IMG/VR virus record: IMGVR_UViG_3300047168_000120
Coordinates: 31,521 to 95,520 of that record
Source of the DNA: a virus
Reading direction: 5' to 3' (one strand)
Length of the DNA stretch: 64,000 nucleotides
Part shown: positions 1 to 64,000 of the stretch, piece after piece
Layout: the number at the start of each line of letters is the position of its first letter
How positions within the stretch are numbered: position 1 is the stretch's first letter
Notes under the pieces: model-generated
The model's database searches: none
Told to the model about the DNA's origin: nothing
Seen by the model: only the letters and a program-made list of their open reading frames with translations
Made by a program: the position numbers and the translations under genes

Positions 1-140
1 CCGTGCCTGGCACCTGCCTCGACGACCTCCCGCAGTTTGCTTTCGTTCGGCCACGCGGCGATCAGAAGCATGCCCTTTGGAATGCTCCGAGCGTTCGTGA
101 ACGTAATCAGGCCATTTCTATCGACATACGCTCTTGCCAT
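1..140 (-). CDS. Hypothetical phage protein, N-terminal part (cut by window edge)
   Basis: Leftward gene whose first 46 codons are in the window. It starts MARAYVDRNGLITF at position 140, preceded by the strong Shine-Dalgarno GAGGAGAAAAAC used by most genes of this cluster. Product not recognised. The start is chosen because the ribosome site and the hairpin module 141-185 fit it exactly. Confidence 0.7.
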   Translation of the reverse strand, partial: MARAYVDRNGLITFTNARSIPKGMLLIAAWPNESKLREVVEAGARH

Positions 141-185
141 GTTTTTCTCCTCATAGCGCCACAATGGCGCCAACCCCGAAGGGTT

Positions 186-833
186 TCAAATAACCGAATC
201 GAGTATCCGGGCCGAAAGCACGGATATCTCGTAGGCTTCCTTCCAAGACCACACCTTCACGAAGGTGATCGGATAGGTGACCATCTTACCATCGACAACG
301 TGGACGACATCGATATGGGCATAATAGCCCTCGTTACCGCCACGTACCGGATAGCAGGCCGGCCAGCATCGGCCCTTTTCGCCGAGCGACTGCCAGCAGG
401 GCCAAATATCATCCTTTGTGAGTTGAGAGTGACCCCACCTGCGATCTCTCCGATAAAAATTATCGGAGTCGCCAATGTGTGGAATGCCAGCATTACGCAA
501 TGCGATTTCAAGTTCCCTTAGAACGTCATCGATCTTGCGATTCTCCCAATCTATACATTCCCTCTTGGCAGATAGATCGACATTGACATGTGGCTCAAAT
601 CCAGGCTTGGTCAGGAGCAGCTCCATCCAGTCATCCGACATGTTGGTAAATTGCTCCTGCCAGCCCTTGGCCATAGCCATGGCTTCGATCGATGGGCGCA
701 GATCCTGCAGAACGATGTCCTTGATGGGCTCGTCCGACGAGGACATGCGCTGCCATATGCGGCCCGCGGCAAAGCCGTGCGCATAGGAAGGCGATTGATC
801 GGGAAAGGCAAAACTAAGTTGATATTCGGGCAT
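186..833 (-). CDS. Hypothetical phage protein, 215 aa
   Basis: Starts MPEYQLSFAFPDQSPSYAHG at 833 behind GAGGAGAAAAAAC; the reading frame is open further upstream to 983, but that part has no ribosome site and covers the next gene's end. Rich in Trp and charged residues with no signal peptide or membrane segment. Family not recognised. It belongs to the leftward accessory operon between 1 and 7.6 kb. Confidence 0.75.
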   Translation of the reverse strand: MPEYQLSFAFPDQSPSYAHGFAAGRIWQRMSSSDEPIKDIVLQDLRPSIEAMAMAKGWQEQFTNMSDDWMELLLTKPGFEPHVNVDLSAKRECIDWENRKIDDVLRELEIALRNAGIPHIGDSDNFYRRDRRWGHSQLTKDDIWPCWQSLGEKGRCWPACYPVRGGNEGYYAHIDVVHVVDGKMVTYPITFVKVWSWKEAYEISVLSARILDSVI

Positions 834-870
834 GTTTTTTCTCCTCATGCTGCGGAATACAGCGACCGCG

Positions 871-1263
871 CTAAGCGGTTTCGGGGGTTGATCCGTGATC
901 GGTTTCCCCTGCATCAAACAGCGCCTCCACACACTGATCGGAGAGTGCTTTGAGCTCCGCCCAATCTTCGTCATTTCCTCCATGCTGGCGCTGCTCGATT
1001 TCGTGGTCGATAATTGCCATACAGCGTTTCAGAAGTTCTGGGATCGCATTTTTGTGGGGTATTTCTTCGGTCTTTGTTTCACCCCCGCAGTCGTCGCAAT
1101 AAGCATGGTCATGGACTGATTCCAGTTCCCATTGTTGGGTTTCCAGGTTCCATGAAGCCCACGCATCTCGCTTGACATTTGGGCTTCGGCAAGACGAACA
1201 GACCACGTCGACAGGGTGAGGTATCCTCGTTTTGTCAACGTAAGGCGTGTTTGCGTAAGTCAT
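871..1263 (-). CDS. Zinc-ribbon-like small phage protein
   Basis: 130 aa, start MTYANTPYVDKTR at 1263 behind GAGGAGAAACAT. Residues about 20-60 carry two CxxC knuckles (CSSC and CDDC, about 32 residues apart), which would bind one zinc as a ribbon; the C-terminal half is acidic and helical. It ends in Glu-Thr-Ala, because its last codons lie in the conserved 3' hairpin of the intergenic module. Function unknown; zinc binding is inferred from the cysteines. Confidence 0.75.
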   Translation of the reverse strand: MTYANTPYVDKTRIPHPVDVVCSSCRSPNVKRDAWASWNLETQQWELESVHDHAYCDDCGGETKTEEIPHKNAIPELLKRCMAIIDHEIEQRQHGGNDEDWAELKALSDQCVEALFDAGETDHGSTPETA

Positions 1264-1321
1264 ATGTTTCTCCTCACGCCGGCGGGATGCCGGCGACCCC
1301 GCAAGGGGTTTCGGTGGCCGG

Positions 1322-1897
1322 TTAGGCCGCGCCTTCCTTTTCGAGCCTCTTATCGAGGTCGCTGGTATCAGGAAGATCGATGAAGTCCTTAATCGAATAG
1401 ACGTGTACGAGCTCACTGCCATAGCGGCTCGCATTACCCTCGGGTTTTTCGACAATGTCGTAAAATTCGAGAGTTTCATCGTCCAGGTTCAAAATATAGC
1501 CGTATTCGCACCAGCTTTTCGGCTCAATGCCGAAGTTGCCGTCCAGGAAGACGCCGGCGTCTAGGCGTTGGAGGATCGACCCTTGATGTTTCCGGCACAG
1601 GCAATACCAATCCTTGGTCGACTGTTTGGAAACGCTCAGATCGACGGCGCCCAGTTGTTGCATTTTGCGGATATCGCCATCCGAAGGCGTGGAGTCTTGT
1701 GCAATCAGGCGCGCTGTACGCGCCTTTTGCTTCAGTTCGCCAATTACGTCTTCGTAAACGCGATTCTTGAAACGCTCCTGAAGCTCGGCCAATATCTCGG
1801 CGCCAACGCCGCTGGGGTAGCCGTCGAACTGATTGTACGAAAGCTTGTCGGCCTGGTCGATGCGAATACCGCATACTGATCTTGTACCAATTTTCAT
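1322..1897 (-). CDS. Phage protein of the GTR...YxQxDGYPSG family
   Basis: 191 aa. Near the N-terminus it has GTRSVCGIRID followed by YNQFDGYPSGVGAEIL, the signature of a widespread phage protein group whose members begin GTR and contain (Q/N)xDGYPSGxG; their function is unknown. The start at 1897 has AGGAG only one base away, unusually close; an in-frame TTG at 1918 is possible but has no ribosome site. Confidence 0.75.
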   Translation of the reverse strand: MKIGTRSVCGIRIDQADKLSYNQFDGYPSGVGAEILAELQERFKNRVYEDVIGELKQKARTARLIAQDSTPSDGDIRKMQQLGAVDLSVSKQSTKDWYCLCRKHQGSILQRLDAGVFLDGNFGIEPKSWCEYGYILNLDDETLEFYDIVEKPEGNASRYGSELVHVYSIKDFIDLPDTSDLDKRLEKEGAA

Positions 1898-1951
1898 TCT
1901 CCTAATTAAAGTTTTCAAAAGCAGCTGTCTGCTGCAACCCCGGAAGGGGTT

Positions 1952-2197
1952 TCAGGTGTCGGGCAGGTCGGATTGCTCACACCGGACGACAAGTTCTTCG
2001 GTTCCGACGGCGTCCATGTATTCGAAATACCGGTCGATCGCCTCGGAATCATCCTTGGGAATCGGGCCTTCGACACCTTCTGGCCCCCAATTCGCGCGCG
2101 CATAGGCTGCGAGCTGGGATGTCAGGCCGGCCTCTGTTTTGTCCGAATAGGCGTTATACCCGTGGACGTGCCGCACTACGGCAACCCAAATTTTCAT
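1952..2197 (-). CDS. Hypothetical phage protein, 81 aa
   Basis: Start MKIWVAVVRHVHGYNAYSDK at 2197, behind GAGGAGAAAAC. The N-terminus resembles small phage proteins that begin with a beta strand and a His-Gly turn; the C-terminal half is acidic. No known domain recognised. Followed on the minus strand by the hairpin module 1898-1951. Confidence 0.7.
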   Translation of the reverse strand: MKIWVAVVRHVHGYNAYSDKTEAGLTSQLAAYARANWGPEGVEGPIPKDDSEAIDRYFEYMDAVGTEELVVRCEQSDLPDT

Positions 2198-2291
2198 GTT
2201 TTCTCCTCTTCATTGGCGGCGCTGATGCCGCCGACCCGCGCGAGCGGGTTGCAGACAGTGTACTCAATGGCCGGTGAACCGGCCGACCGCA

Positions 2292-2588
2292 TTAAGCGGT
2301 TTCGCTGGGCGTCCCAAAGATCATTTCTGCGTCACGCTCATATTCCTGAACGGCCTTTTTCGCCGATGCTTCAAGAAATTCCCGCTGGCCTGGCTGTTCG
2401 ATTGGATCCGATATTTGCTCGACTTGAATCATAAGCCCTTTTCCCAGGAATTCCTCGGGCGTTTGGGAATCGTATTCGTTCTCAAGGAACCCTACGAACC
2501 GGTTGAGGGCAGAATAAACCATCATGGCGAGAATCACGTATTTTCGCTCATTGGCGGTTTGGACCTTTGGATCGTCTGAATTTTCCAT
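2292..2588 (-). CDS. Hypothetical phage protein, 98 aa
   Basis: Start MENSDDPKVQTANERKY at 2588 with GAGGAGAAAAAC. An upstream in-frame ATG at 2621 would translate the intergenic hairpin and is rejected. Mostly helical, acidic, no membrane segment. Ends Ser-Glu-Thr-Ala because the stop codon sits in the loop of the 3' hairpin. Function not recognised. Confidence 0.7.
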   Translation of the reverse strand: MENSDDPKVQTANERKYVILAMMVYSALNRFVGFLENEYDSQTPEEFLGKGLMIQVEQISDPIEQPGQREFLEASAKKAVQEYERDAEMIFGTPSETA

Positions 2589-2662
2589 GTTTTTCTCCTC
2601 ATGGCGCCACAATGACGCCAACCGCCTTTCAGGCGGTTTCCTCAGAACGCATCACGCGCGCA

Positions 2663-2872
2663 TCAGATTTCCGACGGGATGATCTTGATGAGCAAATAGG
2701 ACGGTTCTTCATCCGCGTTGCCCTGCTGCTCATCAAGATCAGCGCCAAGGGTGTCTTCCAGTTCCTCGGGGATATTGTCGAACAATTTGCGGGCCTGTTT
2801 GCGGGTGATTACCGTACCGCTCCAGTTATCGGGCTGAGCGGCCGGCCAGGTATCTAAAATATCGTCTGGCAT
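2663..2872 (-). CDS. Hypothetical acidic protein, 69 aa
   Basis: Start MPDDILDTWPAAQPDNWSG at 2872, ribosome site GAGGAGAAAGAT. Highly acidic, single-domain size, no cysteine clusters or membrane segments. It lies between the DUF932 gene and another small gene, separated by the same hairpin modules. Function unknown. Confidence 0.7.
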   Translation of the reverse strand: MPDDILDTWPAAQPDNWSGTVITRKQARKLFDNIPEELEDTLGADLDEQQGNADEEPSYLLIKIIPSEI

Positions 2873-2934
2873 ATCTTTCTCCTCATGCTGCGGAATTGCA
2901 GCGACACACCGCCCCTTTGGGGGCGGCGGTTTCC

Positions 2935-4134
2935 TTAGAACGCGTTACGCGCCGCTTTATCCATGACCTTGGCGCCGATCCGTTCGAGATCGAGGCGGCG
3001 GTCCTGGTGCTCAATGGTGCGAGCGACGGCGGTAATGCCCTGGCAGAAATCCCAGGCGCTGGTGGCAGGATGACCTTCCTCGCGTTCCACGGTATCCAGG
3101 ATCTTCCGGCTTTGAACCTTTGAAAAATCCAGGGTCTTGAGAAACGCCATGCGGTCATCGTCGTCACGCGCGACTTTGGCTTCCTTGGCAGCGGTAATGC
3201 CGGCGATGAGCTTGTTGGGCTCACTGAGGGCATAACGCTTCAGGGCGGGTTCCGCGTCGCGTGCAAAGCGATCCGGCGCGAAACGCGTGTGGTTGATCTT
3301 CATGGTGTCAAACCCTTCGACACCCCAGAGATTGCGGTTCATGCAAACGCCGCGCAGCATGAAAGTAGCGATGCCGAGCGACCTGCTGCCCACCTCAGAG
3401 TTCCAGGCATAGAAGCCGCGGAACACGTAATCGGGATCGCCGTTATCCAGCTTACCGATTTCGATGGGATGCGTGTCGTCAACCAGGAAAAGAAACACGT
3501 CGCGATCCGATGCATACAGCGTCGTACTCTCGGTCGTGGGCGAAACGTACGGATTGTACGTCTGTTTCGCCCAGTCAATCTGCCCCGGGATTTTCCAGCA
3601 GGTATCACCCGTCCCGTCGCCGGCGATGCGTTGCACCGCTTCGCCGAGCGTATGGTCCATGATCCGGCCGTAGCCGTCGCTGGTGAAGGCCCGTGCGTGG
3701 CGCGATTTGTCGTTCCAATAAAGCATGGAATTGAGATCGCGCTTCACGGTCAGGTCATCCATCAGATTGACCGCCGTGAGAAAGGCCGGCTTTTCACGCA
3801 GATACGAAGCAGGTGCGCCCGCGAGCGAGCACATCTGGCCGAATACATGGTGGGTAAGACCCAGCGGCTCACCACCATCGGGCGGCGCCAGGAACAGATT
3901 TCGTGTGTCTTCCTTGCTTGCGACAAGGCGCAGATCGCGGGCATCGATGACATCTTCCTTCATCCCGACGGAGCGGGCTTCGAGAGAGGCCATGAGCGCG
4001 GAAATGCTCGTGAACCGCTGGTCGGCCGGCCGCGAAAACCATTCCTGGCTGACGCGGCTGTTGTTAGAGCCACGCGTCGCATCGATGCGGCGCTCCCCGA
4101 CCACCGGGGTATTGTCAATGATGTGTGTATCCAT
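2935..4134 (-). CDS. DUF932 family phage protein
   Basis: 399 aa, start MDTHIIDNTPVVGERRID at 4134. The central and C-terminal parts match the DUF932 pattern of phage and plasmid proteins: DVFLFLVDDTHPIEIG, then FRGFYAWNSEVGSRSLGI, then LRGVCMNRNLWG. The family is common on mobile elements and its biochemical role is not established. It is the largest gene of the leftward accessory operon and is preceded by an operator-like palindrome at 4224-4239, so it may be the first gene under that site. Confidence 0.85.
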   Translation of the reverse strand: MDTHIIDNTPVVGERRIDATRGSNNSRVSQEWFSRPADQRFTSISALMASLEARSVGMKEDVIDARDLRLVASKEDTRNLFLAPPDGGEPLGLTHHVFGQMCSLAGAPASYLREKPAFLTAVNLMDDLTVKRDLNSMLYWNDKSRHARAFTSDGYGRIMDHTLGEAVQRIAGDGTGDTCWKIPGQIDWAKQTYNPYVSPTTESTTLYASDRDVFLFLVDDTHPIEIGKLDNGDPDYVFRGFYAWNSEVGSRSLGIATFMLRGVCMNRNLWGVEGFDTMKINHTRFAPDRFARDAEPALKRYALSEPNKLIAGITAAKEAKVARDDDDRMAFLKTLDFSKVQSRKILDTVEREEGHPATSAWDFCQGITAVARTIEHQDRRLDLERIGAKVMDKAARNAF

Positions 4135-4223
4135 TCTTCGATTCTCCTTTTCAGTTGCAGCGTCGCGCCTCGCGGAATTGCGAAAGCGTTATCTGCGGAC
4201 CCCGGAGGGTTTCGGGAGGTATT

Positions 4224-4239
4224 ACACACTAATATGTGT
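4224..4239. promoter_or_regulatory. Operator-like palindrome (ACACAT-N4-ATGTGT family)
   Basis: Core ACACAC-TAAT-ATGTGT, upstream of the DUF932 gene in the leftward operon. Eleven of twelve arm bases fit the consensus. A lone right half-site (ATG T GT) lies at 4267-4272. Binding by the phage repressor is inferred from sites beside the immunity genes. Confidence 0.65.
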
Positions 4240-4325
4240 TTTTTGGAAGAAAAGTAAAGAATAAAAATGTGTTTCTGAAATGATTTTCCAGCCAGCGAAA
4301 TGCTGGCAACCGGCCGGAGCCGGTT

Positions 4326-4925
4326 TCATCTTTCTACGTGCTTGAGCACCTTGCGCTGAATTTCATTGGCGAGGCCAAAATAGGTCAGCCGCATCATGGG
4401 GTCGCTCAGCATGCTTTCCGCTTCCGCTTCCGCGGGGAATTTGGACCCCACGGAATCCAAAACCGCTTTGTTTTCCGGGTTAGCCCGGAACATTGCGGTT
4501 TTGGTGGCCCAGATGTAGAGCTCTGCCATGTGCTCGCTAAGAGGTGCTTCCAGGGAAGCCTCATACATCACCATGGCGAATTCAGTCGGACCGACTGGAA
4601 GTTCGGTCAGGGCGAGCGCCCATTTCAGGCGATCAGCGACGATGAAGTGTTTGAACTGCTCGTTTTGCGTCAGTGGATGATGCTGGAGCTCGCGCGTGCG
4701 GCTATGGCAGATGATAGGTCCGCCAACGAATTTAATCCGATAGCCAGCGATCTTCAGACGATGAATTCCGGCGCCAAGCGATAGCATCGCGGCGATAAGC
4801 TGCCCGCTCATGCCAATCAGCGCCAGAGGCTCCAGCCTTTGATAGAGGCTTTCAGCCACGGATTTTTCGTCTGGAAAATTAGTCCGAGCCGCATCATCCA
4901 TGATGTTCAAAATGTTCTGGTCCAT
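4326..4925 (-). CDS. Hypothetical phage protein, 199 aa
   Basis: Start MDQNILNIMDDAARTNFPDE at 4925 behind GAGGAGAAAAAC. Predicted mostly helical, with a hydrophobic stretch near residues 35-60 (LALIGMSGQLIAAMLSLGAG) that could be a membrane segment or a buried helix. No family recognised. Confidence 0.7.
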   Translation of the reverse strand: MDQNILNIMDDAARTNFPDEKSVAESLYQRLEPLALIGMSGQLIAAMLSLGAGIHRLKIAGYRIKFVGGPIICHSRTRELQHHPLTQNEQFKHFIVADRLKWALALTELPVGPTEFAMVMYEASLEAPLSEHMAELYIWATKTAMFRANPENKAVLDSVGSKFPAEAEAESMLSDPMMRLTYFGLANEIQRKVLKHVER

Positions 4926-4973
4926 GTTTTTCTCCTCAATACCGGCAGGGATGCCGGCAACCCCAAAGGGGTT

Positions 4974-5324
4974 TCAGGAAGCGCGGATCAGCCGGCTCAC
5001 GGCCAGGATGCCATTCTCATCACGTTCAGCGCCTTGATAGGGGCTGGTTGCCGGGTAAACGATATCGGTCCTGTCCGGGCAAAGTTTTGCCGCGGCAAGA
5101 GCCGCTATCTGGCTCACGATGAGATAGGTTTTTGGCCGGGAATCCGGCAGGTTCTGGATGCCGATTGTGCGGCTTGGCGCGTGGATCGTAACGCCATCCT
5201 CTGAAGTGACGGCTGGCCCCATGCGCGTTTTTATTCGCACCGGGGGACCATCAGGTTCAATGATCCTCACGCATCCGTCGCATTTCAGCGATATGACGTG
5301 GGGTGTTAAATTCAAGATTTTCAT
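4974..5324 (-). CDS. Conserved phage protein with N-terminal NLTPH motif
   Basis: 116 aa, start MKILNLTPHVISLKCDG at 5324. This N-terminal NLTPH strand, a middle IGIQNLPDSRP segment, then a TYLIVSQIAALAAAKLCPDR segment and a C-terminal INxxSRLI-like end match a widespread small phage protein group of unknown role (beta barrel-like). The ribosome site (GAGAACCCCC) is weaker than that of its neighbours. An in-frame TTG at 5336 is less likely. Confidence 0.75.
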   Translation of the reverse strand: MKILNLTPHVISLKCDGCVRIIEPDGPPVRIKTRMGPAVTSEDGVTIHAPSRTIGIQNLPDSRPKTYLIVSQIAALAAAKLCPDRTDIVYPATSPYQGAERDENGILAVSRLIRAS

Positions 5325-5370
5325 GGGGGTTCTCAAACCGGCGGGATGCCGGCAACCGGCCGGGCCGGTT

Positions 5371-5691
5371 TCAGAAGGTAGGACGGGCTTTTTTGCGGGC
5401 CACCAGATGTTTTAAAGACCTTATTTTCCCGATGGGATATGTGCGGGTCATTGATTTCAACGTCGATCCGAAGCGGCGCTCCAACTTCACCTCAATGAAG
5501 CTATTTTTAGCCAGCTTGCAGAAAGCGAAATCGCCACCTTTTTCCTTTAAAAGCTCCGAAACAAATGTTTCGATGTTCGCAGCGCGTTTGCGCTTGCACC
5601 GAGACATGTCTGCAGTCAATGACATCTGGCAAAGAGTGCCGTCATAAATTGGACCGATCATATGACCGTGCAAAGTGGTTGAAATTCTCAT
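5371..5691 (-). CDS. Hypothetical basic protein, 106 aa
   Basis: Start MRISTTLHGHMIGPIYDG at 5691 behind GAGGAGAAAAAC; the longer frame to 5724 would translate the hairpin module. Strongly basic C-terminus (KHLVARKKARPTF) and a KRKR cluster near residue 40 suggest nucleic-acid contact, but no domain is recognised. Confidence 0.7.
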   Translation of the reverse strand: MRISTTLHGHMIGPIYDGTLCQMSLTADMSRCKRKRAANIETFVSELLKEKGGDFAFCKLAKNSFIEVKLERRFGSTLKSMTRTYPIGKIRSLKHLVARKKARPTF

Positions 5692-5739
5692 GTTTTTCTC
5701 CTCATGGCGCCACAATGGCGCCAACCGGCTGTGCCGGTT

Positions 5740-6234
5740 TCAATCAAGCAGGTGCTTCACCTGCCCATCGATCAGACTGTGAACCAACTCCTCAGATAGA
5801 TCGTCCAGGATCGCCTGAGACAGATCTTGAACCTCAAGAAAACGCAACTCGCCAACGCGATCCGCGATATCTCTATTGGCCCATCGTTCACATATATTTT
5901 CGATCAAGCTTCCATCTGAATGGAGATTGGCACTTCGAAAGAGTTCCTCTTTCGAGGTTGCTACGATCTCTGACCAGGCCGCTCTGATTTGTGGGTTTTT
6001 CCAGTGTTTTTTTTCGATGAGCAGGACGATTTCACTATCGGTAGGAACAACAGGCGTCGGGATTTTTTTATGAACGCGGTGGCCGAGGTAGTGAAGCATC
6101 GCGAACGTTACTTCGATATCCTCGCCAACCGCCAAACCGGCGTAGTTTTCCAGGTTTTCATCTTCATTGCTGAAATAATCCCAGCATGCTGTTCCGGCAT
6201 CCTTTTCAGGAGTTTCGAAAATTGTGAAGTTCAT
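5740..6234 (-). CDS. Hypothetical phage protein, 164 aa
   Basis: Start MNFTIFETPEKDAGTACWDY at 6234, ribosome site TGAGGAAAAC. Acidic throughout, helical C-terminus, no cysteine cluster or membrane segment. It sits within the leftward accessory operon. Function unknown. Confidence 0.7.
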   Translation of the reverse strand: MNFTIFETPEKDAGTACWDYFSNEDENLENYAGLAVGEDIEVTFAMLHYLGHRVHKKIPTPVVPTDSEIVLLIEKKHWKNPQIRAAWSEIVATSKEELFRSANLHSDGSLIENICERWANRDIADRVGELRFLEVQDLSQAILDDLSEELVHSLIDGQVKHLLD

Positions 6235-6277
6235 GTTTTCCTCATGCTCACCGGGGATATCCGGCGGCGACCGCCTT

Positions 6278-6535
6278 TCAGACGGTTTCTGGAAATGTCC
6301 AGTTGTAGGGCGGCTCGTCTATGAAGACGGCAGCCCTGGCTTCTTCTGAGCCGTTTCGATTCGAGGCTGCGATCTTCAGTATAGAATAGTCGCTGTAACC
6401 CGCCAGCATCCGAACCACATTCCACCAGGATTCTGGATCGTAGCAAAGCCGGGCGATTTCCCGCGGGGTCATCTGCAGGGATGAATTATCCTCGAATTTC
6501 ACGGCAAGATAATCTTCTTGTCTTGCGCGTGGCAT
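6278..6535 (-). CDS. Hypothetical phage protein, 85 aa
   Basis: Start MPRARQEDYLAVKFEDN at 6535, ribosome site GGAGAAAAAAC. The segment MTPREIARLCYDPESWW looks like a helix-turn-helix-sized helical piece but I cannot assign a family. The C-terminus ends Pro-Glu-Thr-Val, encoded in the conserved intergenic hairpin. Confidence 0.68.
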   Translation of the reverse strand: MPRARQEDYLAVKFEDNSSLQMTPREIARLCYDPESWWNVVRMLAGYSDYSILKIAASNRNGSEEARAAVFIDEPPYNWTFPETV

Positions 6536-6571
6536 GTTTTTTCTCCGCCGGCGGGATGCCGGCAACCGCCT

Positions 6572-6811
6572 TCAGGCGGTTTCTTTTTGGCGAGTAGGTA
6601 TATGGAATGCATCAGCCGGTTCAACACATCTCTCAATGTTGCCTTCCGGCGCCAGCTCGTAGATATAAATCTGGAACAGTCCAATACCCAGCTCGCCATT
6701 GTGAGCCTGCGTGATAAAGACATCACGCGCAGCCTTGGCTTTTTCCAGGCTCGGATACTGACCGAATATATGAAGGTCATCTCCTCGCCAAACCTGGACT
6801 TGGTGTTTCAT
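6572..6811 (-). CDS. Hypothetical phage protein, 79 aa
   Basis: Start MKHQVQVWRGDDLHIFGQYP at 6811. Between the Shine-Dalgarno (GAGGAGAAAC) and this start lies another ATG that opens a two-codon frame (Met-Ser-stop) overlapping the true start, so ribosomes may have to reinitiate. The protein has a beta-alpha-beta look with Lys/Ala-rich helix; it ends Lys-Glu-Thr-Ala. Function unknown. Confidence 0.68.
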   Translation of the reverse strand: MKHQVQVWRGDDLHIFGQYPSLEKAKAARDVFITQAHNGELGIGLFQIYIYELAPEGNIERCVEPADAFHIPTRQKETA

Positions 6812-6873
6812 GACATGTTTCTCCTCAATGCGGCGAATGCCGCGAATACCAGACGTTCCCGCCTGGTATTTTC

Positions 6874-7008
6874 CTAAAGGCCGAGCAGTTTCACGATCAG
6901 GAAGATCGTGATGCCGACGGCCAAAGCGTCGCCGACGCGCCCAATAAACGAAAGAATGATGGCGACTGCGATCAGCGTTCCGAAGAACTCACCGATGAGT
7001 GTCAGCAT
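6874..7008 (-). CDS. Small two-helix membrane protein, 44 aa
   Basis: Frame starting MLTLIGEFFGTLIAVAIILS at 7008 (site GGTGGAAG just upstream) and ending at TAG. Two hydrophobic stretches separated by a short GRVGD turn form a likely membrane hairpin. It overlaps the 3' end of the upstream gene by 20 nt, typical of coupled phage genes. A holin-like or small membrane-modulating role is possible but not shown. Confidence 0.6.
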   Translation of the reverse strand: MLTLIGEFFGTLIAVAIILSFIGRVGDALAVGITIFLIVKLLGL

Positions 7009-7186
7009 CTTCCACCGTTTTGATTTGGACGGCGCCGCGCGCCGCTTGTTGAATGGCCAGCGGTTCGCTCATGTTGAAGCGCTTGCCGCCGGAGAAGTAC
7101 CAGCACTTGGTTCGACCCGTGCTGGAGTATTTTCGGAACACCGTGATTACGGATTTTCCGGGTTCGGTGTTTTCCACATTGCTCAC
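6989..7186 (-). CDS. Hypothetical protein, 65 aa
   Basis: Starts MSNVENTEPGKSVITVFRKY at 7186; the start overlaps the stop of the upstream gene as ATGA, so translation is probably coupled. Basic, with a central KCWYFSGGKRF strand. No family recognised. Confidence 0.68.
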   Translation of the reverse strand: MSNVENTEPGKSVITVFRKYSSTGRTKCWYFSGGKRFNMSEPLAIQQAARGAVQIKTVEDADTHR

Positions 7187-7611
7187 GCTGCGACCAGGCT
7201 CAGATTTGTGTCTGATTTCTGGACCCAGAGCGGATATCGCTGGAATTTCAGGCCGCGCAGGCTGATCGGAGCGTCCAGCAACGTGATGCTGTCGGAATCG
7301 ATCTCCCCGGCGCGCGCCGGCGGTTCGCCGGCGGCCGTGGACAGGGCGATAAAATATCGCGTCCCGTCCGGCCGGAAGGTCTGACCATTGCAGCGCACAA
7401 GAAGCGCTTCATGGTCTTCGGCCCGGTGATGACCATAAATCACCAATTCCAGCTTCCCGGTCGGAAATTCGTAGCTTGGCCCCACCCGATAGGCATGGGT
7501 CAACGTTTTGCAATACAGATCGACGAAAGCCGGCTTGAACCGGCGCAGCAGATATTTCCGCGTTTTGGGCGGGATATCGACTGCAATTCGCACAAAGGAT
7601 GTGTTTGTCAT
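7183..7611 (-). CDS. Hypothetical protein, first gene of the leftward operon
   Basis: 142 aa, start MTNTSFVRIAVDIPPKTRKY at 7611 with AAGGAG eight bases upstream. Contains LELVIYGHHRAEDHEALLVRC, with two adjacent His and acidic residues; no enzyme family is recognised. It is promoter-proximal: a sigma70-like promoter (7652-7679) and an operator-like palindrome (7687-7702) lie directly upstream, so it is likely expressed early with the whole leftward train. Confidence 0.72.
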   Translation of the reverse strand: MTNTSFVRIAVDIPPKTRKYLLRRFKPAFVDLYCKTLTHAYRVGPSYEFPTGKLELVIYGHHRAEDHEALLVRCNGQTFRPDGTRYFIALSTAAGEPPARAGEIDSDSITLLDAPISLRGLKFQRYPLWVQKSDTNLSLVAA

Positions 7612-7651
7612 TCGACTAACTCCTTATTTTTATGGCATTATTGCCTATCGA

Positions 7652-7679
7652 TATATAATGATTCCGGTTCCAAAATCAA
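7652..7679 (-). promoter_or_regulatory. Leftward sigma70-like promoter
   Basis: Read leftward: -35 TTGATT (7679-7674), 16-nt spacer, -10 TATATA (7657-7652). It points at the gene starting at 7611 and abuts the palindrome 7687-7702, a good arrangement for repression. Inferred from sequence only. Confidence 0.5.
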
Positions 7680-7686
7680 GATAAAA

Positions 7687-7702
7687 ACACATTTTAATGT
7701 GG
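7687..7702. promoter_or_regulatory. Operator-like palindrome
   Basis: Core ACACAT-TTTA-ATGTGG in the divergent gap between the leftward operon (start 7611) and dnaB-like gene (start 7752). Placed to control both directions. Confidence 0.7.
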
Positions 7703-7751
7703 TTAGCAATGTGCCATAAACCCGCCACCACAACGAAAAAGGATGCCGATA

Positions 7752-9197
7752 ATGCCTGTTGACCAGCCCCTGCTCGGTCTTTCGATGAGAATTCCACCCG
7801 CCAATGTCCAGGCCGAGCAATCTCTCCTCGGCGCTATATTGGCCAACAACAAAGCGTTCGACCGGGTTGGCCATTTTCTGAGGCCGGAGCATTTTGCTGA
7901 CCCATTCCATGGCAGGCTCTTTGGCGAGATCAGCCGGTTGATCCTTGAGGGCAAGGTCGCTGATCCAATAACCCTGCGCCCCTGGTTCCAGGCACAGCCT
8001 GACTGGGACGAGATGCCAGGCGGAGCGGCCTATATGGCGCAGCTGCTATCCGCGATGGTCGGCATCATCAATGCCGCCGATTATGGGCGATCGATCCAGG
8101 ATTCCTGGGCGAAGCGGCAAATCATCGACCGCGCAGAGCTGATGGTGGAAATGGCGTTTTCCGAAAATATGCGGGCCGAGGACATCGTGAACACCACCGT
8201 CACGGCGCTGGAAAGCACCATGCTGCTGCACGGCGATGTGGTAGAGGTCAGCCTCCAGGCAGCCTCAGAGCTGGTTTTCAACACAATGAGCGACGCGATG
8301 GGGGGAAAGACGTCCCCAATTTTCTCGACTGGCATCGCAGACCTGGACGCCATCCTGGGCGGCGGCCTTAAGCTACGGCACCTGAACATCCTCGGTGGCC
8401 GGCCGGGCCACGGCAAGAGCGCGCTGGCGCGGCAGGTCCTACTCTTCATAGCGCAGGAATACAAAATGCCCGTCCATGTCATTTCGTTGGAAATGACGGC
8501 CGAGGATCAGGCCGCGTGCGCGCTCGGGACGTATGCCGGGATCTCCGCTGACCGAATCGAACAGGGGCGCCTAAGCACGGCGGAAGCCATGCGCGTCTTT
8601 GATGCCAAGAAAGGGTTCGCTGATCTCAGGGTATTTTTCGATGACCGCCCGCGGTTGAATCTCGACCAGATCAGAATGGGAATCCGTCAATTCAGACGAA
8701 AATACGTCAAGAAAAATGAGCCTTTCCTTGTGGTTATCGATCACATGCACCTGATTTCCTTGAACAGCCGCACCGTGAAGGGCGGCCTCGGCCTGGTCTT
8801 CGCAATCGGCGAGAATGCGAACGGTCTGAAGGAGCTGGCGAAGGACGAAAATTGCAGCGTTCTGGCGCTGGCGCAGTTGAGCCGCAACAAAGAGGGATCG
8901 GAGGACAAGGTGCCAACCCTCGGAGATTTAAAGAATTCTGGCGATATAGAGGCTGCGGCTGACAAGGTGTTCTTCACGCATCGCCCAGAACTTCACCTGC
9001 ATAAATCGAAGCCCAGCCGGAAGCCGAATGAGAGCGATTCAGAGTATGCGGCGCGCGAGATCGCTTACCAGGCGCTCGTGGAGCAGGAAGCCGGCGTCGT
9101 GCATCTTGTCAGCGCAAAGGTGCGCCAGGGCCGCACCGGTGCCATTCAGATGCGCTTTGACGGCGAGACGACGGCCTTTTTGAGCCTGCATCAATGA
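7752..9197 (+). CDS. dnaB: DnaB-type replicative DNA helicase
   Basis: 481 aa. The N-terminal domain (PPANVQAEQSLLGAIL, residues about 15-30) and the RecA-fold ATPase domain with Walker A GGRPGHGKSA near residue 215, VIDHMHLI Walker B and a C-terminal QMRFDG strand are those of hexameric DnaB helicases, which unwind the replication fork. Start at 7752 is preferred over ATG 7743 because AAGGA sits eight bases before it. First gene of a rightward replication operon; its end overlaps the next start by 4 nt. Confidence 0.93.
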   Translation: MPVDQPLLGLSMRIPPANVQAEQSLLGAILANNKAFDRVGHFLRPEHFADPFHGRLFGEISRLILEGKVADPITLRPWFQAQPDWDEMPGGAAYMAQLLSAMVGIINAADYGRSIQDSWAKRQIIDRAELMVEMAFSENMRAEDIVNTTVTALESTMLLHGDVVEVSLQAASELVFNTMSDAMGGKTSPIFSTGIADLDAILGGGLKLRHLNILGGRPGHGKSALARQVLLFIAQEYKMPVHVISLEMTAEDQAACALGTYAGISADRIEQGRLSTAEAMRVFDAKKGFADLRVFFDDRPRLNLDQIRMGIRQFRRKYVKKNEPFLVVIDHMHLISLNSRTVKGGLGLVFAIGENANGLKELAKDENCSVLALAQLSRNKEGSEDKVPTLGDLKNSGDIEAAADKVFFTHRPELHLHKSKPSRKPNESDSEYAAREIAYQALVEQEAGVVHLVSAKVRQGRTGAIQMRFDGETTAFLSLHQ

Positions 9198-10342
9198 GCG
9201 ACCGCGAGACACCATGGTTCAAATTTTACCCCTCTGATTGGCAGGCAGATACCAACCTTGGAACCTGCAGTCTCGGGGCCCGCGGGCTGTGGATGGAGCT
9301 CTTATCCATCATGCACAAGTCGGAAAGATACGGTTTTTTGCTCATTTCTGACTCAAAACCGAGCATAAAACAGCTCGCTTTTGTGTGCAGAACTGAGCCA
9401 AAAAATGTCGAAAAATATCTCCAAGAATTGCGCAAATTTGGGGTTTTGTCTGAAACAGCCGATGGAATAATATTCTCCCGCCGAATGGTAAAGGATCGGG
9501 AGGGAAGCTCCATTTTGTCTGATGCCGGGTCGACCGGTGGCAACCCTAACATTCGGCGCGGAACCGTACGAAAAGACCTTCGAAAACGCTCCTACAGACG
9601 CTCAGACGCACCGGCAAAAACGAAAAGAATATTTGAAAAAACAGAAGGTTGTTGCATATGGTGCGGCGTCCATCTCGATGAAAATGGCGAAGGTCAAAAC
9701 GCCTTCCAGATCGACTATATAAAGCCGGTTTGCGACGGCGGTAATCACGATGAAAGCAACCTGGTTCCCTCATGCGGGGACTGCAAAAATTCGCGGTCAA
9801 TTGGAAAAAATTTCTATAAAAAGCCATTTAGGCCGGAGTGGCGGATATACGTTCCGACCGATTCCGACGTTAACGTCGGACGCGATTCCGACACTAAGCC
9901 CGACCATAAGCCCCATATACCAGAGACCAGAGACCAGAAAGAAAGAGTTCCGATTCCTTCGGAATCGGCGCCGGCGCTGCCGGCGCTCCCTGGGGTGATC
10001 ATCGATGTGCGCACCCAGCTTTTCCGGGACGGCCTGGAAATCCTGCGGCGCCTCACCGGCAAATCGGAGGGCGCCTGCCGGACTTTCCTGGGCAAGCTGC
10101 TCAGGGAGGCCGGCGACGACTGCGAGCTGGCGCTGCGCAAGCTGCGCGAGGCGGCCGAAACGCCTCCAGCCGACCCGGGAGCTTGGCTCATGGCCGCGGT
10201 CAAAAAAGGTTCGGTTCCGAAAAAAAGCGCAAAAACCGAGGCGATGGAAAAAATTTCCGCGAGGCTTGACGCGGGTGGCAAAAACACACAAAGATGTGTT
10301 TTGACCATCGACGGCGAAGCGGAGCGGGAACTGGATGTTTAA
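9194..10342 (+). CDS. Replication initiator-like protein with embedded HNH domain
   Basis: 382 aa. The N-terminus (PWFKFYPSDWQAD, then CSLGARGLWMELL) is the winged-helix start typical of phage replication initiation proteins (DUF1376-like). Residues about 150-200 form an HNH endonuclease module: CxxC, then IDYIKPVCDGGN, then NLVPSCGDCKNSR. The first catalytic His of the usual DH pair is Tyr here, so cleavage activity may be lost. The C-terminal part resembles helicase-loader-like segments. Overlaps both neighbours, in operon with dnaB. An operator-like palindrome lies in its 3' end (10284-10299). Confidence 0.8.
   Translation: MSDRETPWFKFYPSDWQADTNLGTCSLGARGLWMELLSIMHKSERYGFLLISDSKPSIKQLAFVCRTEPKNVEKYLQELRKFGVLSETADGIIFSRRMVKDREGSSILSDAGSTGGNPNIRRGTVRKDLRKRSYRRSDAPAKTKRIFEKTEGCCIWCGVHLDENGEGQNAFQIDYIKPVCDGGNHDESNLVPSCGDCKNSRSIGKNFYKKPFRPEWRIYVPTDSDVNVGRDSDTKPDHKPHIPETRDQKERVPIPSESAPALPALPGVIIDVRTQLFRDGLEILRRLTGKSEGACRTFLGKLLREAGDDCELALRKLREAAETPPADPGAWLMAAVKKGSVPKKSAKTEAMEKISARLDAGGKNTQRCVLTIDGEAERELDV
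10284..10299. promoter_or_regulatory. Operator-like palindrome inside a gene end
   Basis: Core ACACAC-AAAG-ATGTGT within the last codons of the initiator-like gene, 36 bp before the next start at 10335. One of few copies in coding sequence. Confidence 0.6.
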
Positions 10343-10886
10343 GGTTTTGGAACGGATTGGAATCAATATCAGCCACCCGGCTGCGCAATCCCTGAATTAC
10401 CTCAAATCCACCGACATCGCCATGTTTCCCCCCTCACCGCGGCGCCTGGCCGATTGCGGGTTTTTGATGAACCTGCTGATGGTTTATTTTTCCGGGATCA
10501 CGCTGGCCGAGGCCACGGATTGGTTCGGCAGCGTCGTTGCCGGCACCAAAACCGGGTCGCTGGATGCGACCGAGATCGAGGCGCGGTGGAACGCGTTCGC
10601 GTTCAGCGTCGAGGGCAAGCCGAAATGCCTGTTCGACGACGCCTTGAAGCGCGAGGTCCTGTTGAAGTTTTCCTGGCTTCCGACGGCCGCCGAGGTCTGG
10701 GCTTTGGTGGAACCGGAATATGCTGAATTTCAGTCTGTATTGCTGCATTTGAACAAGATTTTGGGGCGCCCTTTCCGTGCAGCCCTTCCCTCCTTCGCCG
10801 AGATCGAAGAGCACGGATGGGCCATCGACCCGGCCGCAAAGCCTGCGATCGTATCAGTCCCGATTCGGGCGCTCAGCCAGGCTTAA
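10335..10886 (+). CDS. Hypothetical replication-operon protein, 183 aa
   Basis: Start MFKVLERIGINISHPAAQSL overlaps the preceding gene by 8 nt. Helical protein with SWLPTAAEVWALVEPEY and a C-terminal PAIVSVPIRALSQA. Its position after the helicase and initiator genes suggests a helicase-loading or replication accessory role, but no family is recognised. Its 3' end overlaps the convergent VRR-NUC gene by 14 nt. Confidence 0.7.
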   Translation: MFKVLERIGINISHPAAQSLNYLKSTDIAMFPPSPRRLADCGFLMNLLMVYFSGITLAEATDWFGSVVAGTKTGSLDATEIEARWNAFAFSVEGKPKCLFDDALKREVLLKFSWLPTAAEVWALVEPEYAEFQSVLLHLNKILGRPFRAALPSFAEIEEHGWAIDPAAKPAIVSVPIRALSQA

Positions 10887-11409
10887 AGCCGGCCGGCAGC
10901 CCATACAGCCGCGGGAACGGGAGCGCCTTTACCGGCACCTGGCGGCTCCGTAATACGGCATCGAAATCCTCAATCGAATAAACGACCACGTGAAGATGGG
11001 CCAGGCGAACAGCAGCGTCCCGGAATATGCGTTGCGGGCGTGATAATCGCCCTGCCTTTCGGTCCGGCGTCAGTCCCGGTATTCCGGCCAGCTCCGGGAC
11101 CTTCACTTCGATCAGCGTCGTAGCAGCGCCATCGGTGAGTAGGATCAGGTCGACAGCCCCCGGCAGAACGCCCTGCCCGGCCGGCACCAGGAAAGCCTCG
11201 TCTGGCTTGAATCTCTCTACCTCAGCATCCTTTTTCCTCTTACGGCCAGTCAACATGCTGGCCGTGGAAGGGTCCCTCTTCTCGCCATTCGGCACCGCGA
11301 AAAGAATGGCGTCGCCTGGCCGCACCACGGCGGCGAAATAGGCGACGATCGAGGCCTGGAGGTCTCGCTCGGGATGCGCCCTTGGAGAGGTCAGCTTGAA
11401 GGGTTTCAT
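10873..11409 (-). CDS. VRR-NUC domain nuclease
   Basis: 178 aa. The order ERDLQASIVAYF, FAVPNGEKRD, VLPGAVDLILL, TTLIEVKVPE and LSRPQRIFRDAA matches the VRR-NUC fold (PD-(D/E)XK superfamily): E near residue 15, D in PGAVD, the E-x-K pair and the downstream Gln. Stand-alone phage VRR-NUC proteins are thought to be structure-specific nucleases acting on replication or recombination intermediates. Lies between replication and immunity genes on the opposite strand. Confidence 0.85.
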   Translation of the reverse strand: MKPFKLTSPRAHPERDLQASIVAYFAAVVRPGDAILFAVPNGEKRDPSTASMLTGRKRKKDAEVERFKPDEAFLVPAGQGVLPGAVDLILLTDGAATTLIEVKVPELAGIPGLTPDRKAGRLSRPQRIFRDAAVRLAHLHVVVYSIEDFDAVLRSRQVPVKALPFPRLYGLPAGFKPG

Positions 11410-11441
11410 ACGGGGCGACCACCTGGGGTCGTGCCGATTTT

Positions 11442-11475
11442 CCTCAATAAACTTCTGGTTTTATTGAGGGTTTTT
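11442..11475 (+). terminator. Rho-independent terminator (rightward)
   Basis: Perfect 10-bp stem CCTCAATAAA / TTTATTGAGG with an 8-nt loop, followed by GTTTTT. It would stop rightward transcription coming from the replication operon before the immunity region. Confidence 0.8.
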
Positions 11476-11548
11476 CGCTGTAACGAATGTGTGAAATTCC
11501 GTTCATATTTTAGACAATAACATTGCAAAGAAGGTATTTTAACGCCTA

Positions 11549-11863
11549 TTAAGAATTCGCAACACATTTTGGTGTTACTTTTGGTATGTCTTTTGAGGTG
11601 GAACTTATGTGCGGCTCTGCGTTCTGGTTCAGGTCTTTTTTCGGAGCGGCGCGGAGTTTAACCCCAGGGTTTTTTTCAAGGTAATCCAATGTTTTCTGAA
11701 CGGCGCGCAACGTGGTTATCGATGGCTCCCAGCCTGGCTTTAACATGCCTTGCAGCGTGTTCGGGTGCAGCCCAGATTTTATGGCGATTCCTCGAATCGG
11801 TTGGCCGCTTCCCTTTACCTGCTTCACGACATGGACGATCAGCTTATCGATATCTTGCGTCAT
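11549..11863 (-). CDS. Helix-turn-helix regulator, divergent to the repressor
   Basis: 104 aa, start MTQDIDKLIVHVVKQVKGSG at 11863. Residues about 20-60 (IRGIAIKSGLHPNTLQGMLK then WEPSITTLRAVQ) form an XRE/Cro-type helix-turn-helix. It is transcribed away from the CI-like gene, with operator-like palindromes 11877-11892 and 11920-11935 in between: the layout of a lambda-like genetic switch. No ribosome site is visible, so the message may be leaderless or start at an in-frame TTG at 11875. Confidence 0.78.
   Translation of the reverse strand: MTQDIDKLIVHVVKQVKGSGQPIRGIAIKSGLHPNTLQGMLKPGWEPSITTLRAVQKTLDYLEKNPGVKLRAAPKKDLNQNAEPHISSTSKDIPKVTPKCVANS
11562..11577. promoter_or_regulatory. Weak operator-like site
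   Basis: ACACAT-TTTG-GTGTTA: perfect left arm, poor right arm, inside the 3' end of the Cro-like gene. Least convincing member of the family. Confidence 0.35.
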
Positions 11864-11876
11864 CGCGCGAATCAAA

Positions 11877-11892
11877 ACACATTAGGTTGTGT
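11877..11892. promoter_or_regulatory. Operator-like palindrome of the immunity region, site 1
   Basis: Core ACACAT-TAGG-TTGTGT immediately upstream of the Cro-like gene (start 11863). Together with site 2 it brackets the divergent promoters, tying this palindrome family to the phage repressors. Confidence 0.75.
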
Positions 11893-11919
11893 TTTTCAAT
11901 AGTTTTGCCTTCAAATTCA

Positions 11920-11935
11920 CAACATAATGGTGTGT
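11920..11935. promoter_or_regulatory. Operator-like palindrome of the immunity region, site 2
   Basis: Core CAACAT-AATG-GTGTGT overlapping the start codon of the CI-like gene at 11927, compatible with autoregulation. Confidence 0.65.
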
Positions 11936-12637
11936 CGCGTGTCTGATGTCGAGTCGTCCGCTGAAAAGCGCCGTGTGGCCCTCAAAAAGGTCCTCAATGA
12001 GCGCGGCATCAATCCAACTGACCTTGCCAGCATGTGCGGGTGGGGCACGCCCAACGTGATCTATAATTTCTTTGCGGGCCGCACCACCCAGCTCTCAACT
12101 CAAAAATATGAGGAAATCTGTAAGGCTCTGCCAGGCATTACGGTTTCTGATCTTACGGGCGGCACTGTAAAAAAAACCGCGCCTCAGGTTCTGGTGAAAA
12201 CAGAGTGCCGGGCCGGTTATTTGAGGGACACGTTCTCGCTGCCGGCCTCTAAAATTCGCGAGCTTCCATTGCCTGTGGATGACGCTGCTCGCGTCGCCGG
12301 CGCTTATGCCGCTGTCGTGCGCCATCCGGGCGCCGAATCGATCTATCCGGAAGGGTCCTTACTGCTTTGCATCCCGGTCGACAGGTTTGAAGGCGAAATT
12401 ACAAGGGGTCGCCGTCTCCTCGTGGAGCGTCTTGTGGACACCAAATTGGAAGTCACGGTACGCGAGGTTCAGGAAGACGCAGAAGGCCGATTCTGGCTCT
12501 CCCAAAGGTCCACTGACCCGAGGTTTTCCGACGCTGTAAAATTGCCGCAGCAGATTTCAGGAAAACCGTGGCGCGAGAAGGGGGAGAAGTATGCGATTGC
12601 CGGCATCGTGATCGGCGCATTCGTCCCCGAACAATAG
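11927..12637 (+). CDS. CI-like repressor: XRE helix-turn-helix plus S24-like domain
   Basis: 236 aa. N-terminal helix-turn-helix (residues about 15-65, LKKVLNERGINPTDLASMCG) and a C-terminal S24/LexA-like fold. The segment AESIYPEGSLLLCIP keeps a Ser where the family has its nucleophile, but the strand VTVREV has Arg where VTVK(R) carries the catalytic Lys, so RecA-stimulated self-cleavage may be lost. No Shine-Dalgarno precedes the ATG at 11927, which lies inside an operator; an in-frame GTG at 11939 is an alternative. Likely master repressor of lysogeny. Confidence 0.85.
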   Translation: MVCRVSDVESSAEKRRVALKKVLNERGINPTDLASMCGWGTPNVIYNFFAGRTTQLSTQKYEEICKALPGITVSDLTGGTVKKTAPQVLVKTECRAGYLRDTFSLPASKIRELPLPVDDAARVAGAYAAVVRHPGAESIYPEGSLLLCIPVDRFEGEITRGRRLLVERLVDTKLEVTVREVQEDAEGRFWLSQRSTDPRFSDAVKLPQQISGKPWREKGEKYAIAGIVIGAFVPEQ

Positions 12638-12641
12638 GCAC

Positions 12642-12677
12642 AAAAAACCCCCGAAGCCGTAACTTCGGGGGTTTTTT
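12642..12677. terminator. Bidirectional terminator after the repressor gene
   Basis: AAAAAACCCCCGAAG, 6-nt loop, CTTCGGGGGTTTTTT: a 15-bp stem including A and T tracts on both sides. It closes both the rightward repressor gene and the leftward gene ending at 12677. Confidence 0.92.
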
Positions 12678-12982
12678 TAAGACGCAAGCGCCATTTCTAC
12701 GCCGGGCAGGAAGGCGACGCCTTGCGCGTTCACCAGGATTGGTTTCGGCGGGGCGGCGAACCAACCCGAGACCGTATCACCAACCCAGCTGCACGCGTCG
12801 CTGGCGACGTCGTACACAGCCTGGCAAGCTGGCTTGCCGTACTCGTAGACAACGATCACGGCGGCGGCATTCACCGCGGCTGCGGTAACGACCGCGCCGG
12901 CGATCAGCACGTTCTTCGCGGCAGCGCTGGCAACCGCCTCGGCAGCGATTTGCGATGCGGTGTCCAAAAGACGATCGATCAT
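12677..12982 (-). CDS. Small membrane protein, 101 aa
   Basis: Start MIDRLLDTASQIAAEAVASA at 12982, ribosome site AAGGAGAAAATCA. One Ala/Val-rich hydrophobic stretch (NVLIAGAVVTAAAVNAAAVIVV, split here by role: about residues 22-43) is a likely transmembrane helix, followed by a soluble tail with two Cys. The longer open frame to 13090 lacks a start signal. Last gene of the leftward 12.7-15.4 kb group; function unknown. Confidence 0.7.
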   Translation of the reverse strand: MIDRLLDTASQIAAEAVASAAAKNVLIAGAVVTAAAVNAAAVIVVYEYGKPACQAVYDVASDACSWVGDTVSGWFAAPPKPILVNAQGVAFLPGVEMALAS

Positions 12983-13294
12983 TGATTTTCTCCTTGTTTT
13001 GATAGCCAGAGGATTCTGGCGGACGACCGGGGAATAAAGTCCCGGCCGGCTTCGGCACGAAATAGGCGTCTCTCCAGGAGAGCTCGACACTCAGAATTTT
13101 CGATTTTGGTAGAAGATAATTGAGCTCGATCCTGGATCGACCTGTTTATCAAACTGGAATTGCTTCCAGTGACCCCGTAGGGGTTGCAAACAAAGGATTA
13201 ACATAACTTATATGGTAGTAGACCATTGAAATTCAAGGTTTTTATTGTTTTCAGGAATATTTTTGGGAATATTTTGCGTCGATTTTGTCAGTTT
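12983..13294. other. Gene-free stretch with hairpins and AT-rich promoter-like DNA
   Basis: Holds hairpins like those of the 1-7 kb modules (GCCAGA-ggat-TCTGGC near 13004-13019; CTGGAA-ttgc-TTCCAG and ACCCC-loop-GGGGT near 13157-13186) without a gene between them, as if a small gene had been lost. The AT-rich part 13200-13280 carries a leftward TTGAAT-N18-TATAAG promoter candidate and a tandem GGAATATTTT repeat. Confidence 0.4.
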
Positions 13295-13552
13295 TTACGC
13301 ATCTTTTTCGGCGAGGTCCAAGGCAAGAATATCATCAGCGAGAGCCATTTTGGCGGTCACGATGCGGCCGCCGAATCCGACAACGTCGGCGATCTCAGCC
13401 AGGCGCCTGGTAATCTTCCTGTGTTCCCTGCCGGCTGATGCTGCGTTGGGATCTCCGGCTCGCACGATCCTTGCAAGATCGGTCTGTTTGGCACGGTAGG
13501 AATCGATGAGAATTATCGCTTCCTCTCGCGTAATTTCCAAATATTTTGGCAT
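13295..13552 (-). CDS. Hypothetical helical protein, 85 aa
   Basis: Reads MPKYLEITREEAIILIDSYR from 13552; a GTG at 13567 is also possible and neither has a clear ribosome site. Helical, with AGREHRKITRRLAEIADVVG and a C-terminal acidic end. Family not recognised. Confidence 0.6.
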   Translation of the reverse strand: MPKYLEITREEAIILIDSYRAKQTDLARIVRAGDPNAASAGREHRKITRRLAEIADVVGFGGRIVTAKMALADDILALDLAEKDA

Positions 13553-13604
13553 TATCGATTTAATCACGCTGGATATTGTCCAGCAACCCCCGCAGGGGTT
13601 TCGT

Positions 13605-14366
13605 TTAGGCCGCCTTGCTCTTGCCCGGCATTTCTGCCGGTGGCGGCGCCGCGAGATCGGGGCGCTTCAGGTGATACGCCAGCCAGTTCGGATGGCTAAA
13701 GGAGCGAGGCCTGCTCATGGGCATGAGAAGCCCTACGGCATCCACGTTCCCGAAGCTGGTCCGGAAATGGGCTGGCCCACTATTGTCGCAGATTTCGATG
13801 TTGATACCGGCTCCTTTTGTCTCGCCCAGGATCTCCGCGAATTGACCGATGCGCTGCAGCAGCGAGGAGCTAAACACCGCCCCGCTCCGCTCTTCACCGA
13901 TCTTCTTGAAGAGCCTCGAGAAGTCAGGAAACGTCCCGTCGATCGCGGCATTGCGGCCGATCTGCTCACAATTTGGGCTATCCCATTCCAACTCAGCCAC
14001 TTCCTGAGCCGTAAGCTTCGTGCCGGCATGGAACGCCAACCTGAATTCAGGTGCCGTTTCCTTACCGTGTTGCTCGTAGCGCAGCCATTTGGACGTGAAG
14101 TTTTTGGACTTCGACTCCTTTGCCTTGATCTCGGCCGCGAATTCCTTGATGCGCCAGATCTGCGACGCCCCGGCGCAATGCGCGTCCGGGTCGTAGACGG
14201 ACACCAGGAGGTGACCATCGGTGGCCGTCATAACCGCGCCACCTTCCTCATGCGGCTGGATGTAAATGCCGCCCAAGTAATAGCGCGTTTCCTCGGTCGA
14301 CACGATTTTCATCAGCGCCTGCATGTGGCGCGGTCGAACGACAGCGATTGAATTTTGATTGGTCAT
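13605..14366 (-). CDS. DNA polymerase sliding-clamp-like protein
   Basis: 253 aa, start MTNQNSIAVVRPRHMQALMK at 14366 behind AAGGGAA. The stretch TRYYLGGIYIQPHEEGG followed by VMTATDGHLLVSVYD is the hallmark of the DnaN (beta clamp) N-terminal domain, and the C-terminal GLLMPMSRPR recalls the MPMR end of clamps. It is shorter than cellular DnaN (about 370 aa), as are phage clamp-like proteins. It may act as a clamp or clamp mimic in phage replication; the assignment rests on motifs only. Confidence 0.68.
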   Translation of the reverse strand: MTNQNSIAVVRPRHMQALMKIVSTEETRYYLGGIYIQPHEEGGAVMTATDGHLLVSVYDPDAHCAGASQIWRIKEFAAEIKAKESKSKNFTSKWLRYEQHGKETAPEFRLAFHAGTKLTAQEVAELEWDSPNCEQIGRNAAIDGTFPDFSRLFKKIGEERSGAVFSSSLLQRIGQFAEILGETKGAGINIEICDNSGPAHFRTSFGNVDAVGLLMPMSRPRSFSHPNWLAYHLKRPDLAAPPPAEMPGKSKAA

Positions 14367-14460
14367 AAAATTCCCTTTCGGCCCCCAGAGTGGGGGGCTG
14401 ATCACCCTGCCGGTTGATCCGGCAGGAAGGGAGGGTGGCGCCGGCGCGCGGCCGGCGCCG

Positions 14461-14508
14461 ATCTAGCGCTTATGGTTTTAGGGTCTCAGGGAGCGCTGGG
14501 CGCTAGAT
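14461..14508. other. Inverted repeat between genes
   Basis: ATCTAGCG(C) at 14461-14469 pairs with (G)CGCTAGAT at 14500-14508, enclosing about 30 bp and touching the stop codon of the next leftward gene. A GC-rich palindromic run (about 14439-14460) precedes it. Could be a weak terminator or recombination scar. Confidence 0.4.
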
Positions 14509-14747
14509 TAGGCGGCGAGCTCGAAGCGGCGCTCCGCCGCGGCGCGGGCGGCATAGGTTTGCACGATCCCGTTTTGGTCTAGTGACGAGCCATCAAGATA
14601 GACGCGGACCCAAGCCCGGCCGTCTTCCGTCTCGAAAGTATCCCGGGTCGCCGGTTCATCGACAAGCATCTCCGGCGCTGCTTCACCAGCGACGTCGGGT
14701 GCCCAAATACCTGCGTTGTTGTCGCGAACGCACTGTGCGATGCACAC
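14508..14747 (-). CDS. Hypothetical acidic protein, 79 aa
   Basis: GTG start at 14747 (reads Met-Cys-Ile-Ala-Gln-Cys) chosen because CGGAG lies eight bases upstream; the frame is open to 14783, where a start would sit in an operator. Contains DTFETEDGRAWVRVYLDGSS. Family unknown. Likely controlled by the palindrome 14780-14795. Confidence 0.62.
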   Translation of the reverse strand: MCIAQCVRDNNAGIWAPDVAGEAAPEMLVDEPATRDTFETEDGRAWVRVYLDGSSLDQNGIVQTYAARAAAERRFELAA

Positions 14748-14779
14748 GGCTGAATCTCCGAATAATATTCTTCTGCGTA

Positions 14780-14795
14780 ACACATTTATGTGTGT
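14780..14795. promoter_or_regulatory. Operator-like palindrome
   Basis: Core ACACAT-TTAT-GTGTGT between a terminator and the leftward gene starting at 14747, so probably at that gene's promoter. Confidence 0.68.
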
Positions 14796-14804
14796 TTTTG
14801 CAAG

Positions 14805-14842
14805 AAAAAACCCCGCTTCTTCGCAGAAACGGGGATTTTTTT
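14805..14842. terminator. Terminator between two leftward genes
   Basis: Stem CCCCG-c-TTCT, tetraloop, AGAA-a-CGGGG with an A tract before and a T tract after, so it can work in both directions. It follows the small membrane gene ending at 14841. Confidence 0.85.
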
Positions 14843-15014
14843 ATCGGATCATCCGCGCAACCATGCCGAAACCAAGACTGGAAGCCGCAAGATAAACGAC
14901 CGTTCCGCCGGTTTGAAACATGAAGGATGCGTGGATCAGACCATAGGCCCATATGGCGGCACCGGTGCAAAGTCCGATTCCGAATAGACCGCTCAATGCG
15001 ATTTGCTTCAGCAT
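14841..15014 (-). CDS. Small two-helix membrane protein, 57 aa
   Basis: Start MLKQIALSGLFGIGLCTGAA at 15014 behind AAGGGATAAAC. Two hydrophobic segments (residues about 4-28 and 37-53) separated by a polar link make a membrane hairpin; ends MVARMIR. Size and topology recall class II holins, but nothing else supports a lysis role. Confidence 0.65.
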   Translation of the reverse strand: MLKQIALSGLFGIGLCTGAAIWAYGLIHASFMFQTGGTVVYLAASSLGFGMVARMIR

Positions 15015-15091
15015 GTTTATCCCTTTCTGCCCATGTGTGTGGACTGATTTTCACCCCGAGCTGTGCCCGGGAAGGGTTGGCCGGGACGCTG

Positions 15092-15391
15092 TTAAACGTC
15101 CCGGCCTGGATTGGCGTACATTTCCTGTAGTGCCAGCTGTTGAGAAGCGGCACTCAGAATTCCGTATGCGCCGCCGGCGCTCAGAATGATCGCGCCAGGC
15201 GGTACTTCGGCGCGTGGCAGATCGTTGATTCGATCAAGGAACCGCCAGCACTGCTCCTGAGCAGCGCACAGCTGGAACGCTGCGCGGCGCTGCACGATCA
15301 GCCCTTCGTAAAGCACTGGCTCGCTGAGCCAGGCCAACATGGCGGTATCCTCTTCTGAGTCGTCCGGAGCCGCGAGGATTTGATCCTTCAT
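15092..15391 (-). CDS. Hypothetical protein, 99 aa
   Basis: Start MKDQILAAPDDSEEDTAMLA at 15391, ribosome site CGGAGAACGCT. Helical with an RRAAFQLCAAQEQCWRFLDR segment. The upstream in-frame extension to 15436 covers an operator and is rejected. Family unknown. Confidence 0.68.
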   Translation of the reverse strand: MKDQILAAPDDSEEDTAMLAWLSEPVLYEGLIVQRRAAFQLCAAQEQCWRFLDRINDLPRAEVPPGAIILSAGGAYGILSAASQQLALQEMYANPGRDV

Positions 15392-15415
15392 AGCGTTCTC
15401 CGTTAAGTTGTTGAA

Positions 15416-15431
15416 ACACATAAGAATGTGT
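15416..15431. promoter_or_regulatory. Operator-like palindrome between divergent operons
   Basis: Core ACACAT-AAGA-ATGTGT in the gap between the leftward gene (start 15391) and the rightward packaging operon (start 15516). Confidence 0.72.
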
Positions 15432-15515
15432 GTCATTCTCGTACTCAGAATATGGGTCTTATTTGATTTATTTCAATACTTTGCGGGAACAAAATAACCC
15501 ATGGCGTCAAGTTGA

Positions 15516-16430
15516 ATGGCCACAAAAAAGAAATCGCGGAATGCTCTCAATGTGGAAGCTGCGATGCAGCGCTTGTGGGCGGAAATCCGAGAGGAATTTG
15601 AGACCACCGATATAGGGCTGCGCGCCCTGGCGAAGAAATACGGGATCAAGAGCCATGCTACGATCAAGCGCCGCGTCGACAGCGAAAACTGGCGCCGCGA
15701 CGTTCCCTCGGTAGCGGCTCATATCGCGACCCAAAACGTCCTGCAGAGCCTGGAAAATGAACCGGCGCTGGGTGGTTCGCAAGGCGGTTCATCCCCGCCG
15801 GTTGAGCAACCACCAGAATCTCAGAATCATGCAGAAAAAATCGGAGAAACTGTAAAATCGGAAGTGGTTGAAAAGGGTGGTTCGCAAGGCGGTTCCTCGC
15901 CACCCTTCAAACCGACTTCCCTGGCCATTTCGGAGCAGGTTGGCGCCATCAGGGCGGCCCGGCGAATGGCCACGGCGCAGGAGCAGCAGTTGCTGCGCGA
16001 AATCGAGCTCGCCAACGCGACGATTGGCATTTCCGCCAGCATGATCCAGATGCTGAACACGGCGATCACCACTGAGGACCCCGCCGAGGCCACGAAAATT
16101 ATATCCAGGTTCAAGGCGCTCGGCGGCAAGATGGAAAGCTTCAGTAGCTTGCTCAAAGCCGCATTGGCGGGTGTCGAAAAGGGCGTGGCGATGCGGCGTA
16201 AGGCCCTCGGCATGGAACCCCGCGGCGGCATTCCTGCGCCAGGCGCCGGCGCCGCTGGGCAGGCAGAGCTGCCGGAGCAGGTTCAGCAGATGCTCCCTGC
16301 CCTTTCCACTGAGCAGCTCATGGAGCTGCGCCGCACGGCGGCGATGCTCAACGAGAAAATGCGCTTGGCGCAGCCTCAGGCCCATATTACGATTGACGCA
16401 GAAATTGCAGAAGCGGCAATAAACTCGTAA
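15516..16430 (+). CDS. Putative terminase small subunit
   Basis: 304 aa. Residues about 30-62 (TDIGLRALAKKYGIKSHATI then KRRVDSENW) form the helix-turn-helix of small-terminase-like DNA-binding proteins; a helical oligomerisation region follows. Two copies of GGSQGGSSPP (about residues 86 and 121) are encoded by a direct DNA repeat and act as a disordered linker. It is the first rightward gene upstream of the large terminase, though 4.6 kb separate them. Role inferred from domain and position. Confidence 0.65.
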   Translation: MATKKKSRNALNVEAAMQRLWAEIREEFETTDIGLRALAKKYGIKSHATIKRRVDSENWRRDVPSVAAHIATQNVLQSLENEPALGGSQGGSSPPVEQPPESQNHAEKIGETVKSEVVEKGGSQGGSSPPFKPTSLAISEQVGAIRAARRMATAQEQQLLREIELANATIGISASMIQMLNTAITTEDPAEATKIISRFKALGGKMESFSSLLKAALAGVEKGVAMRRKALGMEPRGGIPAPGAGAAGQAELPEQVQQMLPALSTEQLMELRRTAAMLNEKMRLAQPQAHITIDAEIAEAAINS

Positions 16431-16445
16431 ATTTCCGGTTGCAAA

Positions 16446-16461
16446 ACACATCTTAATGTGT
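16446..16461. promoter_or_regulatory. Operator-like palindrome between co-directional genes
   Basis: Core ACACAT-CTTA-ATGTGT, a perfect match, 13 bp before the start codon at 16475. Lying inside an operon it resembles a stoperator or a secondary promoter control site. Confidence 0.75.
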
Positions 16462-16474
16462 TTTTCTTTTCCAC

Positions 16475-17032
16475 ATGGCGACAGAAACACATACCGCTGG
16501 AAGAATTCAATATCTCCCGCCGCGCGCGCCGAGTGAGCGCCAGAGCCTGCGGGAATTCGTCGACAAAATCGCTTCACGCTGCGAGACGCCGGAGGGCGCC
16601 GAAACGCTGGCGATGGAAGAATTGCTGCTCAAGCCAGACTTGGCGGATGAAGCCATGCGTCTTGGTCTGCGCCAGATGATCGGCGAAATGCGTACCAGGT
16701 TGCGGACTTCTATGGTGAAGGCCAGGCGGGGGGAATGGCGCGCGGAAAAAAATGCGCCGCGCGGCTTCGCCGGCGCCGCGGCGGCCCGGGCATCCTTCTA
16801 TAACTGGCCCCTACCGAATTCGGCGGTCGTTCTAGGCGATGCGACTGTCGCGGACCTAGAGGCCGCGGCGGCTTTCCATGATGTTCACCGGGACGCGCAC
16901 GCCAGCCGCGGGGGCGCCTACCGGCAGATCGCCGCGCTTCTGACGCGAGCCACCTCGAACCAAGATGTTCCGGTACGGAAAATCGTTGCCGAAGGCGAGT
17001 TGGCGCGCATTTTGGCTGGAACCCCCGCTTGA
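16475..17032 (+). CDS. Hypothetical phage protein, 185 aa
   Basis: Start MATETHTAGRIQYLPPRAPS directly after an operator and with no clear ribosome site. Helical, Ala/Arg-rich; contains MRTRLRTSMVKARRGEW. In the packaging region but no terminase motif is visible. The RNA stem-loop array begins 20 bp after its stop. Confidence 0.65.
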   Translation: MATETHTAGRIQYLPPRAPSERQSLREFVDKIASRCETPEGAETLAMEELLLKPDLADEAMRLGLRQMIGEMRTRLRTSMVKARRGEWRAEKNAPRGFAGAAAARASFYNWPLPNSAVVLGDATVADLEAAAAFHDVHRDAHASRGGAYRQIAALLTRATSNQDVPVRKIVAEGELARILAGTPA

Positions 17033-17051
17033 ATCCGGTCCAAAAGGCCGG

Positions 17052-17421
17052 GCTGCCGGCCGTTACGCGCTTGCTACCCAAAATGCCGGTGCCGGCAGCA
17101 AACCAACGCCGGCTTCGGCCGGCCCGCGCGGCCCGTTATAGTTTGCCATCCGATAGCAAGATGCCGCGCGGTTTAAATTCGGCCCGTTCTCATTCATTCC
17201 CGGCCTGTGTTTTAGTGATGCCCCAGGAGATCGAGCCGGGGGAATGCGAGGGGTCGAGCCTGCGGCCGAAAAGGGAGTGTTTTCCCCAAGCTGCAATGCC
17301 GCAGGTATTTTTCAGCTCAGCGGGCCATCAAATCGACGACAACCGCAGATGCCTTGCCACACTGCGCTGCGGGGGCGCGGCCAACACCCAGGCGCCTTCC
17401 ATCAGCATCGCGCCGCGCCCC
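17052..17421 (+). ncRNA. Stem-loop array I (6 units with 30-nt loops)
   Basis: Six units: 17052-17099, 17124-17171, 17195-17246, 17259-17305 (31-nt loop), 17318-17369 (interrupted stem) and 17372-17421. Arms of 8-10 nt are complementary within a unit but differ between units (for example GCTGCCGGC/GCCGGCAGC, GGGGCGCGGC/GCCGCGCCCC). Each loop begins with C and has G at position 13 and CC at 18-19, leaving 11 variable nt on each side of the core GN4CC. Units 1 and 2 are separated by a UUCG-capped hairpin (17108-17123). The last unit is followed by GTTTTTTT, so it may also terminate the transcript. No protein-like coding here. Confidence 0.8.
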
Positions 17422-17489
17422 GTTTTTTTCCCAGCCCAAGGATCCATGAAATGAACCCACCATACGATTCCGGCCTTGCGCCGGGTGAC

Positions 17490-18048
17490 GCCGCGGCCGG
17501 CCATGGTCTAATTGATAACCAGCAGAGCCCTGCAGGCCGCGGCAAACCTCTTCCGCCGCGGCGCTCCGGTGCCAAAGCGGTGCGCGGCCCGCGAAAAGGA
17601 GAAACCCAAAGGAGATCTGCCGCGCAGAATTCCGCATCAGATCCGACGCCCGATTCCGGCTCGCAACCCGCAATGAGAATGGCGCCGGATCTGGCTGCTG
17701 CCGGCCATAAACAATCTGAAGCCCCAGGGTTTCGCGCCGGCAGCAGCAAACCTATGTCTCCCGGTGCCAGGGTTGAAGCGAAATCCGATGGCTTACTGCG
17801 CCGGGACGACGAGGGTGCCGCCCAGCATTTACTTGCTCACCAACTAGCAGATGGCGGCGCCCCACCCATTAAGCGCCGCGGCCGCCCGCCCGGTGCCGCG
17901 AAATCCGCCAGAAATGGCGGCGAGGCCACCCCTCAAGAGCATGCAGCCCAAAATGGTCATGGCGGCCTCGAAGATTCCGGCGCCTGCGCCGGCGAGGAGG
18001 TTGGCCAAGATCATGACGAAAACCAATATCTAATAGCCGGCCTCCCCG
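17490..18048 (+). ncRNA. Stem-loop array II (8 units with 30-nt loops)
   Basis: Units at 17490-17543, 17581-17626, 17639-17692, 17694-17747, 17759-17806, 17814-17861, 17921-17970 and 17993-18048, all with exactly 30-nt loops obeying C1, G13, C18, C19; arms 8-13 bp. Mispairs in arms are G-U at 17765/17800, 17816/17859, 18001/18040 and 18002/18039, plus four single mismatches. A shorter irregular unit (17881-17921) and GAAA- or CCTG-capped hairpins (17906-17921, 17977-17992) lie between. An open reading frame from ATG 17451 runs through the whole array into the next gene, but its translation here is low-complexity and the RNA structure explains the sequence better. Confidence 0.8.
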
Positions 18049-18053
18049 AGCTT

Positions 18054-18914
18054 TTGACCGTCGATCGCGCTTCCCGCGCCCAGAAGCGCGCGCTTGCGGT
18101 GCGGATCGCCGCAATGGACCTGCCGACGGTGATTGACGGGCTGGTCAGCCTGCACCGAGAGCACCGGGCCTTGCAGCGCGCCGTGGGCGATATGACGCGG
18201 CGCATCAAGGCGGACGAGAAATGGGCGGCCCATGCGCGCCATGTACGCGATGGCATCGAAATCCCGGCGGGTAAGATGGCCGTCCCGAACGATGACGACG
18301 CAGCGTTCATCAAGACGCTGCGACACCGCCTTTATACGGGGCGTGCCGCTCTGGAGGCGCTGCGCAAGCAGGTGCAGGCCGAGCAGCTCATGCTGGTGAC
18401 CCGCCTGCCGGTCTATGACTGGGCACTTAGCATTCGTGGCTTCGGGCTGGCCAGCCTGGCGGCCATCGTGGGCGAAGCCGGCGATATAGGGAAATACGGC
18501 AATCCGGCGAAATTCTGGAAGCGGATGGGCTTGGCCGTGATCGACGGCGAGCGGCAGCGCAAGGTTGCCGGAAATCCCGAGCTTGCGGAGCGGCATGGCT
18601 TCCGGCCGCAGCGCCGCGCCGAGGTGCATGTGATCGGGGAAAACCTAATCCGGCAGAAAAGCCCCGGCTACTACGAGCTGTATGTCGCGCGCAAGGAATA
18701 CGAGCAGACCCGGCCGGACCCGGTGCCGTATTTGATCGTCGCGCACAAGCGGGCGCTTCGCTATGTCGAGAAGCGGCTGCTGAAGAAACTCTGGTCGGCC
18801 TGGCGCGTCGGTACGGGCGTCGCCGGCGCTGAGCCGGAGGGGGCTGAGACCGGAGTGTTGGTGATGCCCAATGAGGACTTGTCTCAGCCTCAACCAGAAA
18901 TGAGCCTGTCGTGA
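18054..18914 (+). CDS. IS110 C-terminal-domain / Tas-like RNA-associated protein
   Basis: About 286 aa if started at TTG 18054 (ATG 18114 is also possible; the frame is open from ATG 17451 through array II). A helical, coiled-coil-like region is followed by WALSIRGFGLASLAAIVGEA then GDIGKYGNPAKFWKRMGLAV, the pattern of the Transposase_20 domain of IS110 transposases (GxG helix-hairpin core, then GL). The DEDD RuvC-like domain of IS110 is absent and no SG catalytic serine motif follows, so it is not an active transposase. Nop-only Tas proteins (TasA) of phage TIGR systems have this kind of make-up. Flanked on both sides by stem-loop arrays, it probably binds their RNAs. Ends AHKRALRYVEKRLLKKLW... 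Confidence 0.72.
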   Translation: MTVDRASRAQKRALAVRIAAMDLPTVIDGLVSLHREHRALQRAVGDMTRRIKADEKWAAHARHVRDGIEIPAGKMAVPNDDDAAFIKTLRHRLYTGRAALEALRKQVQAEQLMLVTRLPVYDWALSIRGFGLASLAAIVGEAGDIGKYGNPAKFWKRMGLAVIDGERQRKVAGNPELAERHGFRPQRRAEVHVIGENLIRQKSPGYYELYVARKEYEQTRPDPVPYLIVAHKRALRYVEKRLLKKLWSAWRVGTGVAGAEPEGAETGVLVMPNEDLSQPQPEMSLS

Positions 18915-19331
18915 CCAAGACGATGCCGCCACCCCATGACAAGGCGTCGCGGCAGGCTCATCCCGGAGCGCCGGCCAAGGTAGCGGAGTTTTCCTCGTGT
19001 ACGCTGCCGGCGCTCCGAATCTTTTCGCTGCTCATGGCCAGCTTGGCGTCGAAGCCCTTTGAAGTTTTGCTGCGGGCGGTGATCGGGAACGCGGCCATTC
19101 AAGTCTTGCATCCCAAGACGCGGCTGCCGCGTTCCCACAATTTATCGTTTCCGTGGGCCCAAAATGATTTGCAACCCAGTCGGGTCGTGCCCATGGATTC
19201 GATAAATCAGGCGCTGGCCTTAAATCTATCGTGCCCCAAAAGTGCGAAGCTGGCGCCTGCCCCACCTCCGCGCCGGCATGCCCATGATAATTGGTTGCCC
19301 CGCAAGTCTCTGTGCGCCGGCGCGGAGGTGG
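18901..19331 (+). ncRNA. Stem-loop array III (7 units, 60-nt period)
   Basis: Units 18901-18960 (15-bp arms), 18965-19016 (11), 19025-19082 (14), 19085-19136 (11), 19140-19207 (19, with internal mismatches), 19208-19259 (11) and 19262-19331 (20). All loops are 30 nt with C1, G13, C18, C19. Loop centres are 57-63 nt apart, always a multiple of 3. Arm mispairs are almost all G-U (two in unit 1, five in unit 3, two in unit 6, two in unit 7) with one A-C in units 3 and 7. The first arm contains the stop codon of the upstream gene; the last arm contains the Shine-Dalgarno of the downstream gene. Confidence 0.85.
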
Positions 19332-19342
19332 CTTTCTGAATG
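19312..19342 (+). promoter_or_regulatory. Ribosome site sequestered in the last array stem
   Basis: The right arm of the final stem-loop reads GCCGGCGCGGAGGTGG; its GGAGGTGG is the only good Shine-Dalgarno for ATG 19340, eight bases away. When the 20-bp stem forms the site is paired, so processing or protein binding at the array could switch translation of the next gene. Confidence 0.6.
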
Positions 19343-19672
19343 TCCGGGCCAACCACCTCTCCTATCACGCCAAAGATGCGCGCCGACCGCGTGGAGCGCA
19401 CCGAGGCGGCCGCGGCGCGGGTAACGGAATGGGCGGTGCGTTTTGCTCGGAACCTGAACACGCAACCGACCTTCGATGAATCGGTGCAACAGGCTGCCAA
19501 CATTCTTGCGGCGATTCAACGCGAAAGAAAATTTAGGGGCGTTGCTGAGGGGAAGATCAGCGATGCGACCTATTTGAGCGAGCTGACGATGGCATCATGC
19601 TGCCTGGCGGCCGCCATGGCTCTGTTAATCCCCAAAAAAACACTGAAGGAACGCAAAAATGCGGCCCGATAA
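19340..19672 (+). CDS. Hypothetical protein, 110 aa
   Basis: Start MSGPTTSPITPKMRADRVER, one codon after the end of array III. Helical; VTEWAVRFARNLNTQPTFDE and a hydrophobic ASCCLAAAMALLIP stretch near the C-terminus. Its ribosome site lies in the last stem-loop of the array, linking its expression to that RNA. Overlaps the next gene by 14 nt. Family unknown. Confidence 0.7.
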   Translation: MSGPTTSPITPKMRADRVERTEAAAARVTEWAVRFARNLNTQPTFDESVQQAANILAAIQRERKFRGVAEGKISDATYLSELTMASCCLAAAMALLIPKKTLKERKNAAR

Positions 19673-20330
19673 AATCATTTTAGATGATCCGGAGTTTCGG
19701 GCGCCGGCGCCGACCCTGATCGTGGCCGGTCAAGGCAGATGCGGGACTTCCCTGGTCATGCAGATGCTGGCGCGGGCCGGCGTTGCCGTGACGGGTAACG
19801 CGCCCACGTACGAGGTTGTCCCGGAAGAGACGTCTCCTGCTTATTGGCGCGAGAATTTTGGCGGAAAAGCAATCAAAATCCTTGACCCGCATCTGAAGCG
19901 GCCGCCGTTCGGGCTGCAGTATCGCGCGATCTGGCTGGATCGGAACCTCGAGCAACAGGCGCTTTCACAGGTGAAGCTGCTGAAACAACTTGGATACGAC
20001 GTACTGACGGATCGCAGGGCGATCAAGCGGCTCGTTAAGCTCAATCGCAAGAACAGAAGTTACGCAGTCAACGTCCTAAGGAGTCTGGCGGGTCCGGAAA
20101 ACTGCATAGGCACCACATTCGAGCACCTGATCAATTCCCCGCACCTGGCGGCGAAACAGATCTACGAAAAATTCAAGGAATTTGTGCCTGAGCATCCCGG
20201 GAAATCAGATGCGGCCGTCATTCTTGAAATGGCTGCTGTGGTGAAGTTTCGGCATGCGGACTGCTACAACGGCCTGTTGGAGCTTGGATTGCCCGGCTTC
20301 AAGGAAAAAATTCTGGAGGCACAATCATGA
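19659..20330 (+). CDS. Sulfotransferase-like P-loop protein
   Basis: 223 aa. Residues about 19-34 read LIVAGQGRCGTSLVMQML, matching the 5'-phosphosulfate loop (GxxRSGTS) of the sulfotransferase family, followed by helix. Later motifs for 3'-phosphate binding are not obvious. If active it would transfer sulfate from PAPS to a cell-surface or other substrate; a phage might alter a surface receptor this way. Overlaps both neighbours, so it is in operon with the CtrA-like gene. Confidence 0.65.
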   Translation: MRPDKIILDDPEFRAPAPTLIVAGQGRCGTSLVMQMLARAGVAVTGNAPTYEVVPEETSPAYWRENFGGKAIKILDPHLKRPPFGLQYRAIWLDRNLEQQALSQVKLLKQLGYDVLTDRRAIKRLVKLNRKNRSYAVNVLRSLAGPENCIGTTFEHLINSPHLAAKQIYEKFKEFVPEHPGKSDAAVILEMAAVVKFRHADCYNGLLELGLPGFKEKILEAQS

Positions 20331-21061
20331 AATTTTTGCTGTTTGAACCGCCCGCCAATGTTCCTTCCGCGCAAACCGCGCTCAGCTTTGAAAAAGACGT
20401 TGTTGAAAGATGTACAGACGTTATCGATCTTGTCCACTTCGTTGAGACCTGGCCATATGATGCGATCATCCTGAACGTGCCGAACTTCCTGCCATACCAG
20501 GATCGATTCAAAAAGTTGGCGATATCTGGTGACCATGTCACCTTCGTTCTGAGCGATTTGCTGCCACAGGAAGAGCTTTTGGTGTTGCGCTCCGGCGGTA
20601 TTTATCTGAATCGGTACAACATGATTGAGGCTGGACGCGAGTTTCAATCGTTTATGCTTTTGACGGTCCGGAATATTGTGAATTTGCGTCGCAATGCCGT
20701 TCCATCGGTTAAGCATTTCGGCGCCGTGAAAATCGATTTCAATGCGCGCCGCGTATCGGTCAATGAAACCAAGATATGCTTTACCAAAAAAGAATATCTC
20801 ATCTTTGAAATGTTGTGCCTTCGCGCAGGCCGTGCGTTCAGTAAAGAGAACATCATCGATCAGATTTATGGAGCGCGCGAAGATGCGCCAGGTGCGAAGA
20901 TCGTGGACGTCTTTATCTGCAAAATCAGGAATAAGCTCGAAGAAGCGGGTGCTGGCAAAGTCATTCGGACGATCTGGGGCACCGGTTATATTATCGATTT
21001 ACCAGCGCCGGATGAGGTTGTGGCGGAAGAGTCGCCTCGTCTTCTAGCGGTGGCGACCTAA
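20327..21061 (+). CDS. CtrA-like response regulator with degenerate receiver
   Basis: 244 aa. The C-terminal OmpR/PhoB winged helix (residues about 130-228) is strikingly CtrA-like: CFTKKEYLIFEMLCLR, then KIVDVFICKIRNKLEEAG, then IRTIWGTGYII. The N-terminal receiver is present in length but its acidic pocket IEDD is FEPP, and the phospho-Asp position reads IILNVPN, so it cannot be phosphorylated normally. CtrA silences replication and drives cell-cycle genes in alphaproteobacteria; this copy may act constitutively on host or phage promoters. Start overlaps the upstream stop as ATGA. Confidence 0.85.
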   Translation: MKFLLFEPPANVPSAQTALSFEKDVVERCTDVIDLVHFVETWPYDAIILNVPNFLPYQDRFKKLAISGDHVTFVLSDLLPQEELLVLRSGGIYLNRYNMIEAGREFQSFMLLTVRNIVNLRRNAVPSVKHFGAVKIDFNARRVSVNETKICFTKKEYLIFEMLCLRAGRAFSKENIIDQIYGAREDAPGAKIVDVFICKIRNKLEEAGAGKVIRTIWGTGYIIDLPAPDEVVAEESPRLLAVAT

Positions 21062-21080
21062 GCCTTTCAAATTCCGGGGA

Positions 21081-22679
21081 ATGTTTCAGGACGATCTACT
21101 TAGCGCCACGAGCATATCCTGGCTGGCGTCTCCATCGGCGCTCATTGAATTAGACCGAGAGCTCGTGCGGCGCGGTGGCCTGCGCGCCTTCGTGGAACTG
21201 GCCTGGCACATCATCGAGCCGGCCGCCACCTTCCGCCCGAATTGGCACATCGATGAGATGTGCATCGAGCTGGAGCGCATCGTCGCCGGTCAAAATCGAC
21301 GCCTGGCCATGGCGATCCCGCCGCGGCACGGCAAGAGCTCTATTCTGGCGGTTTTCTTCCCGGCGTATGTCTGGATCAAGAACCCGGCGCGCCGCATGAT
21401 GTTCATCAGCTATGATTTCGATCTCTCGATGCGCGACAGCAAGAGAACGCGAGAGCTGATCAACAGCCAGTGGTTCCAGGAGCGCTGGGGCCATATTTTC
21501 CAGCTCAAGACGGATAACGTCAAAATCCTGGAGACCAATAAGACGGGCTACCGGGAATGCGCTTCTGTCGGCGGCCGCATCATGGGTAAGGGTGCTGACA
21601 TCATCTGCGTGGACGATCCGCACGATACCAAGGACGTGGAATCCGAGGTCAAACGCGCCGTCGTGCTGCTTTATTGGCGCGAGCGCGTTCAGAGCCGCCT
21701 CAACGATCCGAAGACCGGATCCTTTGTCGTGTGCCACCAGCGCGTTGGCGAAAACGACCTGATCGGCGACATTTTGAAGCGGCAGAAGGGGCAATATGTC
21801 TATTTGCGCCTGGCGGTAAAATTCGACCCGAAACATCTGCATAACTGGCCGCGCGATCCGCGCACCGACGCCGGCGAGCTGCTTTGGGCTGATCATATGC
21901 CTCAACCGGTCATCGACGAGTTTGAGACCAATCTGGGTTCCTACGCCTTCGCTGCTCAGTTTCAGCAGCTGCCGGGCCCGCGCGAAGGCGGCATGTTCAA
22001 GGCGCACTGGTTCACGAAGATCAGCAAGAAGGAATTGCCGGGCGACATCGAATATTGCCGCGGCTGGGATTTCGCGGCGACGCTGGCGACGATGGTCAAG
22101 GCGGACCCGGATTACACGGCCACCGTGCTGATCGGGCACAGCCGCACCACGAAGAAATGGTACATCGCGCATGCGGAACGCTGGCGCGTGGAGATGGGCG
22201 AGGTCGACAGGATCCTGGTTGCCAAGGCGCAAAATGACCCCAAAGGGACCCGTGTGCGGCTTCCCCAGGATCCCGGCGCGGCCGGGAAAGGCATGGTGCA
22301 GCATCACGGCAAGCTGCTTGCGGGTTATTCTTTCATGGCTGAGCCGGTGACCGGTGATAAGGCACAGAACGCAGCGCCGCTGGCGGGGCAGGCCATGGTC
22401 GGGAACGTCATGATGGTTGAGGGGGATTGGAACGACGATTATTTGGCTGAGATGGCAGGATTTCCGACAGCCTCCCATGATGACTGGGTCGATGCCTCGA
22501 GCCAGGCATACAAAGGGTTCATGAAATCCACCTCAGGCATCATGGATTACTATTCGCGGATGCTCGAGGAAGAGAAGGCCAAGGCCCTCGACGTGAAGCC
22601 GCTGGACGGTTCGACCATCGAGACCACGCAGGATATGGGGAAAGCCTATTCGACGCAGCCCGCATCAAAAACCACATAG
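21081..22679 (+). CDS. terL: Terminase large subunit
   Basis: 532 aa. Walker A IPPRHGKSS (residues about 79-87) and Walker B IICVDDPHD (about 173-181) mark the packaging ATPase; the C-terminal nuclease domain has YCRGWDFAAT and HDDWVDASSQA acidic motifs. Cuts and translocates phage DNA into proheads through the portal. Twenty bases separate it from the CtrA-like gene; its C-terminal tail reaches into an operator-like palindrome (22672-22687). Confidence 0.95.
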   Translation: MFQDDLLSATSISWLASPSALIELDRELVRRGGLRAFVELAWHIIEPAATFRPNWHIDEMCIELERIVAGQNRRLAMAIPPRHGKSSILAVFFPAYVWIKNPARRMMFISYDFDLSMRDSKRTRELINSQWFQERWGHIFQLKTDNVKILETNKTGYRECASVGGRIMGKGADIICVDDPHDTKDVESEVKRAVVLLYWRERVQSRLNDPKTGSFVVCHQRVGENDLIGDILKRQKGQYVYLRLAVKFDPKHLHNWPRDPRTDAGELLWADHMPQPVIDEFETNLGSYAFAAQFQQLPGPREGGMFKAHWFTKISKKELPGDIEYCRGWDFAATLATMVKADPDYTATVLIGHSRTTKKWYIAHAERWRVEMGEVDRILVAKAQNDPKGTRVRLPQDPGAAGKGMVQHHGKLLAGYSFMAEPVTGDKAQNAAPLAGQAMVGNVMMVEGDWNDDYLAEMAGFPTASHDDWVDASSQAYKGFMKSTSGIMDYYSRMLEEEKAKALDVKPLDGSTIETTQDMGKAYSTQPASKTT

Positions 22680-22687
22680 TTGTGTGG
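22672..22687. promoter_or_regulatory. Operator-like palindrome at terminase gene end
   Basis: Core CCACAT-AGTT-GTGTGG, self-complementary arms (CCACA/TGTGG) that vary together from the consensus ACACA/TGTGT. A compensatory change of this kind supports a real palindromic site. Confidence 0.6.
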
Positions 22688-22703
22688 TACATTCATTGTA
22701 GCG

Positions 22704-22719
22704 GCACATCATGTTGTGT
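22704..22719. promoter_or_regulatory. Operator-like palindrome upstream of GcrA-like gene
   Basis: Core GCACAT-CATG-TTGTGT, 32 bp after the previous site, in a 200-bp gap before the gene at 22880. The rest of the gap (22720-22879) holds a GCGCGCC/GGCGCGC inverted repeat (22784-22842) and nothing else recognisable. Confidence 0.55.
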
Positions 22720-22879
22720 TTGTAGATATACCCCTGCACCATGGGCAGTTTGCTTATGGTAGATCGGGGGATTCAACATAAGCGCGCGCCTCGACCATGC
22801 TGCGGAGACCAAGTCTCGTTCGCTATCTGCTCCAAGGCGCGCGGCAGCGCGGCAGCGACCCCAACCAGTATCAAACGTA

Positions 22880-23566
22880 ATGCTTATCCTGGTGCCTCCG
22901 TCTCTGGACGCTCCAACCGAAGCCCTGCGGCGCTCCAAGCGCGGCCGGCGCATTTCTCGTCGGCCAAGGTTTGATTGGCGCCTTGCGCAGGGACATTTGC
23001 CGCTTCGTCTGCCGGCGAAAACGGTCACCCCATTGATGGAGAAGATATTTTCCCTTTTGAAGCGCCGCGCCGAGGCGCGCCTGGCGATGCCGACGAACAT
23101 TGAGATGGGAGAGATGATTGGGGGCCGCGGGCGCCAAAGTATCGCCAAGGCGCTGGATAAACTGGAAGCCCTGCGTCGCATCCGCGTTGACACGAAGCGG
23201 GGCGCGCGCCGAGTCTATATTCCGTCCCGCGGCGCCATGACAGGCTGGGGTGAGCATCGTCTCGGCCATGCGCCGTTCTGCACAAATCCCCGTGGCAGCG
23301 TATCAGTTGAAAAGCCGCCTGCACCGCAGTCCATAGGTCGTGGCGAAGGATTTAAGATTTTAGGAGTTTCCTACGCGGATCAGTATGGCATGCAAGCCGT
23401 AATTTTCAGCGGTGAGGCCCCTCCCCCGGCGAGATCCTGCCAGTTTATTGAAGGAGGCGGAGGCTGGTGCAATAAAAAATCCATGGCGGGAAAGAGTTGG
23501 TGCCAGGATCATTTTGTAATCGTTTTTAGGCCATCTCGCCCCAAAAAGTCGTTCACTTTAACTTGA
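22880..23566 (+). CDS. GcrA-like regulator with winged-helix domain
   Basis: 228 aa. A winged helix-like middle part (MEMGEMIGG... QSIAKALDKLEALRRIRV, residues about 73-110) is followed by a GcrA-type C-terminal zinc motif: CQFIEGGGGWCNKK, then SWCQDHF (C-x10-C-x9-C-x2-H). GcrA is an alphaproteobacterial sigma70-binding cell-cycle activator that reads methylated GANTC sites; phage versions likely redirect host transcription. The N-terminus differs from host GcrA. No clear ribosome site, so the start is uncertain. Confidence 0.68.
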   Translation: MLILVPPSLDAPTEALRRSKRGRRISRRPRFDWRLAQGHLPLRLPAKTVTPLMEKIFSLLKRRAEARLAMPTNIEMGEMIGGRGRQSIAKALDKLEALRRIRVDTKRGARRVYIPSRGAMTGWGEHRLGHAPFCTNPRGSVSVEKPPAPQSIGRGEGFKILGVSYADQYGMQAVIFSGEAPPPARSCQFIEGGGGWCNKKSMAGKSWCQDHFVIVFRPSRPKKSFTLT

Positions 23567-23650
23567 CTTGAAGTTGAAATATGTATTTTTTTACCCTTTA
23601 GGTTTTTCCTGCATTCTCCAACAAAATACGCTTTGCTCGGGCAGTTTAGA

Positions 23651-23926
23651 ATGAAAAAAATACAGGGTGCGGCAAACAGTAAAATAAATCTCGTCTTCCA
23701 GCGTGTTACAGAAAAACTTGTCAACGTCAGACAGAAAAAACGGCCTTTGGTTGAACCATTGACTGGATCGCGTATGCGGTTTGCCGGGCGCAGTTTTGTC
23801 AGGCAGGACGCATTCGGCAATCCGGAGCCTGTGCAGTTTTTTGCCGGCCTCCCCGCCCTATGTGATGCGGCGCCGAAGCAGCTGGAGCCCCGACAGCGAT
23901 TTACCGGGCGACCAGCTTCTGTCTAA
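23651..23926 (+). CDS. Possible small protein, 91 aa
   Basis: Frame MKKIQGAANSKINLVFQRVT... with a weak ribosome site, in the 515-bp gap between the GcrA-like and spike-base genes. Basic N-terminal half, no domain recognised. Could be chance; the gap otherwise holds only AT-rich DNA (23567-23650) and the terminator near 24000. Confidence 0.35.
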   Translation: MKKIQGAANSKINLVFQRVTEKLVNVRQKKRPLVEPLTGSRMRFAGRSFVRQDAFGNPEPVQFFAGLPALCDAAPKQLEPRQRFTGRPASV

Positions 23927-23984
23927 ATTTCTGCGCGATCGCTTGCAAGGAGCGTTCGCAGACAGGCGTTTCCTCCCTGGACTT

Positions 23985-24018
23985 GCCGCTCCGTGGCAAC
24001 GCGGAGCGGCCTTTTTTT
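23985..24018 (+). terminator. Rho-independent terminator
   Basis: GCCGCTCCG, 8-nt loop, CGGAGCGGC, one C, then seven T. Ends the packaging/regulator transcript before the structural genes. Confidence 0.88.
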
Positions 24019-24081
24019 ATGAAAAACGGGCGACCAAACATCTGCAGTCTGAGCGGTGAAGCATCATGAGGCCGCCAGAAG

Positions 24082-24390
24082 ATGACGCTACCATTCAACC
24101 CGTATTACGACCGCCGCCAGCCCATCGGGCCCGGGCTCAACGGCTTTGCGATCACGCCGAACGACAATATTCCCCTGACGGCGATCACCAGCAGGATTTA
24201 TGTCGGGGTCGGCGGCAGCCTGGCGCTGGTGTTGTCCGGTGACCCGAAAAACGGCGTAAGCCCGGCCACCGGCGCGGCGACGCAGCCGATCGTGCTCCAG
24301 AACGTCCCGAGCGGCGCGATCTTCGAGCTGGCCGTGGCCTACGTGATGGCGACCGGCACGACGGCCAGCGGCATCATAGGTCTGGTCTAG
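24082..24390 (+). CDS. Spike base protein, RCAP_rcc01079 type
   Basis: 102 aa. The pattern PLTAITSRIYVGVGGSLALV, then IVLQNVPSGAIFELAVAYVM and ATGTTASGIIGLV matches the small all-beta spike base family first noted in the Rhodobacter gene transfer agent (RCAP_rcc01079). It is thought to form the base of head or tail spikes. It precedes the portal gene by 15 bp. Confidence 0.8.
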   Translation: MTLPFNPYYDRRQPIGPGLNGFAITPNDNIPLTAITSRIYVGVGGSLALVLSGDPKNGVSPATGAATQPIVLQNVPSGAIFELAVAYVMATGTTASGIIGLV

Positions 24391-24404
24391 GTCTGGCCGC
24401 GTAA

Positions 24405-26315
24405 ATGCCGCAGGACAAAGGCGCGCCGAACGGCCCGAAACTTACCCCGGGCGCGGTTCTGAGCGAAATCCCCAAATTCGTGATCAACCAGGCCATGAGC
24501 ATGCTTGGTGTGCGCCGGGCGCCGCTGGCGCCGCCGTTGCCGCCCCGGCAAGCCTCGCCCGGGACCGTCCCGCAGCTCTCGGACCCGAACCAACCCGTGC
24601 CTGAGCAATTCCAGGGCGAGCTGAACACCCTGCAGCGCTTCAATAACCGGGTGCGGCGCGAACCGTGGTTCGGGCCATCCGTCCCGCAGAAGGGCATCGC
24701 ACCGCGCGGGGACGTGGCGGGCCGCACCAATAACTATCCCGTTGCCTACAACCTTTCCCTTACGCCGCGGCAGTATGAGCCGGTCAGCTTCAACATGCTG
24801 CGCGGCCTATATGAGGGCCTCGACCTGGCCAAGATATGCGTAGCCACGCGCAAAAACCAAATGGCGAAGCTGTCTTTCGAGATCATGCCCCGGATGGAGC
24901 CGGGCCAGAACGTCAGGCGCAAGGATGACCCGCGCTGCAAGATGTTGGAGGATTTCTTGCGCTCCCCCGACCGTATCCACTCCTGGGATACTTGGATGCG
25001 CATGCTGCTCGAGGAGATGATGGTCATCGACGCGCCGGCCATCTACGTGCGCCGTACGCTGGGCGGCGACGTCTACGCCCTGGAAATCATCGACGGGGCT
25101 ACTATCATCCCCCGCATTGACGCGCTCGGCCGCACGCCCGCCCCTCCGGAAGTGGCTTACACCCAAATCCTGCACGGCATTCCGGCAGTCAATTACACGA
25201 CGGACGAGCTGATCTATTTCCCGCGGAACCTCCGCGCCGGCCGGGTCTACGGCAAGAGCGAGATCGAGCAGATCTTGATGACGATCCAGATCGCCATCCG
25301 CCGCGACATCAACAAGCTGCAGTTCTGGACGGAGGGCAACATCCCTGACGCGCTGATCGGCGTGCCGGCGGACTGGACGCCGGAACAGATCGACCGCATG
25401 CAGCAGATGTTCGATGCCTGGACGACGGATCAGGCAAATCGGCGCAAGGCCTATTTCATCCCGGGCGGCACGTCCTACAATCCGACCCGGCCCGCCCAAA
25501 CGCTCGACCCGCAGCAGGATGAGTGGCTGGCCCGCGTCATTACCTATGCCTTCAACCTGCCCAATCTGCCGCTGGTCGCGCAGCAAAACCGCGCAACAGC
25601 TGAAACAGCGAATGATGCCGGCCTGCGCGAGGGCCTGGCGCCGGTCATAGTCTGGCTCAAAGGCCTCATGGACCTGATCATCGAGAAGTATTTCGGCTTC
25701 TCCGATATCGAATGGATTATGGACGATTACCGGGAGGAAGACCCGGATCAGCTCTCTGAGCGCCAACTGGCCGAAGTCCGCACCGGCGCGCTCTCCCTGG
25801 ACGAATACCGGGCGGAACGTGGCCTGGAAGCCATCGGCATGGGCCCGGCGATTTTTGGCATCGGCCCGCTCGGCATCATGTTCGTAGAGGATCTGCTCAA
25901 GGCGCAGAAGATGGGCCTGATGATGCCGCAGGTCCAAGCGCCGCCCGACGCCGGCATGGGTGGAGCGATGTCGCCGTACGATGCCCCAGCTGGGCCCGGC
26001 GGTGGGGCCGCAGGTGGCGCCGCGGGAGCGCCAATGCTCGGCGGACCGGGTAATCCCGGCGCCGGAGGCGCTGGCAAGCTTATCGCCTTCCCGTCGCCAG
26101 CCGCAGGGGGCGGCCGCACAATTGCCCGCCCAGCCATGCCAAGTATCGCCAATGCCAGCATGGCGCAGATTTCACCCGCCCTGCTCTCGGCCGTTGGTCT
26201 CACGCCTGACTATAAGAAGGTCGCGCGCCCGGTTGGCAAAACATCGAAGGCAGGCCCTCCTGTGGTGCTCGATACCCTTGCGCATCACGAAAATCGCTTC
26301 AAGAAAAAAGCATGA
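24405..26315 (+). CDS. Portal protein
   Basis: 636 aa. HK97-type portal features: RNQMAKLSFEI, MLLEEMMVIDAPAIYVRR, YFPRNLRAGRVYGKSEIEQI, the long helical wing, then NLPNLPLVAQQNRATAETAN and a C-terminal Gly/Ala/Pro-rich tail (about residues 510-580). Forms the dodecameric DNA entry channel to which terminase docks. Followed closely by head-protein genes. Confidence 0.9.
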   Translation: MPQDKGAPNGPKLTPGAVLSEIPKFVINQAMSMLGVRRAPLAPPLPPRQASPGTVPQLSDPNQPVPEQFQGELNTLQRFNNRVRREPWFGPSVPQKGIAPRGDVAGRTNNYPVAYNLSLTPRQYEPVSFNMLRGLYEGLDLAKICVATRKNQMAKLSFEIMPRMEPGQNVRRKDDPRCKMLEDFLRSPDRIHSWDTWMRMLLEEMMVIDAPAIYVRRTLGGDVYALEIIDGATIIPRIDALGRTPAPPEVAYTQILHGIPAVNYTTDELIYFPRNLRAGRVYGKSEIEQILMTIQIAIRRDINKLQFWTEGNIPDALIGVPADWTPEQIDRMQQMFDAWTTDQANRRKAYFIPGGTSYNPTRPAQTLDPQQDEWLARVITYAFNLPNLPLVAQQNRATAETANDAGLREGLAPVIVWLKGLMDLIIEKYFGFSDIEWIMDDYREEDPDQLSERQLAEVRTGALSLDEYRAERGLEAIGMGPAIFGIGPLGIMFVEDLLKAQKMGLMMPQVQAPPDAGMGGAMSPYDAPAGPGGGAAGGAAGAPMLGGPGNPGAGGAGKLIAFPSPAAGGGRTIARPAMPSIANASMAQISPALLSAVGLTPDYKKVARPVGKTSKAGPPVVLDTLAHHENRFKKKA

Positions 26316-26421
26316 AATCCTGCAATATCAACATTAAGAACGCATCGCTTGATTCAGATTGTGAAGCATTCCCGGCGCGCGCAAAAACCCCAGACTGGTT
26401 GAATGAGGACCACCAATCCAG

Positions 26422-28392
26422 ATGAGCTCAACCACCTTCGATGCCTCACACCATCCCCGTGGCGACCATGGCCGGTTCGCTTCGGCGCGCGGAAGGGCTG
26501 CGATCATCAATGCGGTGCCGGCGGTGCGGTATCACACCGGGCCGAGCCTGGGCGCGCCGCGGCTGGCCGAGCGATCACCTGGCCCGGGGATTGAGCGGCG
26601 CAGCCTGACGCGGGGCGAGGCGTGGCAGCGCATCGGCAATAAAATCAATGCTTTGCCGGTGCATTATACGGGCGAGAAGACGATGGAACGTCCCGTCGGC
26701 ACCTATCTGCACCTGACGCTCGATAGCCAGATCCCGAAGACGATGTCCGTGCAGGATCATCAGGCGCGGGTGAAGCGCTTCATCCAGTTGGCCAAGGACA
26801 AGCGCAAGGAGATCATGGATGGCGCCGAGAAAGCGCGCGTCGGCAAGAAGCACGTCTATCTCAAGGCGTCAGAGCCGGCGAGCGGCGGCGTGGATCGCTG
26901 GCGCATGAAGCCGGACAAATATCCGGAAGGCACTTCGAAGGCGACGCTGCACCGGGCGTACAACCATGCCGCGCTGCTGGCGATGCATGATCGCGGCTTG
27001 GCGGATTACGACTTCAAGATGGATGACGCGCTGAAGGACGAGCTGAAGCCGACCGAGCCATTCATTCGATATGCGCGGCAACGCCTTAATAATGAAGCAG
27101 ATATCGCCATGCAGGGTGAGCGCCGGCCATACGTCCAGGCGTTCGGCAAGCCGTTCGCGGATCTGCGCACGGACAAAACCACCGGCGAGGTAAGGCGCCG
27201 CCTGCGGCCAAACCAGCAGCTGATCAAGGCAGCACCGCGGCTGAAGGCGGCCGGCTTGATGCTGATGCACGGTCCCAGCGATTCCCCCAAGATTCTCTTG
27301 CTGAAGCGCGCCAGTGGTGGTGATCACCAGGGCGAATGGTGCTTCCCAGGCGGCAAGATCGAGCCCGGCGAGACGCCGCGCCAGGCCGCAATCCGGGAAA
27401 CGCGGGAAGAAATCGGCCCGGTTGCGCATGGTCGTCCCCAGATGTGGGCGCGGCGCATCGCCGGCGGGGTGGATTTTACAACCTTCGCGGCCCGCGTCCC
27501 GACAGCCTATGAGCCGGTGCTGAACGACGAGCATTCCGACTGGAAATGGGCGAGCCCCGATGATCTGCCCAGCCCAATGCATCCCGGCTGCGCGGTCGCG
27601 ATCGACAAGCTCGCGCATCGGTCGAAAGGTATGGTGCTGGGGAAAGCCTCACCTTTCGGCGGGTTTCGTCAGGCGGTACGCAACGGCATGGCGCGCGCGG
27701 CGACGAGCCTGGATTCCGCCTTCGCGCCAGAGGCCGCTTCCCGCAGTGTTTTCGAAAGGGTGAATGGATTATCTGAAAAGGTGCGGCAATTCACCGGCTC
27801 CAAAGCGCCGCACACCACCGGCTTTTCGGCATACACAGCGGGACGCTGGACGGCGAGCAACGCAAGGGCGTTATTCCGCCAACCGGTTCAAACTGGCAAA
27901 AAGTTTGTGAGGCATAGCGCGCAAATCGGTGCTGGTTTCGGGCATGGCATATCTGATGAATTTGGCGGTTCCCCGCGGACGCGCCGCGTCGCCGGCCGGA
28001 TTGGCGCGGCTGTGGGGGCTATCAAATTGCCGGTGGTGGCCGGCGCCATCGCCGCGAAGCCGATCTCGATGGCCTATCACGAATTTGGCGGCGGGGCTGA
28101 CAATCAGCCCAAAAACCAGTCAGCCAAACTCGCAAAGTCTTTTGACGAAACCAAGCATCGGCGCAGCCATACGGGCGAATTCATCGCTGGCGCGGCCGCC
28201 GTTGCGGGAACGGGGGGCGCTATCGCGGCTGCCCCTGTAGTGGACAGGCACGTCAAAGCGCTGGGCCGGAAACGATATCGCCGAGACGTTAAAGCGCTGA
28301 AAGCGGCCGGCGGCCAGGTAATGTATCGCGGAGCGCCTGCACCCGACCCCAAACCAATCCAAGCCAAATCTAGCCAATATCTGCTAAAATGA
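26422..28392 (+). CDS. Large head-module protein with internal Nudix hydrolase domain
   Basis: 656 aa. N-terminus contains HPRGDHGRFASA, a motif that recurs in other head proteins here. Residues about 280-400 form a complete Nudix domain: GEWCFPGGKIEPGET plus RETREEIG fits GX5EX7REUXEEXGU, so it probably hydrolyses a nucleoside diphosphate derivative. The C-terminal third has Gly/Ala-rich hydrophobic stretches (AGAAAVAGTGGAIAAAPVV) and a second R(S)HTGEF motif. Lies between the portal and Mu F-like genes, overlapping the latter by 4 nt; perhaps a virion-internal enzyme. Confidence 0.75.
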   Translation: MSSTTFDASHHPRGDHGRFASARGRAAIINAVPAVRYHTGPSLGAPRLAERSPGPGIERRSLTRGEAWQRIGNKINALPVHYTGEKTMERPVGTYLHLTLDSQIPKTMSVQDHQARVKRFIQLAKDKRKEIMDGAEKARVGKKHVYLKASEPASGGVDRWRMKPDKYPEGTSKATLHRAYNHAALLAMHDRGLADYDFKMDDALKDELKPTEPFIRYARQRLNNEADIAMQGERRPYVQAFGKPFADLRTDKTTGEVRRRLRPNQQLIKAAPRLKAAGLMLMHGPSDSPKILLLKRASGGDHQGEWCFPGGKIEPGETPRQAAIRETREEIGPVAHGRPQMWARRIAGGVDFTTFAARVPTAYEPVLNDEHSDWKWASPDDLPSPMHPGCAVAIDKLAHRSKGMVLGKASPFGGFRQAVRNGMARAATSLDSAFAPEAASRSVFERVNGLSEKVRQFTGSKAPHTTGFSAYTAGRWTASNARALFRQPVQTGKKFVRHSAQIGAGFGHGISDEFGGSPRTRRVAGRIGAAVGAIKLPVVAGAIAAKPISMAYHEFGGGADNQPKNQSAKLAKSFDETKHRRSHTGEFIAGAAAVAGTGGAIAAAPVVDRHVKALGRKRYRRDVKALKAAGGQVMYRGAPAPDPKPIQAKSSQYLLK

Positions 28393-30824
28393 CGACTGAA
28401 CTGTCAGCCGCCCAGCTGCAGGAACGGCGCGACGCGGCGCGCGCCAGATGGGCGAAAGCGCGCGAGGCAGCCGCGGCCGCCGGCGGAGCGATAGCAGGCG
28501 GGGCTGCCGGTGCGGCGGGCGCGGAACAAATTGGGAACATCGCTCGGAATCGCCTTGTTCGGCCCGCCCGAGCAGTGCTCGACCCTCTTCGTTCAGCCAT
28601 AGAAGATAACAAGCGAAAACAATCGTTTATCGATCAACGCGCACAGAGAGCCAAATCCGGCGTGCGTTCCGATAGCAATTTTCTTTCTACCGCTCGGCGA
28701 GCGTACGAAATAAAGTTTCGCGTTGCGGCCAGGGCGGCCCGCCGTTTGGCGGAACACCAGGCAGTCAATTCCGAGACATATTTCGATTCCACCAGCGGGG
28801 AAACGGCGCAGGCAACGCTTGACCTGCCGGGTGAGACTCGGCTGCGCGAGGTAGCGGCGGCGGTAGGGGCTGATCAGGCGCAGCGTTTCCGTGCCGCCGC
28901 CGATGATCTCCGCGAAAACGGCCGCAATTCAAGGAAAGTGCCGCGCGCCGGATCGATCCAGTTGCCAAAAAAGGACAGCTTCAGCAGGACGATCATCGGC
29001 AAAGCCGAGCTCAAGCTATCGAGCAAGACCAAGGACTATCTGCGCGAGGTATTCGCGGCTGATGCTGCGCAGCGCGCCGCCGGCGGCACAGAGTTGTCTC
29101 ATTTCGACGAGCTGGGCATCAAATCGATCGATCAGCTGCAGCAACGCTTCCGTGAGTTGTCACCGGATGACCGTAAGGGCTTCGCGCAATATCTGAAGCT
29201 GGAAGCCAGCCTGCCGAACATCACCTTGCGCCGCCAGAAAAAGACGGTCGACGTGCAGAATTCCAGCCGCGTCGTTCCGCCTCATACGACCACGGTACCG
29301 GGCTATCCATCCGACAAAACCCGCAAAGCAATGCGGGCCGAACTGCTGGGCGACATCACCGCGCGGCACCGCGAGCTTTCGGCAGTCCAGCAAGCCCGCG
29401 CGGACGCCGAAATCGGCCCGGCACGCGCGCGTGCCCAGACGGCGGCCCGCGCGCTGCGGTGGTTGCGCCCCGGATCAGTGGCGCGGCGCGGCCTGGTCGG
29501 CGCCGGGCTGAGCGCCGGCGTGCTGGCGGGAGCATTCGCCGCGGCGCGGGCTGAGCGCGAGATCGAGCACAGGTTCGTGGAATCCCCCGATAAGTTGACA
29601 AAGTCAGGCCCCGAGTTGACCAACTACCCGTCCTACTTGGCCAACTCGCGCCTCCAGTTGACGAAGGCGGATCAGTCCACCGGTGACGAAGACGCTCAAA
29701 ACCAGGGTGATCCGGCTCAAAAACCGCGCCAGCGCCTCACCACCGCGCATCGCCTGTTGAACGCGGCGCAGGACATTGAGAACGGCCTTGCCGAAGGCGT
29801 GGGGCGCGCATTCGCGTCCTGGAAGGACGCGGCGACACCGGAAGCGATTGCGGATCCCGAGGCGCAGGGTTCGCTGTTCGACCAGCTCGATGAGCCGCTC
29901 AACGACGGGATGGCGCGGCTGGACGACGCCACAGTCGCCGGCCTGACCGCGCCGACGCGGATTCAGCCGCCGCAGACCGAGCGCGACACCTCGGAACCAA
30001 AGCCGCGGCTGGTAAGTTTCGGCTTCAATCTGCGTTCCCCGGCCACCGAAAAATACGCCAGGCAATACCGCTATTCCCGGGTGCGGGAGATCACGGACCG
30101 GCAGCGCCAGAACATCCGGCAGATCATCATAGCATCGACCCGAAGCGGCGATCCCCCTGCCCTCACCGCGCGCCGCATCCGCGATGTCATCGGCCTGACA
30201 GCCAACCAGGCCGCGATCGTGGCCAATTACCGCGCAGCACTGGAGGCTAATGACCCGCGCGCCGCCACCTATGCGCTGCGGGATCGCCGCTTCGACAGGA
30301 CCATCAACGCCGCGATCGAGGCCAAGAAGCCACTGCACGAGCAGGTGATCGACAAACTGGTCGACGCCTATCAGCGCCGCTTCCTGGCGTACCGCGCCAT
30401 GACGATCGCGCGCACGGAGAGTCTTCGCGCCGCCAACAACGGCCATGTGCAGGCTGTGACCAAATGGCTGGCGGATCACCCCGACTATACGGTGGCCAAG
30501 ACCTGGATATCGACCGAGGACGAGCGCACCCGGCCGGATCACGTGGGGCTGCACCGCCAGACCGTGATCGGGCTGCAGACCCCGTTCGTCTGCGATAGCG
30601 GCGAGACGATCCGCTGGCCGCATGACCCCTTGGGCGCGGCCAAAGAGGTGATCAATTGCCGCTGTACCTTCATGACGGTGCTGATCCCGCGCAGTGCGGC
30701 GGCGCGGCATGGTCAAGCCGCCTACGGCACGCCGTTCCCGAATTTCTGGTCAGGTCCGCGAGAGCCGTACGACATCGAGAGTCCGGACGATCTTTTCGGG
30801 AATCCCGCGCTGGAACCTGCGTAG
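28389..30824 (+). CDS. Mu F-like minor head protein, 811 aa
   Basis: The C-terminal 260 residues match the phage Mu gpF / SPP1 gp7 domain: AMTIARTESLRAANNGH, then WISTEDERTRPDHVGLHRQT and the terminal GAAKEVINCRCTFMTVLIP. The N-terminal 500 residues are helical with Ala/Gly stretches (AAAAGGAIAGGAAGAAGA) and polar repeats. Such proteins bind the portal and assist head assembly or ejection; this one is about twice the usual length. Confidence 0.85.
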   Translation: MTTELSAAQLQERRDAARARWAKAREAAAAAGGAIAGGAAGAAGAEQIGNIARNRLVRPARAVLDPLRSAIEDNKRKQSFIDQRAQRAKSGVRSDSNFLSTARRAYEIKFRVAARAARRLAEHQAVNSETYFDSTSGETAQATLDLPGETRLREVAAAVGADQAQRFRAAADDLRENGRNSRKVPRAGSIQLPKKDSFSRTIIGKAELKLSSKTKDYLREVFAADAAQRAAGGTELSHFDELGIKSIDQLQQRFRELSPDDRKGFAQYLKLEASLPNITLRRQKKTVDVQNSSRVVPPHTTTVPGYPSDKTRKAMRAELLGDITARHRELSAVQQARADAEIGPARARAQTAARALRWLRPGSVARRGLVGAGLSAGVLAGAFAAARAEREIEHRFVESPDKLTKSGPELTNYPSYLANSRLQLTKADQSTGDEDAQNQGDPAQKPRQRLTTAHRLLNAAQDIENGLAEGVGRAFASWKDAATPEAIADPEAQGSLFDQLDEPLNDGMARLDDATVAGLTAPTRIQPPQTERDTSEPKPRLVSFGFNLRSPATEKYARQYRYSRVREITDRQRQNIRQIIIASTRSGDPPALTARRIRDVIGLTANQAAIVANYRAALEANDPRAATYALRDRRFDRTINAAIEAKKPLHEQVIDKLVDAYQRRFLAYRAMTIARTESLRAANNGHVQAVTKWLADHPDYTVAKTWISTEDERTRPDHVGLHRQTVIGLQTPFVCDSGETIRWPHDPLGAAKEVINCRCTFMTVLIPRSAAARHGQAAYGTPFPNFWSGPREPYDIESPDDLFGNPALEPA

Positions 30825-30868
30825 TTTTGGCGACCAAGAGCGGTCACAATAAATTCGCTTGCAGCGAA

Positions 30869-30884
30869 ACACATTTTAATGTGT
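30869..30884. promoter_or_regulatory. Operator-like palindrome
   Basis: Core ACACAT-TTTA-ATGTGT, perfect, in the gap between the Mu F-like gene and the accessory block. Confidence 0.75.
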
Positions 30885-30900
30885 TATTGCCCAACCTTAA

Positions 30901-30916
30901 ACACATAGGAGTGTGA
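30901..30916. promoter_or_regulatory. Operator-like site overlapping a ribosome site
   Basis: Core ACACAT-AGGA-GTGTGA, 32 bp after the previous copy (same spacing as the pair at 22672/22704). Its AGGAG is also the Shine-Dalgarno for ATG 30921. Confidence 0.6.
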
Positions 30917-30920
30917 ATCT

Positions 30921-31370
30921 ATGCCCCAAGACATTTCGTGGCTCTGGCACCAGGTCGATCCGGCCGTTACCCTTTTCTTGGCCGGCCTGTTCGGTTTCAT
31001 CACCAAAGCTGGCAACGCCTTCCTGGTGCAGCACAAGCTAAGCGCGGCCCAGGATGACTTCGACCAGGCGATGGTCCACGGCGATGCGCTGATTCTGGCC
31101 TGGTGGAAATCGCTCGAGGCGCACAATTCGATCGTGACGATCCCGGAGGGTATTCTATCCGACGTCGCCAGCAAGGTTCTGGCCCTCGCGCCAGCAGCCG
31201 AAGCGGTTCTTAAGCTCACGCCCGATACGATTGGTTCGATCCTCCAGGCGAACCTTACGAAATACCTGCACTGGTCGCTGACGATGATGACGCCGATGAC
31301 AGGCATTGCGCCCGCAGCCGCGCCCGCAGCCGCGCCTGCGCCGGCCACTGACGCCCCCGCCGCCACCTAA
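30921..31370 (+). CDS. Membrane-associated protein, possible holin-like
   Basis: 149 aa. One hydrophobic segment near the N-terminus (PAVTLFLAGLFGFITKAGNA), a helical middle, and an Ala/Pro-rich tail. Followed by a terminator and a lipoprotein gene. A lysis-related role is possible from size and neighbourhood but no holin family is recognised. Confidence 0.6.
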   Translation: MPQDISWLWHQVDPAVTLFLAGLFGFITKAGNAFLVQHKLSAAQDDFDQAMVHGDALILAWWKSLEAHNSIVTIPEGILSDVASKVLALAPAAEAVLKLTPDTIGSILQANLTKYLHWSLTMMTPMTGIAPAAAPAAAPAPATDAPAAT

Positions 31371-31379
31371 TCCGCAGCC

Positions 31380-31420
31380 GCCCGGTTCCCGATGTGAAAG
31401 TCGGGGCCGGGCCTTTTTTT
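31380..31420 (+). terminator. Rho-independent terminator
   Basis: GCCCGG-tt-CCCGA, 8-nt loop, TCGGG-g-CCGGGC, then CTTTTTTT. Directly precedes the ribosome site of the lipoprotein gene. Confidence 0.85.
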
Positions 31421-31431
31421 GGAGATTCCCC

Positions 31432-31905
31432 ATGAAAACGTCACGTCGCCGCTATCTCATGGCCGCCGCCGCCTTTATGCCGACCGCCCTGGTTGCGGTG
31501 GGCTGCAGCAATACGTCCGCCACAATCCCGGCCAGCCTGGCGAATGCGCAGGCCGAGGCTAACGCCCTCCTGCAAGCCTTCACCGAGCTGGCGTCGTTCG
31601 TGCCCGGCACGCCGGCGATTTCATCGGCCCTGGCGATCGCCAAGGATGCCGTTTCCGTCTTCACCGCCATTCCCGCCGGTGGCTCATACCTGGCGGCCGC
31701 GAAGGACGTCATCGCCGCGCTAAGCCCGCTGATCGCCCTCATTCCTATGGGCGCGCCGACGCTGCTTGCTGTCAATGCCGGCATTGGGCTGATCACCGCG
31801 CTGCTCAACGGTGTGTCCGCCGTTCCCGCGCCGGGCGCCAGCCCATCACTCGGCGCGACCACGAATGTGATCGCAGCGCCAATCGCCATTCCGGTGATTT
31901 CGTAA
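31432..31905 (+). CDS. Tat-type lipoprotein, 157 aa
   Basis: Start MKTSRRRYLMAAAAFMPTAL at 31432 behind GGAGATTCCCC. The SRRRYLM twin-arginine motif plus hydrophobic core and a lipobox-like VAVGC (Cys near residue 25) predict a Tat-exported lipoprotein. The mature part is Ala/Pro-rich with hydrophobic helices (residues about 70-120). An exported lipoprotein on a phage suggests superinfection exclusion or a spanin-like role; not shown. Confidence 0.7.
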   Translation: MKTSRRRYLMAAAAFMPTALVAVGCSNTSATIPASLANAQAEANALLQAFTELASFVPGTPAISSALAIAKDAVSVFTAIPAGGSYLAAAKDVIAALSPLIALIPMGAPTLLAVNAGIGLITALLNGVSAVPAPGASPSLGATTNVIAAPIAIPVIS

Positions 31906-32177
31906 TGCGCGGCGGCAGCCCGCGCAGCGCGGCGCTGAGCGCCAGCGCCGTGTTGATCTCGCTCATGGACAGCCTGCCGATGGGAGCTCTGCTTCCAATT
32001 CGCGCGAGCAGGGGCCATTTCAGCGGCGGCGGCAAGAAATCGATGCTGTCGCCGCGGCGCACATTGCGGCCGATGACGGAGAAAGAACGCGAATGGATGC
32101 GCGGCGGTCTCAAGCCCGGCAGCAGGGAACGCTGCCGACGCGCGCCGAATCATCCCAGCAACCAAAAGGCGGCCTAG
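31905..32177 (+). CDS. Hypothetical protein, 90 aa
   Basis: Fits tightly between the lipoprotein stop (TAATG overlap) and the next start at 32180. Basic; includes RPMTEKEREWMRGGLKPGS. No family recognised, and the first half looks low-complexity, so it could be non-coding. Confidence 0.45.
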   Translation: MRGGSPRSAALSASAVLISLMDSLPMGALLPIRASRGHFSGGGKKSMLSPRRTLRPMTEKEREWMRGGLKPGSRERCRRAPNHPSNQKAA

Positions 32178-32179
32178 CC

Positions 32180-32854
32180 GTGGATTTCGGCCAGGCTCTC
32201 CATTTTCTCCGGAACGGCAAACGCGTCGCGCGCGCAGGCTGGAACGGCCAGAACATGTTCCTTTTGTTGGTGCCGGGCAGCACGTTCAAGGTGAATCGCC
32301 CACCGCTGCTCGGTATTTATCAGGAACCCTTCCGTGGTCCGCATCTGGAAGAGCTTATCGATATGAAGACGGCGCAGGGGTATGTGGTTCCCTGGCTGGC
32401 TTCGCAGTCTGACCTGCTGACGGATGACTGGGTCGAAGTTACCGATGAAACGGCCAAGCCAGAGCCTGCCGCGTCATCGGGGAACGAAATTCCCGCCTAT
32501 TGCGATGAAGAGCTGCAACTTCTGGCAGGTTACGATGAGCACTGGAGCGGCACCGAGTTGCATGGCAAGATCACGCCACTCTCGGGCCAAGATATGCCGC
32601 AGCCGACCAATCTTGCCAGCGGTGGCATAATTGACGGCAGCACATCGGCGTTGCTGGGCGAGACGCCTCATCCAAGTCCTGATATGCGGATCGGTGTTAA
32701 TTGCGATACCAGATATTACACGCAAAACGGTATGTTGGTGAACGACTCAGTCGTTTCGTACGAAGAGGCCAATACCGCGAAATTAGCTCACGAAAGCGGT
32801 CAACCTTTACCGCCGGGTTGGAGTTTCATTCCGGCCGCTCAGGATCCCACCTGA
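32180..32854 (+). CDS. tad2: Tad2-like (DUF2829) anti-Thoeris protein with C-terminal extension
   Basis: 224 aa from GTG 32180 (AAAGGCGG upstream). Residues 1-90 carry the full DUF2829 signature: DFGQALHFLRNGKRVARAGW, NMFLLLVPGSTFKVNRPPLL, then DMKTAQGYVVPWLASQSDLL and DDWVEV. Tad2 proteins are phage sponges that bind cyclic ADP-ribose signal molecules and block Thoeris (and some CBASS) defence. The 130-residue extension is unusual and unrecognised. Located in the accessory block, fitting an anti-defence role. Confidence 0.85.
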   Translation: MDFGQALHFLRNGKRVARAGWNGQNMFLLLVPGSTFKVNRPPLLGIYQEPFRGPHLEELIDMKTAQGYVVPWLASQSDLLTDDWVEVTDETAKPEPAASSGNEIPAYCDEELQLLAGYDEHWSGTELHGKITPLSGQDMPQPTNLASGGIIDGSTSALLGETPHPSPDMRIGVNCDTRYYTQNGMLVNDSVVSYEEANTAKLAHESGQPLPPGWSFIPAAQDPT

Positions 32855-32856
32855 AG

Positions 32857-33105
32857 ATGGGCGCCGATGTGCCTTTGACGTGGACGCTGAGCGGCGCGCT
32901 CGGGCTTCGCAGAGGAGCATTCGGCGGCGTCGTTGTGATCGTGCAGGAGATGCGACGCCGGCATGGACCGGCGTTGCAGTTTCTATGGTGGCACAGGCGG
33001 GAATATGACTTCATCCAATTCCGCTGGCGCCGCGCGCGCCGCCCGGACATCGTACATTTGCACTCATATCGCCCAGACCTCATTCCTGGATGGTTTAAAA
33101 TATGA
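32857..33105 (+). CDS. Hypothetical basic protein, 82 aa
   Basis: Start MGADVPLTWTLSGALGLRRG at 32857, two bases after the Tad2-like stop. One short hydrophobic stretch (GAFGGVVVIVQEM) then an Arg/Trp-rich tail. Overlaps the next gene as ATGA. Function unknown. Confidence 0.55.
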   Translation: MGADVPLTWTLSGALGLRRGAFGGVVVIVQEMRRRHGPALQFLWWHRREYDFIQFRWRRARRPDIVHLHSYRPDLIPGWFKI

Positions 33106-33938
33106 CGACAGGCCTCTGCCTCGGTAAGCTTCCGGCCAGCACGGATAAAACCGTGCCGACATTTCGCTGGCTGATAGACGGCGTGCCGAGCCCGCCTGTG
33201 GTGCAGCTCCCCGCGCCCGCGGCGTCGATCGGTTTCTTCGACAAGGTGGCTGCCTGGCCGATGCTGGCGAATGACAGGCTGGAAAACTGCACCATCGCCG
33301 CGGTTGGCCATGCAGTTCAGCTCTGGACAGCCGCGAACAACGTGCCGATCATCCCGGATGAGCCGTGCGCGATTGCTGGCTACGCCCATGCCACCGGCTA
33401 TGATCCGGCCACCGGCGAGAACAACAACGGCGCGGTCGCACTCGATATCCTGAAATACTGGATGCACACCGGCCTGCCGATCTGCGAGGCAGGTTCGCTC
33501 GACCTGCTGGACGGCTTCGCGAAGATTCAGGTCGGGGACATCATTTCGATTCAGCGCGCCATCTCTGCTTTCGGGGCTGTTTATGTGGGCGTGGAACTGC
33601 CGGCCGGCGCCGACGAGGATTTTATCGCCGGCAAGCCTTGGGCCGATCTGACGGGTCAGCCCGGCTCGCTGGGCGGCCATGCCATCATCCTTGTTGGCTT
33701 CGACAATGAGGGACCGGTGTGTGTGACATGGGGCCGCCTGCAATGGATGACCTGGTCCTGGTGGCTGCGCTATGGCAGCGAGGCGTATGCCCTGCTGCGC
33801 CGCGAGTGGATCGGGCTCAACGGCATGGCGCCCAGCGGCCTCACCATGGCGCAGCTGGACGCGAAACTGACCTGGATGCGCGGCACGCTCGGCCTGGGCG
33901 CTTCCTCGCCTCCACTGATCGGCACCGGTGCGCCTTGA
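33102..33938 (+). CDS. Papain-like (C1 family) cysteine peptidase-like protein
   Basis: 278 aa. DRLENCTIAAVGHAVQLW supplies a candidate nucleophilic Cys after an N, GGHAIILVGFDNEGP the catalytic His, and VTWGRLQWMTWSWW the third region; this is the order of the C1/papain fold in phage and bacterial relatives. The usual Asn is not clear, so activity is uncertain. No signal peptide. May process a phage or host protein. Confidence 0.68.
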   Translation: MTTGLCLGKLPASTDKTVPTFRWLIDGVPSPPVVQLPAPAASIGFFDKVAAWPMLANDRLENCTIAAVGHAVQLWTAANNVPIIPDEPCAIAGYAHATGYDPATGENNNGAVALDILKYWMHTGLPICEAGSLDLLDGFAKIQVGDIISIQRAISAFGAVYVGVELPAGADEDFIAGKPWADLTGQPGSLGGHAIILVGFDNEGPVCVTWGRLQWMTWSWWLRYGSEAYALLRREWIGLNGMAPSGLTMAQLDAKLTWMRGTLGLGASSPPLIGTGAP

Positions 33939-33939
33939 G

Positions 33940-34215
33940 ATGAGCGACCCCTGGCTTAAACCCCTGCACCCGCAGCTCAACCTGCCGTACGGCGAGTGGA
34001 TCGTGATCTCCGAGCAGGAGTCCGCCGGCGCGATCTGGTATAACCGTTTTGACCCATCCACTATGCACCTGATCAACGAGCTGGCTGAAAAGCGCTTGGT
34101 CTGGGTGTTTCATCGCCGAAAAATCCGCGTGGATCCAAAAGCCGACCCGCGCTGCTTTGAGCGGGTCATGTGGATCGTGCGCCCGGCCGAATTATTCACA
34201 TCGAAAGTGTCTTGA
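33940..34215 (+). CDS. Hypothetical protein, 91 aa
   Basis: Start MSDPWLKPLHPQLNLPYGEW, one base after the upstream stop. Trp-rich, all-beta-looking (GEWIVISEQESAGAIWYNRF). Family unknown. Followed by an operator and a tRNA gene. Confidence 0.65.
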   Translation: MSDPWLKPLHPQLNLPYGEWIVISEQESAGAIWYNRFDPSTMHLINELAEKRLVWVFHRRKIRVDPKADPRCFERVMWIVRPAELFTSKVS

Positions 34216-34227
34216 CGGCATCCGAAA

Positions 34228-34243
34228 TCACATCTTAATGTGT
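34228..34243. promoter_or_regulatory. Operator-like palindrome before the tRNA
   Basis: Core TCACAT-CTTA-ATGTGT, ten bases upstream of the tRNA gene start at 34253. Confidence 0.7.
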
Positions 34244-34252
34244 TTTTAGTGA

Positions 34253-34325
34253 TGCGGGGTAGCGCAGTTGGTAGAGCGTCGGAGTCATAATCCGAAGGTC
34301 ATTGGTTCAAATCCAATTCCCGCAA
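34253..34325 (+). tRNA. tRNA with CAU anticodon (Met or Ile-lysidine type)
   Basis: Acceptor TGCGGGG pairs with TCCCGCA; D arm GCGC...GCGT; anticodon stem TCGGA/TCCGA with loop GTCATAA (anticodon CAT); T arm TTGGT-TCAAATC-CAATT-like; discriminator A. No encoded CCA. Whether it is elongator Met or AUA-reading Ile depends on modification and identity bases I cannot settle. Confidence 0.9.
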
Positions 34326-34348
34326 GAATCCTATCGATGAGGGTGATT

Positions 34349-34669
34349 ATGCGCCTGCGCTGGATATTATTCATCTGCTTGGGCGCGATATTCGCGCCGT
34401 ATCGGTTCTACGGTGCCCAGGCGCAGGATCGAGCGCTCCTCTCGTATAATGCCGGCTGGAACGCAGCGATAGATGCCGTCGCCGTCTGGCTGGTAGCCGC
34501 GGCCGCTGTGCTGACGATCGTGTGGGCGTTAATGGCTCTCATTTCGAGATGGATGGGCCTCGACCATGATAACCCAAAAAGCCCTGATCCGAATGGGATG
34601 TTCTATCCCGGATCTGTCAGCAACATCGTTTATACCGATGACCCCAAAGCCGAAAAGGATAAATCATGA
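34349..34669 (+). CDS. Membrane protein with signal-like N-terminus, 106 aa
   Basis: ATG 34349 preferred for GAGGG five bases upstream; ATG 34337 is in frame. Hydrophobic N-terminus RLRWILFICLGAIFAPYRF (signal or anchor) and a second helix AVAVWLVAAAAVLTIVWALM. Polar tail. Function unknown; first of a chain of overlapping small genes to 38.07 kb. Confidence 0.65.
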   Translation: MRLRWILFICLGAIFAPYRFYGAQAQDRALLSYNAGWNAAIDAVAVWLVAAAAVLTIVWALMALISRWMGLDHDNPKSPDPNGMFYPGSVSNIVYTDDPKAEKDKS

Positions 34670-35016
34670 GCATGACACGCACTGAGGCGTTGAAGAAAGT
34701 TCTGGAGATGCGCGATTTCGCTGAGCGCATGGAGAGCGATCTGAAGACCAACATGCCGGAAATTGCGCCACACACGCCTTTCGTTTGTGTCCATATGCTC
34801 AACACCTTTGCCAGACCGGCGCAAAAGATTCATGTCCATATCGATTCTGCGCTTCTGACCCTTTGCGTCGACGCGCTGAGCGACTCCCTGATCGCGACGC
34901 CTGAGGTATCCAAAGAGCAGCCGGCTAAACTGGAACAAAAACCGGAGCGGCCAGCGGCGCCGTCATCTATCAAGGACATGCTGCCGAGATGGTGGCGCCG
35001 GCCACAGGGAAAGTGA
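34666..35016 (+). CDS. Hypothetical protein, 116 aa
   Basis: Start MSMTRTEALKKVLEMRDFAE overlaps the upstream stop as ATGA. Helical N-terminal half, Pro/Glu-rich linker, basic end (PRWWRRPQGK). Not recognised. Confidence 0.65.
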   Translation: MSMTRTEALKKVLEMRDFAERMESDLKTNMPEIAPHTPFVCVHMLNTFARPAQKIHVHIDSALLTLCVDALSDSLIATPEVSKEQPAKLEQKPERPAAPSSIKDMLPRWWRRPQGK

Positions 35017-35018
35017 AG

Positions 35019-35537
35019 ATGCAGCGGCAATTGGATGAAATCGAGATTACAGAGGAGATGATTGCGGCTGGAGCCAAAGTAATCATTGATTACTTTCATC
35101 TGGCTCCAGATTGGCTGCCGAACGATATATGCGCCGAAGTGTACCGAGCGATGATTTTTGCGCGAATTGAAGCGCCGCGTCAATTGTCTGATCTACACAC
35201 TGAGATGGTGACTGGCCGGCTCCAGGCGTTGTTCGAATGCCAGCACTTGACGACCGGCGAGCGCACCACAATCGGCTTGGCAATCGAGGAGATCACCGAG
35301 CTCGGCAAGCGCAGCAAACCCGCACCAGCGCCAGCGCCGGAGCAGAAGAGCGCGTTCGATCTTCCGCCAGGTCTTAGCGATTTCCAACTGCGCATGCTCT
35401 CGGCAATCGCCAAAGAAATTACTGCCATCAAGGAAGGTACATCATATCATTACATCGCCGAACGGATGGTCGAAGCTTTGCGCAAGTTTGATCACGAGGA
35501 TTGGGCTTCGTCGCAACCGCGGAATCAAAAGACATGA
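35019..35537 (+). CDS. Hypothetical protein, 172 aa
   Basis: Start MQRQLDEIEITEEMIAAGAK at 35019, two bases after the upstream stop. An N-terminal helical domain (ITEEMIAAGAKVI...) resembles small phage helical proteins; Ala/Pro-rich linker in the middle. No function assigned. Confidence 0.65.
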   Translation: MQRQLDEIEITEEMIAAGAKVIIDYFHLAPDWLPNDICAEVYRAMIFARIEAPRQLSDLHTEMVTGRLQALFECQHLTTGERTTIGLAIEEITELGKRSKPAPAPAPEQKSAFDLPPGLSDFQLRMLSAIAKEITAIKEGTSYHYIAERMVEALRKFDHEDWASSQPRNQKT

Positions 35538-35659
35538 AATTCGGTTTAATGATCACGCCCTACAGTTTCATAATAGGAATTTCGTGGGATCCGAACAACC
35601 GCAGCCTGGTGATCATGCCGATTCCCGGCATCGGCCTGTTGATAGGTTTTGACCGATGA
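35534..35659 (+). CDS. Mini-protein, 41 aa, possibly membrane-associated
   Basis: MKFGLMITPYSFIIGISWDP... with hydrophobic residues throughout (IMPIPGIGLLIGF). ATGA overlaps on both ends put it in a translationally coupled chain, which is the main evidence that it is real. Confidence 0.6.
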   Translation: MKFGLMITPYSFIIGISWDPNNRSLVIMPIPGIGLLIGFDR

Positions 35660-35802
35660 ACCCATGGAGAACCGGTGCGATGGTCCTATGGGGCCTGGAG
35701 ATCAACCTATATTTCGGCTGGTTTCATAAGCCGAGTTCGATCCCCGAGCTGGCGTGCTGGGGGCTCTATTTCCTTCTTTGGTCGATGGCGGCTGACAAAT
35801 GA
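35656..35802 (+). CDS. Mini-protein, 48 aa, Trp-rich membrane candidate
   Basis: MNPWRTGAMVLWGLEINLYF... and LACWGLYFLLWSMAADK. Two hydrophobic Trp-rich stretches suggest a membrane hairpin. Start and stop overlap neighbours as ATGA. Confidence 0.6.
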   Translation: MNPWRTGAMVLWGLEINLYFGWFHKPSSIPELACWGLYFLLWSMAADK

Positions 35803-36161
35803 AAACCATTAAATTCCAGGGCTACAGCGACGACACCTTCGCTTGCACCGGTCCCGGCATTAATGTCGATCATGACAACTGCAACAACGGGAAACCGATC
35901 CTGATGCGCGTGGACGCCGGAGGTGAGAGCGTGGTGGTCTATGGCCACTATGCACCGCTCGGCGCCACGGCCGGCTGGCTGATCGGCGTCTCGCCGGCGG
36001 ATTTCGACGGTGGTGATGAGCGCCACATTCCAGACTGGAACATCTATTTCGAGCCAAGCGACCGTGAATATTCGCCGCGGATGGTGATGGAGAATATCCC
36101 CGACGACGCGGTCGTCTATCTGATCACCAAAGACGGAAAGAAAATAGGAGCCGGCCGATGA
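35799..36161 (+). CDS. Hypothetical protein, 120 aa
   Basis: Start MKTIKFQGYSDDTFACTGPG. All-beta-looking with SVVVYGHYAPLGATAGWLIG; resembles small phage proteins that start with a TIKFxGYSDD strand, of unknown role. Coupled to both neighbours by 4-nt overlaps. Confidence 0.68.
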   Translation: MKTIKFQGYSDDTFACTGPGINVDHDNCNNGKPILMRVDAGGESVVVYGHYAPLGATAGWLIGVSPADFDGGDERHIPDWNIYFEPSDREYSPRMVMENIPDDAVVYLITKDGKKIGAGR

Positions 36162-36400
36162 CGCCAGAAACAATTAACGCCATGATGGACGAAATTCAGG
36201 CCAACCAAAAGGCGCTGAACGGTTGTCCGAGGCATCTTTTTATCCGGCCCGACAAAGGCTGGCGCATCGGTCAAAAGATCACCTGCGAAAACTGCAAGGG
36301 CGTAGTCAGCAACGTCTACATGGGAAATTATATCCAGGGATATAAAGCCGCCGGCGGCGATCCAAAGGATATCTGCCCGGATTGGAATGAAAAATCGTGA
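36158..36400 (+). CDS. Hypothetical protein with CxxC, 80 aa
   Basis: MTPETINAMMDEIQANQKAL... then CPRHLF and ITCENCKGVVSN: Cys/His pairs that could bind zinc. 4-nt overlaps both sides. Function unknown. Confidence 0.65.
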   Translation: MTPETINAMMDEIQANQKALNGCPRHLFIRPDKGWRIGQKITCENCKGVVSNVYMGNYIQGYKAAGGDPKDICPDWNEKS

Positions 36401-36630
36401 GCGACCGACGCGACGATGGCCAGTTCACATGCGGGTGTTGCGGTGGTTCATTTTCCTGCGACGCCTATGAACACGTCTGCGGCGTCGGCATGTGCCCAAC
36501 CTGCGCGGCCGATATGCGGGATAATATGGCATCATGCGACCATGTGTGGGAGCCATACGAAGGCGGCGAGTGCGAACCTGGCATCATTTGCGGGAGATGC
36601 ACGATGGTAAAAGAAGGGGAGTCGTTATGA
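36397..36630 (+). CDS. Cys-rich zinc-finger-like protein, 77 aa
   Basis: Eleven cysteines, including CGCCGGSFSC, CGVGMCPTC and CDHVWEPYEGGECEPGIICG: two or three zinc-binding knuckles. GTG start overlaps the upstream stop. Such proteins may bind nucleic acid or RNA polymerase; not shown. Confidence 0.65.
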   Translation: MSDRRDDGQFTCGCCGGSFSCDAYEHVCGVGMCPTCAADMRDNMASCDHVWEPYEGGECEPGIICGRCTMVKEGESL

Positions 36631-36968
36631 ACAAAGTGGATTCTTTCCCCCAACCCCTCGCGGACCCCAGGCTTGAGGCGGCGGCGCAGATATTGAACAA
36701 ATCTATGCTTTCCACTGATGACATTGAATATTGCCAAATGTTAGTTGAAGCGGAGCCAACGCATTTTCTCGCCATGCTCGCCGAAGCCCGCAAGCAGACC
36801 GGCGCGGATGAGGTAGAGAAGCGGGCTGATAACTTGCTGGCGGCGATAAATTACGCGCTGAAGCACGAGGCAGATGGTTTGATTTGGCTGCGTGATTGGC
36901 ATAATGGTGAGCCAGACGCTTTGGCGGAATTAGACGCCGCGCTCGCCAAGTATGAGGGGGTGGGGTGA
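36627..36968 (+). CDS. Hypothetical protein, 113 aa
   Basis: Start MNKVDSFPQPLADPRLEAAA at 36627 (ATGA overlap). Helical throughout, acidic; no domain recognised. Confidence 0.65.
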   Translation: MNKVDSFPQPLADPRLEAAAQILNKSMLSTDDIEYCQMLVEAEPTHFLAMLAEARKQTGADEVEKRADNLLAAINYALKHEADGLIWLRDWHNGEPDALAELDAALAKYEGVG

Positions 36969-37126
36969 TGCGATTTGTCCGCTACTGGTGCCCGCATCAA
37001 CACGAATGGGTCTCTTATTCAGGAAGATGGAACTGCCCTAAATGCGGCAGACTTTATGATAGCATGTCATCAACAACTTTAAAGTCCCTTATAAAAAGGG
37101 CCTTTTCAAGAAAGAAATCTAAATGA
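36968..37126 (+). CDS. Mini zinc-ribbon protein, 52 aa
   Basis: MRFVRYWCPHQHEWVSYSGR then WNCPKCGRLYD: C-P-H/H and CPKC form a compact ribbon, followed by a basic tail ending RKKSK. Start and stop overlap neighbours. Zinc binding inferred. Confidence 0.62.
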   Translation: MRFVRYWCPHQHEWVSYSGRWNCPKCGRLYDSMSSTTLKSLIKRAFSRKKSK

Positions 37127-38073
37127 CCCCCACCCCGCCGCGCTTCCCCGATGAGGTGCATAAAGATGCCTGGCGAAAAATTGGTACTCGGGAGGTCACA
37201 TATTTCGATGCTTTTCTAGGTAATCAAGCTCGCGTCTACAACTCCGCCCTCGCTGCCGCAGTGGCCGAGCGGGATATGGAGATTGAGCGCCTGGTCCGCG
37301 AGGTTAACGCGCTGATCGGGGAGAATGGTGATTTGCGACTGCAAGCCGGGACATGGACCGAAGGCTGGAAAGCCGGGCGGGATGCGGCGCAGTTAATTGC
37401 ACAAGATACAGCCAATGAAGCTGAAGGCGCTGAGTATTATATAGCGGTCAAAATAGCCCAGGATATCCACGCCCTCACCCCACCCGCCGAACCCGCGGCG
37501 CAGAAAGATTTCGTTAGCTTGTCATGCGGCGGCGAAACTTGTTCTTTATGCGGAAAACCGGCCACTAAAAAGGTGGGAGAGGAAATCCTGTCAGATGACC
37601 CGCATCCTGCGCGCCATAACATGACAGCCTATGTTTGCGCTGAGCATTTCCAGATGATATTTTCGCCTGCTGAATATCGCCGCGTTCATCGCGAAGTTCA
37701 TTCCCAGCCTACAGAACCCCAAACCCCGCCCAGCCACGGCATGAGCGATGAGGAGATTGGGGAGTACATTCTTGGTTATACGTCCGCCATGGTAAGCATC
37801 GGTGACAAGAGAGCCGCAGGCAAAGCCGCCCGCGAACTCCTTCAGCCCGCCGCGTTGAGCGTGCCGGTGTTTACGGGGGAGTGGCTGCGCGAAACCAAAA
37901 AAGGCGCGGACTGGCAAGAAGCTGCCACCGCCATCAACACGCGCCTCGCGCAGGCCGGCTTTGCGCCCGCACCGGAAAAGCTGACCGAGGCGCAGGAGGA
38001 AGAACACTGGAAATGGCTCGCCGGAATGGCTGCGCAGCGTCTTGCCCTCATCGCGAAGGAGGAAGGGAAGTGA
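37123..38073 (+). CDS. Hypothetical protein with coiled coil and zinc-like motif, 316 aa
   Basis: Coiled-coil-like residues 40-80 (AERDMEIERLVREVNALIGE), then CGGETCSLCGKPA and YVCAEHF (C-x2-C...C-x2-H). Variable-length linkers. Last gene of the rightward chain; the next gene (ahcY) is convergent, 54 bp away. Confidence 0.65.
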   Translation: MTPTPPRFPDEVHKDAWRKIGTREVTYFDAFLGNQARVYNSALAAAVAERDMEIERLVREVNALIGENGDLRLQAGTWTEGWKAGRDAAQLIAQDTANEAEGAEYYIAVKIAQDIHALTPPAEPAAQKDFVSLSCGGETCSLCGKPATKKVGEEILSDDPHPARHNMTAYVCAEHFQMIFSPAEYRRVHREVHSQPTEPQTPPSHGMSDEEIGEYILGYTSAMVSIGDKRAAGKAARELLQPAALSVPVFTGEWLRETKKGADWQEAATAINTRLAQAGFAPAPEKLTEAQEEEHWKWLAGMAAQRLALIAKEEGK

Positions 38074-38127
38074 GCGACACCGACCTTGTTCCATTTGGTT
38101 CTTTTTTTCAAAAAAGCAGCAGCCCAA

Positions 38128-39435
38128 TCAATACCGATACAGCTCGTGCTTGAACGGCCCATTCTGATTCAATCCCAGATAATCCGCTTGCTTCTTGGAC
38201 AAAGTCGTTAGCTTCGCCCCCACTTTGGCCAGGTGCAAAGCCGCCACTTTCTCATCCAAATGCCGCGGCAGCACGTACACCTTATTCTCATATTTGCCCT
38301 TGGGCGCAGTCCACAGCTCAATCTGCGCCAGCACCTGGTTGGTAAAGCTCGCACTCATCACAAAGCTCGGATGCCCCGTCGCATTCCCCAAATTCACCAG
38401 CCTGCCTTCCGACAGAACAATCAGCTTCTTGCCGTCCGGAAACTCCACCTCATCCACCTGCGGCTTCACATTGTCCCACTTCAAATTCCGCAGGCTCTCA
38501 ATCTGAATCTCGCTGTCGAAATGCCCGATATTGCAGACAATCGCGCGGTGCTTCATCGCCCGCATATGGTCGATGGTGATCACATCCACATTGCCGGTCG
38601 CGGTGACGAAAATATCGCCGCGCGTCGCGGCCTCTTCCATCGTCACGACCTCATAGCCTTCCATCGCCGCCTGTAATGCGCAGATCGGGTCCACCTCGGT
38701 CACCAGTACCCGGCAGCCGGCATTGCGCAGCGAGGCGGATGACCCCTTGCCCACATCGCCGAACCCGGCCACCACCGCCACCTTGCCGGACATCATCACA
38801 TCCGTGCCACGGCGAATGCCATCCACCAGGCTCTCCCGGCAGCCATACAGATTATCAAACTTGGATTTTGTGACGGAATCATTCACGTTGATCGCGGGGA
38901 CCAGCAATGTCCCGGCCTTTGCCATTTCCCACAGACGATGCACACCGGTGGTGGTTTCCTCGGAAATGCCGCGCACATCCTTTAGCATCTCCGGGTATTT
39001 TTCATGCACCAGCTTGGTAACATCTCCGCCATCATCCAGGATCATATTCGGCGTCCAGCCATCCGGCCCGCGCAGAGTCTGCTCAATGCACCACCAGAAT
39101 TCCTCCTCGCTCATGCCCTTCCAGGCAAAAACCGGCACGCCGGCGGCGGCCACCGCGGCGGCCGCCTGGTCCTGCGTCGAGAAAATATTGCAGGAGGACC
39201 AGCGCACGGACGCGCCCAGCGCGGTCAGCGTCTCGATCAGCACGGCGGTCTGAATGGTCATATGCAGGGAGCCGACGATGCGGGCACCCTTCAAAATCTG
39301 GTCCTTGCCGAATTCTTCCCGCAGCGCCATCAGGCCGGGCATCTCGTCCTCGGCCATCGCGATTTCCTTGCGGCCCCAGGCCGCCAGCGACATGTCGCGT
39401 ACTTTGTAATCGGTCACCTGGTTGACGTCCGGCAT
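38128..39435 (-). CDS. ahcY: Adenosylhomocysteinase
   Basis: Complete 435-aa enzyme that splits S-adenosylhomocysteine into adenosine and homocysteine using bound NAD. Seen: [47 protein letters not shown], the Rossmann loop [47 protein letters not shown] and the C-terminal [11 protein letters not shown]. Start behind GAGGGATTGCC. It is leftward and isolated among phage genes, intact, so probably an auxiliary metabolic gene that relieves SAH inhibition of methylases such as the MT-A70 enzyme 3.4 kb away, or a recently captured host gene. Confidence 0.97.
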
Positions 39436-39543
39436 GGCAATCCCTCAAAAGTCACATAAAAATATGGCTTTCATATGGGGTTAGGGGCCAGGAGACAACC
39501 GGCGGGGGCAAGAAGGCGGCAAGAAGCGCCTCCGATCCGGAGT

Positions 39544-39927
39544 TTAGAGGCGATTTTCGCCTGGCGCCGGCACATCCCGCTCACAGATCCCGCATACCCA
39601 GCCGCGCGGCCCGAAATCGAACCGGGGAGCGTTCCAGCCGCAGTGTGGGCAGAGCATGGGGACTGACTGGCGCAGCTCCGTCTCGCCCCGGCCGAGCGCC
39701 GCAGCTGCGGCCAGCTCTGCAATCTGGTTGCACCGCTCCAGCAGGACTTGGACTTGGCGATCACTCTTTGCCCAGAGCGCTTTCAGCGTCGGCGTAGCCG
39801 CGGCTTCAACGGCGTCGTGATCGACGCGGAAATGCGGCGGGCGCTGCGTCCGATAATTCCGAATCTTGCCCGTCCCGCCGCATTTCGGACAGGTGTTACC
39901 GTCCTCGTCCCGCATCAGGTATCGCAT
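39544..39927 (-). CDS. Zinc-ribbon protein, 127 aa
   Basis: Start MRYLMRDEDGNTCPKCGGTG at 39927, site GAGGAGGCGG overlapping the upstream gene end. Two zinc modules: CPKCGGTG (DnaJ-like) and CPHCGWN...CGIC. Last gene of a leftward operon that begins at 43454. Function unknown. Confidence 0.7.
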   Translation of the reverse strand: MRYLMRDEDGNTCPKCGGTGKIRNYRTQRPPHFRVDHDAVEAAATPTLKALWAKSDRQVQVLLERCNQIAELAAAAALGRGETELRQSVPMLCPHCGWNAPRFDFGPRGWVCGICERDVPAPGENRL

Positions 39928-39928
39928 A

Positions 39929-40429
39929 TTAAGCCGCCTCCTCTGAAGCGCTGGGCGCCTCGCCGACCAGCACTTTTGCCACCCAGCCGCAAACGCGGCC
40001 GACCGAAACGCCCCGAGCGCCATCCCATTGGCCGGCATATCTCGGCTCCATCACGCCTGGCGCCGTGTGGAAGCTGACCTGGCCGGTTGGAAGGTCGATG
40101 TATAGCACTGCGCTGTGCATGCCTTCTTTTGGGTCTACGCCCCAGCCCCACTGGATGCCGCAACCGGCCGCGTGCGCCGCCAGCGCCTTTGTCAGGTTCT
40201 CGATGGCCCACTGCTTCCTGCCGTACGCCATGCTCTTGTAGCTGCCCTTCCCCGGGATTCCGCCGCGGTACTTCTTCGCACGGGCCGAATTCTTCTGGGC
40301 ACGAAAGACGTTCATGGCGATCTCGCCGGCGGGGCCGAGCTTCGCCAGGCGGTTATACAGCGCCATCGTCGCGTCGCCGTCCGATCCCTCGTAGACCTTG
40401 ACGACGCTGGCAAGGATATCGGCGCTCAC
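39929..40429 (-). CDS. Conserved phage protein, 166 aa
   Basis: Contains YGRKQWAIENLTKALAAHA, GIQWGWGVDP, SAVLYIDLPTGQVSFHTAP and YAGQWDGARGVS, an arrangement I recognise from several phage proteins of unknown function. Overlaps the upstream gene by 4 nt. Confidence 0.72.
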   Translation of the reverse strand: MSADILASVVKVYEGSDGDATMALYNRLAKLGPAGEIAMNVFRAQKNSARAKKYRGGIPGKGSYKSMAYGRKQWAIENLTKALAAHAAGCGIQWGWGVDPKEGMHSAVLYIDLPTGQVSFHTAPGVMEPRYAGQWDGARGVSVGRVCGWVAKVLVGEAPSASEEAA

Positions 40430-40710
40430 GCCGCACCGCCGGGAAAGCTGCGCGCCATCTGTTCCGCCACCAAGTCCAAATTGTTGTCGGCCGTGCGCTT
40501 CAGATCGGGCAGCAGACGGTCCAGCAGATCGTGGGCGTCGTCTCGTTTGCTCTTAGTGAGCATGACAACCGTGACCGCCAGACAATCGCAGATGGCCTGC
40601 AAGGCCGGCAGCGCGTTATGGCCCGCGAGAACCATCTGAAGGTCGTTGTATATCTCAGTGCGCTGCGCGATGTTCGCCTGGCGATCTTCTTCAGTCCATT
40701 CAAATTTCAT
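40426..40710 (-). CDS. Hypothetical helical protein, 94 aa
   Basis: MKFEWTEEDRQANIAQRTEI... All-helical, one CDC pair. In operon with overlapping neighbours; no family recognised. Confidence 0.68.
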   Translation of the reverse strand: MKFEWTEEDRQANIAQRTEIYNDLQMVLAGHNALPALQAICDCLAVTVVMLTKSKRDDAHDLLDRLLPDLKRTADNNLDLVAEQMARSFPGGAA

Positions 40711-41149
40711 TGGGAATCTCCTTTGTTATATCGGCTTCCACGCACGCTCTGGTGTCCCGTGGGGGCGCAGGAACGTGCATAGCGCAGAGCGTATCGCTGC
40801 CAGCGCGATAGCTCTTGCAGAGCGCAGGCCTGTTCTCGTAATCGCCGCATCGGCCGGTCTTGATATCCAGCACGGGACACCAAAAACGCCAGACGCCCAT
40901 TGGCCGTTTGTAAAGCGGCATGAATGGTAATCCAATGAGCAAGTCATCCACATCTTCCCATAGCCGCCTATCGTGCTGACTAAAACGAGTTGGCTGTTCC
41001 GCATAAAACCCGGTGACGATTGTGGCCATAATAGCCATTACTTCCAGAGCAGTTTCGCACCGGTCCAGCGCCCCAAAACTCAGGTCAAACCCAAAGCAGC
41101 ACTTACCTGGCAGCTTGCAGTTGTCGCAAAGAATGCTGGAGCAGCTCAC
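40700..41149 (-). CDS. YkgJ-like Cys-cluster protein, 149 aa
   Basis: GTG start at 41149 overlapping the HerA-like stop (GTGA). CDNCKLPGKCC near the N-terminus and a later C-P-V-L...GRCGDYENRPALCKSY fit the YkgJ/CxxCxxCC family, which binds zinc or an iron-sulfur cluster; its role is unclear. The longer frame to 41233 would overlap the upstream gene heavily. Confidence 0.7.
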   Translation of the reverse strand: MSCSSILCDNCKLPGKCCFGFDLSFGALDRCETALEVMAIMATIVTGFYAEQPTRFSQHDRRLWEDVDDLLIGLPFMPLYKRPMGVWRFWCPVLDIKTGRCGDYENRPALCKSYRAGSDTLCAMHVPAPPRDTRACVEADITKEIPNEI

Positions 41150-42864
41150 TGGAAAAACTCTGCCAGCCGGATTTTTCGACCAGACACTTCGACCAGCTCG
41201 TTCGCTTTCAGATTGGAGATCCCCGAGTTCCAATGCCCACCGCTCGGCTTACGGCTGAGATAGGCAGCCAGATCGTCAAACGAGGTGTATTCGTGCCGCT
41301 CGGCCACAGCGCAATCGTACAGCGCCTGCAGCATTTCTGGTGCTGGCGCCGGCAACGCTTCGCACCAGAGTGCAATCTGCTGTTCTGGTGAAAGAGGCGA
41401 CACCGGGCCACCGCCCTTCTTTGCCAGGCCGGCGTCGCTCAAACAGATGCGCTCGTTCTGCTCGGTAATAAGTCCACTATCGCGCAGGACCTTTCTCGCT
41501 GCGTTGAAATGGCCGCCGCGGGCCTTCAGGCCGGTCAGCTGCGCGACCTGGCCCCAGGTCATTTTTGAAGGATGATGTCGCGCGAGGGTCGTGAACAGCT
41601 TATCAGCCGCGTTGCCCGCGCTACCCTTATTGCTGAGGTCGGTAATATGATCCCCGGCAGGCAATGGGTTGGGCTTCGGCGAGACCGAAATCACCTGACC
41701 TGCGCGCAAGCGGGGCTGCACCTTCTCGGTTTTAACCGCTTTATTGACGGCAGCATCCCATGCCTCAGAAAACTCCCGCTGCTGCTCGACCGTTATGTCG
41801 GGCGGCATGACGAAACCTTCGAAAATCTGGGTCAAGTATGGCGCCAGCAGCAAGCCGACTTGCTCGATGACCTTGTGCAGGTCAGCCAGCTCAGCCGCCA
41901 TCGTGCTGTACTGGGCCTCCAACAGCGCGCTTTTGGCTATTGCAGCCTGCAGGGCTTTTCCATCACTGGATTTTGCGCCGACCTCCTTCAGAACGCCCTC
42001 CGAAGCGAGCGCCCATTTGATTGCGCTCACGTCGATCGGCGGCAGCTCCACGCCTTCGACGCGCTCTCCCCGCTTCGGCGTCCGGGAGCTATCGTATGTT
42101 CGGATCTGCGGGAACGATACCAGCCTCAAAATCTTGCGCGCCGGCGCCCAAACATATCCAACCCCTGGTTCCAGGGTCGGCAGATCTGCCAGGATGGCTT
42201 TTCCCGTCACCTTATCAGCCTGGCCTTCTATCCAACCGCCGACCGCCGCCCGATCCTGGCTGCTGGTCAATCCCATCGCGATCAGGATGGTGGCCTGGCT
42301 CAGCACGTCCTTATGGATGACGGCGGGGCGCTGGCTGATCAGCCAGGGAATAAAGCCCCTCACCCGGCCGCGCCGAACGATCTCATCGATGCGGTTCAGC
42401 AGCACAGTTTGATCCGGCATGGGGCGCTGAGGAACCCAGAGATCTGCCTCGTCCAGAATCAGGTGCAGCGGTTCGGTATTCAGCTCGTACACGGTCTCGG
42501 CAAAAGCTGTCATAAACCGGCGCCGCGCCGCATTCGAGGAAAGGCCCGAAAGATCGATCACGCATCGAAAATCTCGCGTGGCGACGAGTTTTGCGACCGC
42601 CGCGCCCATTCCATCTGTGATGTCTACGTCGCCATGCGCGCCGCCAAAAACGGTTAGGGGAAATCCGGGCGATACACGGTCAGCGCCCAGACGTAAGCCC
42701 CACCAGACCCCAAGAGGGTCAACGATCGCCACCCGCATATTCGCGTCCAGCAGGCGCTCCACAAACCCCTTGGCCGCATAGGTCTTTCCCTTCCCTGTCG
42801 TGCCCACGATCGCGATACGATCATCCAGCATTTCATCGGTCAGGATTGGGCCGGAATCGGTCAT
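41146..42864 (-). CDS. HerA/FtsK-superfamily ATPase
   Basis: 572 aa. DRIAIVGTTGKGKTYAAKGF is the Walker A, VAIVDPLGVW and HLILDEADLWVPQ the Walker B region, with sensor-like WLISQRPAVIHKDVLSQA: a HerA-type ATPase core (residues 1-250). The C-terminus has a coiled coil and two winged-helix-like repeats (around residues 430-570). Such ATPases move along or deliver DNA. Overlaps the methylase and YkgJ-like genes by 4 nt each, so all three are one operon. Confidence 0.82.
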   Translation of the reverse strand: MTDSGPILTDEMLDDRIAIVGTTGKGKTYAAKGFVERLLDANMRVAIVDPLGVWWGLRLGADRVSPGFPLTVFGGAHGDVDITDGMGAAVAKLVATRDFRCVIDLSGLSSNAARRRFMTAFAETVYELNTEPLHLILDEADLWVPQRPMPDQTVLLNRIDEIVRRGRVRGFIPWLISQRPAVIHKDVLSQATILIAMGLTSSQDRAAVGGWIEGQADKVTGKAILADLPTLEPGVGYVWAPARKILRLVSFPQIRTYDSSRTPKRGERVEGVELPPIDVSAIKWALASEGVLKEVGAKSSDGKALQAAIAKSALLEAQYSTMAAELADLHKVIEQVGLLLAPYLTQIFEGFVMPPDITVEQQREFSEAWDAAVNKAVKTEKVQPRLRAGQVISVSPKPNPLPAGDHITDLSNKGSAGNAADKLFTTLARHHPSKMTWGQVAQLTGLKARGGHFNAARKVLRDSGLITEQNERICLSDAGLAKKGGGPVSPLSPEQQIALWCEALPAPAPEMLQALYDCAVAERHEYTSFDDLAAYLSRKPSGGHWNSGISNLKANELVEVSGRKIRLAEFFQ

Positions 42865-43454
42865 GGCAACGTCTCTTTCCCTTGGAATTTTCCAACCTCA
42901 TTGCCCCAGCTCAGCCAGCCAGGCGCGGTTTCGCGGGCGAACAGTTCGACACGGGGCCCGAGCCACAGCTTTTCGAGATCCGCGCGCATTTCGTCCGGTT
43001 TGCGGCTGTGCTCCCGCGCCGGCGCGATGATCGCGTTGCGGATAGACCGGCTCTGGCGCTTCGGCGCGCCGATGGTTCCGACGAGCGCAAATTCACTGGC
43101 AGCCCGGTAAATATAGCCGGGGCCGAATGCCATCTTCCCGTTCTTGCTCTGCTTGGTCCATGGCAGGCCGGTTTTGTATTCGAAGCCCCATGCCGCAAGC
43201 AGTCGCAGCCCGGCGGGCAGCATCGGCCAGGTACACCACATCGTCAGAGCACAACCATCAGGATCGGCGAGCTCGCGCACCGGCAGCGCCGCGATATCCT
43301 CCAGTTTCATACAGGCATAGTGCTGAACGGGGTTTTTCTTTTCGCCTTTGGCTGAGTAATTTTTGAAATACCAAGGCGGATCGGCCAAAATGCATCGAGC
43401 TTGCCTGGGCGGAATGTCCCCGAAAGGCCATGCAGAGAATAGGTCTGACGCCAT
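42861..43454 (-). CDS. MT-A70 family adenine methyltransferase
   Basis: 197 aa. ILADPPWYFKNY is the catalytic DPPW motif of N6-adenine methylases of the MT-A70 class; DGCALTMWCTWPMLPAGLRL, WGFEYKTGLPWTK and a C-terminal GPRVELFARE segment complete the SAM fold. It probably methylates phage DNA against restriction, or host DNA (GcrA and CtrA circuits respond to methylation). First gene of its operon, behind an operator-like palindrome at 43459-43474. Confidence 0.9.
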   Translation of the reverse strand: MASDLFSAWPFGDIPPRQARCILADPPWYFKNYSAKGEKKNPVQHYACMKLEDIAALPVRELADPDGCALTMWCTWPMLPAGLRLLAAWGFEYKTGLPWTKQSKNGKMAFGPGYIYRAASEFALVGTIGAPKRQSRSIRNAIIAPAREHSRKPDEMRADLEKLWLGPRVELFARETAPGWLSWGNEVGKFQGKETLP

Positions 43455-43458
43455 AAAA

Positions 43459-43474
43459 ACACACAGTAATGTGT
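43459..43474. promoter_or_regulatory. Operator-like palindrome before methylase operon
   Basis: Core ACACAC-AGTA-ATGTGT, five bases before the methylase ATG, so it would block the promoter or the leader directly. Confidence 0.72.
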
Positions 43475-43565
43475 TTTTATCAGGCTTTCAATGTGCAATG
43501 ATGTTCATTGATGTACATTGGTGAACATTTCCGGATAAATATGGCATTTAAATGCCATTCTTCCC

Positions 43566-44789
43566 CTACGCGGCGTTGATGTCGCGTGCCTTAAGGTCAC
43601 TTTGGTCCAGGTCACTAAGATTTATTGAAAGCCGGAACCTAGGTAGCCCATTCAGGTCTCTGTAACGATTGGCAGCTTTCAATAATTGCTCATCGTCGGG
43701 AAAGCTCCCTGGATTGCCGCCTGCACGGCGCAGCCAAACCCGGATATCCACAGCGGTCGCCGGCACGAAATGCTCCGGGTCGAGCAATGCCGTTACGCCA
43801 GGCTGCATGATCTCATGCTGGCCGCGGCGCCCCTGCAGGGACTGGACGCCCTTCTTCTGCCGCGTTTTCTTCTGCTGCATTTGCGCCTTGGCTTTCCGTC
43901 TGACCATACGCGGACCACCAACATCTGAGTCGAGCGTCCTACGCTGCGCCGGAAGATGCCGGCGTTGGGTCGTCAGATCATCCTCCGCCTGCGCCTCCGT
44001 GATATTGGTGGCAATTCCACGGCCAACCTTACCATGAGCAATAAAGGCGACTGGCTTCGTGCCGGTCCAGCAAAAACCGCAGCTGCCGCAGCAGTCCGTC
44101 TTTTCGGTCTGAGCCGGGCAGACCACGGCGCCGTCGGCCGTCGGGCCATCGGGAATACTCCAAAGCGCAGTGGCGTACCGGACGCCCGGCACCGCGCCGG
44201 CGACAGCGCGCGAGAACCGGATCACACACCGGTCCGGGTGCGCCGCGTTCATGGCGCGGATCAGCAGCCCGATATCCGATGACTCATCCCGCGCCGTGAA
44301 TCCGAAAACCCGCAGCTCGGGATATTTCTCCAGCCACCTGGCCCACAGCGCGGCATAAGCGGCATCGTAGAAATCGCCCAGGATGTGCAGCCGCACGACG
44401 AACCCAAATGGATACGCTTCTGCCTTCTCGGCCAGCTCGGCGTCCAGAAGATATTCAAGCGCCGCGCCGTGCCGGTGGCGCCGCGACTGAGGCATCCCGT
44501 TGCCATAACAGGAGCGCCAGTGATGGCACTCAGGCGGACACGTCGCCCGCTCCTCCAGGGTCAAGCAGAAGATGGGCATATCCTTCCAGTGGCCCTTCGT
44601 CACCCGATCTCCGAGCTTCCTCTGGTTCTTGCCGGAGATCAGCAGCCGCGGTGCGTCTTGCGGGTTTACTACCGTCGTCGGGAAAAGCGTTCTGGATTCC
44701 TGAATCGCTGGATGTGTTGGGCTGAGCCCGATGCCGGCCTGCGGGGCGGCGGCATGCTTATTCTCGAAGCGTCTGATAATTTTAGGCAT
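43566..44789 (-). CDS. GP88-like phage protein with two Cys clusters
   Basis: 407 aa. GKNQRKLGDRVTKGHWKDMP then LTLEERATCPPECHHWRSCY and VVRLHILGDFYDAAYAALWA identify the phage GP88-like family; a second cluster CCGSCGFCW follows. The clusters could hold iron-sulfur centres, and the family is distantly like the radical-SAM-type Gp37/Gp68 proteins, one of which lies at 47216. Function unknown. The basic C-terminal half is an extension. Confidence 0.8.
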   Translation of the reverse strand: MPKIIRRFENKHAAAPQAGIGLSPTHPAIQESRTLFPTTVVNPQDAPRLLISGKNQRKLGDRVTKGHWKDMPIFCLTLEERATCPPECHHWRSCYGNGMPQSRRHRHGAALEYLLDAELAEKAEAYPFGFVVRLHILGDFYDAAYAALWARWLEKYPELRVFGFTARDESSDIGLLIRAMNAAHPDRCVIRFSRAVAGAVPGVRYATALWSIPDGPTADGAVVCPAQTEKTDCCGSCGFCWTGTKPVAFIAHGKVGRGIATNITEAQAEDDLTTQRRHLPAQRRTLDSDVGGPRMVRRKAKAQMQQKKTRQKKGVQSLQGRRGQHEIMQPGVTALLDPEHFVPATAVDIRVWLRRAGGNPGSFPDDEQLLKAANRYRDLNGLPRFRLSINLSDLDQSDLKARDINAA

Positions 44790-45012
44790 ATGTCTTTCGA
44801 GAATCGCCGCACCTGGGGCAGCTCATCGTCACGCCATTGGCGTCAACCTTCACGGTGCCGGAGCATTTGTGGTTTGGCTCGTCCTTGCGGTCGCAGTGAA
44901 CCGAGTGGAATTTCCGGTACATCTGTGCTTCGTGCGGGGTCGCCGTGAATGGCATCTCGCAGGAGGTAATCGGTTCACCGGTCTTGGTTGTGGCGCGCAG
45001 CTTGCGGCTCAT
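44782..45012 (-). CDS. Small zinc-finger-like protein, 76 aa
   Basis: MSRKLRATTKTGEPITSCEM... with VHCDRKDEPNHKC and SCPRCGDS: a four-Cys/His set. 4-8 nt overlaps both sides. Function unknown. Confidence 0.65.
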   Translation of the reverse strand: MSRKLRATTKTGEPITSCEMPFTATPHEAQMYRKFHSVHCDRKDEPNHKCSGTVKVDANGVTMSCPRCGDSRKTYA

Positions 45013-45212
45013 GGCGACAGCTTTTCAGGCCGGCCGAAGCATGCCGGACACGGCTCAGTCGAGAATGCCCAGAACCCAATTCCTGTGGGTAAATTTATGA
45101 ATCCGGTCCCTTTGCATGTTGCGCAGGTCGGTTCTTTGGCTTCGCCGATGGAATCTTGCTTCATCGCCTTGGCGATGGCCGCATAATCATCGGCAACAAA
45201 GTTGCTGGTCAT
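45009..45212 (-). CDS. DnaJ-zinc-like small protein, 67 aa
   Basis: MTSNFVADDYAAIAKAMKQD..., then CATCKGTGFIN and CPACFGRPEK: CxxCxGxG plus CxxCxGR, one DnaJ-type zinc unit. ATGA overlap with neighbours. Confidence 0.66.
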   Translation of the reverse strand: MTSNFVADDYAAIAKAMKQDSIGEAKEPTCATCKGTGFINLPTGIGFWAFSTEPCPACFGRPEKLSP

Positions 45213-45460
45213 TTCTTCGCTCCCAAGCTTGCGACATAATCCTGCCCAGCCTTCGTCAGGCGCAGATGCTGAATGCGCCGCGGTTCCTTGTTCCTGCGCC
45301 TGTGGGTTGAGAACGGACTGTCCTTGAGAAAGACCTCAACCAGACCATCGCGTTCAAGACGTTCACACGCCCCCGGATTGAATCCTTGGCGCGCCAAATC
45401 ACCGCAAGCCGCAATCTCGCGCAGCATGTCCTTGGCGTAGCCGCTTAGCTGCCGTTCCAT
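45209..45460 (-). CDS. Winged-helix-like small protein, 83 aa
   Basis: MERQLSGYAKDMLREIAACG..., ACERLERDGLVEVFLKD and HLRLTKAGQDYVASLG have the helix-helix-wing look of small MarR-type DNA-binding domains. Assignment tentative. Confidence 0.62.
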   Translation of the reverse strand: MERQLSGYAKDMLREIAACGDLARQGFNPGACERLERDGLVEVFLKDSPFSTHRRRNKEPRRIQHLRLTKAGQDYVASLGAKK

Positions 45461-45694
45461 TCAAGCCGATTCCTTTTCTTTGTCATCAATCACCCAAACA
45501 GAATGCTTATGCAGGTCGCGCGTAGGACCGATGCTGAAATTAAATCCCCATCGCTGCCGCTCACCAACGGAGGAGGTCGGGCGCCAGCGGAACCCGACAT
45601 ATATGCGGCCAAAGAAATGCCAATATGTGATCCAATTGCACACATTCTTTTCGAGCCATTTGTATTTCTTGTCGTCTTGCCTGATGAATTTCAT
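45461..45694 (-). CDS. Hypothetical protein, 77 aa
   Basis: MKFIRQDDKKYKWLEKNVCN... aromatic-rich, beta-looking. Overlaps the upstream gene by 4 nt. Not recognised. Confidence 0.62.
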   Translation of the reverse strand: MKFIRQDDKKYKWLEKNVCNWITYWHFFGRIYVGFRWRPTSSVGERQRWGFNFSIGPTRDLHKHSVWVIDDKEKESA

Positions 45695-46029
45695 CTGGCC
45701 GATTCCGCGCCAATCTTCCGTTCCATGCCGACGCTTTCCAGGAGCTCAGCGAGTTGACCAGAGGTATGGTCATACCAAGCATCGCTGATCTCTAACCGGA
45801 CATCACCGGTTTCCGCATTGACCCTTCGGTAAACGGTCATTTTGCAAGAACGGCCACGTACATAATCTAACCGGACCGCACATAACCGGTCTTCGATAAT
45901 AAGTTCCTTGGCTTCCTCTTCGGTGAGGCTACCAGATTCAAAAAGCAGAAATCCCATGCCTTGCGGCTTCGACAATTCGTAGACCCTCTGAACAAACTTT
46001 ACCAAATCGACGCCGGTAATATCAATCAT
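45691..46029 (-). CDS. Hypothetical protein, 112 aa
   Basis: MIDITGVDLVKFVQRVYELS..., FLLFESGSLTEEEAKELI. Alpha/beta, acidic; part of the overlapping leftward chain. Not recognised. Confidence 0.65.
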   Translation of the reverse strand: MIDITGVDLVKFVQRVYELSKPQGMGFLLFESGSLTEEEAKELIIEDRLCAVRLDYVRGRSCKMTVYRRVNAETGDVRLEISDAWYDHTSGQLAELLESVGMERKIGAESAR

Positions 46030-46286
46030 TTATCGTACCCCATTTCTTTCAGCATGCGCGCCACAAGGTTCCAGACATGGAATTGCTTGCGCGGCCACGA
46101 CTCTACGCGGCCATATTTCGAGACAGTCCCCTGATCCAACCGAGCCGTATCCCGGCCGACAAAGGTGACGCCATCATAATGCGACCGAGCCAAGGTTCCT
46201 TGCCCGTCATTCGCAATCCGCATGCGCGCCAACTCTGTGACGCTGCCATCGCGGGCGGAGTGCAACTCGACGCGGACGATAATCAT
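46026..46286 (-). CDS. Hypothetical protein, 86 aa
   Basis: MIIVRVELHSARDGSVTELA... through RMRIANDGQGT resembles small phage proteins that begin with this strand-turn-strand; role unknown. ATGA overlaps both ends. Confidence 0.65.
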   Translation of the reverse strand: MIIVRVELHSARDGSVTELARMRIANDGQGTLARSHYDGVTFVGRDTARLDQGTVSKYGRVESWPRKQFHVWNLVARMLKEMGYDK

Positions 46287-46495
46287 TCAGAAGGAACCGT
46301 CAAAGAGTATTCTTGGGTCCAGTGGACAATCGATTTCCCCGCGATCGTGTCAAACAGAACTTCATGAAACTCACCATCGTTTCGGCGCATCAGGACTTTG
46401 ATTTCCAACCGAGTATTCTTCGGTTGGCCGGATGCTTGATCCGCATCGAAAAAATTGTGAAATTCAAGTTTCATATTGGCTGTAGATTTCGTCAT
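46283..46495 (-). CDS. Hypothetical protein, 70 aa
   Basis: MTKSTANMKLEFHNFFDADQ...; beta-looking. In the overlapping chain; no family recognised. Confidence 0.6.
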   Translation of the reverse strand: MTKSTANMKLEFHNFFDADQASGQPKNTRLEIKVLMRRNDGEFHEVLFDTIAGKSIVHWTQEYSLTVPSE

Positions 46496-46743
46496 AGCTT
46501 ACACCATCCCCACGTCTTATGTTTACCTTTTCCCAAAACCCTCCATGCGACCAAGTTGTCATTTTGAAGGGACTTCAATATCCGTGAAGCCGCCGCGCCG
46601 GCACCTTGATTTGTCCAAATGGTGCCTGGCCATATTTTTTCCGCCACCGCAGATGCAGGCATAAGCTGGGTTTTTGAAAGTGCGGCTAGAGCACGCTCGC
46701 GGCAGAGCAATAGAGGAACCCGTTCTTGGACTTTCCTCACCAT
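46492..46743 (-). CDS. Winged-helix-like protein, 83 aa
   Basis: Start MVRKVQERVPLLLCRERALA at 46743 (an upstream ATG at 46767 overlaps the previous gene). MPASAVAEKIWPGTIW then ILKSLQNDNLVAWRVLGKGK suggests a small winged helix. Tentative. Confidence 0.58.
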   Translation of the reverse strand: MVRKVQERVPLLLCRERALAALSKTQLMPASAVAEKIWPGTIWTNQGAGAAASRILKSLQNDNLVAWRVLGKGKHKTWGWCKL

Positions 46744-46747
46744 ATGC

Positions 46748-46864
46748 TCAACTCCTATGCTCGCCACAGGAGCAGCAAAACAGGTGATGGTTGAAGTTCC
46801 TGGTCCGGCAATGCTTGCAGTACCAGATCAGCTTTTCGTTGGGTGGTGCTTCTTTATCGCTCAT
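46748..46864 (-). CDS. RanBP2-type zinc finger mini-protein, 38 aa
   Basis: MSDKEAPPNEKLIWYCKHCR... fits W-x-C-x2-C-x3-N-x6-C-x2-C exactly (WYCKHCRTRN then CCSC). RanBP2-type fingers bind single-stranded RNA or ubiquitin in eukaryotes and occur in some bacterial and phage proteins. Start overlaps the upstream mini-gene as ATGA. Confidence 0.65.
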   Translation of the reverse strand: MSDKEAPPNEKLIWYCKHCRTRNFNHHLFCCSCGEHRS

Positions 46865-46962
46865 GCCGCAGCGACCTTTTCGACGTAATTCTGAGCATCA
46901 AACCGCTCCCAAAAAGCCTCTTCCCAGCGATTTAGCGCGCGGCCGCGCAGCTCTTCCGTCAC
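46861..46962 (-). CDS. Mini-protein, 33 aa
   Basis: GTG start; reads MTEELRGRALNRWEEAFWER... to VEKVAAA. Ends in an ATGA overlap with the zinc finger mini-gene. It lies in another frame of the truncated initiator-like fragment, so it may be its out-of-frame tail used as a linker gene. Confidence 0.45.
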   Translation of the reverse strand: MTEELRGRALNRWEEAFWERFDAQNYVEKVAAA

Positions 46963-47086
46963 CTTCGGCCGTCGCCACCGCCAGCAGGTCAATCCACAAC
47001 CCCCGCGCGGCCAGCGAACAGCCGCGCAACGCCGGATCGCGCATCCAGTCCTGAAACCAGAATTTTATGAATCGGTGTTTGGTCAA
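46898..47086 (-). pseudogene. Truncated copy of the replication-initiator N-terminus
   Basis: TTG start (GGAG upstream); FIKFWFQDWMRDPALRGCSL then AARGLWIDLLAV parallels PWFKFYPSDWQAD...CSLGARGLWMELL of the gene at 9194. After about 45 residues the frame loses similarity and stops at 62 aa, so it looks like a fragment left by recombination. Confidence 0.55.
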
Positions 47087-47147
47087 GATGGTCTCCGGTG
47101 TTTGGTTTCATGGCTGGATCGCCCGCAGGTAGCAGCGCGTCAGGCTG

Positions 47148-47219
47148 TCATAGGAGGCCGCAGCAAATGACTTTGAGCAAATATACTGCTGCGCGACCTA
47201 AGATTTTAAGTGGTTTCAT
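47148..47219 (-). CDS. Mini hydrophobic peptide, 23 aa
   Basis: MKPLKILGRAAVYLLKVICC then GLL. Start overlaps the upstream stop (ATGA) and has GGAG eight bases before it, inside the upstream gene end. A single membrane helix is likely. Confidence 0.45.
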   Translation of the reverse strand: MKPLKILGRAAVYLLKVICCGLL

Positions 47220-48151
47220 GTCGGAAACTCCTTATGCGCGATGCCGTCCAACAGCGAACCGGCGGCCTTCTTGCCGACTTTTTTCATTAAATGAACGCGC
47301 TCGCCGTGGAAGCCTTGACCTCCTGCCAGGTTATGGAACCGATATCGGCCGTTTCCAAAATGAAGCGATGGGTTGCTGTAGACAATTTGCCAGTCGGGAT
47401 CGTCCGTTTCTCGGTCGACCACCGGCATCCAATCCCCCCATTGTTTAAAGAAATAGGGCGTGCCGGCCGCCGCGCATTGGTCCCTAATAGACCGCGCCCA
47501 ATCCGGGTGCATCGGCCGCGCGTCAGGGCCGGATTCGCCGCCCACAATCACCCAATCAATCCCGGCCAGTTCAATCTCGCCAAGGTCTTCCAAAAGCGGT
47601 TCGATGGACAGGAAACGCTTGGCGGCGGGCGTGGCCCGCAAGTCATCTATCCTATGAAGTGCGGCCCGGTTTTCCACCGAGACGCCGAGCCAGACATTGG
47701 GCAGTATAGAGCGGTGCCAGGTTTTCGGGTGCCAATGTTCGTGGCTTTTCGGGCCGTTCATTAGCCGCTTCATGCGGTCGGAACGCTTGGTCAAAATCTG
47801 GTAGACATGCTGCGGCGTCATCGCCATGACCGTGAACGGGCGGCCAATATCATCATCCGCCAGCCCGCGATGGAACAAGTCGCTCATCGAATTCACGAAT
47901 ATCCGGCGCGGCTTTTTCCACCGCATCGGCTGGGTCAACTGCTTCTCGCCAGACAATCGGATTTCGCCAGTCCACACCGGCCCGGCTTTACTCGACTGCG
48001 TGAGTCCACGGTAGAGCTCGACCCCCATACGATCCAGCCGCGCCGCCATCATCATGGCATAGCAGTTCGTGCATCCGGGGCTTATGACGCTGCAACCCGC
48101 CACAGGATTCCACGTCGCGTCCGTCCAGCTAATGCCTGTTTTGTCACCCAT
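47216..48151 (-). CDS. Phage Gp37/Gp68 family protein (DUF5131)
   Basis: 311 aa, start MGDKTGISWTDATWNPVAGC at 48151 behind GAGGAG. The Cys pattern WNPVAGCSVISPGCTNCYAM, IFVNSMSDLFH, LTKRSDRM and WVIVGGESGPDARPM are the DUF5131 hallmarks, a radical-SAM-like family common in phages and mycobacteria; its reaction is unknown. Preceded by an operator at 48168-48183. Confidence 0.88.
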   Translation of the reverse strand: MGDKTGISWTDATWNPVAGCSVISPGCTNCYAMMMAARLDRMGVELYRGLTQSSKAGPVWTGEIRLSGEKQLTQPMRWKKPRRIFVNSMSDLFHRGLADDDIGRPFTVMAMTPQHVYQILTKRSDRMKRLMNGPKSHEHWHPKTWHRSILPNVWLGVSVENRAALHRIDDLRATPAAKRFLSIEPLLEDLGEIELAGIDWVIVGGESGPDARPMHPDWARSIRDQCAAAGTPYFFKQWGDWMPVVDRETDDPDWQIVYSNPSLHFGNGRYRFHNLAGGQGFHGERVHLMKKVGKKAAGSLLDGIAHKEFPT

Positions 48152-48167
48152 GGGCCACTCCTCAAAA

Positions 48168-48183
48168 ACACATCGTAATGTGT
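48168..48183. promoter_or_regulatory. Operator-like palindrome between divergent operons
   Basis: Core ACACAT-CGTA-ATGTGT, perfect, between the leftward accessory operon (start 48151) and the rightward head operon (start 48212 or 48275). Confidence 0.75.
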
Positions 48184-48211
48184 TTATCGTTGGTCGTAAA
48201 GCTTCAATGAT

Positions 48212-48985
48212 GTGGCGGCGACCAAAAAACACCACCCAGGAGGTCAGCGCGTTCATGTCGAACTGGGGCCAATCATGCCGGACACATTTGAGCAAATCCT
48301 TGAAAAATCAGTGCAGACGCCGGAAGGCGCCATCGCGACCATCCACCTGACGCAGCAGATCGGCATCCTGAACAAGATGTACGACAACGTGCCCACCCGC
48401 GACGCGGCGTTCATCCTCGCCACGGACTGGGTCGAAAATGGCAGCCCGCTGCGCAAGGCGGCCGCTGCCCATTGGGCGAGAGACAAAAAGATCACGTCCG
48501 AAGACAAACCTGATCCCAACGCGAAACAGCCTGAGCCCAGCGCCATGTCAGATGGTGTTGATGCGCCGGAGAGCGCCGCCGGCGCTGCCGGCACCGGCGA
48601 GCGGGGCAAGGACGCCACGCTAAAGCCCGAGGATAAGATGCAGCAGGGCAAAGTGAAGGGCGGCAGCTTCTACAGCAAACTGCGCCAGGTCGTCGGAAAA
48701 GCGCCGATGGCACCGGCAGCCGGGGGCCATCGCACCGTCGACGCAGCCTATGAGGCCGGGCGGCGCGACGCCACGAAAGAGCACGCCGGGCACGTCCACC
48801 GCGTCGGCCGCACCGCCGCGCGGCACGCTTTCCAGCTCGGAACCGAAGCTGGCGCGAAAATGGCGCAGCGGCACCAGGAGCGCGGCAACCAGGCGCTGCC
48901 GCTACCGACCCAGCAGGTGGTCACGCATCCCGGTGCTTTCCAAAAGGCTGATCTCGAAGCCCTCCTGGCCAAAGCGAGGGCTTGA
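48212..48985 (+). CDS. Hypothetical head-module protein, 257 aa
   Basis: GTG 48212 or ATG 48275 (MPDTFEQILEKSVQ). Middle is Ala/Gly/Glu-rich; C-terminus has RDATKEHAGHVHRVGRTAAR and QQVVTHPGAFQKADLEALLA. Lies directly upstream of the prohead protease; perhaps a scaffold or head accessory protein. Not recognised. Confidence 0.65.
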   Translation: MAATKKHHPGGQRVHVELGPIMPDTFEQILEKSVQTPEGAIATIHLTQQIGILNKMYDNVPTRDAAFILATDWVENGSPLRKAAAAHWARDKKITSEDKPDPNAKQPEPSAMSDGVDAPESAAGAAGTGERGKDATLKPEDKMQQGKVKGGSFYSKLRQVVGKAPMAPAAGGHRTVDAAYEAGRRDATKEHAGHVHRVGRTAARHAFQLGTEAGAKMAQRHQERGNQALPLPTQQVVTHPGAFQKADLEALLAKARA

Positions 48986-48988
48986 GCC

Positions 48989-49669
48989 ATGAACGTTTCG
49001 ACAGGGCAGACGGACATGCCTGTGATGGGAAGCCATCGCTTTGTGATTCCGCTCACCAAGATCGACGTGGAGCGCCGCTTGGTGATCGGCGTCGCGGCCC
49101 AGGAAGAGCCGGATAAGGCCCGCGAGATCATGGATTATGAGTCCTCGAAAGCGGCGTTTCAGGCCTGGTCGGACGCGGCCTATGAACGCTCCGGCGGTCT
49201 TTCCAAAGGCAACCTTCGCGCCATGCACGACCCGAAATCGGCGTCCGGCATCATCGATCAGCTCTCATTTGATGACGACAACAAGCGCATCGAGGTCTGC
49301 GCCAAGGTGATCGACGACAACGACTGGAAGAAGTGCCTCGCCGGCGTCTACACCGGTTTCAGCATCGGCGGCGGCTATGACCGGAAGTGGGATGACCCGA
49401 TGCAAAAGGGCTTCAAGCGCTACACGCCCCGCATCGCCGAAATGTCGCTGGTGGACTCGCCCTGCATGCCGTCGGCCAAGTTCTGCGAGCTGGTCAAGGC
49501 GGACGGCACGATTGAGCAGTTGGAGCTGATCGGCAACCCGGCGCCGGATTTCTACTCGTTCGCGGATCTGATGAAAATGCAGCCCGCGCCGATTCCGACC
49601 TTCGCCGAGCAATGGGCCAATCGGCCCATGACCTTCGCGGAAATGATGCAGGCGTCCGGCCTGGCATGA
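48989..49669 (+). CDS. Prohead serine protease-like protein
   Basis: 226 aa. NLRAMHDPKSASG carries a candidate catalytic His, VYTGFSIGGGYDRKW the nucleophile Ser, and RYTPRIAEMSLVDSPCMP the conserved end of HK97-type (S78) prohead proteases. It would cleave the scaffold and capsid N-terminus during head maturation. Overlaps the giant gene by 4 nt. Confidence 0.8.
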   Translation: MNVSTGQTDMPVMGSHRFVIPLTKIDVERRLVIGVAAQEEPDKAREIMDYESSKAAFQAWSDAAYERSGGLSKGNLRAMHDPKSASGIIDQLSFDDDNKRIEVCAKVIDDNDWKKCLAGVYTGFSIGGGYDRKWDDPMQKGFKRYTPRIAEMSLVDSPCMPSAKFCELVKADGTIEQLELIGNPAPDFYSFADLMKMQPAPIPTFAEQWANRPMTFAEMMQASGLA

Positions 49670-52600
49670 CCCGCCCCGCCTTCAACGCCGACCTGATCGC
49701 CGGGCTGCGGGCGAAGGTCGCCGCCCATAACGAGGGTGCGCCGGAATCCGCCAAGGTGAAGCTGAACGACCTGAAGCGCATCTATGAGCGCAGCTTCAAG
49801 GGCGACCAGCCGGCTGCCCGCGCGCTTGGCAAGGTCGACGCTCACCTGGCCGAGCTTGCCAAGGCGTTCGACCCATCCAAGCACCCGCGCCGCCCCGACG
49901 GCAAGTTCGGTTCGGAAAAGGAAAGCCCTTCGGCGCTGGATGCGGCAGCAGCGCATGTTAAGAACGCCGCCGGCGCAGCTTCGGACGCCGCCGGCGCCGC
50001 AGCCGCAGGGGTGAAGCGCGGGCTACACCATGCCGCCTATATCCATGGCTTCGCAGACGCCCCGCCCCTGCCAGAGGGCGTCAAAATCCCAAAAGCCCCG
50101 CTGAATCTGCCGGCTGATAAGGACCAGCACCGCGCGCTGCAAAGCGTGAACGCGGGTTACAGCGCCTTCACCAGCGATGTGATTCCGGAACGCCGGTTCG
50201 AGGCATTGGGAGAGCTGGCACGGACCGGCGTGGCTCTGACGGGCGGTGCGCTCATCACGCACATTCTGACCAGCAAAAACCCCAACAATCGCACGCGCCG
50301 CGCGCTGGAAAGCGCCATTTCATACCCGCCGGCGAAGATCGCGGCCGTCGCCTATGGCGCGCCGCTCCACGTCATCGGGGTTGGCTACGAGCTGGCGCAC
50401 CAAAAACTTGGCCTGGCGGGCGACGCCGTGAAAGTCCGCCGCTTCGCCTATAATTTCAGCGCAAAAGTCGAGCGCAACACGCGCCGGCTGGCACGCGGCG
50501 CGGCGCACCGTACCATATCGGCTGCGCGTTTCGGCGTCGGGAAATTCATCGACACGGTCGAGGGCTTGCCCAGCGAATTCGCGGCGCCGGCTGAACCGAT
50601 CACGGCCAGGCGGTTTTCAACCTGGGCCGGTGCGCGCGGTGCGGCGGCTCAGATCAGCCGCGAGATCACGCTGCGCGGTATTCGTCCAGCCCGGCGCGCC
50701 GGCGCCATCGCCGCGATTGCTTTGGTGCCCACGGCGGCCATCTCGCGCGCTATCCAGGCGTCGTCTCTCGACCCTCAGAAGGCCGGCGAAACTTATGACC
50801 AGCTGAGCTACCGGGTCGTCAACAAGGTTTTGGGCATGCCGGAGACACACGCCCTGGCCAAGGCGCTCACCTCGGACCTGCGGAAAGCCGCGGCGCTCGA
50901 AGGGCTTGAGAGCGGGGTCGAGCGCATTTTCGGGCGTGCCAGCGGCACGGCCATCACCGGCCTGACATCTCTGGGGTCCAGCGGTATCGGCGCGGCGGCG
51001 GGCGCCGGCAGCCAGGCCGTCGCCAACGCGCTGAACGGCGATAAGGGTAATCCCTACCACGACAGCCACGGGCGCTTCACCTCCAAGGACGGTGCGGAGC
51101 CGTCATCCGGGATCGGCCATGCCGCGCTGGTGGGCGCCGGTATTGGTGCGGCCATCGGCGGCGGCGCGGCACATTTTCGCCTGCGTGCATTCAACCAGCG
51201 CGTGTTCCGGGAGGCGATGGAGCACCTGGACAACCATATTCGGGGACTCACCGAGCCGGCTGGCGCCAAGGCGGAGGCGTCGATTATTCCCGCCGTGAAG
51301 AAACTTGCCGATGAGCATGCGCGCGAGCTGGAGAATCTCAAGGCAGAGAAGACGGAATTCGTTGATAAATCGATTGCCGCCGATTCCGGTGTTAAAGCCG
51401 CGCGCGCCGAGATCGAGCAGTACGGAAGCTCGAATCCGACCCATTACAAGGAAAAGATACGGGCCGACATCAATCGCTATCTCGCCTCGATCCTGACGCC
51501 GCACGACAATTTCATGCTGCCGGAAAAAAGTGGCAAGTCCCTGATTTACATGCCTGAGGTCCGGGCCAGGGTAGCGCGGTTCGACGAATATGCGCGGAAC
51601 GCCATCGATGGCGCCACCCCCGAAGCTTTCGCAGGCATGATCGCCAATCTGACGCCTGCGCAGAAGACGGCCGCGCTCCATATTTTCGCGAAACGGGCCG
51701 ACATTTCCGACATGGTCGATAAGGCGCTGGCCGGCCACGTCAAGAAAATCGACGATGCGATTGAAACCATCAAAGCCAAATCTCAGGCAATCGACGACGC
51801 GGAAAAGGCTGCGCTCGACACCAAAGCCAGGGTCGATATGCACCCAGAGGATGGGCCGGAGCGCACCGAGGCGCTCGCGGCTCATGAAAAGGCGGTGACC
51901 GCGATCAAATCGGCAGAAAGAGCTGGAAACGCCGCGCAGAAGAAGCTGGACGAACTGCGATCCATGGGGCCCGAGGTTCGCTCTCCCATCGATGAGCGCC
52001 TTATCGCGCCGCCCAGCCGGCTGGATAACCAGACGCTACAGCAGTCCGCAGAGCTGAAAGCGCGGGCGCGCGCCGAAGCAGAGCATGCGCAGAAGGTCGA
52101 TAAGGCCAAGAAGAGGCATGCGACCGAGATACGAAAGGCCCGCGACGCCTATGCGGCCGACCTTAAGCTGCGTCATGCCAGGCAGGTCGGCGCCTTCGTC
52201 ACGCTCGGGCGCCGCGCTGCCGGCCTTGGAAGCATTACGGGCCGCGCGGTCGATCCTTTGATTAGCGCTCACGCAGACCATGCCGCCGCGCTTGGCGCGC
52301 TCGAAGCGGCCGAGGCTAAGCTTTCAGCGGCGCGCGGCATGGTTGATCGGCTCACCGAAGAGAAAGAGGGCCTTGAACGCGGCGCCGGAAAAGCCAAACG
52401 GGAAGCTCTCTCGGCAAATCTGGCGTCACGTAAAGCCAAGGTGAAGGTCGCCGAGGACGAATATGCCAAAGCGCAGCAGAGCGCGGCCAGCAAGGAAAGC
52501 GCGCTACTGGCGGAGGCCGATAAATTTCTCAATAAATACAATAAATTCCGTTCTGACTCTCAGAATTCAAATGAAACTGCGCATCTGCCACCCAGCCTGA

Positions 52601-55137
52601 TTGCGGAGATGACGCGGGACATTGGGCGGGCGGCGCAGGCTGGCTATGACCCGATCAGCCGGTACGCGGTGCAACCGACGGCCGATGCGCTTCGCGATGC
52701 AATGGCATATGTCGGGCCGCGCGCTCGGGTCGTCGGGGCAGGATTTGCGCGCGCGGCAGACCGAACCTTCAAAGGGATGTTTCTGCGCCAGGCAACTGAC
52801 GAAGATCCGGACAGCGGGCAAAAGACATCCTATTGGGTCCCTGACCCGTTCAAGATCGCGTTCTGGAGCGCCACCGGCGCCGGCGCGGCGACAATCGATT
52901 TCCTGCGGCACTACGGCGAATACGCACACAGCCAGGTGCTGGGCGACGGCAAAGTGAAGTCGCCGACCAACCTGCAGGTCGAGTTGCGGCGCCACCCGAC
53001 CAAGGAAAATGAGGGGCTTTTCGCCGTACATGCGGCCGATCCGCGCAACAAGGGTGAGCGCGTCATCATCTTCGGTCACCGGTACGAGGAAGGCCGGCCC
53101 GACCCTATCAACCTGAATCCGGGCGCGCGGCTTAAGGATGTCACGGAGCATTTTCAGAACCGTTCCGGCAATCAGGGCGGCCAAACCGGCAAGTCGAGCG
53201 TGGCATCTCAGGACGCTGGCTGGCTGAGCGAGAAGGCCAAAAGCGAGATCAACGGCTTCCTATCCAAGATGGGCAGCGACAAAAAAGCCGCGATCACCGG
53301 CCCGGGCGTTTCAATCCCAGCGCGCCACAGCAGCGACAGCGATGGCAATAACGCCGCCGGGACGTTCATGAACGAGTTCCGCGCCAGGTGGGTCAAGCCA
53401 GAGACGGCATCGAACAGCGGCGCAATGTATGGCGCGCTGGAGGCGCTGTTCCAGAAGCAGTCCGAAATCCTGAAATCCAGCCAATTTTACCAGATGCTCA
53501 CCGGCTACAAGGGCAACGAGAAGAAGGGCGACGGCATCTTCAAGCCGAACGAGGATTTCGGGTCGAGCGACCGCGACGAGGTGGCTGGGGCGCTGGACAG
53601 CGAAATCACCCGCATCATGGACAAAGCCGCGCCGCGGGACGACGCCCAAAGAGATGCGCTGCGCCGCGCCGTCGCGGTGATCGGCAAATCGCGCAACCTG
53701 CCGCCGGAGACTCTCCAGCCGATCTACGACAAGATCGGCGGCGCGGCGGCGCCGCAGCGCGAGACAGTCTATTCCGAATCCGCGACCCTGCCGCATGTGC
53801 CTGTCGAGCATAGGACTGCTCATGTTCGCCCCGCCGTGCCGGATGAGATCAGCGAACCGATCAGGTCGCCACGTGACTTCGACAATCCGTACAGCGACCA
53901 GGCCGCCCATGTCGCCAGCAACATCGCGCCGCGGCTCGGGCTGCGCACCGATTCCCAGCGCGAAATGCTCACCATTATGATCGAGCATTACATCAAGCAG
54001 GTCTCAAAGGCGCAGAACCTCGATATCCCGGTCGCCGGGAAGATCGTCAGCGACGCGATGATCCGCAGCGGCGGCGGAGATCGCGTCGCCCAGGCGGAAT
54101 TTGCCCGCACGATGGCCAGCACGGATCATGCAGCCTTCGAAAAGGCGATCAATCAGGCAATTCGGCGCCATAAAAACGAGCAAGCCGGGGAAAACAGCTA
54201 CGCCAAAGCCGATTTCGTCGTGCGCGGCAGCGATCTCGACAGCCTTGATGTGCTGATGAAGCGCATGCCCGCCATTTTTAACGCTTCGCCATACGATCCT
54301 GGCGCTCCCTCGCCCACCCCGAAAGCGCAGCCGAAATATACAGGGACCGATGCGGTGGCTGCCGCTGCTGATCTTGCGGGCGCGGGCGTGGCCAATCACG
54401 CCCTGAACCATATCGGCGCTCTCAAAACACCGGAGATCGGGACCAAACAAGTCATTCAGGCCATCGCCAGCCCGCTTCAATCCCTGAAAACAGCCGGCTC
54501 TTCGGTCGCGGGAGCATTTGAAGGTGGCGCAGGTGCGGGGCTGAAGGCTGTCGGCCGCGGAACATTGATGGCGGGAAAACTGGCCGCCAAGGGTTTGATT
54601 GCAGGTGCGGCTGGTGCTGGCCTCTATAACCTGGTGCAGGGCGCCGGCGGCGGGGCATCATATGCGCGGAACACATCAACTGGCGAAACGCTCGCCATGG
54701 GCGCTGCCAAATTCGGCGGTGCGACGGCCGGGGAGTTGGCAGGTGAGGCAGCTGCCGGCCGCTTCATTGGTGAAGGCGCTGGAGCGCTCCTTGGTACAAT
54801 CGGCGGCCCTGCTGGCGAAGTAGCCGGTGGCGCGGCTGGCGCGGCCCTCGGCGATTACCTTGGGCACAAGGTCTTCAAATTCTTTAACGGCTATCACCCC
54901 GCGACCGTCCAGCGCGTGTTGCAAACCAAACTGACGGCGCCGGCTGACCAGGCCAGCGAAGTGCAGGCGGGTGAAATCGGCGGTGGAATCGTCGGGAACG
55001 CGGTGGCCGGCGCTAAGGGTGAGGGTTTGGCAAGTGCGGTCGGCGCTGCGCTGGGCGCGGCACACGCCCGCGCCACTGCCGATGTCAGCAATGTTTTGCA
55101 CCGGCGACCGAAACAGCCCGCAACGGGCATCGCTTAA
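49666..55137 (+). CDS. Giant head-module protein, 1823 aa
   Basis: Start MTRPAFNADLIAGLRAKVAA at the ATGA overlap with the protease gene. Contains KHPRRPDGKF and NPYHDSHGRFTSKDG (the HPRxxxGRF-like motif shared with the portal-proximal genes), long coiled coils (residues about 540-1000) and glycine-zipper hydrophobic segments (GAGIGAAIGGGAAHF; near the end GAGALLGTIGGPAGEVAGGA). Such composition is typical of internal virion proteins that leave the head with DNA and enter membranes. Function inferred only; no enzyme domain is seen. Confidence 0.75.
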   Translation: MTRPAFNADLIAGLRAKVAAHNEGAPESAKVKLNDLKRIYERSFKGDQPAARALGKVDAHLAELAKAFDPSKHPRRPDGKFGSEKESPSALDAAAAHVKNAAGAASDAAGAAAAGVKRGLHHAAYIHGFADAPPLPEGVKIPKAPLNLPADKDQHRALQSVNAGYSAFTSDVIPERRFEALGELARTGVALTGGALITHILTSKNPNNRTRRALESAISYPPAKIAAVAYGAPLHVIGVGYELAHQKLGLAGDAVKVRRFAYNFSAKVERNTRRLARGAAHRTISAARFGVGKFIDTVEGLPSEFAAPAEPITARRFSTWAGARGAAAQISREITLRGIRPARRAGAIAAIALVPTAAISRAIQASSLDPQKAGETYDQLSYRVVNKVLGMPETHALAKALTSDLRKAAALEGLESGVERIFGRASGTAITGLTSLGSSGIGAAAGAGSQAVANALNGDKGNPYHDSHGRFTSKDGAEPSSGIGHAALVGAGIGAAIGGGAAHFRLRAFNQRVFREAMEHLDNHIRGLTEPAGAKAEASIIPAVKKLADEHARELENLKAEKTEFVDKSIAADSGVKAARAEIEQYGSSNPTHYKEKIRADINRYLASILTPHDNFMLPEKSGKSLIYMPEVRARVARFDEYARNAIDGATPEAFAGMIANLTPAQKTAALHIFAKRADISDMVDKALAGHVKKIDDAIETIKAKSQAIDDAEKAALDTKARVDMHPEDGPERTEALAAHEKAVTAIKSAERAGNAAQKKLDELRSMGPEVRSPIDERLIAPPSRLDNQTLQQSAELKARARAEAEHAQKVDKAKKRHATEIRKARDAYAADLKLRHARQVGAFVTLGRRAAGLGSITGRAVDPLISAHADHAAALGALEAAEAKLSAARGMVDRLTEEKEGLERGAGKAKREALSANLASRKAKVKVAEDEYAKAQQSAASKESALLAEADKFLNKYNKFRSDSQNSNETAHLPPSLIAEMTRDIGRAAQAGYDPISRYAVQPTADALRDAMAYVGPRARVVGAGFARAADRTFKGMFLRQATDEDPDSGQKTSYWVPDPFKIAFWSATGAGAATIDFLRHYGEYAHSQVLGDGKVKSPTNLQVELRRHPTKENEGLFAVHAADPRNKGERVIIFGHRYEEGRPDPINLNPGARLKDVTEHFQNRSGNQGGQTGKSSVASQDAGWLSEKAKSEINGFLSKMGSDKKAAITGPGVSIPARHSSDSDGNNAAGTFMNEFRARWVKPETASNSGAMYGALEALFQKQSEILKSSQFYQMLTGYKGNEKKGDGIFKPNEDFGSSDRDEVAGALDSEITRIMDKAAPRDDAQRDALRRAVAVIGKSRNLPPETLQPIYDKIGGAAAPQRETVYSESATLPHVPVEHRTAHVRPAVPDEISEPIRSPRDFDNPYSDQAAHVASNIAPRLGLRTDSQREMLTIMIEHYIKQVSKAQNLDIPVAGKIVSDAMIRSGGGDRVAQAEFARTMASTDHAAFEKAINQAIRRHKNEQAGENSYAKADFVVRGSDLDSLDVLMKRMPAIFNASPYDPGAPSPTPKAQPKYTGTDAVAAAADLAGAGVANHALNHIGALKTPEIGTKQVIQAIASPLQSLKTAGSSVAGAFEGGAGAGLKAVGRGTLMAGKLAAKGLIAGAAGAGLYNLVQGAGGGASYARNTSTGETLAMGAAKFGGATAGELAGEAAAGRFIGEGAGALLGTIGGPAGEVAGGAAGAALGDYLGHKVFKFFNGYHPATVQRVLQTKLTAPADQASEVQAGEIGGGIVGNAVAGAKGEGLASAVGAALGAAHARATADVSNVLHRRPKQPATGIA

Positions 55138-56609
55138 TGAGCGAATCAGCCACCTTTTCGCAACCGACCACGGCAACCACGGGGCTCCAGCGTTACGACC
55201 TCGAGCCCAAGCCGAAGGAAGTTTACCCGGCGCCTATGCCGGGCCGGATCACCCGCTTGCGCCATGCCGCATGGCACAAGCGATTTGTTTCTCGCGGCAG
55301 GAAGAAGGGACTTACGACGATGACCAAAAACACCATCGAACTGGAACCGATGGTCGACATGCTCCGGAAGAGCGTGACGTCCATCGTCGCGGCCGCCCCT
55401 GCCAATCAGGAAGAACTGCTGGCGAAATCATTCAGCGAATTCCATGCGGCGGCCAAAGAGACCATTGAAGCTGAACTGGCCAAATCTGTGACACCTGCGG
55501 TCGAGGAACCGCTCTTTAAGGGGTTCGGCACTGTTGGCCGCGTCGCCAATCTCGTCGGAAGCCTGGCTGGCCAGATCGCCACGATCAAGCGCGGCTATGA
55601 GCAGTGGAATGTCGACAAGGATGGCAATCCGCCGGCGGACGCCGACCCGGCCAGCCCCGAGCTGGTTGAGCATCTCGAGGACCTTCTGCTGCACGCCGAG
55701 ATGCTGATGCGCGTCGCCGTCAACGACCAGTGCGAGCCGATGGATGACGGCGAAATGGCGGAAAGCGGCATGCATGTGGTGATGGTTCCCATCACCGGCG
55801 GCGGTCAGATGGCCGTTAAAACGCATCTGCCGGAAGGCCTGGCCAAATACGCCACTGACCCCAACGATATCGACAATATCCTGATCGATCAGGGGATGAA
55901 CATGCTGGCGCTGGGCGGCGTCGATACCGAGGCGCTCGGCAAAGCCATGCAAGGCGGCGAGCTGGCCAAGGACATCACGGGCGGCGGCGCCGCGGCGCCG
56001 ATGCCCATGTCATCAGCAGATGCTGCGTCGCAGGCCGGTGCCGGCCTGCCGGATGACGGCCAGCCGGAAAATCCGCTCGACGTGATCGGGCGCCTGGCCG
56101 CACTTATCATGGTGCAGGTCGACTACGTGCAGCAGATGATGGATGGCACGAATGAGCCGACCGATCCGACCGGCGAGGCCGATCCAGGCGCCGGCGGTGG
56201 CTCGGAATCCAATCCGTCCGTATCGGATGCTGAAGCGGCCGCGAAGGCGGTCACCACCGGCAATCTGGCCAAAGTCGACACGGCAAGCGAAGAGGTCCTA
56301 CAGAAGGTTCTGAAAGAGCATGGCCTGGATCTCGGCGCGCTCAAAAAGATGGCCGACGACAATCTTGCGCTCACCACCAAGCTGAATGAATTCGAACAGC
56401 TTGTGCCGGAGTTGCTCGCCAAGGCCGAGCCGCCGAAGGCGCCTCTTATCAGCACCAGTGTCAGCAAGGAAAATGAAGACGCTGCTCTGCTGAACGCCGC
56501 GCCGGTCGTCGAACCCGACCTTTCGAAGATGTCGCCGCAATCGCGCGCCATGGAATTGATGAAGCGGCAGCATCGCACCGCCGGCCGCCCGAGCAACGGC
56601 ATCGAGTAA
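55137..56609 (+). CDS. Scaffold-like protein with capsid-like N-terminus, 490 aa
   Basis: N-terminal residues 4-33 (ATFSQPTTATTGLQRYDLEP...) copy the N-terminal arm of the major capsid protein (ATFIQSTSATTGLTEYDLEP...). The rest is acidic, helical, with DNLALTTKLNEFEQLVPEL and a basic C-terminus, suiting an assembly scaffold next to the capsid gene. A second start with a better ribosome site, MTKNTIELEPMVDML at 55321, would remove the capsid-like part. Confidence 0.68.
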   Translation: MSESATFSQPTTATTGLQRYDLEPKPKEVYPAPMPGRITRLRHAAWHKRFVSRGRKKGLTTMTKNTIELEPMVDMLRKSVTSIVAAAPANQEELLAKSFSEFHAAAKETIEAELAKSVTPAVEEPLFKGFGTVGRVANLVGSLAGQIATIKRGYEQWNVDKDGNPPADADPASPELVEHLEDLLLHAEMLMRVAVNDQCEPMDDGEMAESGMHVVMVPITGGGQMAVKTHLPEGLAKYATDPNDIDNILIDQGMNMLALGGVDTEALGKAMQGGELAKDITGGGAAAPMPMSSADAASQAGAGLPDDGQPENPLDVIGRLAALIMVQVDYVQQMMDGTNEPTDPTGEADPGAGGGSESNPSVSDAEAAAKAVTTGNLAKVDTASEEVLQKVLKEHGLDLGALKKMADDNLALTTKLNEFEQLVPELLAKAEPPKAPLISTSVSKENEDAALLNAAPVVEPDLSKMSPQSRAMELMKRQHRTAGRPSNGIE

Positions 56610-56625
56610 AAATTTTAGCCAGGAA

Positions 56626-56641
56626 ACACATTTAAGTGTGT
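56626..56641. promoter_or_regulatory. Operator-like palindrome before the capsid gene
   Basis: Core ACACAT-TTAA-GTGTGT in the 197-bp leader of the major capsid gene. Confidence 0.7.
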
Positions 56642-56669
56642 TTTCCGGCTAATTTGAGATGTTTTTTTC

Positions 56670-56775
56670 TTGACGGGGCGACCAGCAAATCGCCCCGTCA
56701 ACGTGTCAGCCCGGAAACGGGCTCGCTCGTCACACCCGTCTGAGCAGCGGGACTGCCCCGAAATCGCCGCTGGGG
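56670..56775 (+). promoter_or_regulatory. Structured 5' leader of the capsid gene
   Basis: Hairpin TTGACGGGGCG / CGCCCCGTCAA (11 bp, 10-nt loop, 56670-56701), GAAA-capped AGCCCG/CGGGCT (56708-56723) and a longer GCAGC...GCTGC stem (about 56736-56776). Stable leaders of this type often protect abundant capsid messages. The T run lies before the first stem, so it is not a terminator. Confidence 0.55.
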
Positions 56776-56806
56776 CGCGGCTGCTCAACACGTGAAGGTG
56801 TGAAAA

Positions 56807-58285
56807 ATGTCTGACACATTGAAGGCGCTCCGCGATGCTCTCGCGAAGGGCGCAGCGACTCAGGATCTGAATAAGGCGGCGACCTTCATTCAGTCCACCT
56901 CGGCAACCACGGGTCTTACCGAATACGACCTCGAGCCGGTGGCGAAGGAACTCTACCCGGTTCTCACCCCGCTGCTGAAATCCATCCCCCGCGTGAGCGG
57001 CAAGGGCGGCATCCAGGCAAACTGGAAAACCGTCAAGTCGATCTCCAGCGACGGTGGCAGCATGGGCATCGCCGAGGGCATGCGCGGTGCGCTGATCAAC
57101 GTCACGACCGGCGATTACTATGCCGCGTACCGGACACTTGGCCGTGAATCCAGCGCGACCTTCGAGGCGGAAGAGGCAGCCGAAGGCTTTGACGACATCA
57201 AGGCGCGGGCGGTTCATACCCTCCTGCAGGCCAAGATGCTCGGCGAGGAAGCTATCCTGCTCGGCTCCAACTCGATGTACAATCTCGGTCGTACCCCGAC
57301 GCCGACCCTTGTCGCGGCCAACACCGGGGGCAACATCCCGGCCAGCACGGCAGTTTATGTCGGATGTGTCGCGCTGACGTTCGACGGTCTGAACGGTGTC
57401 GTGGGGGGCGTGGTTCCAAACCAGATGACGCGCACCAACTCTGATGGCACAACGACCCAGTATAACGGTGGTTCAGCGCAAGGGTCCATTCTGGCGAACG
57501 TTTCCACCGCAGCGGGTACCGCGACGAATCAGGTCACTGCGTCGGTTTCACCGTTGCAGGGTGCCTATGGTTACGCCTGGTACGTCGGCACCAGCAGCAA
57601 CCAGTATTTCTATGCCGTAACGACCGTCGCGCAGGTGGTGATCACCAGCGTGCCGACCAGCGGCCAGCTGTTCAGCGTGTTCTCGGCCGACTATTCCGCG
57701 AATAACCTGATCCACGACGGCCTGCTCGGTTTTGTCGGCAATCCCGGCAATGGATCGTACTGGACCGCGGCTGCAAACGGCGCCGGCCTGACGGCAGATG
57801 GTTCCGGTGGTATCGTCGAATTCGACAGCACCCTGAAATATTTCTGGGATACACTCCGCTTGTCCCCGGATGAAATCATGGTGTCGAGCCAGGAGATGAC
57901 CTGGATCCGCAAGAAAATCCTGACGGGTAGTTCTGCGGCTTCGACGTCGCGCTTCGTGTTCAACATGCAGCAGGGTCAGTTGGTCGGCGGCGGCATGCCT
58001 CGCGGCTATTTGAACCCCTACGTGATGTCCGGCACCGCGCCGGAAATCCCGATCACGCTGCACCCGAACATGCCGGCGGGCACTGTGCTTTTCATCACGC
58101 ACAAGCTGCCCTACCCGCTCGCGAATATCAGCAACGTGATGAACGTTCGTTGCCGTCGCGATAACTACCAAATCGAGTGGCCGCGGACCAACCGTACCTA
58201 TCAATACGGCGTCTACTCGAGCCAGGTGCTGCAGCATTACTTCATGCAGAGCCTGGGCGTCATCACCAACCTCTCGCCGAATTAA
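56807..58285 (+). CDS. Major capsid protein
   Basis: 492 aa with HK97-like layout: N-terminal arm, E-loop region (ANWKTVKSISSDGGSMGIAE), AYRTLGRESSATFEAEEAAEG, a Gly/Thr-rich insertion domain (residues about 180-290), then LSPDEIMVSSQEMTWIRKKI and LPYPLANISNVMNVRCRRDN ... QYGVYSSQVLQHYFMQSLGV. Ribosome site GAAGGTG. It is flanked by a structured leader and a strong terminator-like hairpin, as expected for a highly expressed gene. Confidence 0.9.
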   Translation: MSDTLKALRDALAKGAATQDLNKAATFIQSTSATTGLTEYDLEPVAKELYPVLTPLLKSIPRVSGKGGIQANWKTVKSISSDGGSMGIAEGMRGALINVTTGDYYAAYRTLGRESSATFEAEEAAEGFDDIKARAVHTLLQAKMLGEEAILLGSNSMYNLGRTPTPTLVAANTGGNIPASTAVYVGCVALTFDGLNGVVGGVVPNQMTRTNSDGTTTQYNGGSAQGSILANVSTAAGTATNQVTASVSPLQGAYGYAWYVGTSSNQYFYAVTTVAQVVITSVPTSGQLFSVFSADYSANNLIHDGLLGFVGNPGNGSYWTAAANGAGLTADGSGGIVEFDSTLKYFWDTLRLSPDEIMVSSQEMTWIRKKILTGSSAASTSRFVFNMQQGQLVGGGMPRGYLNPYVMSGTAPEIPITLHPNMPAGTVLFITHKLPYPLANISNVMNVRCRRDNYQIEWPRTNRTYQYGVYSSQVLQHYFMQSLGVITNLSPN

Positions 58286-58293
58286 CCTGATCT

Positions 58294-58319
58294 GGGGCGT
58301 CTGAAAAGACGCCCCTTTT
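58294..58319 (+). terminator. Terminator after capsid gene
   Basis: GGGGCGTCT-GAAA-AGACGCCCC followed by TTTT: 9-bp stem with a GNRA tetraloop. The short T tract may allow partial read-through to the tail genes. Confidence 0.75.
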
Positions 58320-58341
58320 CATCCCGCAGGAGGTTTCTGAG

Positions 58342-58836
58342 ATGCCCATTTACAAGGTTCCAAATCCGAACGTGTCAGCTATCGCCTGTCACGGAGAGGA
58401 ATTCGATGTCGAGAACGGTTTTATCGAAGTTCCCGACGAAATCATCACGCCGGAAATCGAGTATGCGATCACGACGCATGCCGGTTGCGTCCTGGCGACG
58501 CAGGATGATGTTGATGAGGTCGTGACGCTCATCGACACCGGCAAAGACTTGAAGCGCAATGCCGAGGAACGCGCCCGGCTCCTGAAGATATTGAAGGACG
58601 CGGGCATCAAAATCGATGGCCGCAAATCCCTCGAATGGGTGCAGGAGCGGTTCGACGAAATGGTGGCGCAAGGCTTGGTGACGCCGGATGGCGGGGCCGT
58701 TCAGCCGGCTCCCGCACCGGTTGAACCGCCTGTCGAGCCAGGGCCAACCGATGAGCCTCCGACACCTGCGCCGGATGTCGAACACCCGTCGGAAGATCCT
58801 CCCCCACCGCCCCCGGAAGAGCCGCCGGCGCCGTAA
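58342..58836 (+). CDS. Head accessory protein with Pro-rich tail, 164 aa
   Basis: MPIYKVPNPNVSAIACHGEE..., a small beta domain (residues 1-55), a helical middle and a long Pro/Glu tail (about residues 118-164). Position after the capsid gene suggests a decoration or head-completion protein. Not recognised. Confidence 0.65.
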   Translation: MPIYKVPNPNVSAIACHGEEFDVENGFIEVPDEIITPEIEYAITTHAGCVLATQDDVDEVVTLIDTGKDLKRNAEERARLLKILKDAGIKIDGRKSLEWVQERFDEMVAQGLVTPDGGAVQPAPAPVEPPVEPGPTDEPPTPAPDVEHPSEDPPPPPPEEPPAP

Positions 58837-58865
58837 TGCGCACGGCAAATCGATCAACAACTCAT

Positions 58866-58895
58866 GGGCGTGTCCGGTGCATCACCGGCACGCCC
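58866..58895 (+). terminator. Hairpin between head genes
   Basis: GGGCGTG-t-CCGGTG, CAT loop, CACCGG-CACGCCC: 13 bp with one bulge, followed only by TT. Attenuator or processing site. Confidence 0.5.
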
Positions 58896-58907
58896 TTGGT
58901 GGTTTGA

Positions 58908-59555
58908 ATGACAGATCTAGTCACGCTCGCGGCCGCGCAGGCTTTCGTTCAGGATACGACCAGCGATGGCGCAGCCTGGGTGCAGACCTGCATTGATGCC
59001 GCCAGCCAATCGGTGATAGATTTTCTCGGACCGGATCCATCGACTCAGACCAGGACGGAGCTGCTCAGCGGCTATAATACGAGCTCACTCTACCCCAGGG
59101 CATCAGGAAAAGTCGCGCCGATCACCGGCTTAACCAGCATCACGATCAACCCGGCACTGACGCAATGTGCCGAGCCATGGCCAAACGTGGGGTTGAACAT
59201 CGCGGCGCCGATCACCGTTGATATGTCCACCGTGAGTTTCGAGGCGGGCATGATTTATTACACCAACGGTAGAATTTTTCCTCGGGGAAAAAAGAATATC
59301 ACCGTTGTCTATACGTCAGGGTATGCCCTGACGCCAACAACGGGCATTCCGAACCTTCCATCGTCAATTTCCCTGGCCGTTCTCTATACCGTCAAGGCTT
59401 TTTACACCACGCTCGGCAAGGAAATGAATGCCGCCAGCGAAAGCTATTCCGGCGTGATGAGCCAATCATTTTTCAGCTCTGGCGCAGGTGCAATTCCGCC
59501 GGCGGCTCAGTTGCTGCTTAAGCCCTACCTGCCCAAAATGCATATGCCGGGATAG
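58908..59555 (+). CDS. Head-tail connector protein, gp6-like
   Basis: 215 aa. N-terminal helices (LAAAQAFVQDTTSDGAAWVQ ... VIDFLGP) and a central ITINPALT...GMIYYTNGRIFPRG beta part, ending KPYLPKMHMPG: the fold and order of HK97 gp6-type adaptor proteins. Follows the capsid block as usual. Confidence 0.75.
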   Translation: MTDLVTLAAAQAFVQDTTSDGAAWVQTCIDAASQSVIDFLGPDPSTQTRTELLSGYNTSSLYPRASGKVAPITGLTSITINPALTQCAEPWPNVGLNIAAPITVDMSTVSFEAGMIYYTNGRIFPRGKKNITVVYTSGYALTPTTGIPNLPSSISLAVLYTVKAFYTTLGKEMNAASESYSGVMSQSFFSSGAGAIPPAAQLLLKPYLPKMHMPG

Positions 59556-59561
59556 GCGCGA

Positions 59562-60179
59562 ATGAGCGGAAGCCTAAATGCCGTTCGAAACCAGGTCTCG
59601 ATGGCGGCGCGGCGGCGCGGGACAATGATCACGCTGCGCCGCGCGCAGACCACGGGCGGCCCGAATCCCCTCCAGATCCCGCCCATCGTTGAAAACCCGG
59701 AAATTGCCGCGGCGCAAGCAATCGGCGATACCGTTCTTTCGATAGGGGCTGCGACCGCCAACGGCGCGCTTGTGCCTGGCGATCTGATCACCGTCGATGG
59801 AAACACCTATACGGTCCAGACGCAGACCGCTTCTACGGCTTTCGGCGTCTCGCCGGCGGGATTCTTCAGCGTGCCGATTTCGCCTGCACTCAGCACCGCC
59901 GTCAGCCCGGGGGATGCCGTCACGCTGAGCTTTTCGGCGGATCAGGACTTTTACGCCAACATCAACTCCTATGCCCTGCAACAGGTCAACGAGGTGATCC
60001 AGGCGGCGGATCTGCAAATTCTCTTGCCTGCATGGGATACGATCACCGCTTCGCTGATCACGCAACCTCAGGAGACAGACAAGATCGTCTTCAACGGCCA
60101 GGTTCTGTCGATCATTTCCTGCTTGCCGCAGTTCATCCAGGGCCAGGTGGTGACCTACCGTATCCAGGCCCGGGCCTGA
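59562..60179 (+). CDS. Head-closure (stopper)-like protein with beta insertion
   Basis: 205 aa. Ends and spacing fit the stopper between adaptor and tail genes; residues about 45-130 form a strand-rich insert (DTVLSIGAATANGALVPGDL). QPQETDKIVFNGQVLSIISC resembles stopper C-terminal strands. Moderate confidence. Confidence 0.6.
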   Translation: MSGSLNAVRNQVSMAARRRGTMITLRRAQTTGGPNPLQIPPIVENPEIAAAQAIGDTVLSIGAATANGALVPGDLITVDGNTYTVQTQTASTAFGVSPAGFFSVPISPALSTAVSPGDAVTLSFSADQDFYANINSYALQQVNEVIQAADLQILLPAWDTITASLITQPQETDKIVFNGQVLSIISCLPQFIQGQVVTYRIQARA

Positions 60180-60181
60180 CG

Positions 60182-60637
60182 ATGAAGGGCGACCCGGATC
60201 AATTCGCCGTCGACGTCAGAAATTGGGTCGAGAAGGCCAAAAATGACGTGAATGGCGCGTTCCAAGCAACCGCTCTGCTGGCGCTTGCCAGGGTCAAGGA
60301 ACTGACACCGGTGGACACGGGATTTCTGCGCGCGTCCTGGACGATCGTGAACGCCGATAATGTCCAGGGAATGGACGGCTCGCCGGCGTCGGCCCTTGAG
60401 GCCGTGGCAAATCTCAGGCTGGGCGACCGAATCATGCTCGTTAATCCAGCGCCATACGCGATGCGCATCAATTTCGGTTTCGTCGGCGAGGACAGCCTTG
60501 GGCGCCATTACGATCAGAAGGGACGGCACATGGTCGAGCAAACCATTGCAGAGATGCCGGAAATCTCCCGCCAGGCCGTCAGCTGGGTCATGGGCGGCGG
60601 AACGCCGCTCACGATCATGGGCCTGGGGAATGACTGA
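60182..60637 (+). CDS. HK97 gp10-like tail-completion protein
   Basis: 151 aa, start MKGDPDQFAVDVRNWVEKAK. VKELTPVDTGFLRASWTI is the T-P-V-D-T-G-x-L-R-x-S motif of HK97 gp10 (neck) proteins, followed by NPAPYAMRINFGF and a C-terminal helix. Overlaps the next start by one base. Confidence 0.82.
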   Translation: MKGDPDQFAVDVRNWVEKAKNDVNGAFQATALLALARVKELTPVDTGFLRASWTIVNADNVQGMDGSPASALEAVANLRLGDRIMLVNPAPYAMRINFGFVGEDSLGRHYDQKGRHMVEQTIAEMPEISRQAVSWVMGGGTPLTIMGLGND

Positions 60638-63600
60638 TGTACGACGTCGTCGTAGATGCGCTGGACACGTATTTCCAAGCGCAGCTCGCTGCTTTAGCCA
60701 ATCCTCTGGACGTCGCATGGGAAGGTGTTGCCTACCGGCCGAGCGCCAGCAAGCCCTATCTGCGCATCAAGGTGTCTGGCTATGTGCGCACGCCGGCGGG
60801 CGTCGGCGCGGACTGCGTGAATGTGGAGAGCGGGGCCTATACGGTCTCAGTCGTCTATCCGGTGGGATCGGGCCGCGGGGCGGCCTCTGGTATAGCGCAG
60901 CAGATCGCGGAGATGTTTCCGCGCGGCATGTCTCTCGAGCTCGCTGGCCAGGCGCCGCTGATCATCATCAATGCGACAGCCGCGCCGGCGATGACCGAGG
61001 GCGCGTGGATGACGGTTCCCGTCTCCGTCTACTGGGTCACGACCGAAACGGCCGTCCTCAGCAGCGTTACGGTTTCGGAGGATAATATGATCTACGATTT
61101 TGCCTCCGCGCCGGCCGATTCTGTTGGCAGCAACGGTGATTATTATATTAACACGACATCCACCGGGTTCTTTGGGCCAAAAACCAACGGCGTTTGGCCA
61201 GATACCCCGCTTTTCTATATGCAGGGACCTGCCGGTCCGCCTGGCACATCTTCAAGCAACCGCTTCCTGACGAGCAGCTATTCCTCCGTACAGGCGACCT
61301 TCGCGGCCGCGCTTGCCTCCAGCGGCAATGCTTACGTCTATTCCGCACCAGGCGCTTATTCGGAGACAACAGCGATCACGGCAACCCTCGGCAGCTATTC
61401 GCTGACTTTCGACGGCGATGAAGAAACCGCATTCACCTTTCAAAATGGCATTTCTGGCTTTGCTTTCTCACTGGAGAATGAGCTGCAAAGTGTCTCGGTT
61501 AAAGGGATGTCGATCATTTCCGCGACCCCGCAGTCAAGCCCGCCTGCGGGCGCTGCAATTTCTATTCTGAGCCCCGGCTTTACATCTGGTGCGCTTCCCA
61601 AAACTACCAAAATTTCTAGCGTGCAGATTCTTGGCCAGTGGGCCAACGGTATCGTGCTACAGGGCGTTCCCGATGTTGTAGGAAACGGAATCGTCATTTC
61701 CTTCCCAAATGCCAATTCGACATCAGTTGGGATTTCGATCACCGGTAACACGGATGCTGGTATCGCAACGAAATACGGATTTACCGATTGCGTCATCGCC
61801 AATGGCGGCGGCACCGCGGTGAACATCGGAAACGATATTCAAGGTGTCAATTTCAAAAATCTCGTCACTTATGGGCAGCAATACGGGATCGTCTGGACAA
61901 ATACGACTGTTGCTGGCGATTTGCTCCAAGTTGCCGATAGCAACATGGAAGCTCATCAGGTTCTTGGACTTCAAGGAACCTCGTCTGCTCCGCTCTATAA
62001 TATCCAGATTGCTGACTCAACATTCAACACCGCTGCGCTTACCAGCGGCGTCCCGTTCATTTTACTAAATTATTGCACTACAGTAACGCTTAGCGGAAAT
62101 ATCTTTTCGCCCGGTGTCAGTGGCGCGACGATTTCCTTTACCAACTGCGTGAATTTAAGCATCGTCGGCGGCCAGCTACAGTGCGCGACTTTGAATCTGA
62201 CCGGTGGAAATAATTATCATTTCTCCAACGTGAATTTCAATGTGGCGACGATTCAAGGAGCGGCCACGAACTCGAAATATGACGGTTGCTCTTTCGCTAC
62301 AGCGACCGTGTTTACCGGTACGGGCGACTCACCCATAATTTCAGGGTGCAAGTTTGCCGCATTGCCAGATTTCACTGCAATAAATCCAGTGCTTTCGAAT
62401 AACTATTTTGCCGGCGTCTTGTACGTCTCGGGTGCGCCGGCATCATGCCTCTCCGGAAGTTATGTGCCGGGCGCCCAGCAACTTGTCGCGGCAACGCCAC
62501 AGTATTATGCGCAGTTTGACGGCGGAACAAATGCCACGCTCCAGGTCCTTACAAACGTAAGTAATCTGATTGTCGAAACCGTCAATCCAACAGAAATCAT
62601 TCTTCCTCCAGCGCCGACAATGGCGAACACAGGAATTCAGGACCTTGTGATCACATTTGCCGCGGCAAATTCCGCGATATCATGGGCGCTTGGAACTGGC
62701 ACGCAATCGTTTGCGGGTCCAACTCTTCCGACGACTGTGGTAGCGGGTCAGCAAATCGTTTTGCGTTGGATTCAATTCACCAATTCATGGCTAAACGTGT
62801 CGTCGTCCGCGGGCGGTTCTTCAATTACCAACGACCCGCAGCAGACGACGATGGCTCTGACAGATTTTCTGGGCGCGAGTATCGGGGGTGTCGACGCTAA
62901 AATCACGCCGCAGGCCTTCTTTGCAGCTTTGGGCGCGCCCGTATCCGGTCTTTCAACCGGTGCTGCGAGCAGTGCTGGTGATGAAATTCTGACGCTCCAG
63001 TCGGGTTCCTTGGTGGTCAATAGCATGTCAGAGATGTGGACAGGCTATTTCGCGGTGCAAGCAACCGCTCAGTTTCAGCCTGTGGTAAATTTGTCAGGCA
63101 ACACGGTGCTCGACAGCTCAGTGCATAATAATCGGAAGCTGGTTGCCAACACATCTTTGACCTTAACGCCAGATGCATTCGCATCGGTGGGCAATGGTTT
63201 TAGCTGCACGCTTATTGCTGACACGGGTGCCACGGTGACTTTTGGCAGCGGTTTCACAGTTTATGGAGGAGGAACAACTCTGGCGCCGGGCCAAACGGCT
63301 TTCATCAACGCTTTTACTGACAGCGCCAGCAACAATGTGGTGAACGTCGCGATTGTTGGGAGCGGCGGATCAATCACGGGAAACGGCCTAAGCGTCAGCA
63401 CGCTTTCGACAAATTACACGCCAGGATCATCAATCTCCATCGTAGGGTCGGTTGGGCCGGCCAATACGCCGGTTCAGGTGGCCATCGGTACGAGCGCCAC
63501 GGTTGCGCCAACGTCCGGCTGGGTTTCTGCCACGGTATCAGGCACAAACTTCGCTGCTTCTATCACCGAAGCGACGGCTGGCACCTATTATATTTGGGCG

Positions 63601-64000
63601 CAGCAGACGGGAAATACAGCGATTCAGGCGGTCAGCTCGGCTGTGACCGTAGCGTCGCAAACCCTCACGCTGAATTCGCCTGGCAGCAGCGGTACGGCTG
63701 GAACGGCAATACCGCTTTCTGGTACGGTTTCCCCGAGCGGCACCGGAGTCCAGGTGCAGCTCGGCACGAGTGCCACCGTTGCACCAACCGGATCGTGGAC
63801 CGCCGCAGCGATATCCGGCACCAGCTGGACGGCGTCTCTCACGCCATCTTCTGCCGGCACCTATTACGTTTGGGCTGAGGTGACGTCGAATACAGCTGTG
63901 CAGCAGATCAGCAGCGCGATTACGGTTGTGTCTGGCCCAACCGGCCTTACATGGACGCTGATCGGCGGTACTGGCACTGGCGCCATTACCTCGATGACGA
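60637..64000 (+). CDS. Tail-terminator-like domain in frame with a tail fibre (open at window edge)
   Basis: Open for at least 1121 codons with no stop. Residues 1-140 (MYDVVVDALDTYFQAQLAAL ... WMTVPVSVYWV) look like a DUF4128-type tail terminator. At 61087 a new ATG has CGGAGGATAAT before it, so a separate fibre protein probably starts there in the same frame. It has a collagen-like GPAGPPG, a right-handed beta-helix-like region (61.4-62.5 kb) and Ig-like repeats of about 85 residues near the end (TSATVAPTxxW, GTYYxWA). Receptor-binding fibre is likely. Confidence 0.75.
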   Translation, partial: MYDVVVDALDTYFQAQLAALANPLDVAWEGVAYRPSASKPYLRIKVSGYVRTPAGVGADCVNVESGAYTVSVVYPVGSGRGAASGIAQQIAEMFPRGMSLELAGQAPLIIINATAAPAMTEGAWMTVPVSVYWVTTETAVLSSVTVSEDNMIYDFASAPADSVGSNGDYYINTTSTGFFGPKTNGVWPDTPLFYMQGPAGPPGTSSSNRFLTSSYSSVQATFAAALASSGNAYVYSAPGAYSETTAITATLGSYSLTFDGDEETAFTFQNGISGFAFSLENELQSVSVKGMSIISATPQSSPPAGAAISILSPGFTSGALPKTTKISSVQILGQWANGIVLQGVPDVVGNGIVISFPNANSTSVGISITGNTDAGIATKYGFTDCVIANGGGTAVNIGNDIQGVNFKNLVTYGQQYGIVWTNTTVAGDLLQVADSNMEAHQVLGLQGTSSAPLYNIQIADSTFNTAALTSGVPFILLNYCTTVTLSGNIFSPGVSGATISFTNCVNLSIVGGQLQCATLNLTGGNNYHFSNVNFNVATIQGAATNSKYDGCSFATATVFTGTGDSPIISGCKFAALPDFTAINPVLSNNYFAGVLYVSGAPASCLSGSYVPGAQQLVAATPQYYAQFDGGTNATLQVLTNVSNLIVETVNPTEIILPPAPTMANTGIQDLVITFAAANSAISWALGTGTQSFAGPTLPTTVVAGQQIVLRWIQFTNSWLNVSSSAGGSSITNDPQQTTMALTDFLGASIGGVDAKITPQAFFAALGAPVSGLSTGAASSAGDEILTLQSGSLVVNSMSEMWTGYFAVQATAQFQPVVNLSGNTVLDSSVHNNRKLVANTSLTLTPDAFASVGNGFSCTLIADTGATVTFGSGFTVYGGGTTLAPGQTAFINAFTDSASNNVVNVAIVGSGGSITGNGLSVSTLSTNYTPGSSISIVGSVGPANTPVQVAIGTSATVAPTSGWVSATVSGTNFAASITEATAGTYYIWAQQTGNTAIQAVSSAVTVASQTLTLNSPGSSGTAGTAIPLSGTVSPSGTGVQVQLGTSATVAPTGSWTAAAISGTSWTASLTPSSAGTYYVWAEVTSNTAVQQISSAITVVSGPTGLTWTLIGGTGTGAITSMT

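What the first reader, a model, noticed from the sequence alone, without database searches (positions are those of the whole stretch)
17052..19331. Array of 21 variable-stem RNAs, nearly all with exactly 30-nt loops, around a Tas/IS110-like gene
Seen: 21 units in three arrays, each a pair of complementary arms (unit-specific, 8-20 nt) enclosing a loop. Nineteen loops are exactly 30 nt; one unit (17259-17305) has 31 and one (17318-17369) has an interrupted stem. In every loop position 1 is C, 13 is G, and 18-19 are CC; positions 2-12 and 20-30 vary freely. The rule was found on some units and then located others (for example 19025-19082 and 17490-17543). The gene between arrays II and III has an IS110 C-terminal-like domain without nuclease. 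Known: TIGR-Tas systems of phages pair Nop-domain proteins with arrays of dual-spacer RNAs, and IS110 bridge RNAs carry paired guides in loops. Inference: two 11-nt guide segments per RNA around a GN4CC core; possibly a new branch of these systems.
Basis: partly seen in the sequence, partly recalled or inferred. Interest (0 to 1): 0.97.

Follow-up and report, generated by a model that had tools for sequence, protein, structure and literature searches.

The report
Guide-RNA array inside its effector gene
A bacterial virus carries 22 small hairpins that look like two-part guide RNAs for a DNA-binding protein of the recently described TIGR-Tas type, and many of these guides appear to be written inside the protein's own coding sequence, which to my knowledge has not been reported.

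Summary
22 hairpins at 17052-19331 obey CC-N11-G-N4-CC-N11-G (21 with 30-nt loops, one with 31), against 0.09 expected per 2.4 kb. The same geometry, on the same strand, recurs beside the same gene in most of about 84 non-redundant related loci.

It is a TIGR-Tas system of the stem-loop type (Faure et al. 2025, PMC12045711). The protein is a nuclease-less Nop protein (TasA): NCBIfam TIGR_Tas E=1e-22; closest folds TasR and TasH, ahead of IS110. Box D is YG, box C is CCA, the loop is A-rich, and the spacers are 9 nt, not 11.

Not in that paper's main text: (1) In 24 loci all 2-11 units lie inside the tas reading frame, between a start codon that overlaps the preceding gene's stop and the Nop domain. 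In 30 loci the tas frame has 24 stops over the arrays against 98 and 121 in the other frames. In the window tas most likely starts at 17451. (2) A conserved unknown gene (16475-17032) sits upstream in 63 of 84 loci. (3) Spacer A base 9 and spacer B base 9 are complementary in 43.5% of 496 units, the only spacer-spacer covariation, at the ends that abut on the target.

No natural target was found. Function is inferred.

The parts
16475..17032 (+). Conserved accessory gene (185 aa, mostly helical, no known family) directly upstream of tas
   Evidence: Iterated HMM finds it upstream of tas, same strand, in 63 of 84 non-redundant loci; no significant Pfam, PHROG, NCBIfam, PADLOC or PDB match
17029..17454 (+). 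ORF1 (141 codons) over array I; TTG overlaps the accessory gene's stop, its stop overlaps tas ATG 17451
   Evidence: Sequence and stop counts by frame; L099 has an ORF in the same place (1009-1470)
17052..17421 (+). Array I: six stem-loop units (17052-17099, 17124-17171, 17197-17242, 17258-17306 with a 31-nt loop, ~17318-17369 with an interrupted stem, 17372-17421)
17451..18914 (+). tas (tasA) ORF, 487 codons, ATG with AAGGA 8 nt upstream; N-terminal part codes through array II, C-terminal part is the Nop domain
   Evidence: Open frame and start site; NCBIfam TIGR_Tas_endo E=1.3e-22, 80.8 bits, cut-off 100
17490..18048 (+). Array II: eight units inside the tas frame (17490-17543, 17581-17626, 17637-17694, 17694-17747, 17759-17806, 17813-17862, 17921-17970, 17993-18048)
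   Evidence: tas frame has 0 stops over 17451-18053, other frames 6 and 8
18054..18806 (+). Coiled-coil and Nop/IS110 C-terminal-like domain of TasA
   Evidence: AlphaFold2 pLDDT 89, pTM 0.82; best PDB folds TasR 9mty and TasH, then IS110
18840..19331 (+). Array III: eight units (18840-18891, 18900-18961, 18964-19017, 19025-19082, 19085-19136, 19140-19207, 19208-19259, 19262-19331); the first lies in the tas 3' end, the second spans its stop
18911..19339 (+). ORF3 (142 codons) over array III; GTG overlaps the tas stop (GTGA), ends directly before ATG 19340
   Evidence: Sequence; internal stops 0 in this frame against 5 and 5
14461..14508 (-). Possible orphan unit: 9-bp perfect stem, 30-nt loop with C1, G13, CC18-19
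   Evidence: may be chance

Best explanation
This is a stem-loop TIGR-TasA system of an alphaproteobacterial phage. The operon (accessory gene, tas, and three arrays) is transcribed as one RNA. Each of 22 hairpins is cut out as one guide RNA carrying two 9-nt spacers between box C (CCA) and box D (YG). A TasA dimer holds the two box pairs. The RNP binds double-stranded DNA in which spacer A pairs with one strand and spacer B with the other. TasA has no nuclease, so it most likely bends and blocks the target (transcription or replication) instead of cutting it. Array II is part of the tas coding sequence and arrays I and III are covered by overlapping ORFs, so the same RNA is message and guide precursor; cutting out guides should end translation of that message, giving a built-in feedback on TasA. 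Shown here by sequence or model: units, boxes, 9-nt spacers, Nop fold, open frames and overlapping starts, the conserved accessory gene, A9-B9 covariation. Taken from the literature for relatives: processing into single units, dual-strand DNA binding. Inferred: one transcript, translation through the arrays, feedback, blocking of targets, any role of the accessory protein, the host group.
For: Units and controls. Column make-up: CCA, YG, flat 9-nt spacers, A-rich linker, 415 units from 63 loci. Tandem copies in L023 (183 nt) and L071 (111 nt) differ almost only in 9-nt windows between CCA and TG, with compensatory arm changes. Protein: PDB sequence hit 9mty TasR E=5e-9, NCBIfam TIGR_Tas_endo matched by all 26 members, Foldseek top 11 all TasR/TasH. 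Nesting: 30 loci, stops 24 vs 98 vs 121 per ~4270 codons, Fisher 1e-17; within units 18 vs 61 vs 70; starts with Shine-Dalgarno before the first unit; overlap with the accessory stop in 24 loci with 2-11 nested units. A9-B9 complementarity 216/496, within-locus permutation mean 133, sd 9, 0 of 20000. Published: stem-loop arrays with TasA are expressed and processed into single units; target geometry and 3' overhangs.
Against: No natural target: none in the own 95.5 kb, none above background in 1.33 Mb of tas-bearing phage DNA or in 9 carrier genomes for abutting 18-mers, and one hit at chance level in 200 genomes of the Acidocella family. No RNA or protein data. The NCBIfam score is below the curated cut-off. 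Nesting is not universal: Rhizobium-type loci (L007, L009, L080, L105) have arrays outside the tas frame, and downstream arrays show no frame bias over all loci. The paper's supplements could not be read, so the nested array may have been noted there.
Confidence: 0.85

Rival explanations
1. Same TIGR-TasA system, but the arrays are ordinary untranslated guides; the open frames are a side effect of GC-rich sequence, and tas starts at the Nop domain.
For: GC-rich DNA has few stops; some relatives have arrays in no long frame. Downstream arrays show no bias to the tas frame.
Against: The bias is to the tas frame alone, not to the other two frames of the same DNA; starts with Shine-Dalgarno sites lie before the first unit and overlap the accessory stop; tandem repeats have periods of 183 and 111 nt, multiples of three; window and L099 share a peptide PLPPRRxxAKAVRG between units, partly by synonymous changes.
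Confidence: 0.13
2. A degenerate IS110 element: the hairpins are bridge-RNA remnants of a transposase that lost its DEDD domain.
For: PHROG calls the protein transposase; weak Transposase_20 match; IS110 folds are next best.
Against: No DEDD match, better match to Tas than to IS110 in sequence and fold, many units per locus with independent spacers, conserved operon in dozens of phages.
Confidence: 0.02
3. RNA-directed rather than DNA-directed: the RNP acts on RNA, like a box C/D snoRNP.
For: Box C/D-like logic; no DNA target found.
Against: TasR does not cut RNA; A9-B9 complementarity fits two spacers reading opposite strands of one duplex; no methylase was identified among the neighbouring genes scanned.
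Confidence: 0.07

Closest known systems
TIGR-TasA with stem-loop arrays (Faure et al. 2025, Peromyscus gut contig; PMC12045711)
   Same: Nuclease-less Nop protein, three subarrays, variable palindromic arms, two spacers between box C and box D, one hairpin per guide
   Different: Here the array between start codon and Nop domain is within the tas frame; a conserved accessory gene precedes tas; loops are almost always exactly 30 nt; A9 and B9 covary (the paper saw no obvious A-B covariation)
TIGR-TasR / TasH with dual-repeat arrays (PDB 9mty, 9vzx)
   Same: CCA and UG boxes, 9-nt spacers (TasR), Nop fold; the A9-B9 signal fits its target geometry
   Different: No RuvC or HNH; arms replace edge repeats; guides are hairpins
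IS110 (IS621) bridge RNA and recombinase (8wt6)
   Same: Nop-like RNA-binding domain, two guides in RNA loops
   Different: No DEDD domain, no mobile element seen, many guides
Archaeal and eukaryotic box C/D snoRNP
   Same: Nop domain, two guides between box C and D pairs
   Different: No L7Ae k-turn and no fibrillarin seen; guides are 9 nt

Membership tests
TIGR-Tas, stem-loop array type | Tas protein with Nop domain related to TasR/TasH | tested here: met
   (NCBIfam below its curated cut-off for the window protein)
TIGR-Tas, stem-loop array type | Tandem hairpins with variable palindromic arms next to the gene | tested here: met
[quoted passage not shown]
   9 nt, CCA and YG
TIGR-Tas, stem-loop array type | Array transcribed and processed into single units | not testable with these tools
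   needs RNA sequencing
TIGR-Tas, stem-loop array type | Spacers direct binding to both strands of a DNA target | tested here: inconclusive
   A9-B9 covariation fits; no natural target found
TasR or TasH nuclease | RuvC or HNH nuclease domain | tested here: not met
   No such Pfam match in the open frame 17244-18911 and no such NCBIfam match in the 487-aa ORF
IS110 transposon | DEDD transposase domain | tested here: not met
   PF01548 absent from the whole record
CRISPR | Identical repeats with single spacers and Cas proteins | tested here: not met
   Arms are unit-specific, there is no constant repeat; no PADLOC model matches the two proteins

The most novel reading that the evidence does not exclude
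A class of phage RNA-guided systems keeps its guide array inside the coding sequence of its own effector: the message of the effector is also the guide precursor, so guide release and effector synthesis compete on one RNA, with a conserved accessory protein translated just before it.
Probability: 0.55. Interest if true: 0.9.

Novelty: new variant of a known kind. Interest (0 to 1): 0.76.

Why it matters
TasA function, targets, guide maturation and array growth are open questions in the TIGR field. Guides nested in the effector's reading frame would couple guide supply to effector synthesis and restrict how spacers can change. The conserved accessory gene gives a candidate for maturation or spacer exchange. 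A9-B9 complementarity suggests that both halves are taken from, or selected on, one duplex site that in part of the cases shares its central base pair, which gives a search rule for natural targets.

Tried and rejected
Self-targeting in the own record: none with 2 or fewer mismatches. Targets in 1.33 Mb of related phage DNA for 496 units in four orientations and nine spacings: background only; the excess at one-base overlap (49 against 17-29 mispaired) follows from A9-B9 covariation. Carrier genomes: planted 18-mer controls were found, no unit was. 200 genomes of the Acidocella family: one 18/18 match, at a site shared by two closely related genomes in a GAF-domain-like gene, about what chance gives. 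IS110 element and CRISPR: rejected. Rfam: no match. Fold search with the accessory protein: nothing usable (pTM 0.40). A terminase-linked role was considered because tas lies near terminase genes here, but few relatives show a related terminase nearby. In one search the row named 'control' is contaminated by arrays and is not used. The 7.8-kb query built (real and mispaired 17-mers) was not run.

Full report
What is there. The window is part of a 95,520-base virus record. A second contig of 31.9 kb carries the region unchanged (12,858 of 12,858 bases fetched). At 17052-19331 the + strand holds 22 hairpins in three groups. Twenty have a perfect or nearly perfect stem closed by C-G, a 30-nt loop, C1, G13 and CC18-19; one has a 31-nt loop; one has an interrupted stem but the same 30-nt loop. 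Random sequence of the same dinucleotide make-up gives 0.09 per 2400 nt.

Not chance, and not circular. Homologues of the gene were collected from virus contigs and bacterial genomes. Of 49 symmetric geometries tested, one (11-4-11) gives 483 hits; the next gives 37. A search by boxes alone, without pairing, gives 334 hits on the gene strand and 4 on the other, and the unsearched flanks then pair at 73-89% over eight positions with all standard pair types.

Anatomy of a unit. Over 415 distinct units from 63 loci, loop base 2 is A in 79%, base 20 is A in 74%, bases 12 and 30 are C/T in about 94%, and bases 3-11 and 21-29 are nearly flat. This is box C = CCA, box D = YG, two 9-nt spacers and a short A-rich loop: the boxes and spacer length reported for TIGR guides. 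Natural tandem copies make the point without statistics: in L023 four copies of 183 nt, and in L071 copies of 111 nt, differ almost only in 9-nt windows between CCA and TG, plus compensatory changes in arms. Some units have longer linkers that can form their own small hairpin. Spacers turn over fast: L099 (Acidocella MAG, tas DNA 73% identical) shares no spacer with the window.

The protein. The Nop part (18054-18911) folds with pLDDT 89. Its best PDB folds are TasR and TasH, then IS110 recombinases. NCBIfam TIGR_Tas_endo covers it at E=1.3e-22, below the curated cut-off, and all 26 relatives tested match that model. No nuclease domain was found. So it is a TasA.

Guides inside the gene. The tas frame is open far upstream in many loci. 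In 30 non-redundant loci with at least three contiguous upstream units, the stretch from the first unit to the Nop homology has 24 stops in the tas frame and 98 and 121 in the other two; 20 loci have none in the tas frame, against 1 and 3. Within units alone the numbers are 18, 61 and 70. A start codon with a Shine-Dalgarno site often lies just before the first unit. In 24 loci that start overlaps or abuts the stop of the preceding conserved gene, and all 2-11 units lie between it and the Nop domain. In the window the chain is: accessory gene (stop 17032), ORF1 over array I (TTG 17029 to stop 17454), tas (ATG 17451) over array II, ORF3 over array III (GTG 18911 to 19339), next gene ATG 19340. 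L067 has a separate ORF of about 418 codons that carries 16 units. Rhizobium-type relatives keep their arrays outside the tas frame, so nesting is a feature of part of the family.

Accessory gene. An HMM started from five proteins finds the gene upstream of tas, on the same strand, in 63 of 84 loci (in L084 the ORF that was found lies downstream). It has no significant match in Pfam, PHROGs, NCBIfam, PADLOC or the PDB. Its model is helical and not reliable as a whole (pTM 0.40). Faure et al. mention a ParB-like tas partner; no ParB similarity was found here.

Covariation between the two spacers. Among the 81 pairs of spacer positions only A9-B9 stands out: complementary in 216 of 496 units (z 9.9), the same across loci; within-locus shuffling gives 133 with sd 9 and never reaches 216 in 20,000 trials. 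From the published 8-nt 3' overhangs I infer that the target reads spacer A followed by the reverse complement of spacer B, so A9 and B9 meet at its centre. One shared base pair in part of the targets explains this; a direct A9-B9 contact in the RNA is possible but in my reading less likely, since each lies beside a different box D.

Targets. None found. The searches were limited to held DNA and, in genomes, to exact abutting matches (and 17-mers with one shared base for the window and L099), so this says little about targets elsewhere.

Mechanism. Best reading: RNA-guided, non-cutting DNA binding by a TasA dimer, with guides cut from the effector's own message. The feedback is inference. The host group is inferred from the closest relatives, which lie in alphaproteobacteria. 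Literature check: searches for tigRNA, TasA and Nop-domain phage arrays found only Faure et al. and papers that mention it; a term search of the main text found no mention of arrays inside reading frames. Subscription papers, preprints and supplements were not readable.

Noticed in passing
window 14461-14508, minus strand: Hairpin with 9-bp perfect stem and a 30-nt loop that fits the unit rule, directly after the stop of a minus-strand ORF (14508-14783); possible orphan guide or chance
   Followed up: partly
L067:1135-2391: An ORF of about 418 codons that holds 16 guide units, coupled to the accessory gene and separate from tas
   Followed up: partly
L023:204-935: Four in-frame 183-nt tandem repeats with three guide units each; two of the three unit types use an 8-nt linker TCTTCGGA (UUCG tetraloop)
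   Followed up: yes
L039:3762 and L047:3149: Same arm and same spacer B, different spacer A: one half of a guide exchanged on its own
   Followed up: no
window 19659-20330 and 20327-21061: Phage genes resembling a sulfotransferase-like protein and an OmpR-type DNA-binding domain, between tas and the large terminase gene
   Followed up: no
L182: Phage contig with a 66% identical large terminase but no units found in the 21 kb held
   Followed up: partly
L023:244-840: Arm pairs ATGAC/GTCAT and ATGGC/GCCAT alternate between tandem copies: compensatory change inside one array
   Followed up: yes

Follow-up and report, generated by a model that had tools for sequence, protein, structure and literature searches.

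The open reading frame at positions 32180..32854 (plus strand) of the analysed window is an unusual variant of the known phage counter-defence family Tad2, in which a conserved loop has been swapped and a long orphan acidic tail follows the family domain. The window is the whole stretch of DNA studied here, 64,000 nucleotides, and corresponds to positions 31521-95520 of the 95,520-bp virus record of a tailed phage (95.5 kb). The replaced loop is a more informative oddity than the tail, and it was absent from the first-pass annotation of this DNA. The reading that we prefer, at about even chances, is that of a Tad2-family nucleotide sponge whose ligand-side loop is altered and whose acidic tail is mostly flexible, as sequence comparison and structural modelling suggest.

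The frame itself was confirmed in the sequence and is real: it starts with GTG and comprises 224 codons followed by a stop. The GTG is in register with the relatives, most of which open M-[DNS]-F-[GS] at the equivalent point. The stop of the previous ORF lies 3 nt before the GTG and the ATG of the next ORF 3 nt past the stop; thus, there is no space for a separate gene in the extension.

The N-terminal domain belongs to the Tad2 family

Residues 1-88 (32180..32443, plus strand) constitute a Tad2-like (PF11195/DUF2829) domain according to Pfam, PDB sequences and fold. The complete DUF2829 domain proposed for the N-terminus was recovered, since the whole PF11195 model was matched (residues 1-87 against profile positions 1-73 of 73; E 5e-22; 78.7 bits, with a cut-off of 25). 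Among PDB sequences, the matches were ModTad2 (E 1.4e-13), SPO1 Tad2 (1e-12), AcrIIA7/HgmTad2 (1.8e-12) and SptTad2 (9e-12), and solved Tad2s were the only relatives below E 0.01. In the AlphaFold2 model, built from 29 aligned sequences, the block pLDDT of residues 1-90 was 82-97, and a fold search with predicted residues 1-88 gave Z values of 9.2-10.2 to ten solved Tad2 entries. The next-best match was the phage 812 neck protein (Z 5.7), a middling value without sequence support (rmsd 3.2 over 70 residues, 17% identity); all remaining matches had Z values of 3.7 or less. Moreover, all 11 invariant columns defined on 23 aligned sequences, three solved Tad2s among them, are kept (R18, G20, W21, N22, G23, M26, W72, S75, D78, D83 and W84). 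Membership of the Tad2 family is therefore well supported by sequence and predicted fold.

The top match to a characterised protein, in sequence (E 1.4e-13) as well as fold (Z 10.2), was ModTad2 from a Myroides odoratus prophage (PDB 9eib, 8v3e; His-ADPR), which, unlike the window protein, is tailless at 88-89 aa. SPO1 Tad2 (gp34.65; PDB 8sme, 8smf, 8smg, 8wje) has the same fold (Z 9.5-9.9, 42-43% structural-alignment identity) and has the WNG and W..SQ.D.L..DW segments in common with the window protein, although it is a tailless protein of about 90 aa whose sequence from beta2 to KTA differs. HgmTad2/AcrIIA7 and SptTad2 (PDB 8kbi-8kbm, 8wjd) also share the fold (Z 9.2-9.8) and, like the window protein, carry an insertion between beta2 and the last strands; this insertion binds cGG, whereas its counterpart in the window protein is overwritten by a 41-bp copy.

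Relatives in viral contigs are mostly single-domain, with domain identity of up to about 72%. Thus, the expectation that known Tad2 proteins usually consist of the first domain only was borne out: only 4 of 119 distinct relatives extend more than 12 aa past the domain, the longest tail being 67 aa. The architecture of a Tad2 domain with a long tail is nevertheless not unique. It is shared by the Tybeckvirus (Lactobacillus-group) phages ENFP1 (228 aa) and 521B (229 aa), in which an N-terminal Tad2-like domain is likewise followed by a long C-terminal tail, although the ENFP1 tail is unrelated in sequence to that of the window protein (blastp E 3.7) and no loop patch is known from either phage. 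Proteins of phrog_1048/phrog_872, e.g., phiAH14a p64, are likewise multi-domain Tad2-like phage proteins, but with the opposite order, the extra domain being N-terminal and Tad2 C-terminal. Five relatives were found in contigs of bacteria, chiefly alphaproteobacteria (Phenylobacterium, Xanthobacter, Hyphomicrobiales), which suggests an alphaproteobacterial host for the phage. One alphaproteobacterial MAG contig (L148:5001-5733) holds two different nearby Tad2-like genes, which are 42% and 64% identical to the query. In the Vibrio phages PQ247121.1, PV501192.1 and OK625546.1, Tad2-like matches lie inside genes annotated as methionyl-tRNA synthetase, labels that probably reflect misannotation or fusion.

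A 41-bp copy replaces the conserved loop

In the alignment, the relatives have Y-PEGTxxxYHAH-I-DMKTAQG where the window protein has Y-QEPFRGPHLEEL-I-DMKTAQG. The 91 relatives in which the loop is readable all retain EGTxxxYxxH or differ from it slightly; when the viral contig relatives were used as a clade test for EGTxxxYxxH before I/V-D-M-K, the window protein was found to have QEPFRGPHLEEL instead. An initial search of the phage's own record had returned a short second match at record 9934-10002. Within it lies one copy of a perfect 41-bp direct repeat, TCAGGAACCCTTCCGTGGTCCGCATCTGGAAGAGCTTATCG, at record 9957-9997; the other copy, at record 63840-63880 (window 32320..32360, plus strand), overwrites the EGTxxxYxxH loop (codons 48-60). 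The patch extends from the third base of Y47 through the first base of D61, which is exactly the aberrant stretch, and comprises 13 codons where the relatives have 12, with the reading frame maintained. The record contains no longer exact repeat except one of 127 bp at its start. A compensated double frameshift had been considered as the source of the odd loop and was abandoned on discovery of the copy. A diversity-generating retroelement was also set aside, as the repeat is perfect and a crude scan of long frames for YxDD-type motifs, weaker than a search for reverse transcriptase, returned one FADD only.

Another question is whether the patch could be a false join in a metagenomic contig. 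In favour of such an artefact, the patch is a perfect 41-bp repeat and the tad2 copy is represented by one assembly: a second contig (L166), which matches the record exactly in the 8,935 bp that were read, contains the RHH copy described below but no full tad2 match. However, the patch has tad2 sequence on either side, which one false join could not produce. In addition, the record opens with an exact 127-bp repeat (record 1-127 and 1997-2123; L064), probably an assembly end at k=127, and 127-mers would span the 41-bp repeat. For these two reasons misassembly is unlikely as the source of the patch, and we consider the artefact explanation as a whole extremely improbable.

The copied segment lies antisense to a small RHH-like gene

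The copy at record 9957-9997 sits antisense to the codons of a 62-aa ORF (MVLKNDKLFQMRTTEGFLKRVDDWRRMQDDLPSRAEAIRRLIEIGL...; L064:9823-10011 in record coordinates, minus strand, outside the window) which, judged by its sequence, looks like a ribbon-helix-helix (RHH) regulator, although no match was found in Pfam. In viral contigs, 30 related loci were confirmed, one of them the same phage, and the relatives that were read retain a form of FQMR....L..IDDWRRxQxDLPSRAEAIRRL. Since the RHH-like gene conforms to its family at the patch site and tad2 does not, the former is the putative donor and the latter the recipient. In the proposed scenario, a short copying event templated antisense to the RHH-like gene would have replaced the Y47-D61 stretch; the exchange of 36 bp for 39 bp would be consistent with short template switching or with micro-homology recombination. 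No apt precedent for a template-switch patch of this kind in phages was located in the literature. Over 41 nt, the transcripts of tad2 and the RHH gene would be perfectly complementary, which makes cross-regulation conceivable.

The C-terminal extension is an orphan acidic tail

The domain is followed by an orphan acidic extension of 136 aa (residues 89-224; 32444..32851, plus strand), characterised by the lack of relatives, pLDDT, composition and codon usage. The first-pass annotation had described about 130 acidic, NxS/T-rich residues forming an extra domain. The length is close to the 136 residues found, which have no family match, and the acidic character is evident (20 D/E against 5 K/R), but a single sequon against 0.97 expected does not amount to enrichment. 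"Domain" is too strong a term as well: residues 101-180 are predicted to be disordered (AlphaFold2 pLDDT below 50), and the block means for residues 181-220 are 52-82. A small strand-helix module at residues 181-219 (32720..32836, plus strand) is possible on the basis of pLDDT but doubtful; when the last 64 residues were folded alone, pLDDT was 51-67 and no confident fold resulted.

The extension is likely translated, since its frame outscores the other five for coding, a stop-free extension arises in 0.35% of shuffles, and codon usage is phage-like in residues 89-155 (p 0.003); in residues 156-224 it is not (p 0.24). The proposal to look for the extension in other phages yielded no homologue (tblastn, best E 4), and plasmids gave nothing either (tblastn, best E 7). 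There was no pattern match in viral contigs, no confirmed match in bacterial genome contigs and no homologue in HMM libraries or PDB sequences. At the DNA level, phages and 385 genomes (class of G001) produced short chance-level matches only, and comparison with the rest of the same phage indicated that the extension is not a copy from elsewhere in it. A match to PCSK9_C2 (E 0.016-0.1) was under the cut-off of that model and was dismissed as chance. With no homologues, mostly predicted disorder and no partner evidence, the earlier idea that the tail widens the ligand range or binds a defence component finds no support. Rather than a second ligand pocket, the tail would more likely be a passenger, a tether or a partner-binding segment, and it may end in a small module.

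Genomic context

Upstream of the tad2-like gene lie genes for a terminase, a portal protein, a NUDIX-containing protein and a Mu-F head protein, and this position downstream of head genes suits a late or structural role equally. We therefore considered a role of this DUF2829 clade in the late structural module, with the tail serving the particle or its assembly. Such a role would agree with the terminase, portal and Mu-F genes upstream, with several relatives that adjoin genes for portal, terminase, head-tail adaptor or internal virion proteins, with the location of phiAH14a p64 between head morphogenesis and major capsid genes, and with the Z of 5.7 to the phage 812 neck protein. The fold and sequence matches to characterised sponges are, however, far stronger, and the neighbours of relatives also include replication genes, each family being found in few of 100 neighbours (an uncontrolled count). 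A virion or morphogenesis protein is retained as a rival because the neighbours are often packaging or structural genes, but we judge it unlikely.

Several other features were observed in the window. The NUDIX domain (residues 272-391; phrog_1198, E 3e-22) belongs to a 656-aa ORF at 26422-28392, between the portal and Mu-F genes, and is thus embedded in a long protein of the head region. A tRNA-Met (CAT) gene is located at 34253-34325, downstream of the cluster to which tad2 belongs. A 585-aa frame at 17157-18911 has a transposase-like match (phrog_4285, E 4e-11). A clear terminase is encoded at 21048-22676, and a minus-strand 583-aa frame at 41149-42897 matches a second terminase-like family (phrog_2666, E 3e-22).

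Possible ligand and function

The gcADPR pocket of Tad2 is formed by the beta1-beta2, beta3-beta4 and beta4-alpha3 loops, beta4 and alpha3 of paired protomers, whereas cyclic dinucleotides are bound in the insertion between beta2 and beta5 (PMC12043709). The first-pass annotation had named loss of conserved ligand-pocket residues as evidence against its anti-Thoeris interpretation, and the alignment gives a divided answer: the EGTxxxYxxH loop of the clade is gone, but the pocket-loop segments WNG (residues 21-23, beta1-beta2), KTAQG (63-67, beta3-beta4) and PWLASQSDLL (71-80, after beta4) are intact, their placement in the pocket following from alignment and the review's description rather than from coordinates. 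With these segments intact and the patch in the region of the dinucleotide insertion, an ADP-ribose-type pocket is possible next to a changed neighbouring site. Tad2 ligands vary, being gcADPR for SPO1 Tad2 and His-ADPR for MoTad2 (PMC13299392); owing to these differences within the family, one ligand is not assignable to the window protein. When four Tad2 proteins were set against the Panoptes system, a slight effect was seen with SptTad2 (PMC12657218).

For the sponge reading, we infer anti-Thoeris activity from the family resemblance of the sequence. The N-terminal domain, modelled here as a monomer, would assemble like other Tad2s, and a TIR-derived messenger, presumably of the ADP-ribose type, would be sequestered in the pocket between protomers. 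A working Tad2 sponge is expected to be a tetramer that takes up and releases gcADPR, His-ADPR or a cyclic dinucleotide, and to shield the phage against Thoeris or CBASS. Because the patch falls in the area of the insertion with which some Tad2s bind cyclic dinucleotides, it probably altered or narrowed the ligand range. All close relatives conserve the stretch that was replaced, so the loss of the loop may even abolish binding. This raises the alternative of a degenerating sponge, in which ligand binding was destroyed by the patch and a tail of read-through sequence is tolerated under weak selection. The loss of a motif kept by relatives, the codons of residues 156-224, which are unlike those of the phage, and an orphan, mostly disordered tail are in line with such decay. 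However, the frame is preserved and stop-free, the invariant core residues are all there, and domain identity to relatives reaches 72%; we therefore hold degeneration to be credible but rather unlikely. It is highly unlikely, in our estimation, that the sponge was retargeted in one step by the 41-bp copy and, with the separate gain of the orphan tail, acquired a new ligand or partner.

The survival of a phage in the face of signalling-based immunity depends in part on sponge proteins, and ligand range varies among homologues. A natural Tad2 with a whole invariant core and one loop swapped in a single traceable event would be a ready-made test of loop function, and the tail raises the question of whether sponges acquire functions by fusion. 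An inactive protein would mark a loss of counter-defence.

Other repeats in the record

Two further exact repeats, each of 29 bp, were observed. The partly palindromic AGAAAAACACATTAAGATGTGTTTTGCAA occurs as an inverted repeat at record 27784 and 47968 (the latter near window 16448) and is possibly a regulatory site. The direct repeat CATGTTTTTCTCCTCATGGCGCCACAATG occurs at record 34106 and 37209 (near window 2586 and 5689); shorter repeats related to it have TTTCTCCTCATG in common and perhaps represent a translation-start region that recurs on the minus strand.
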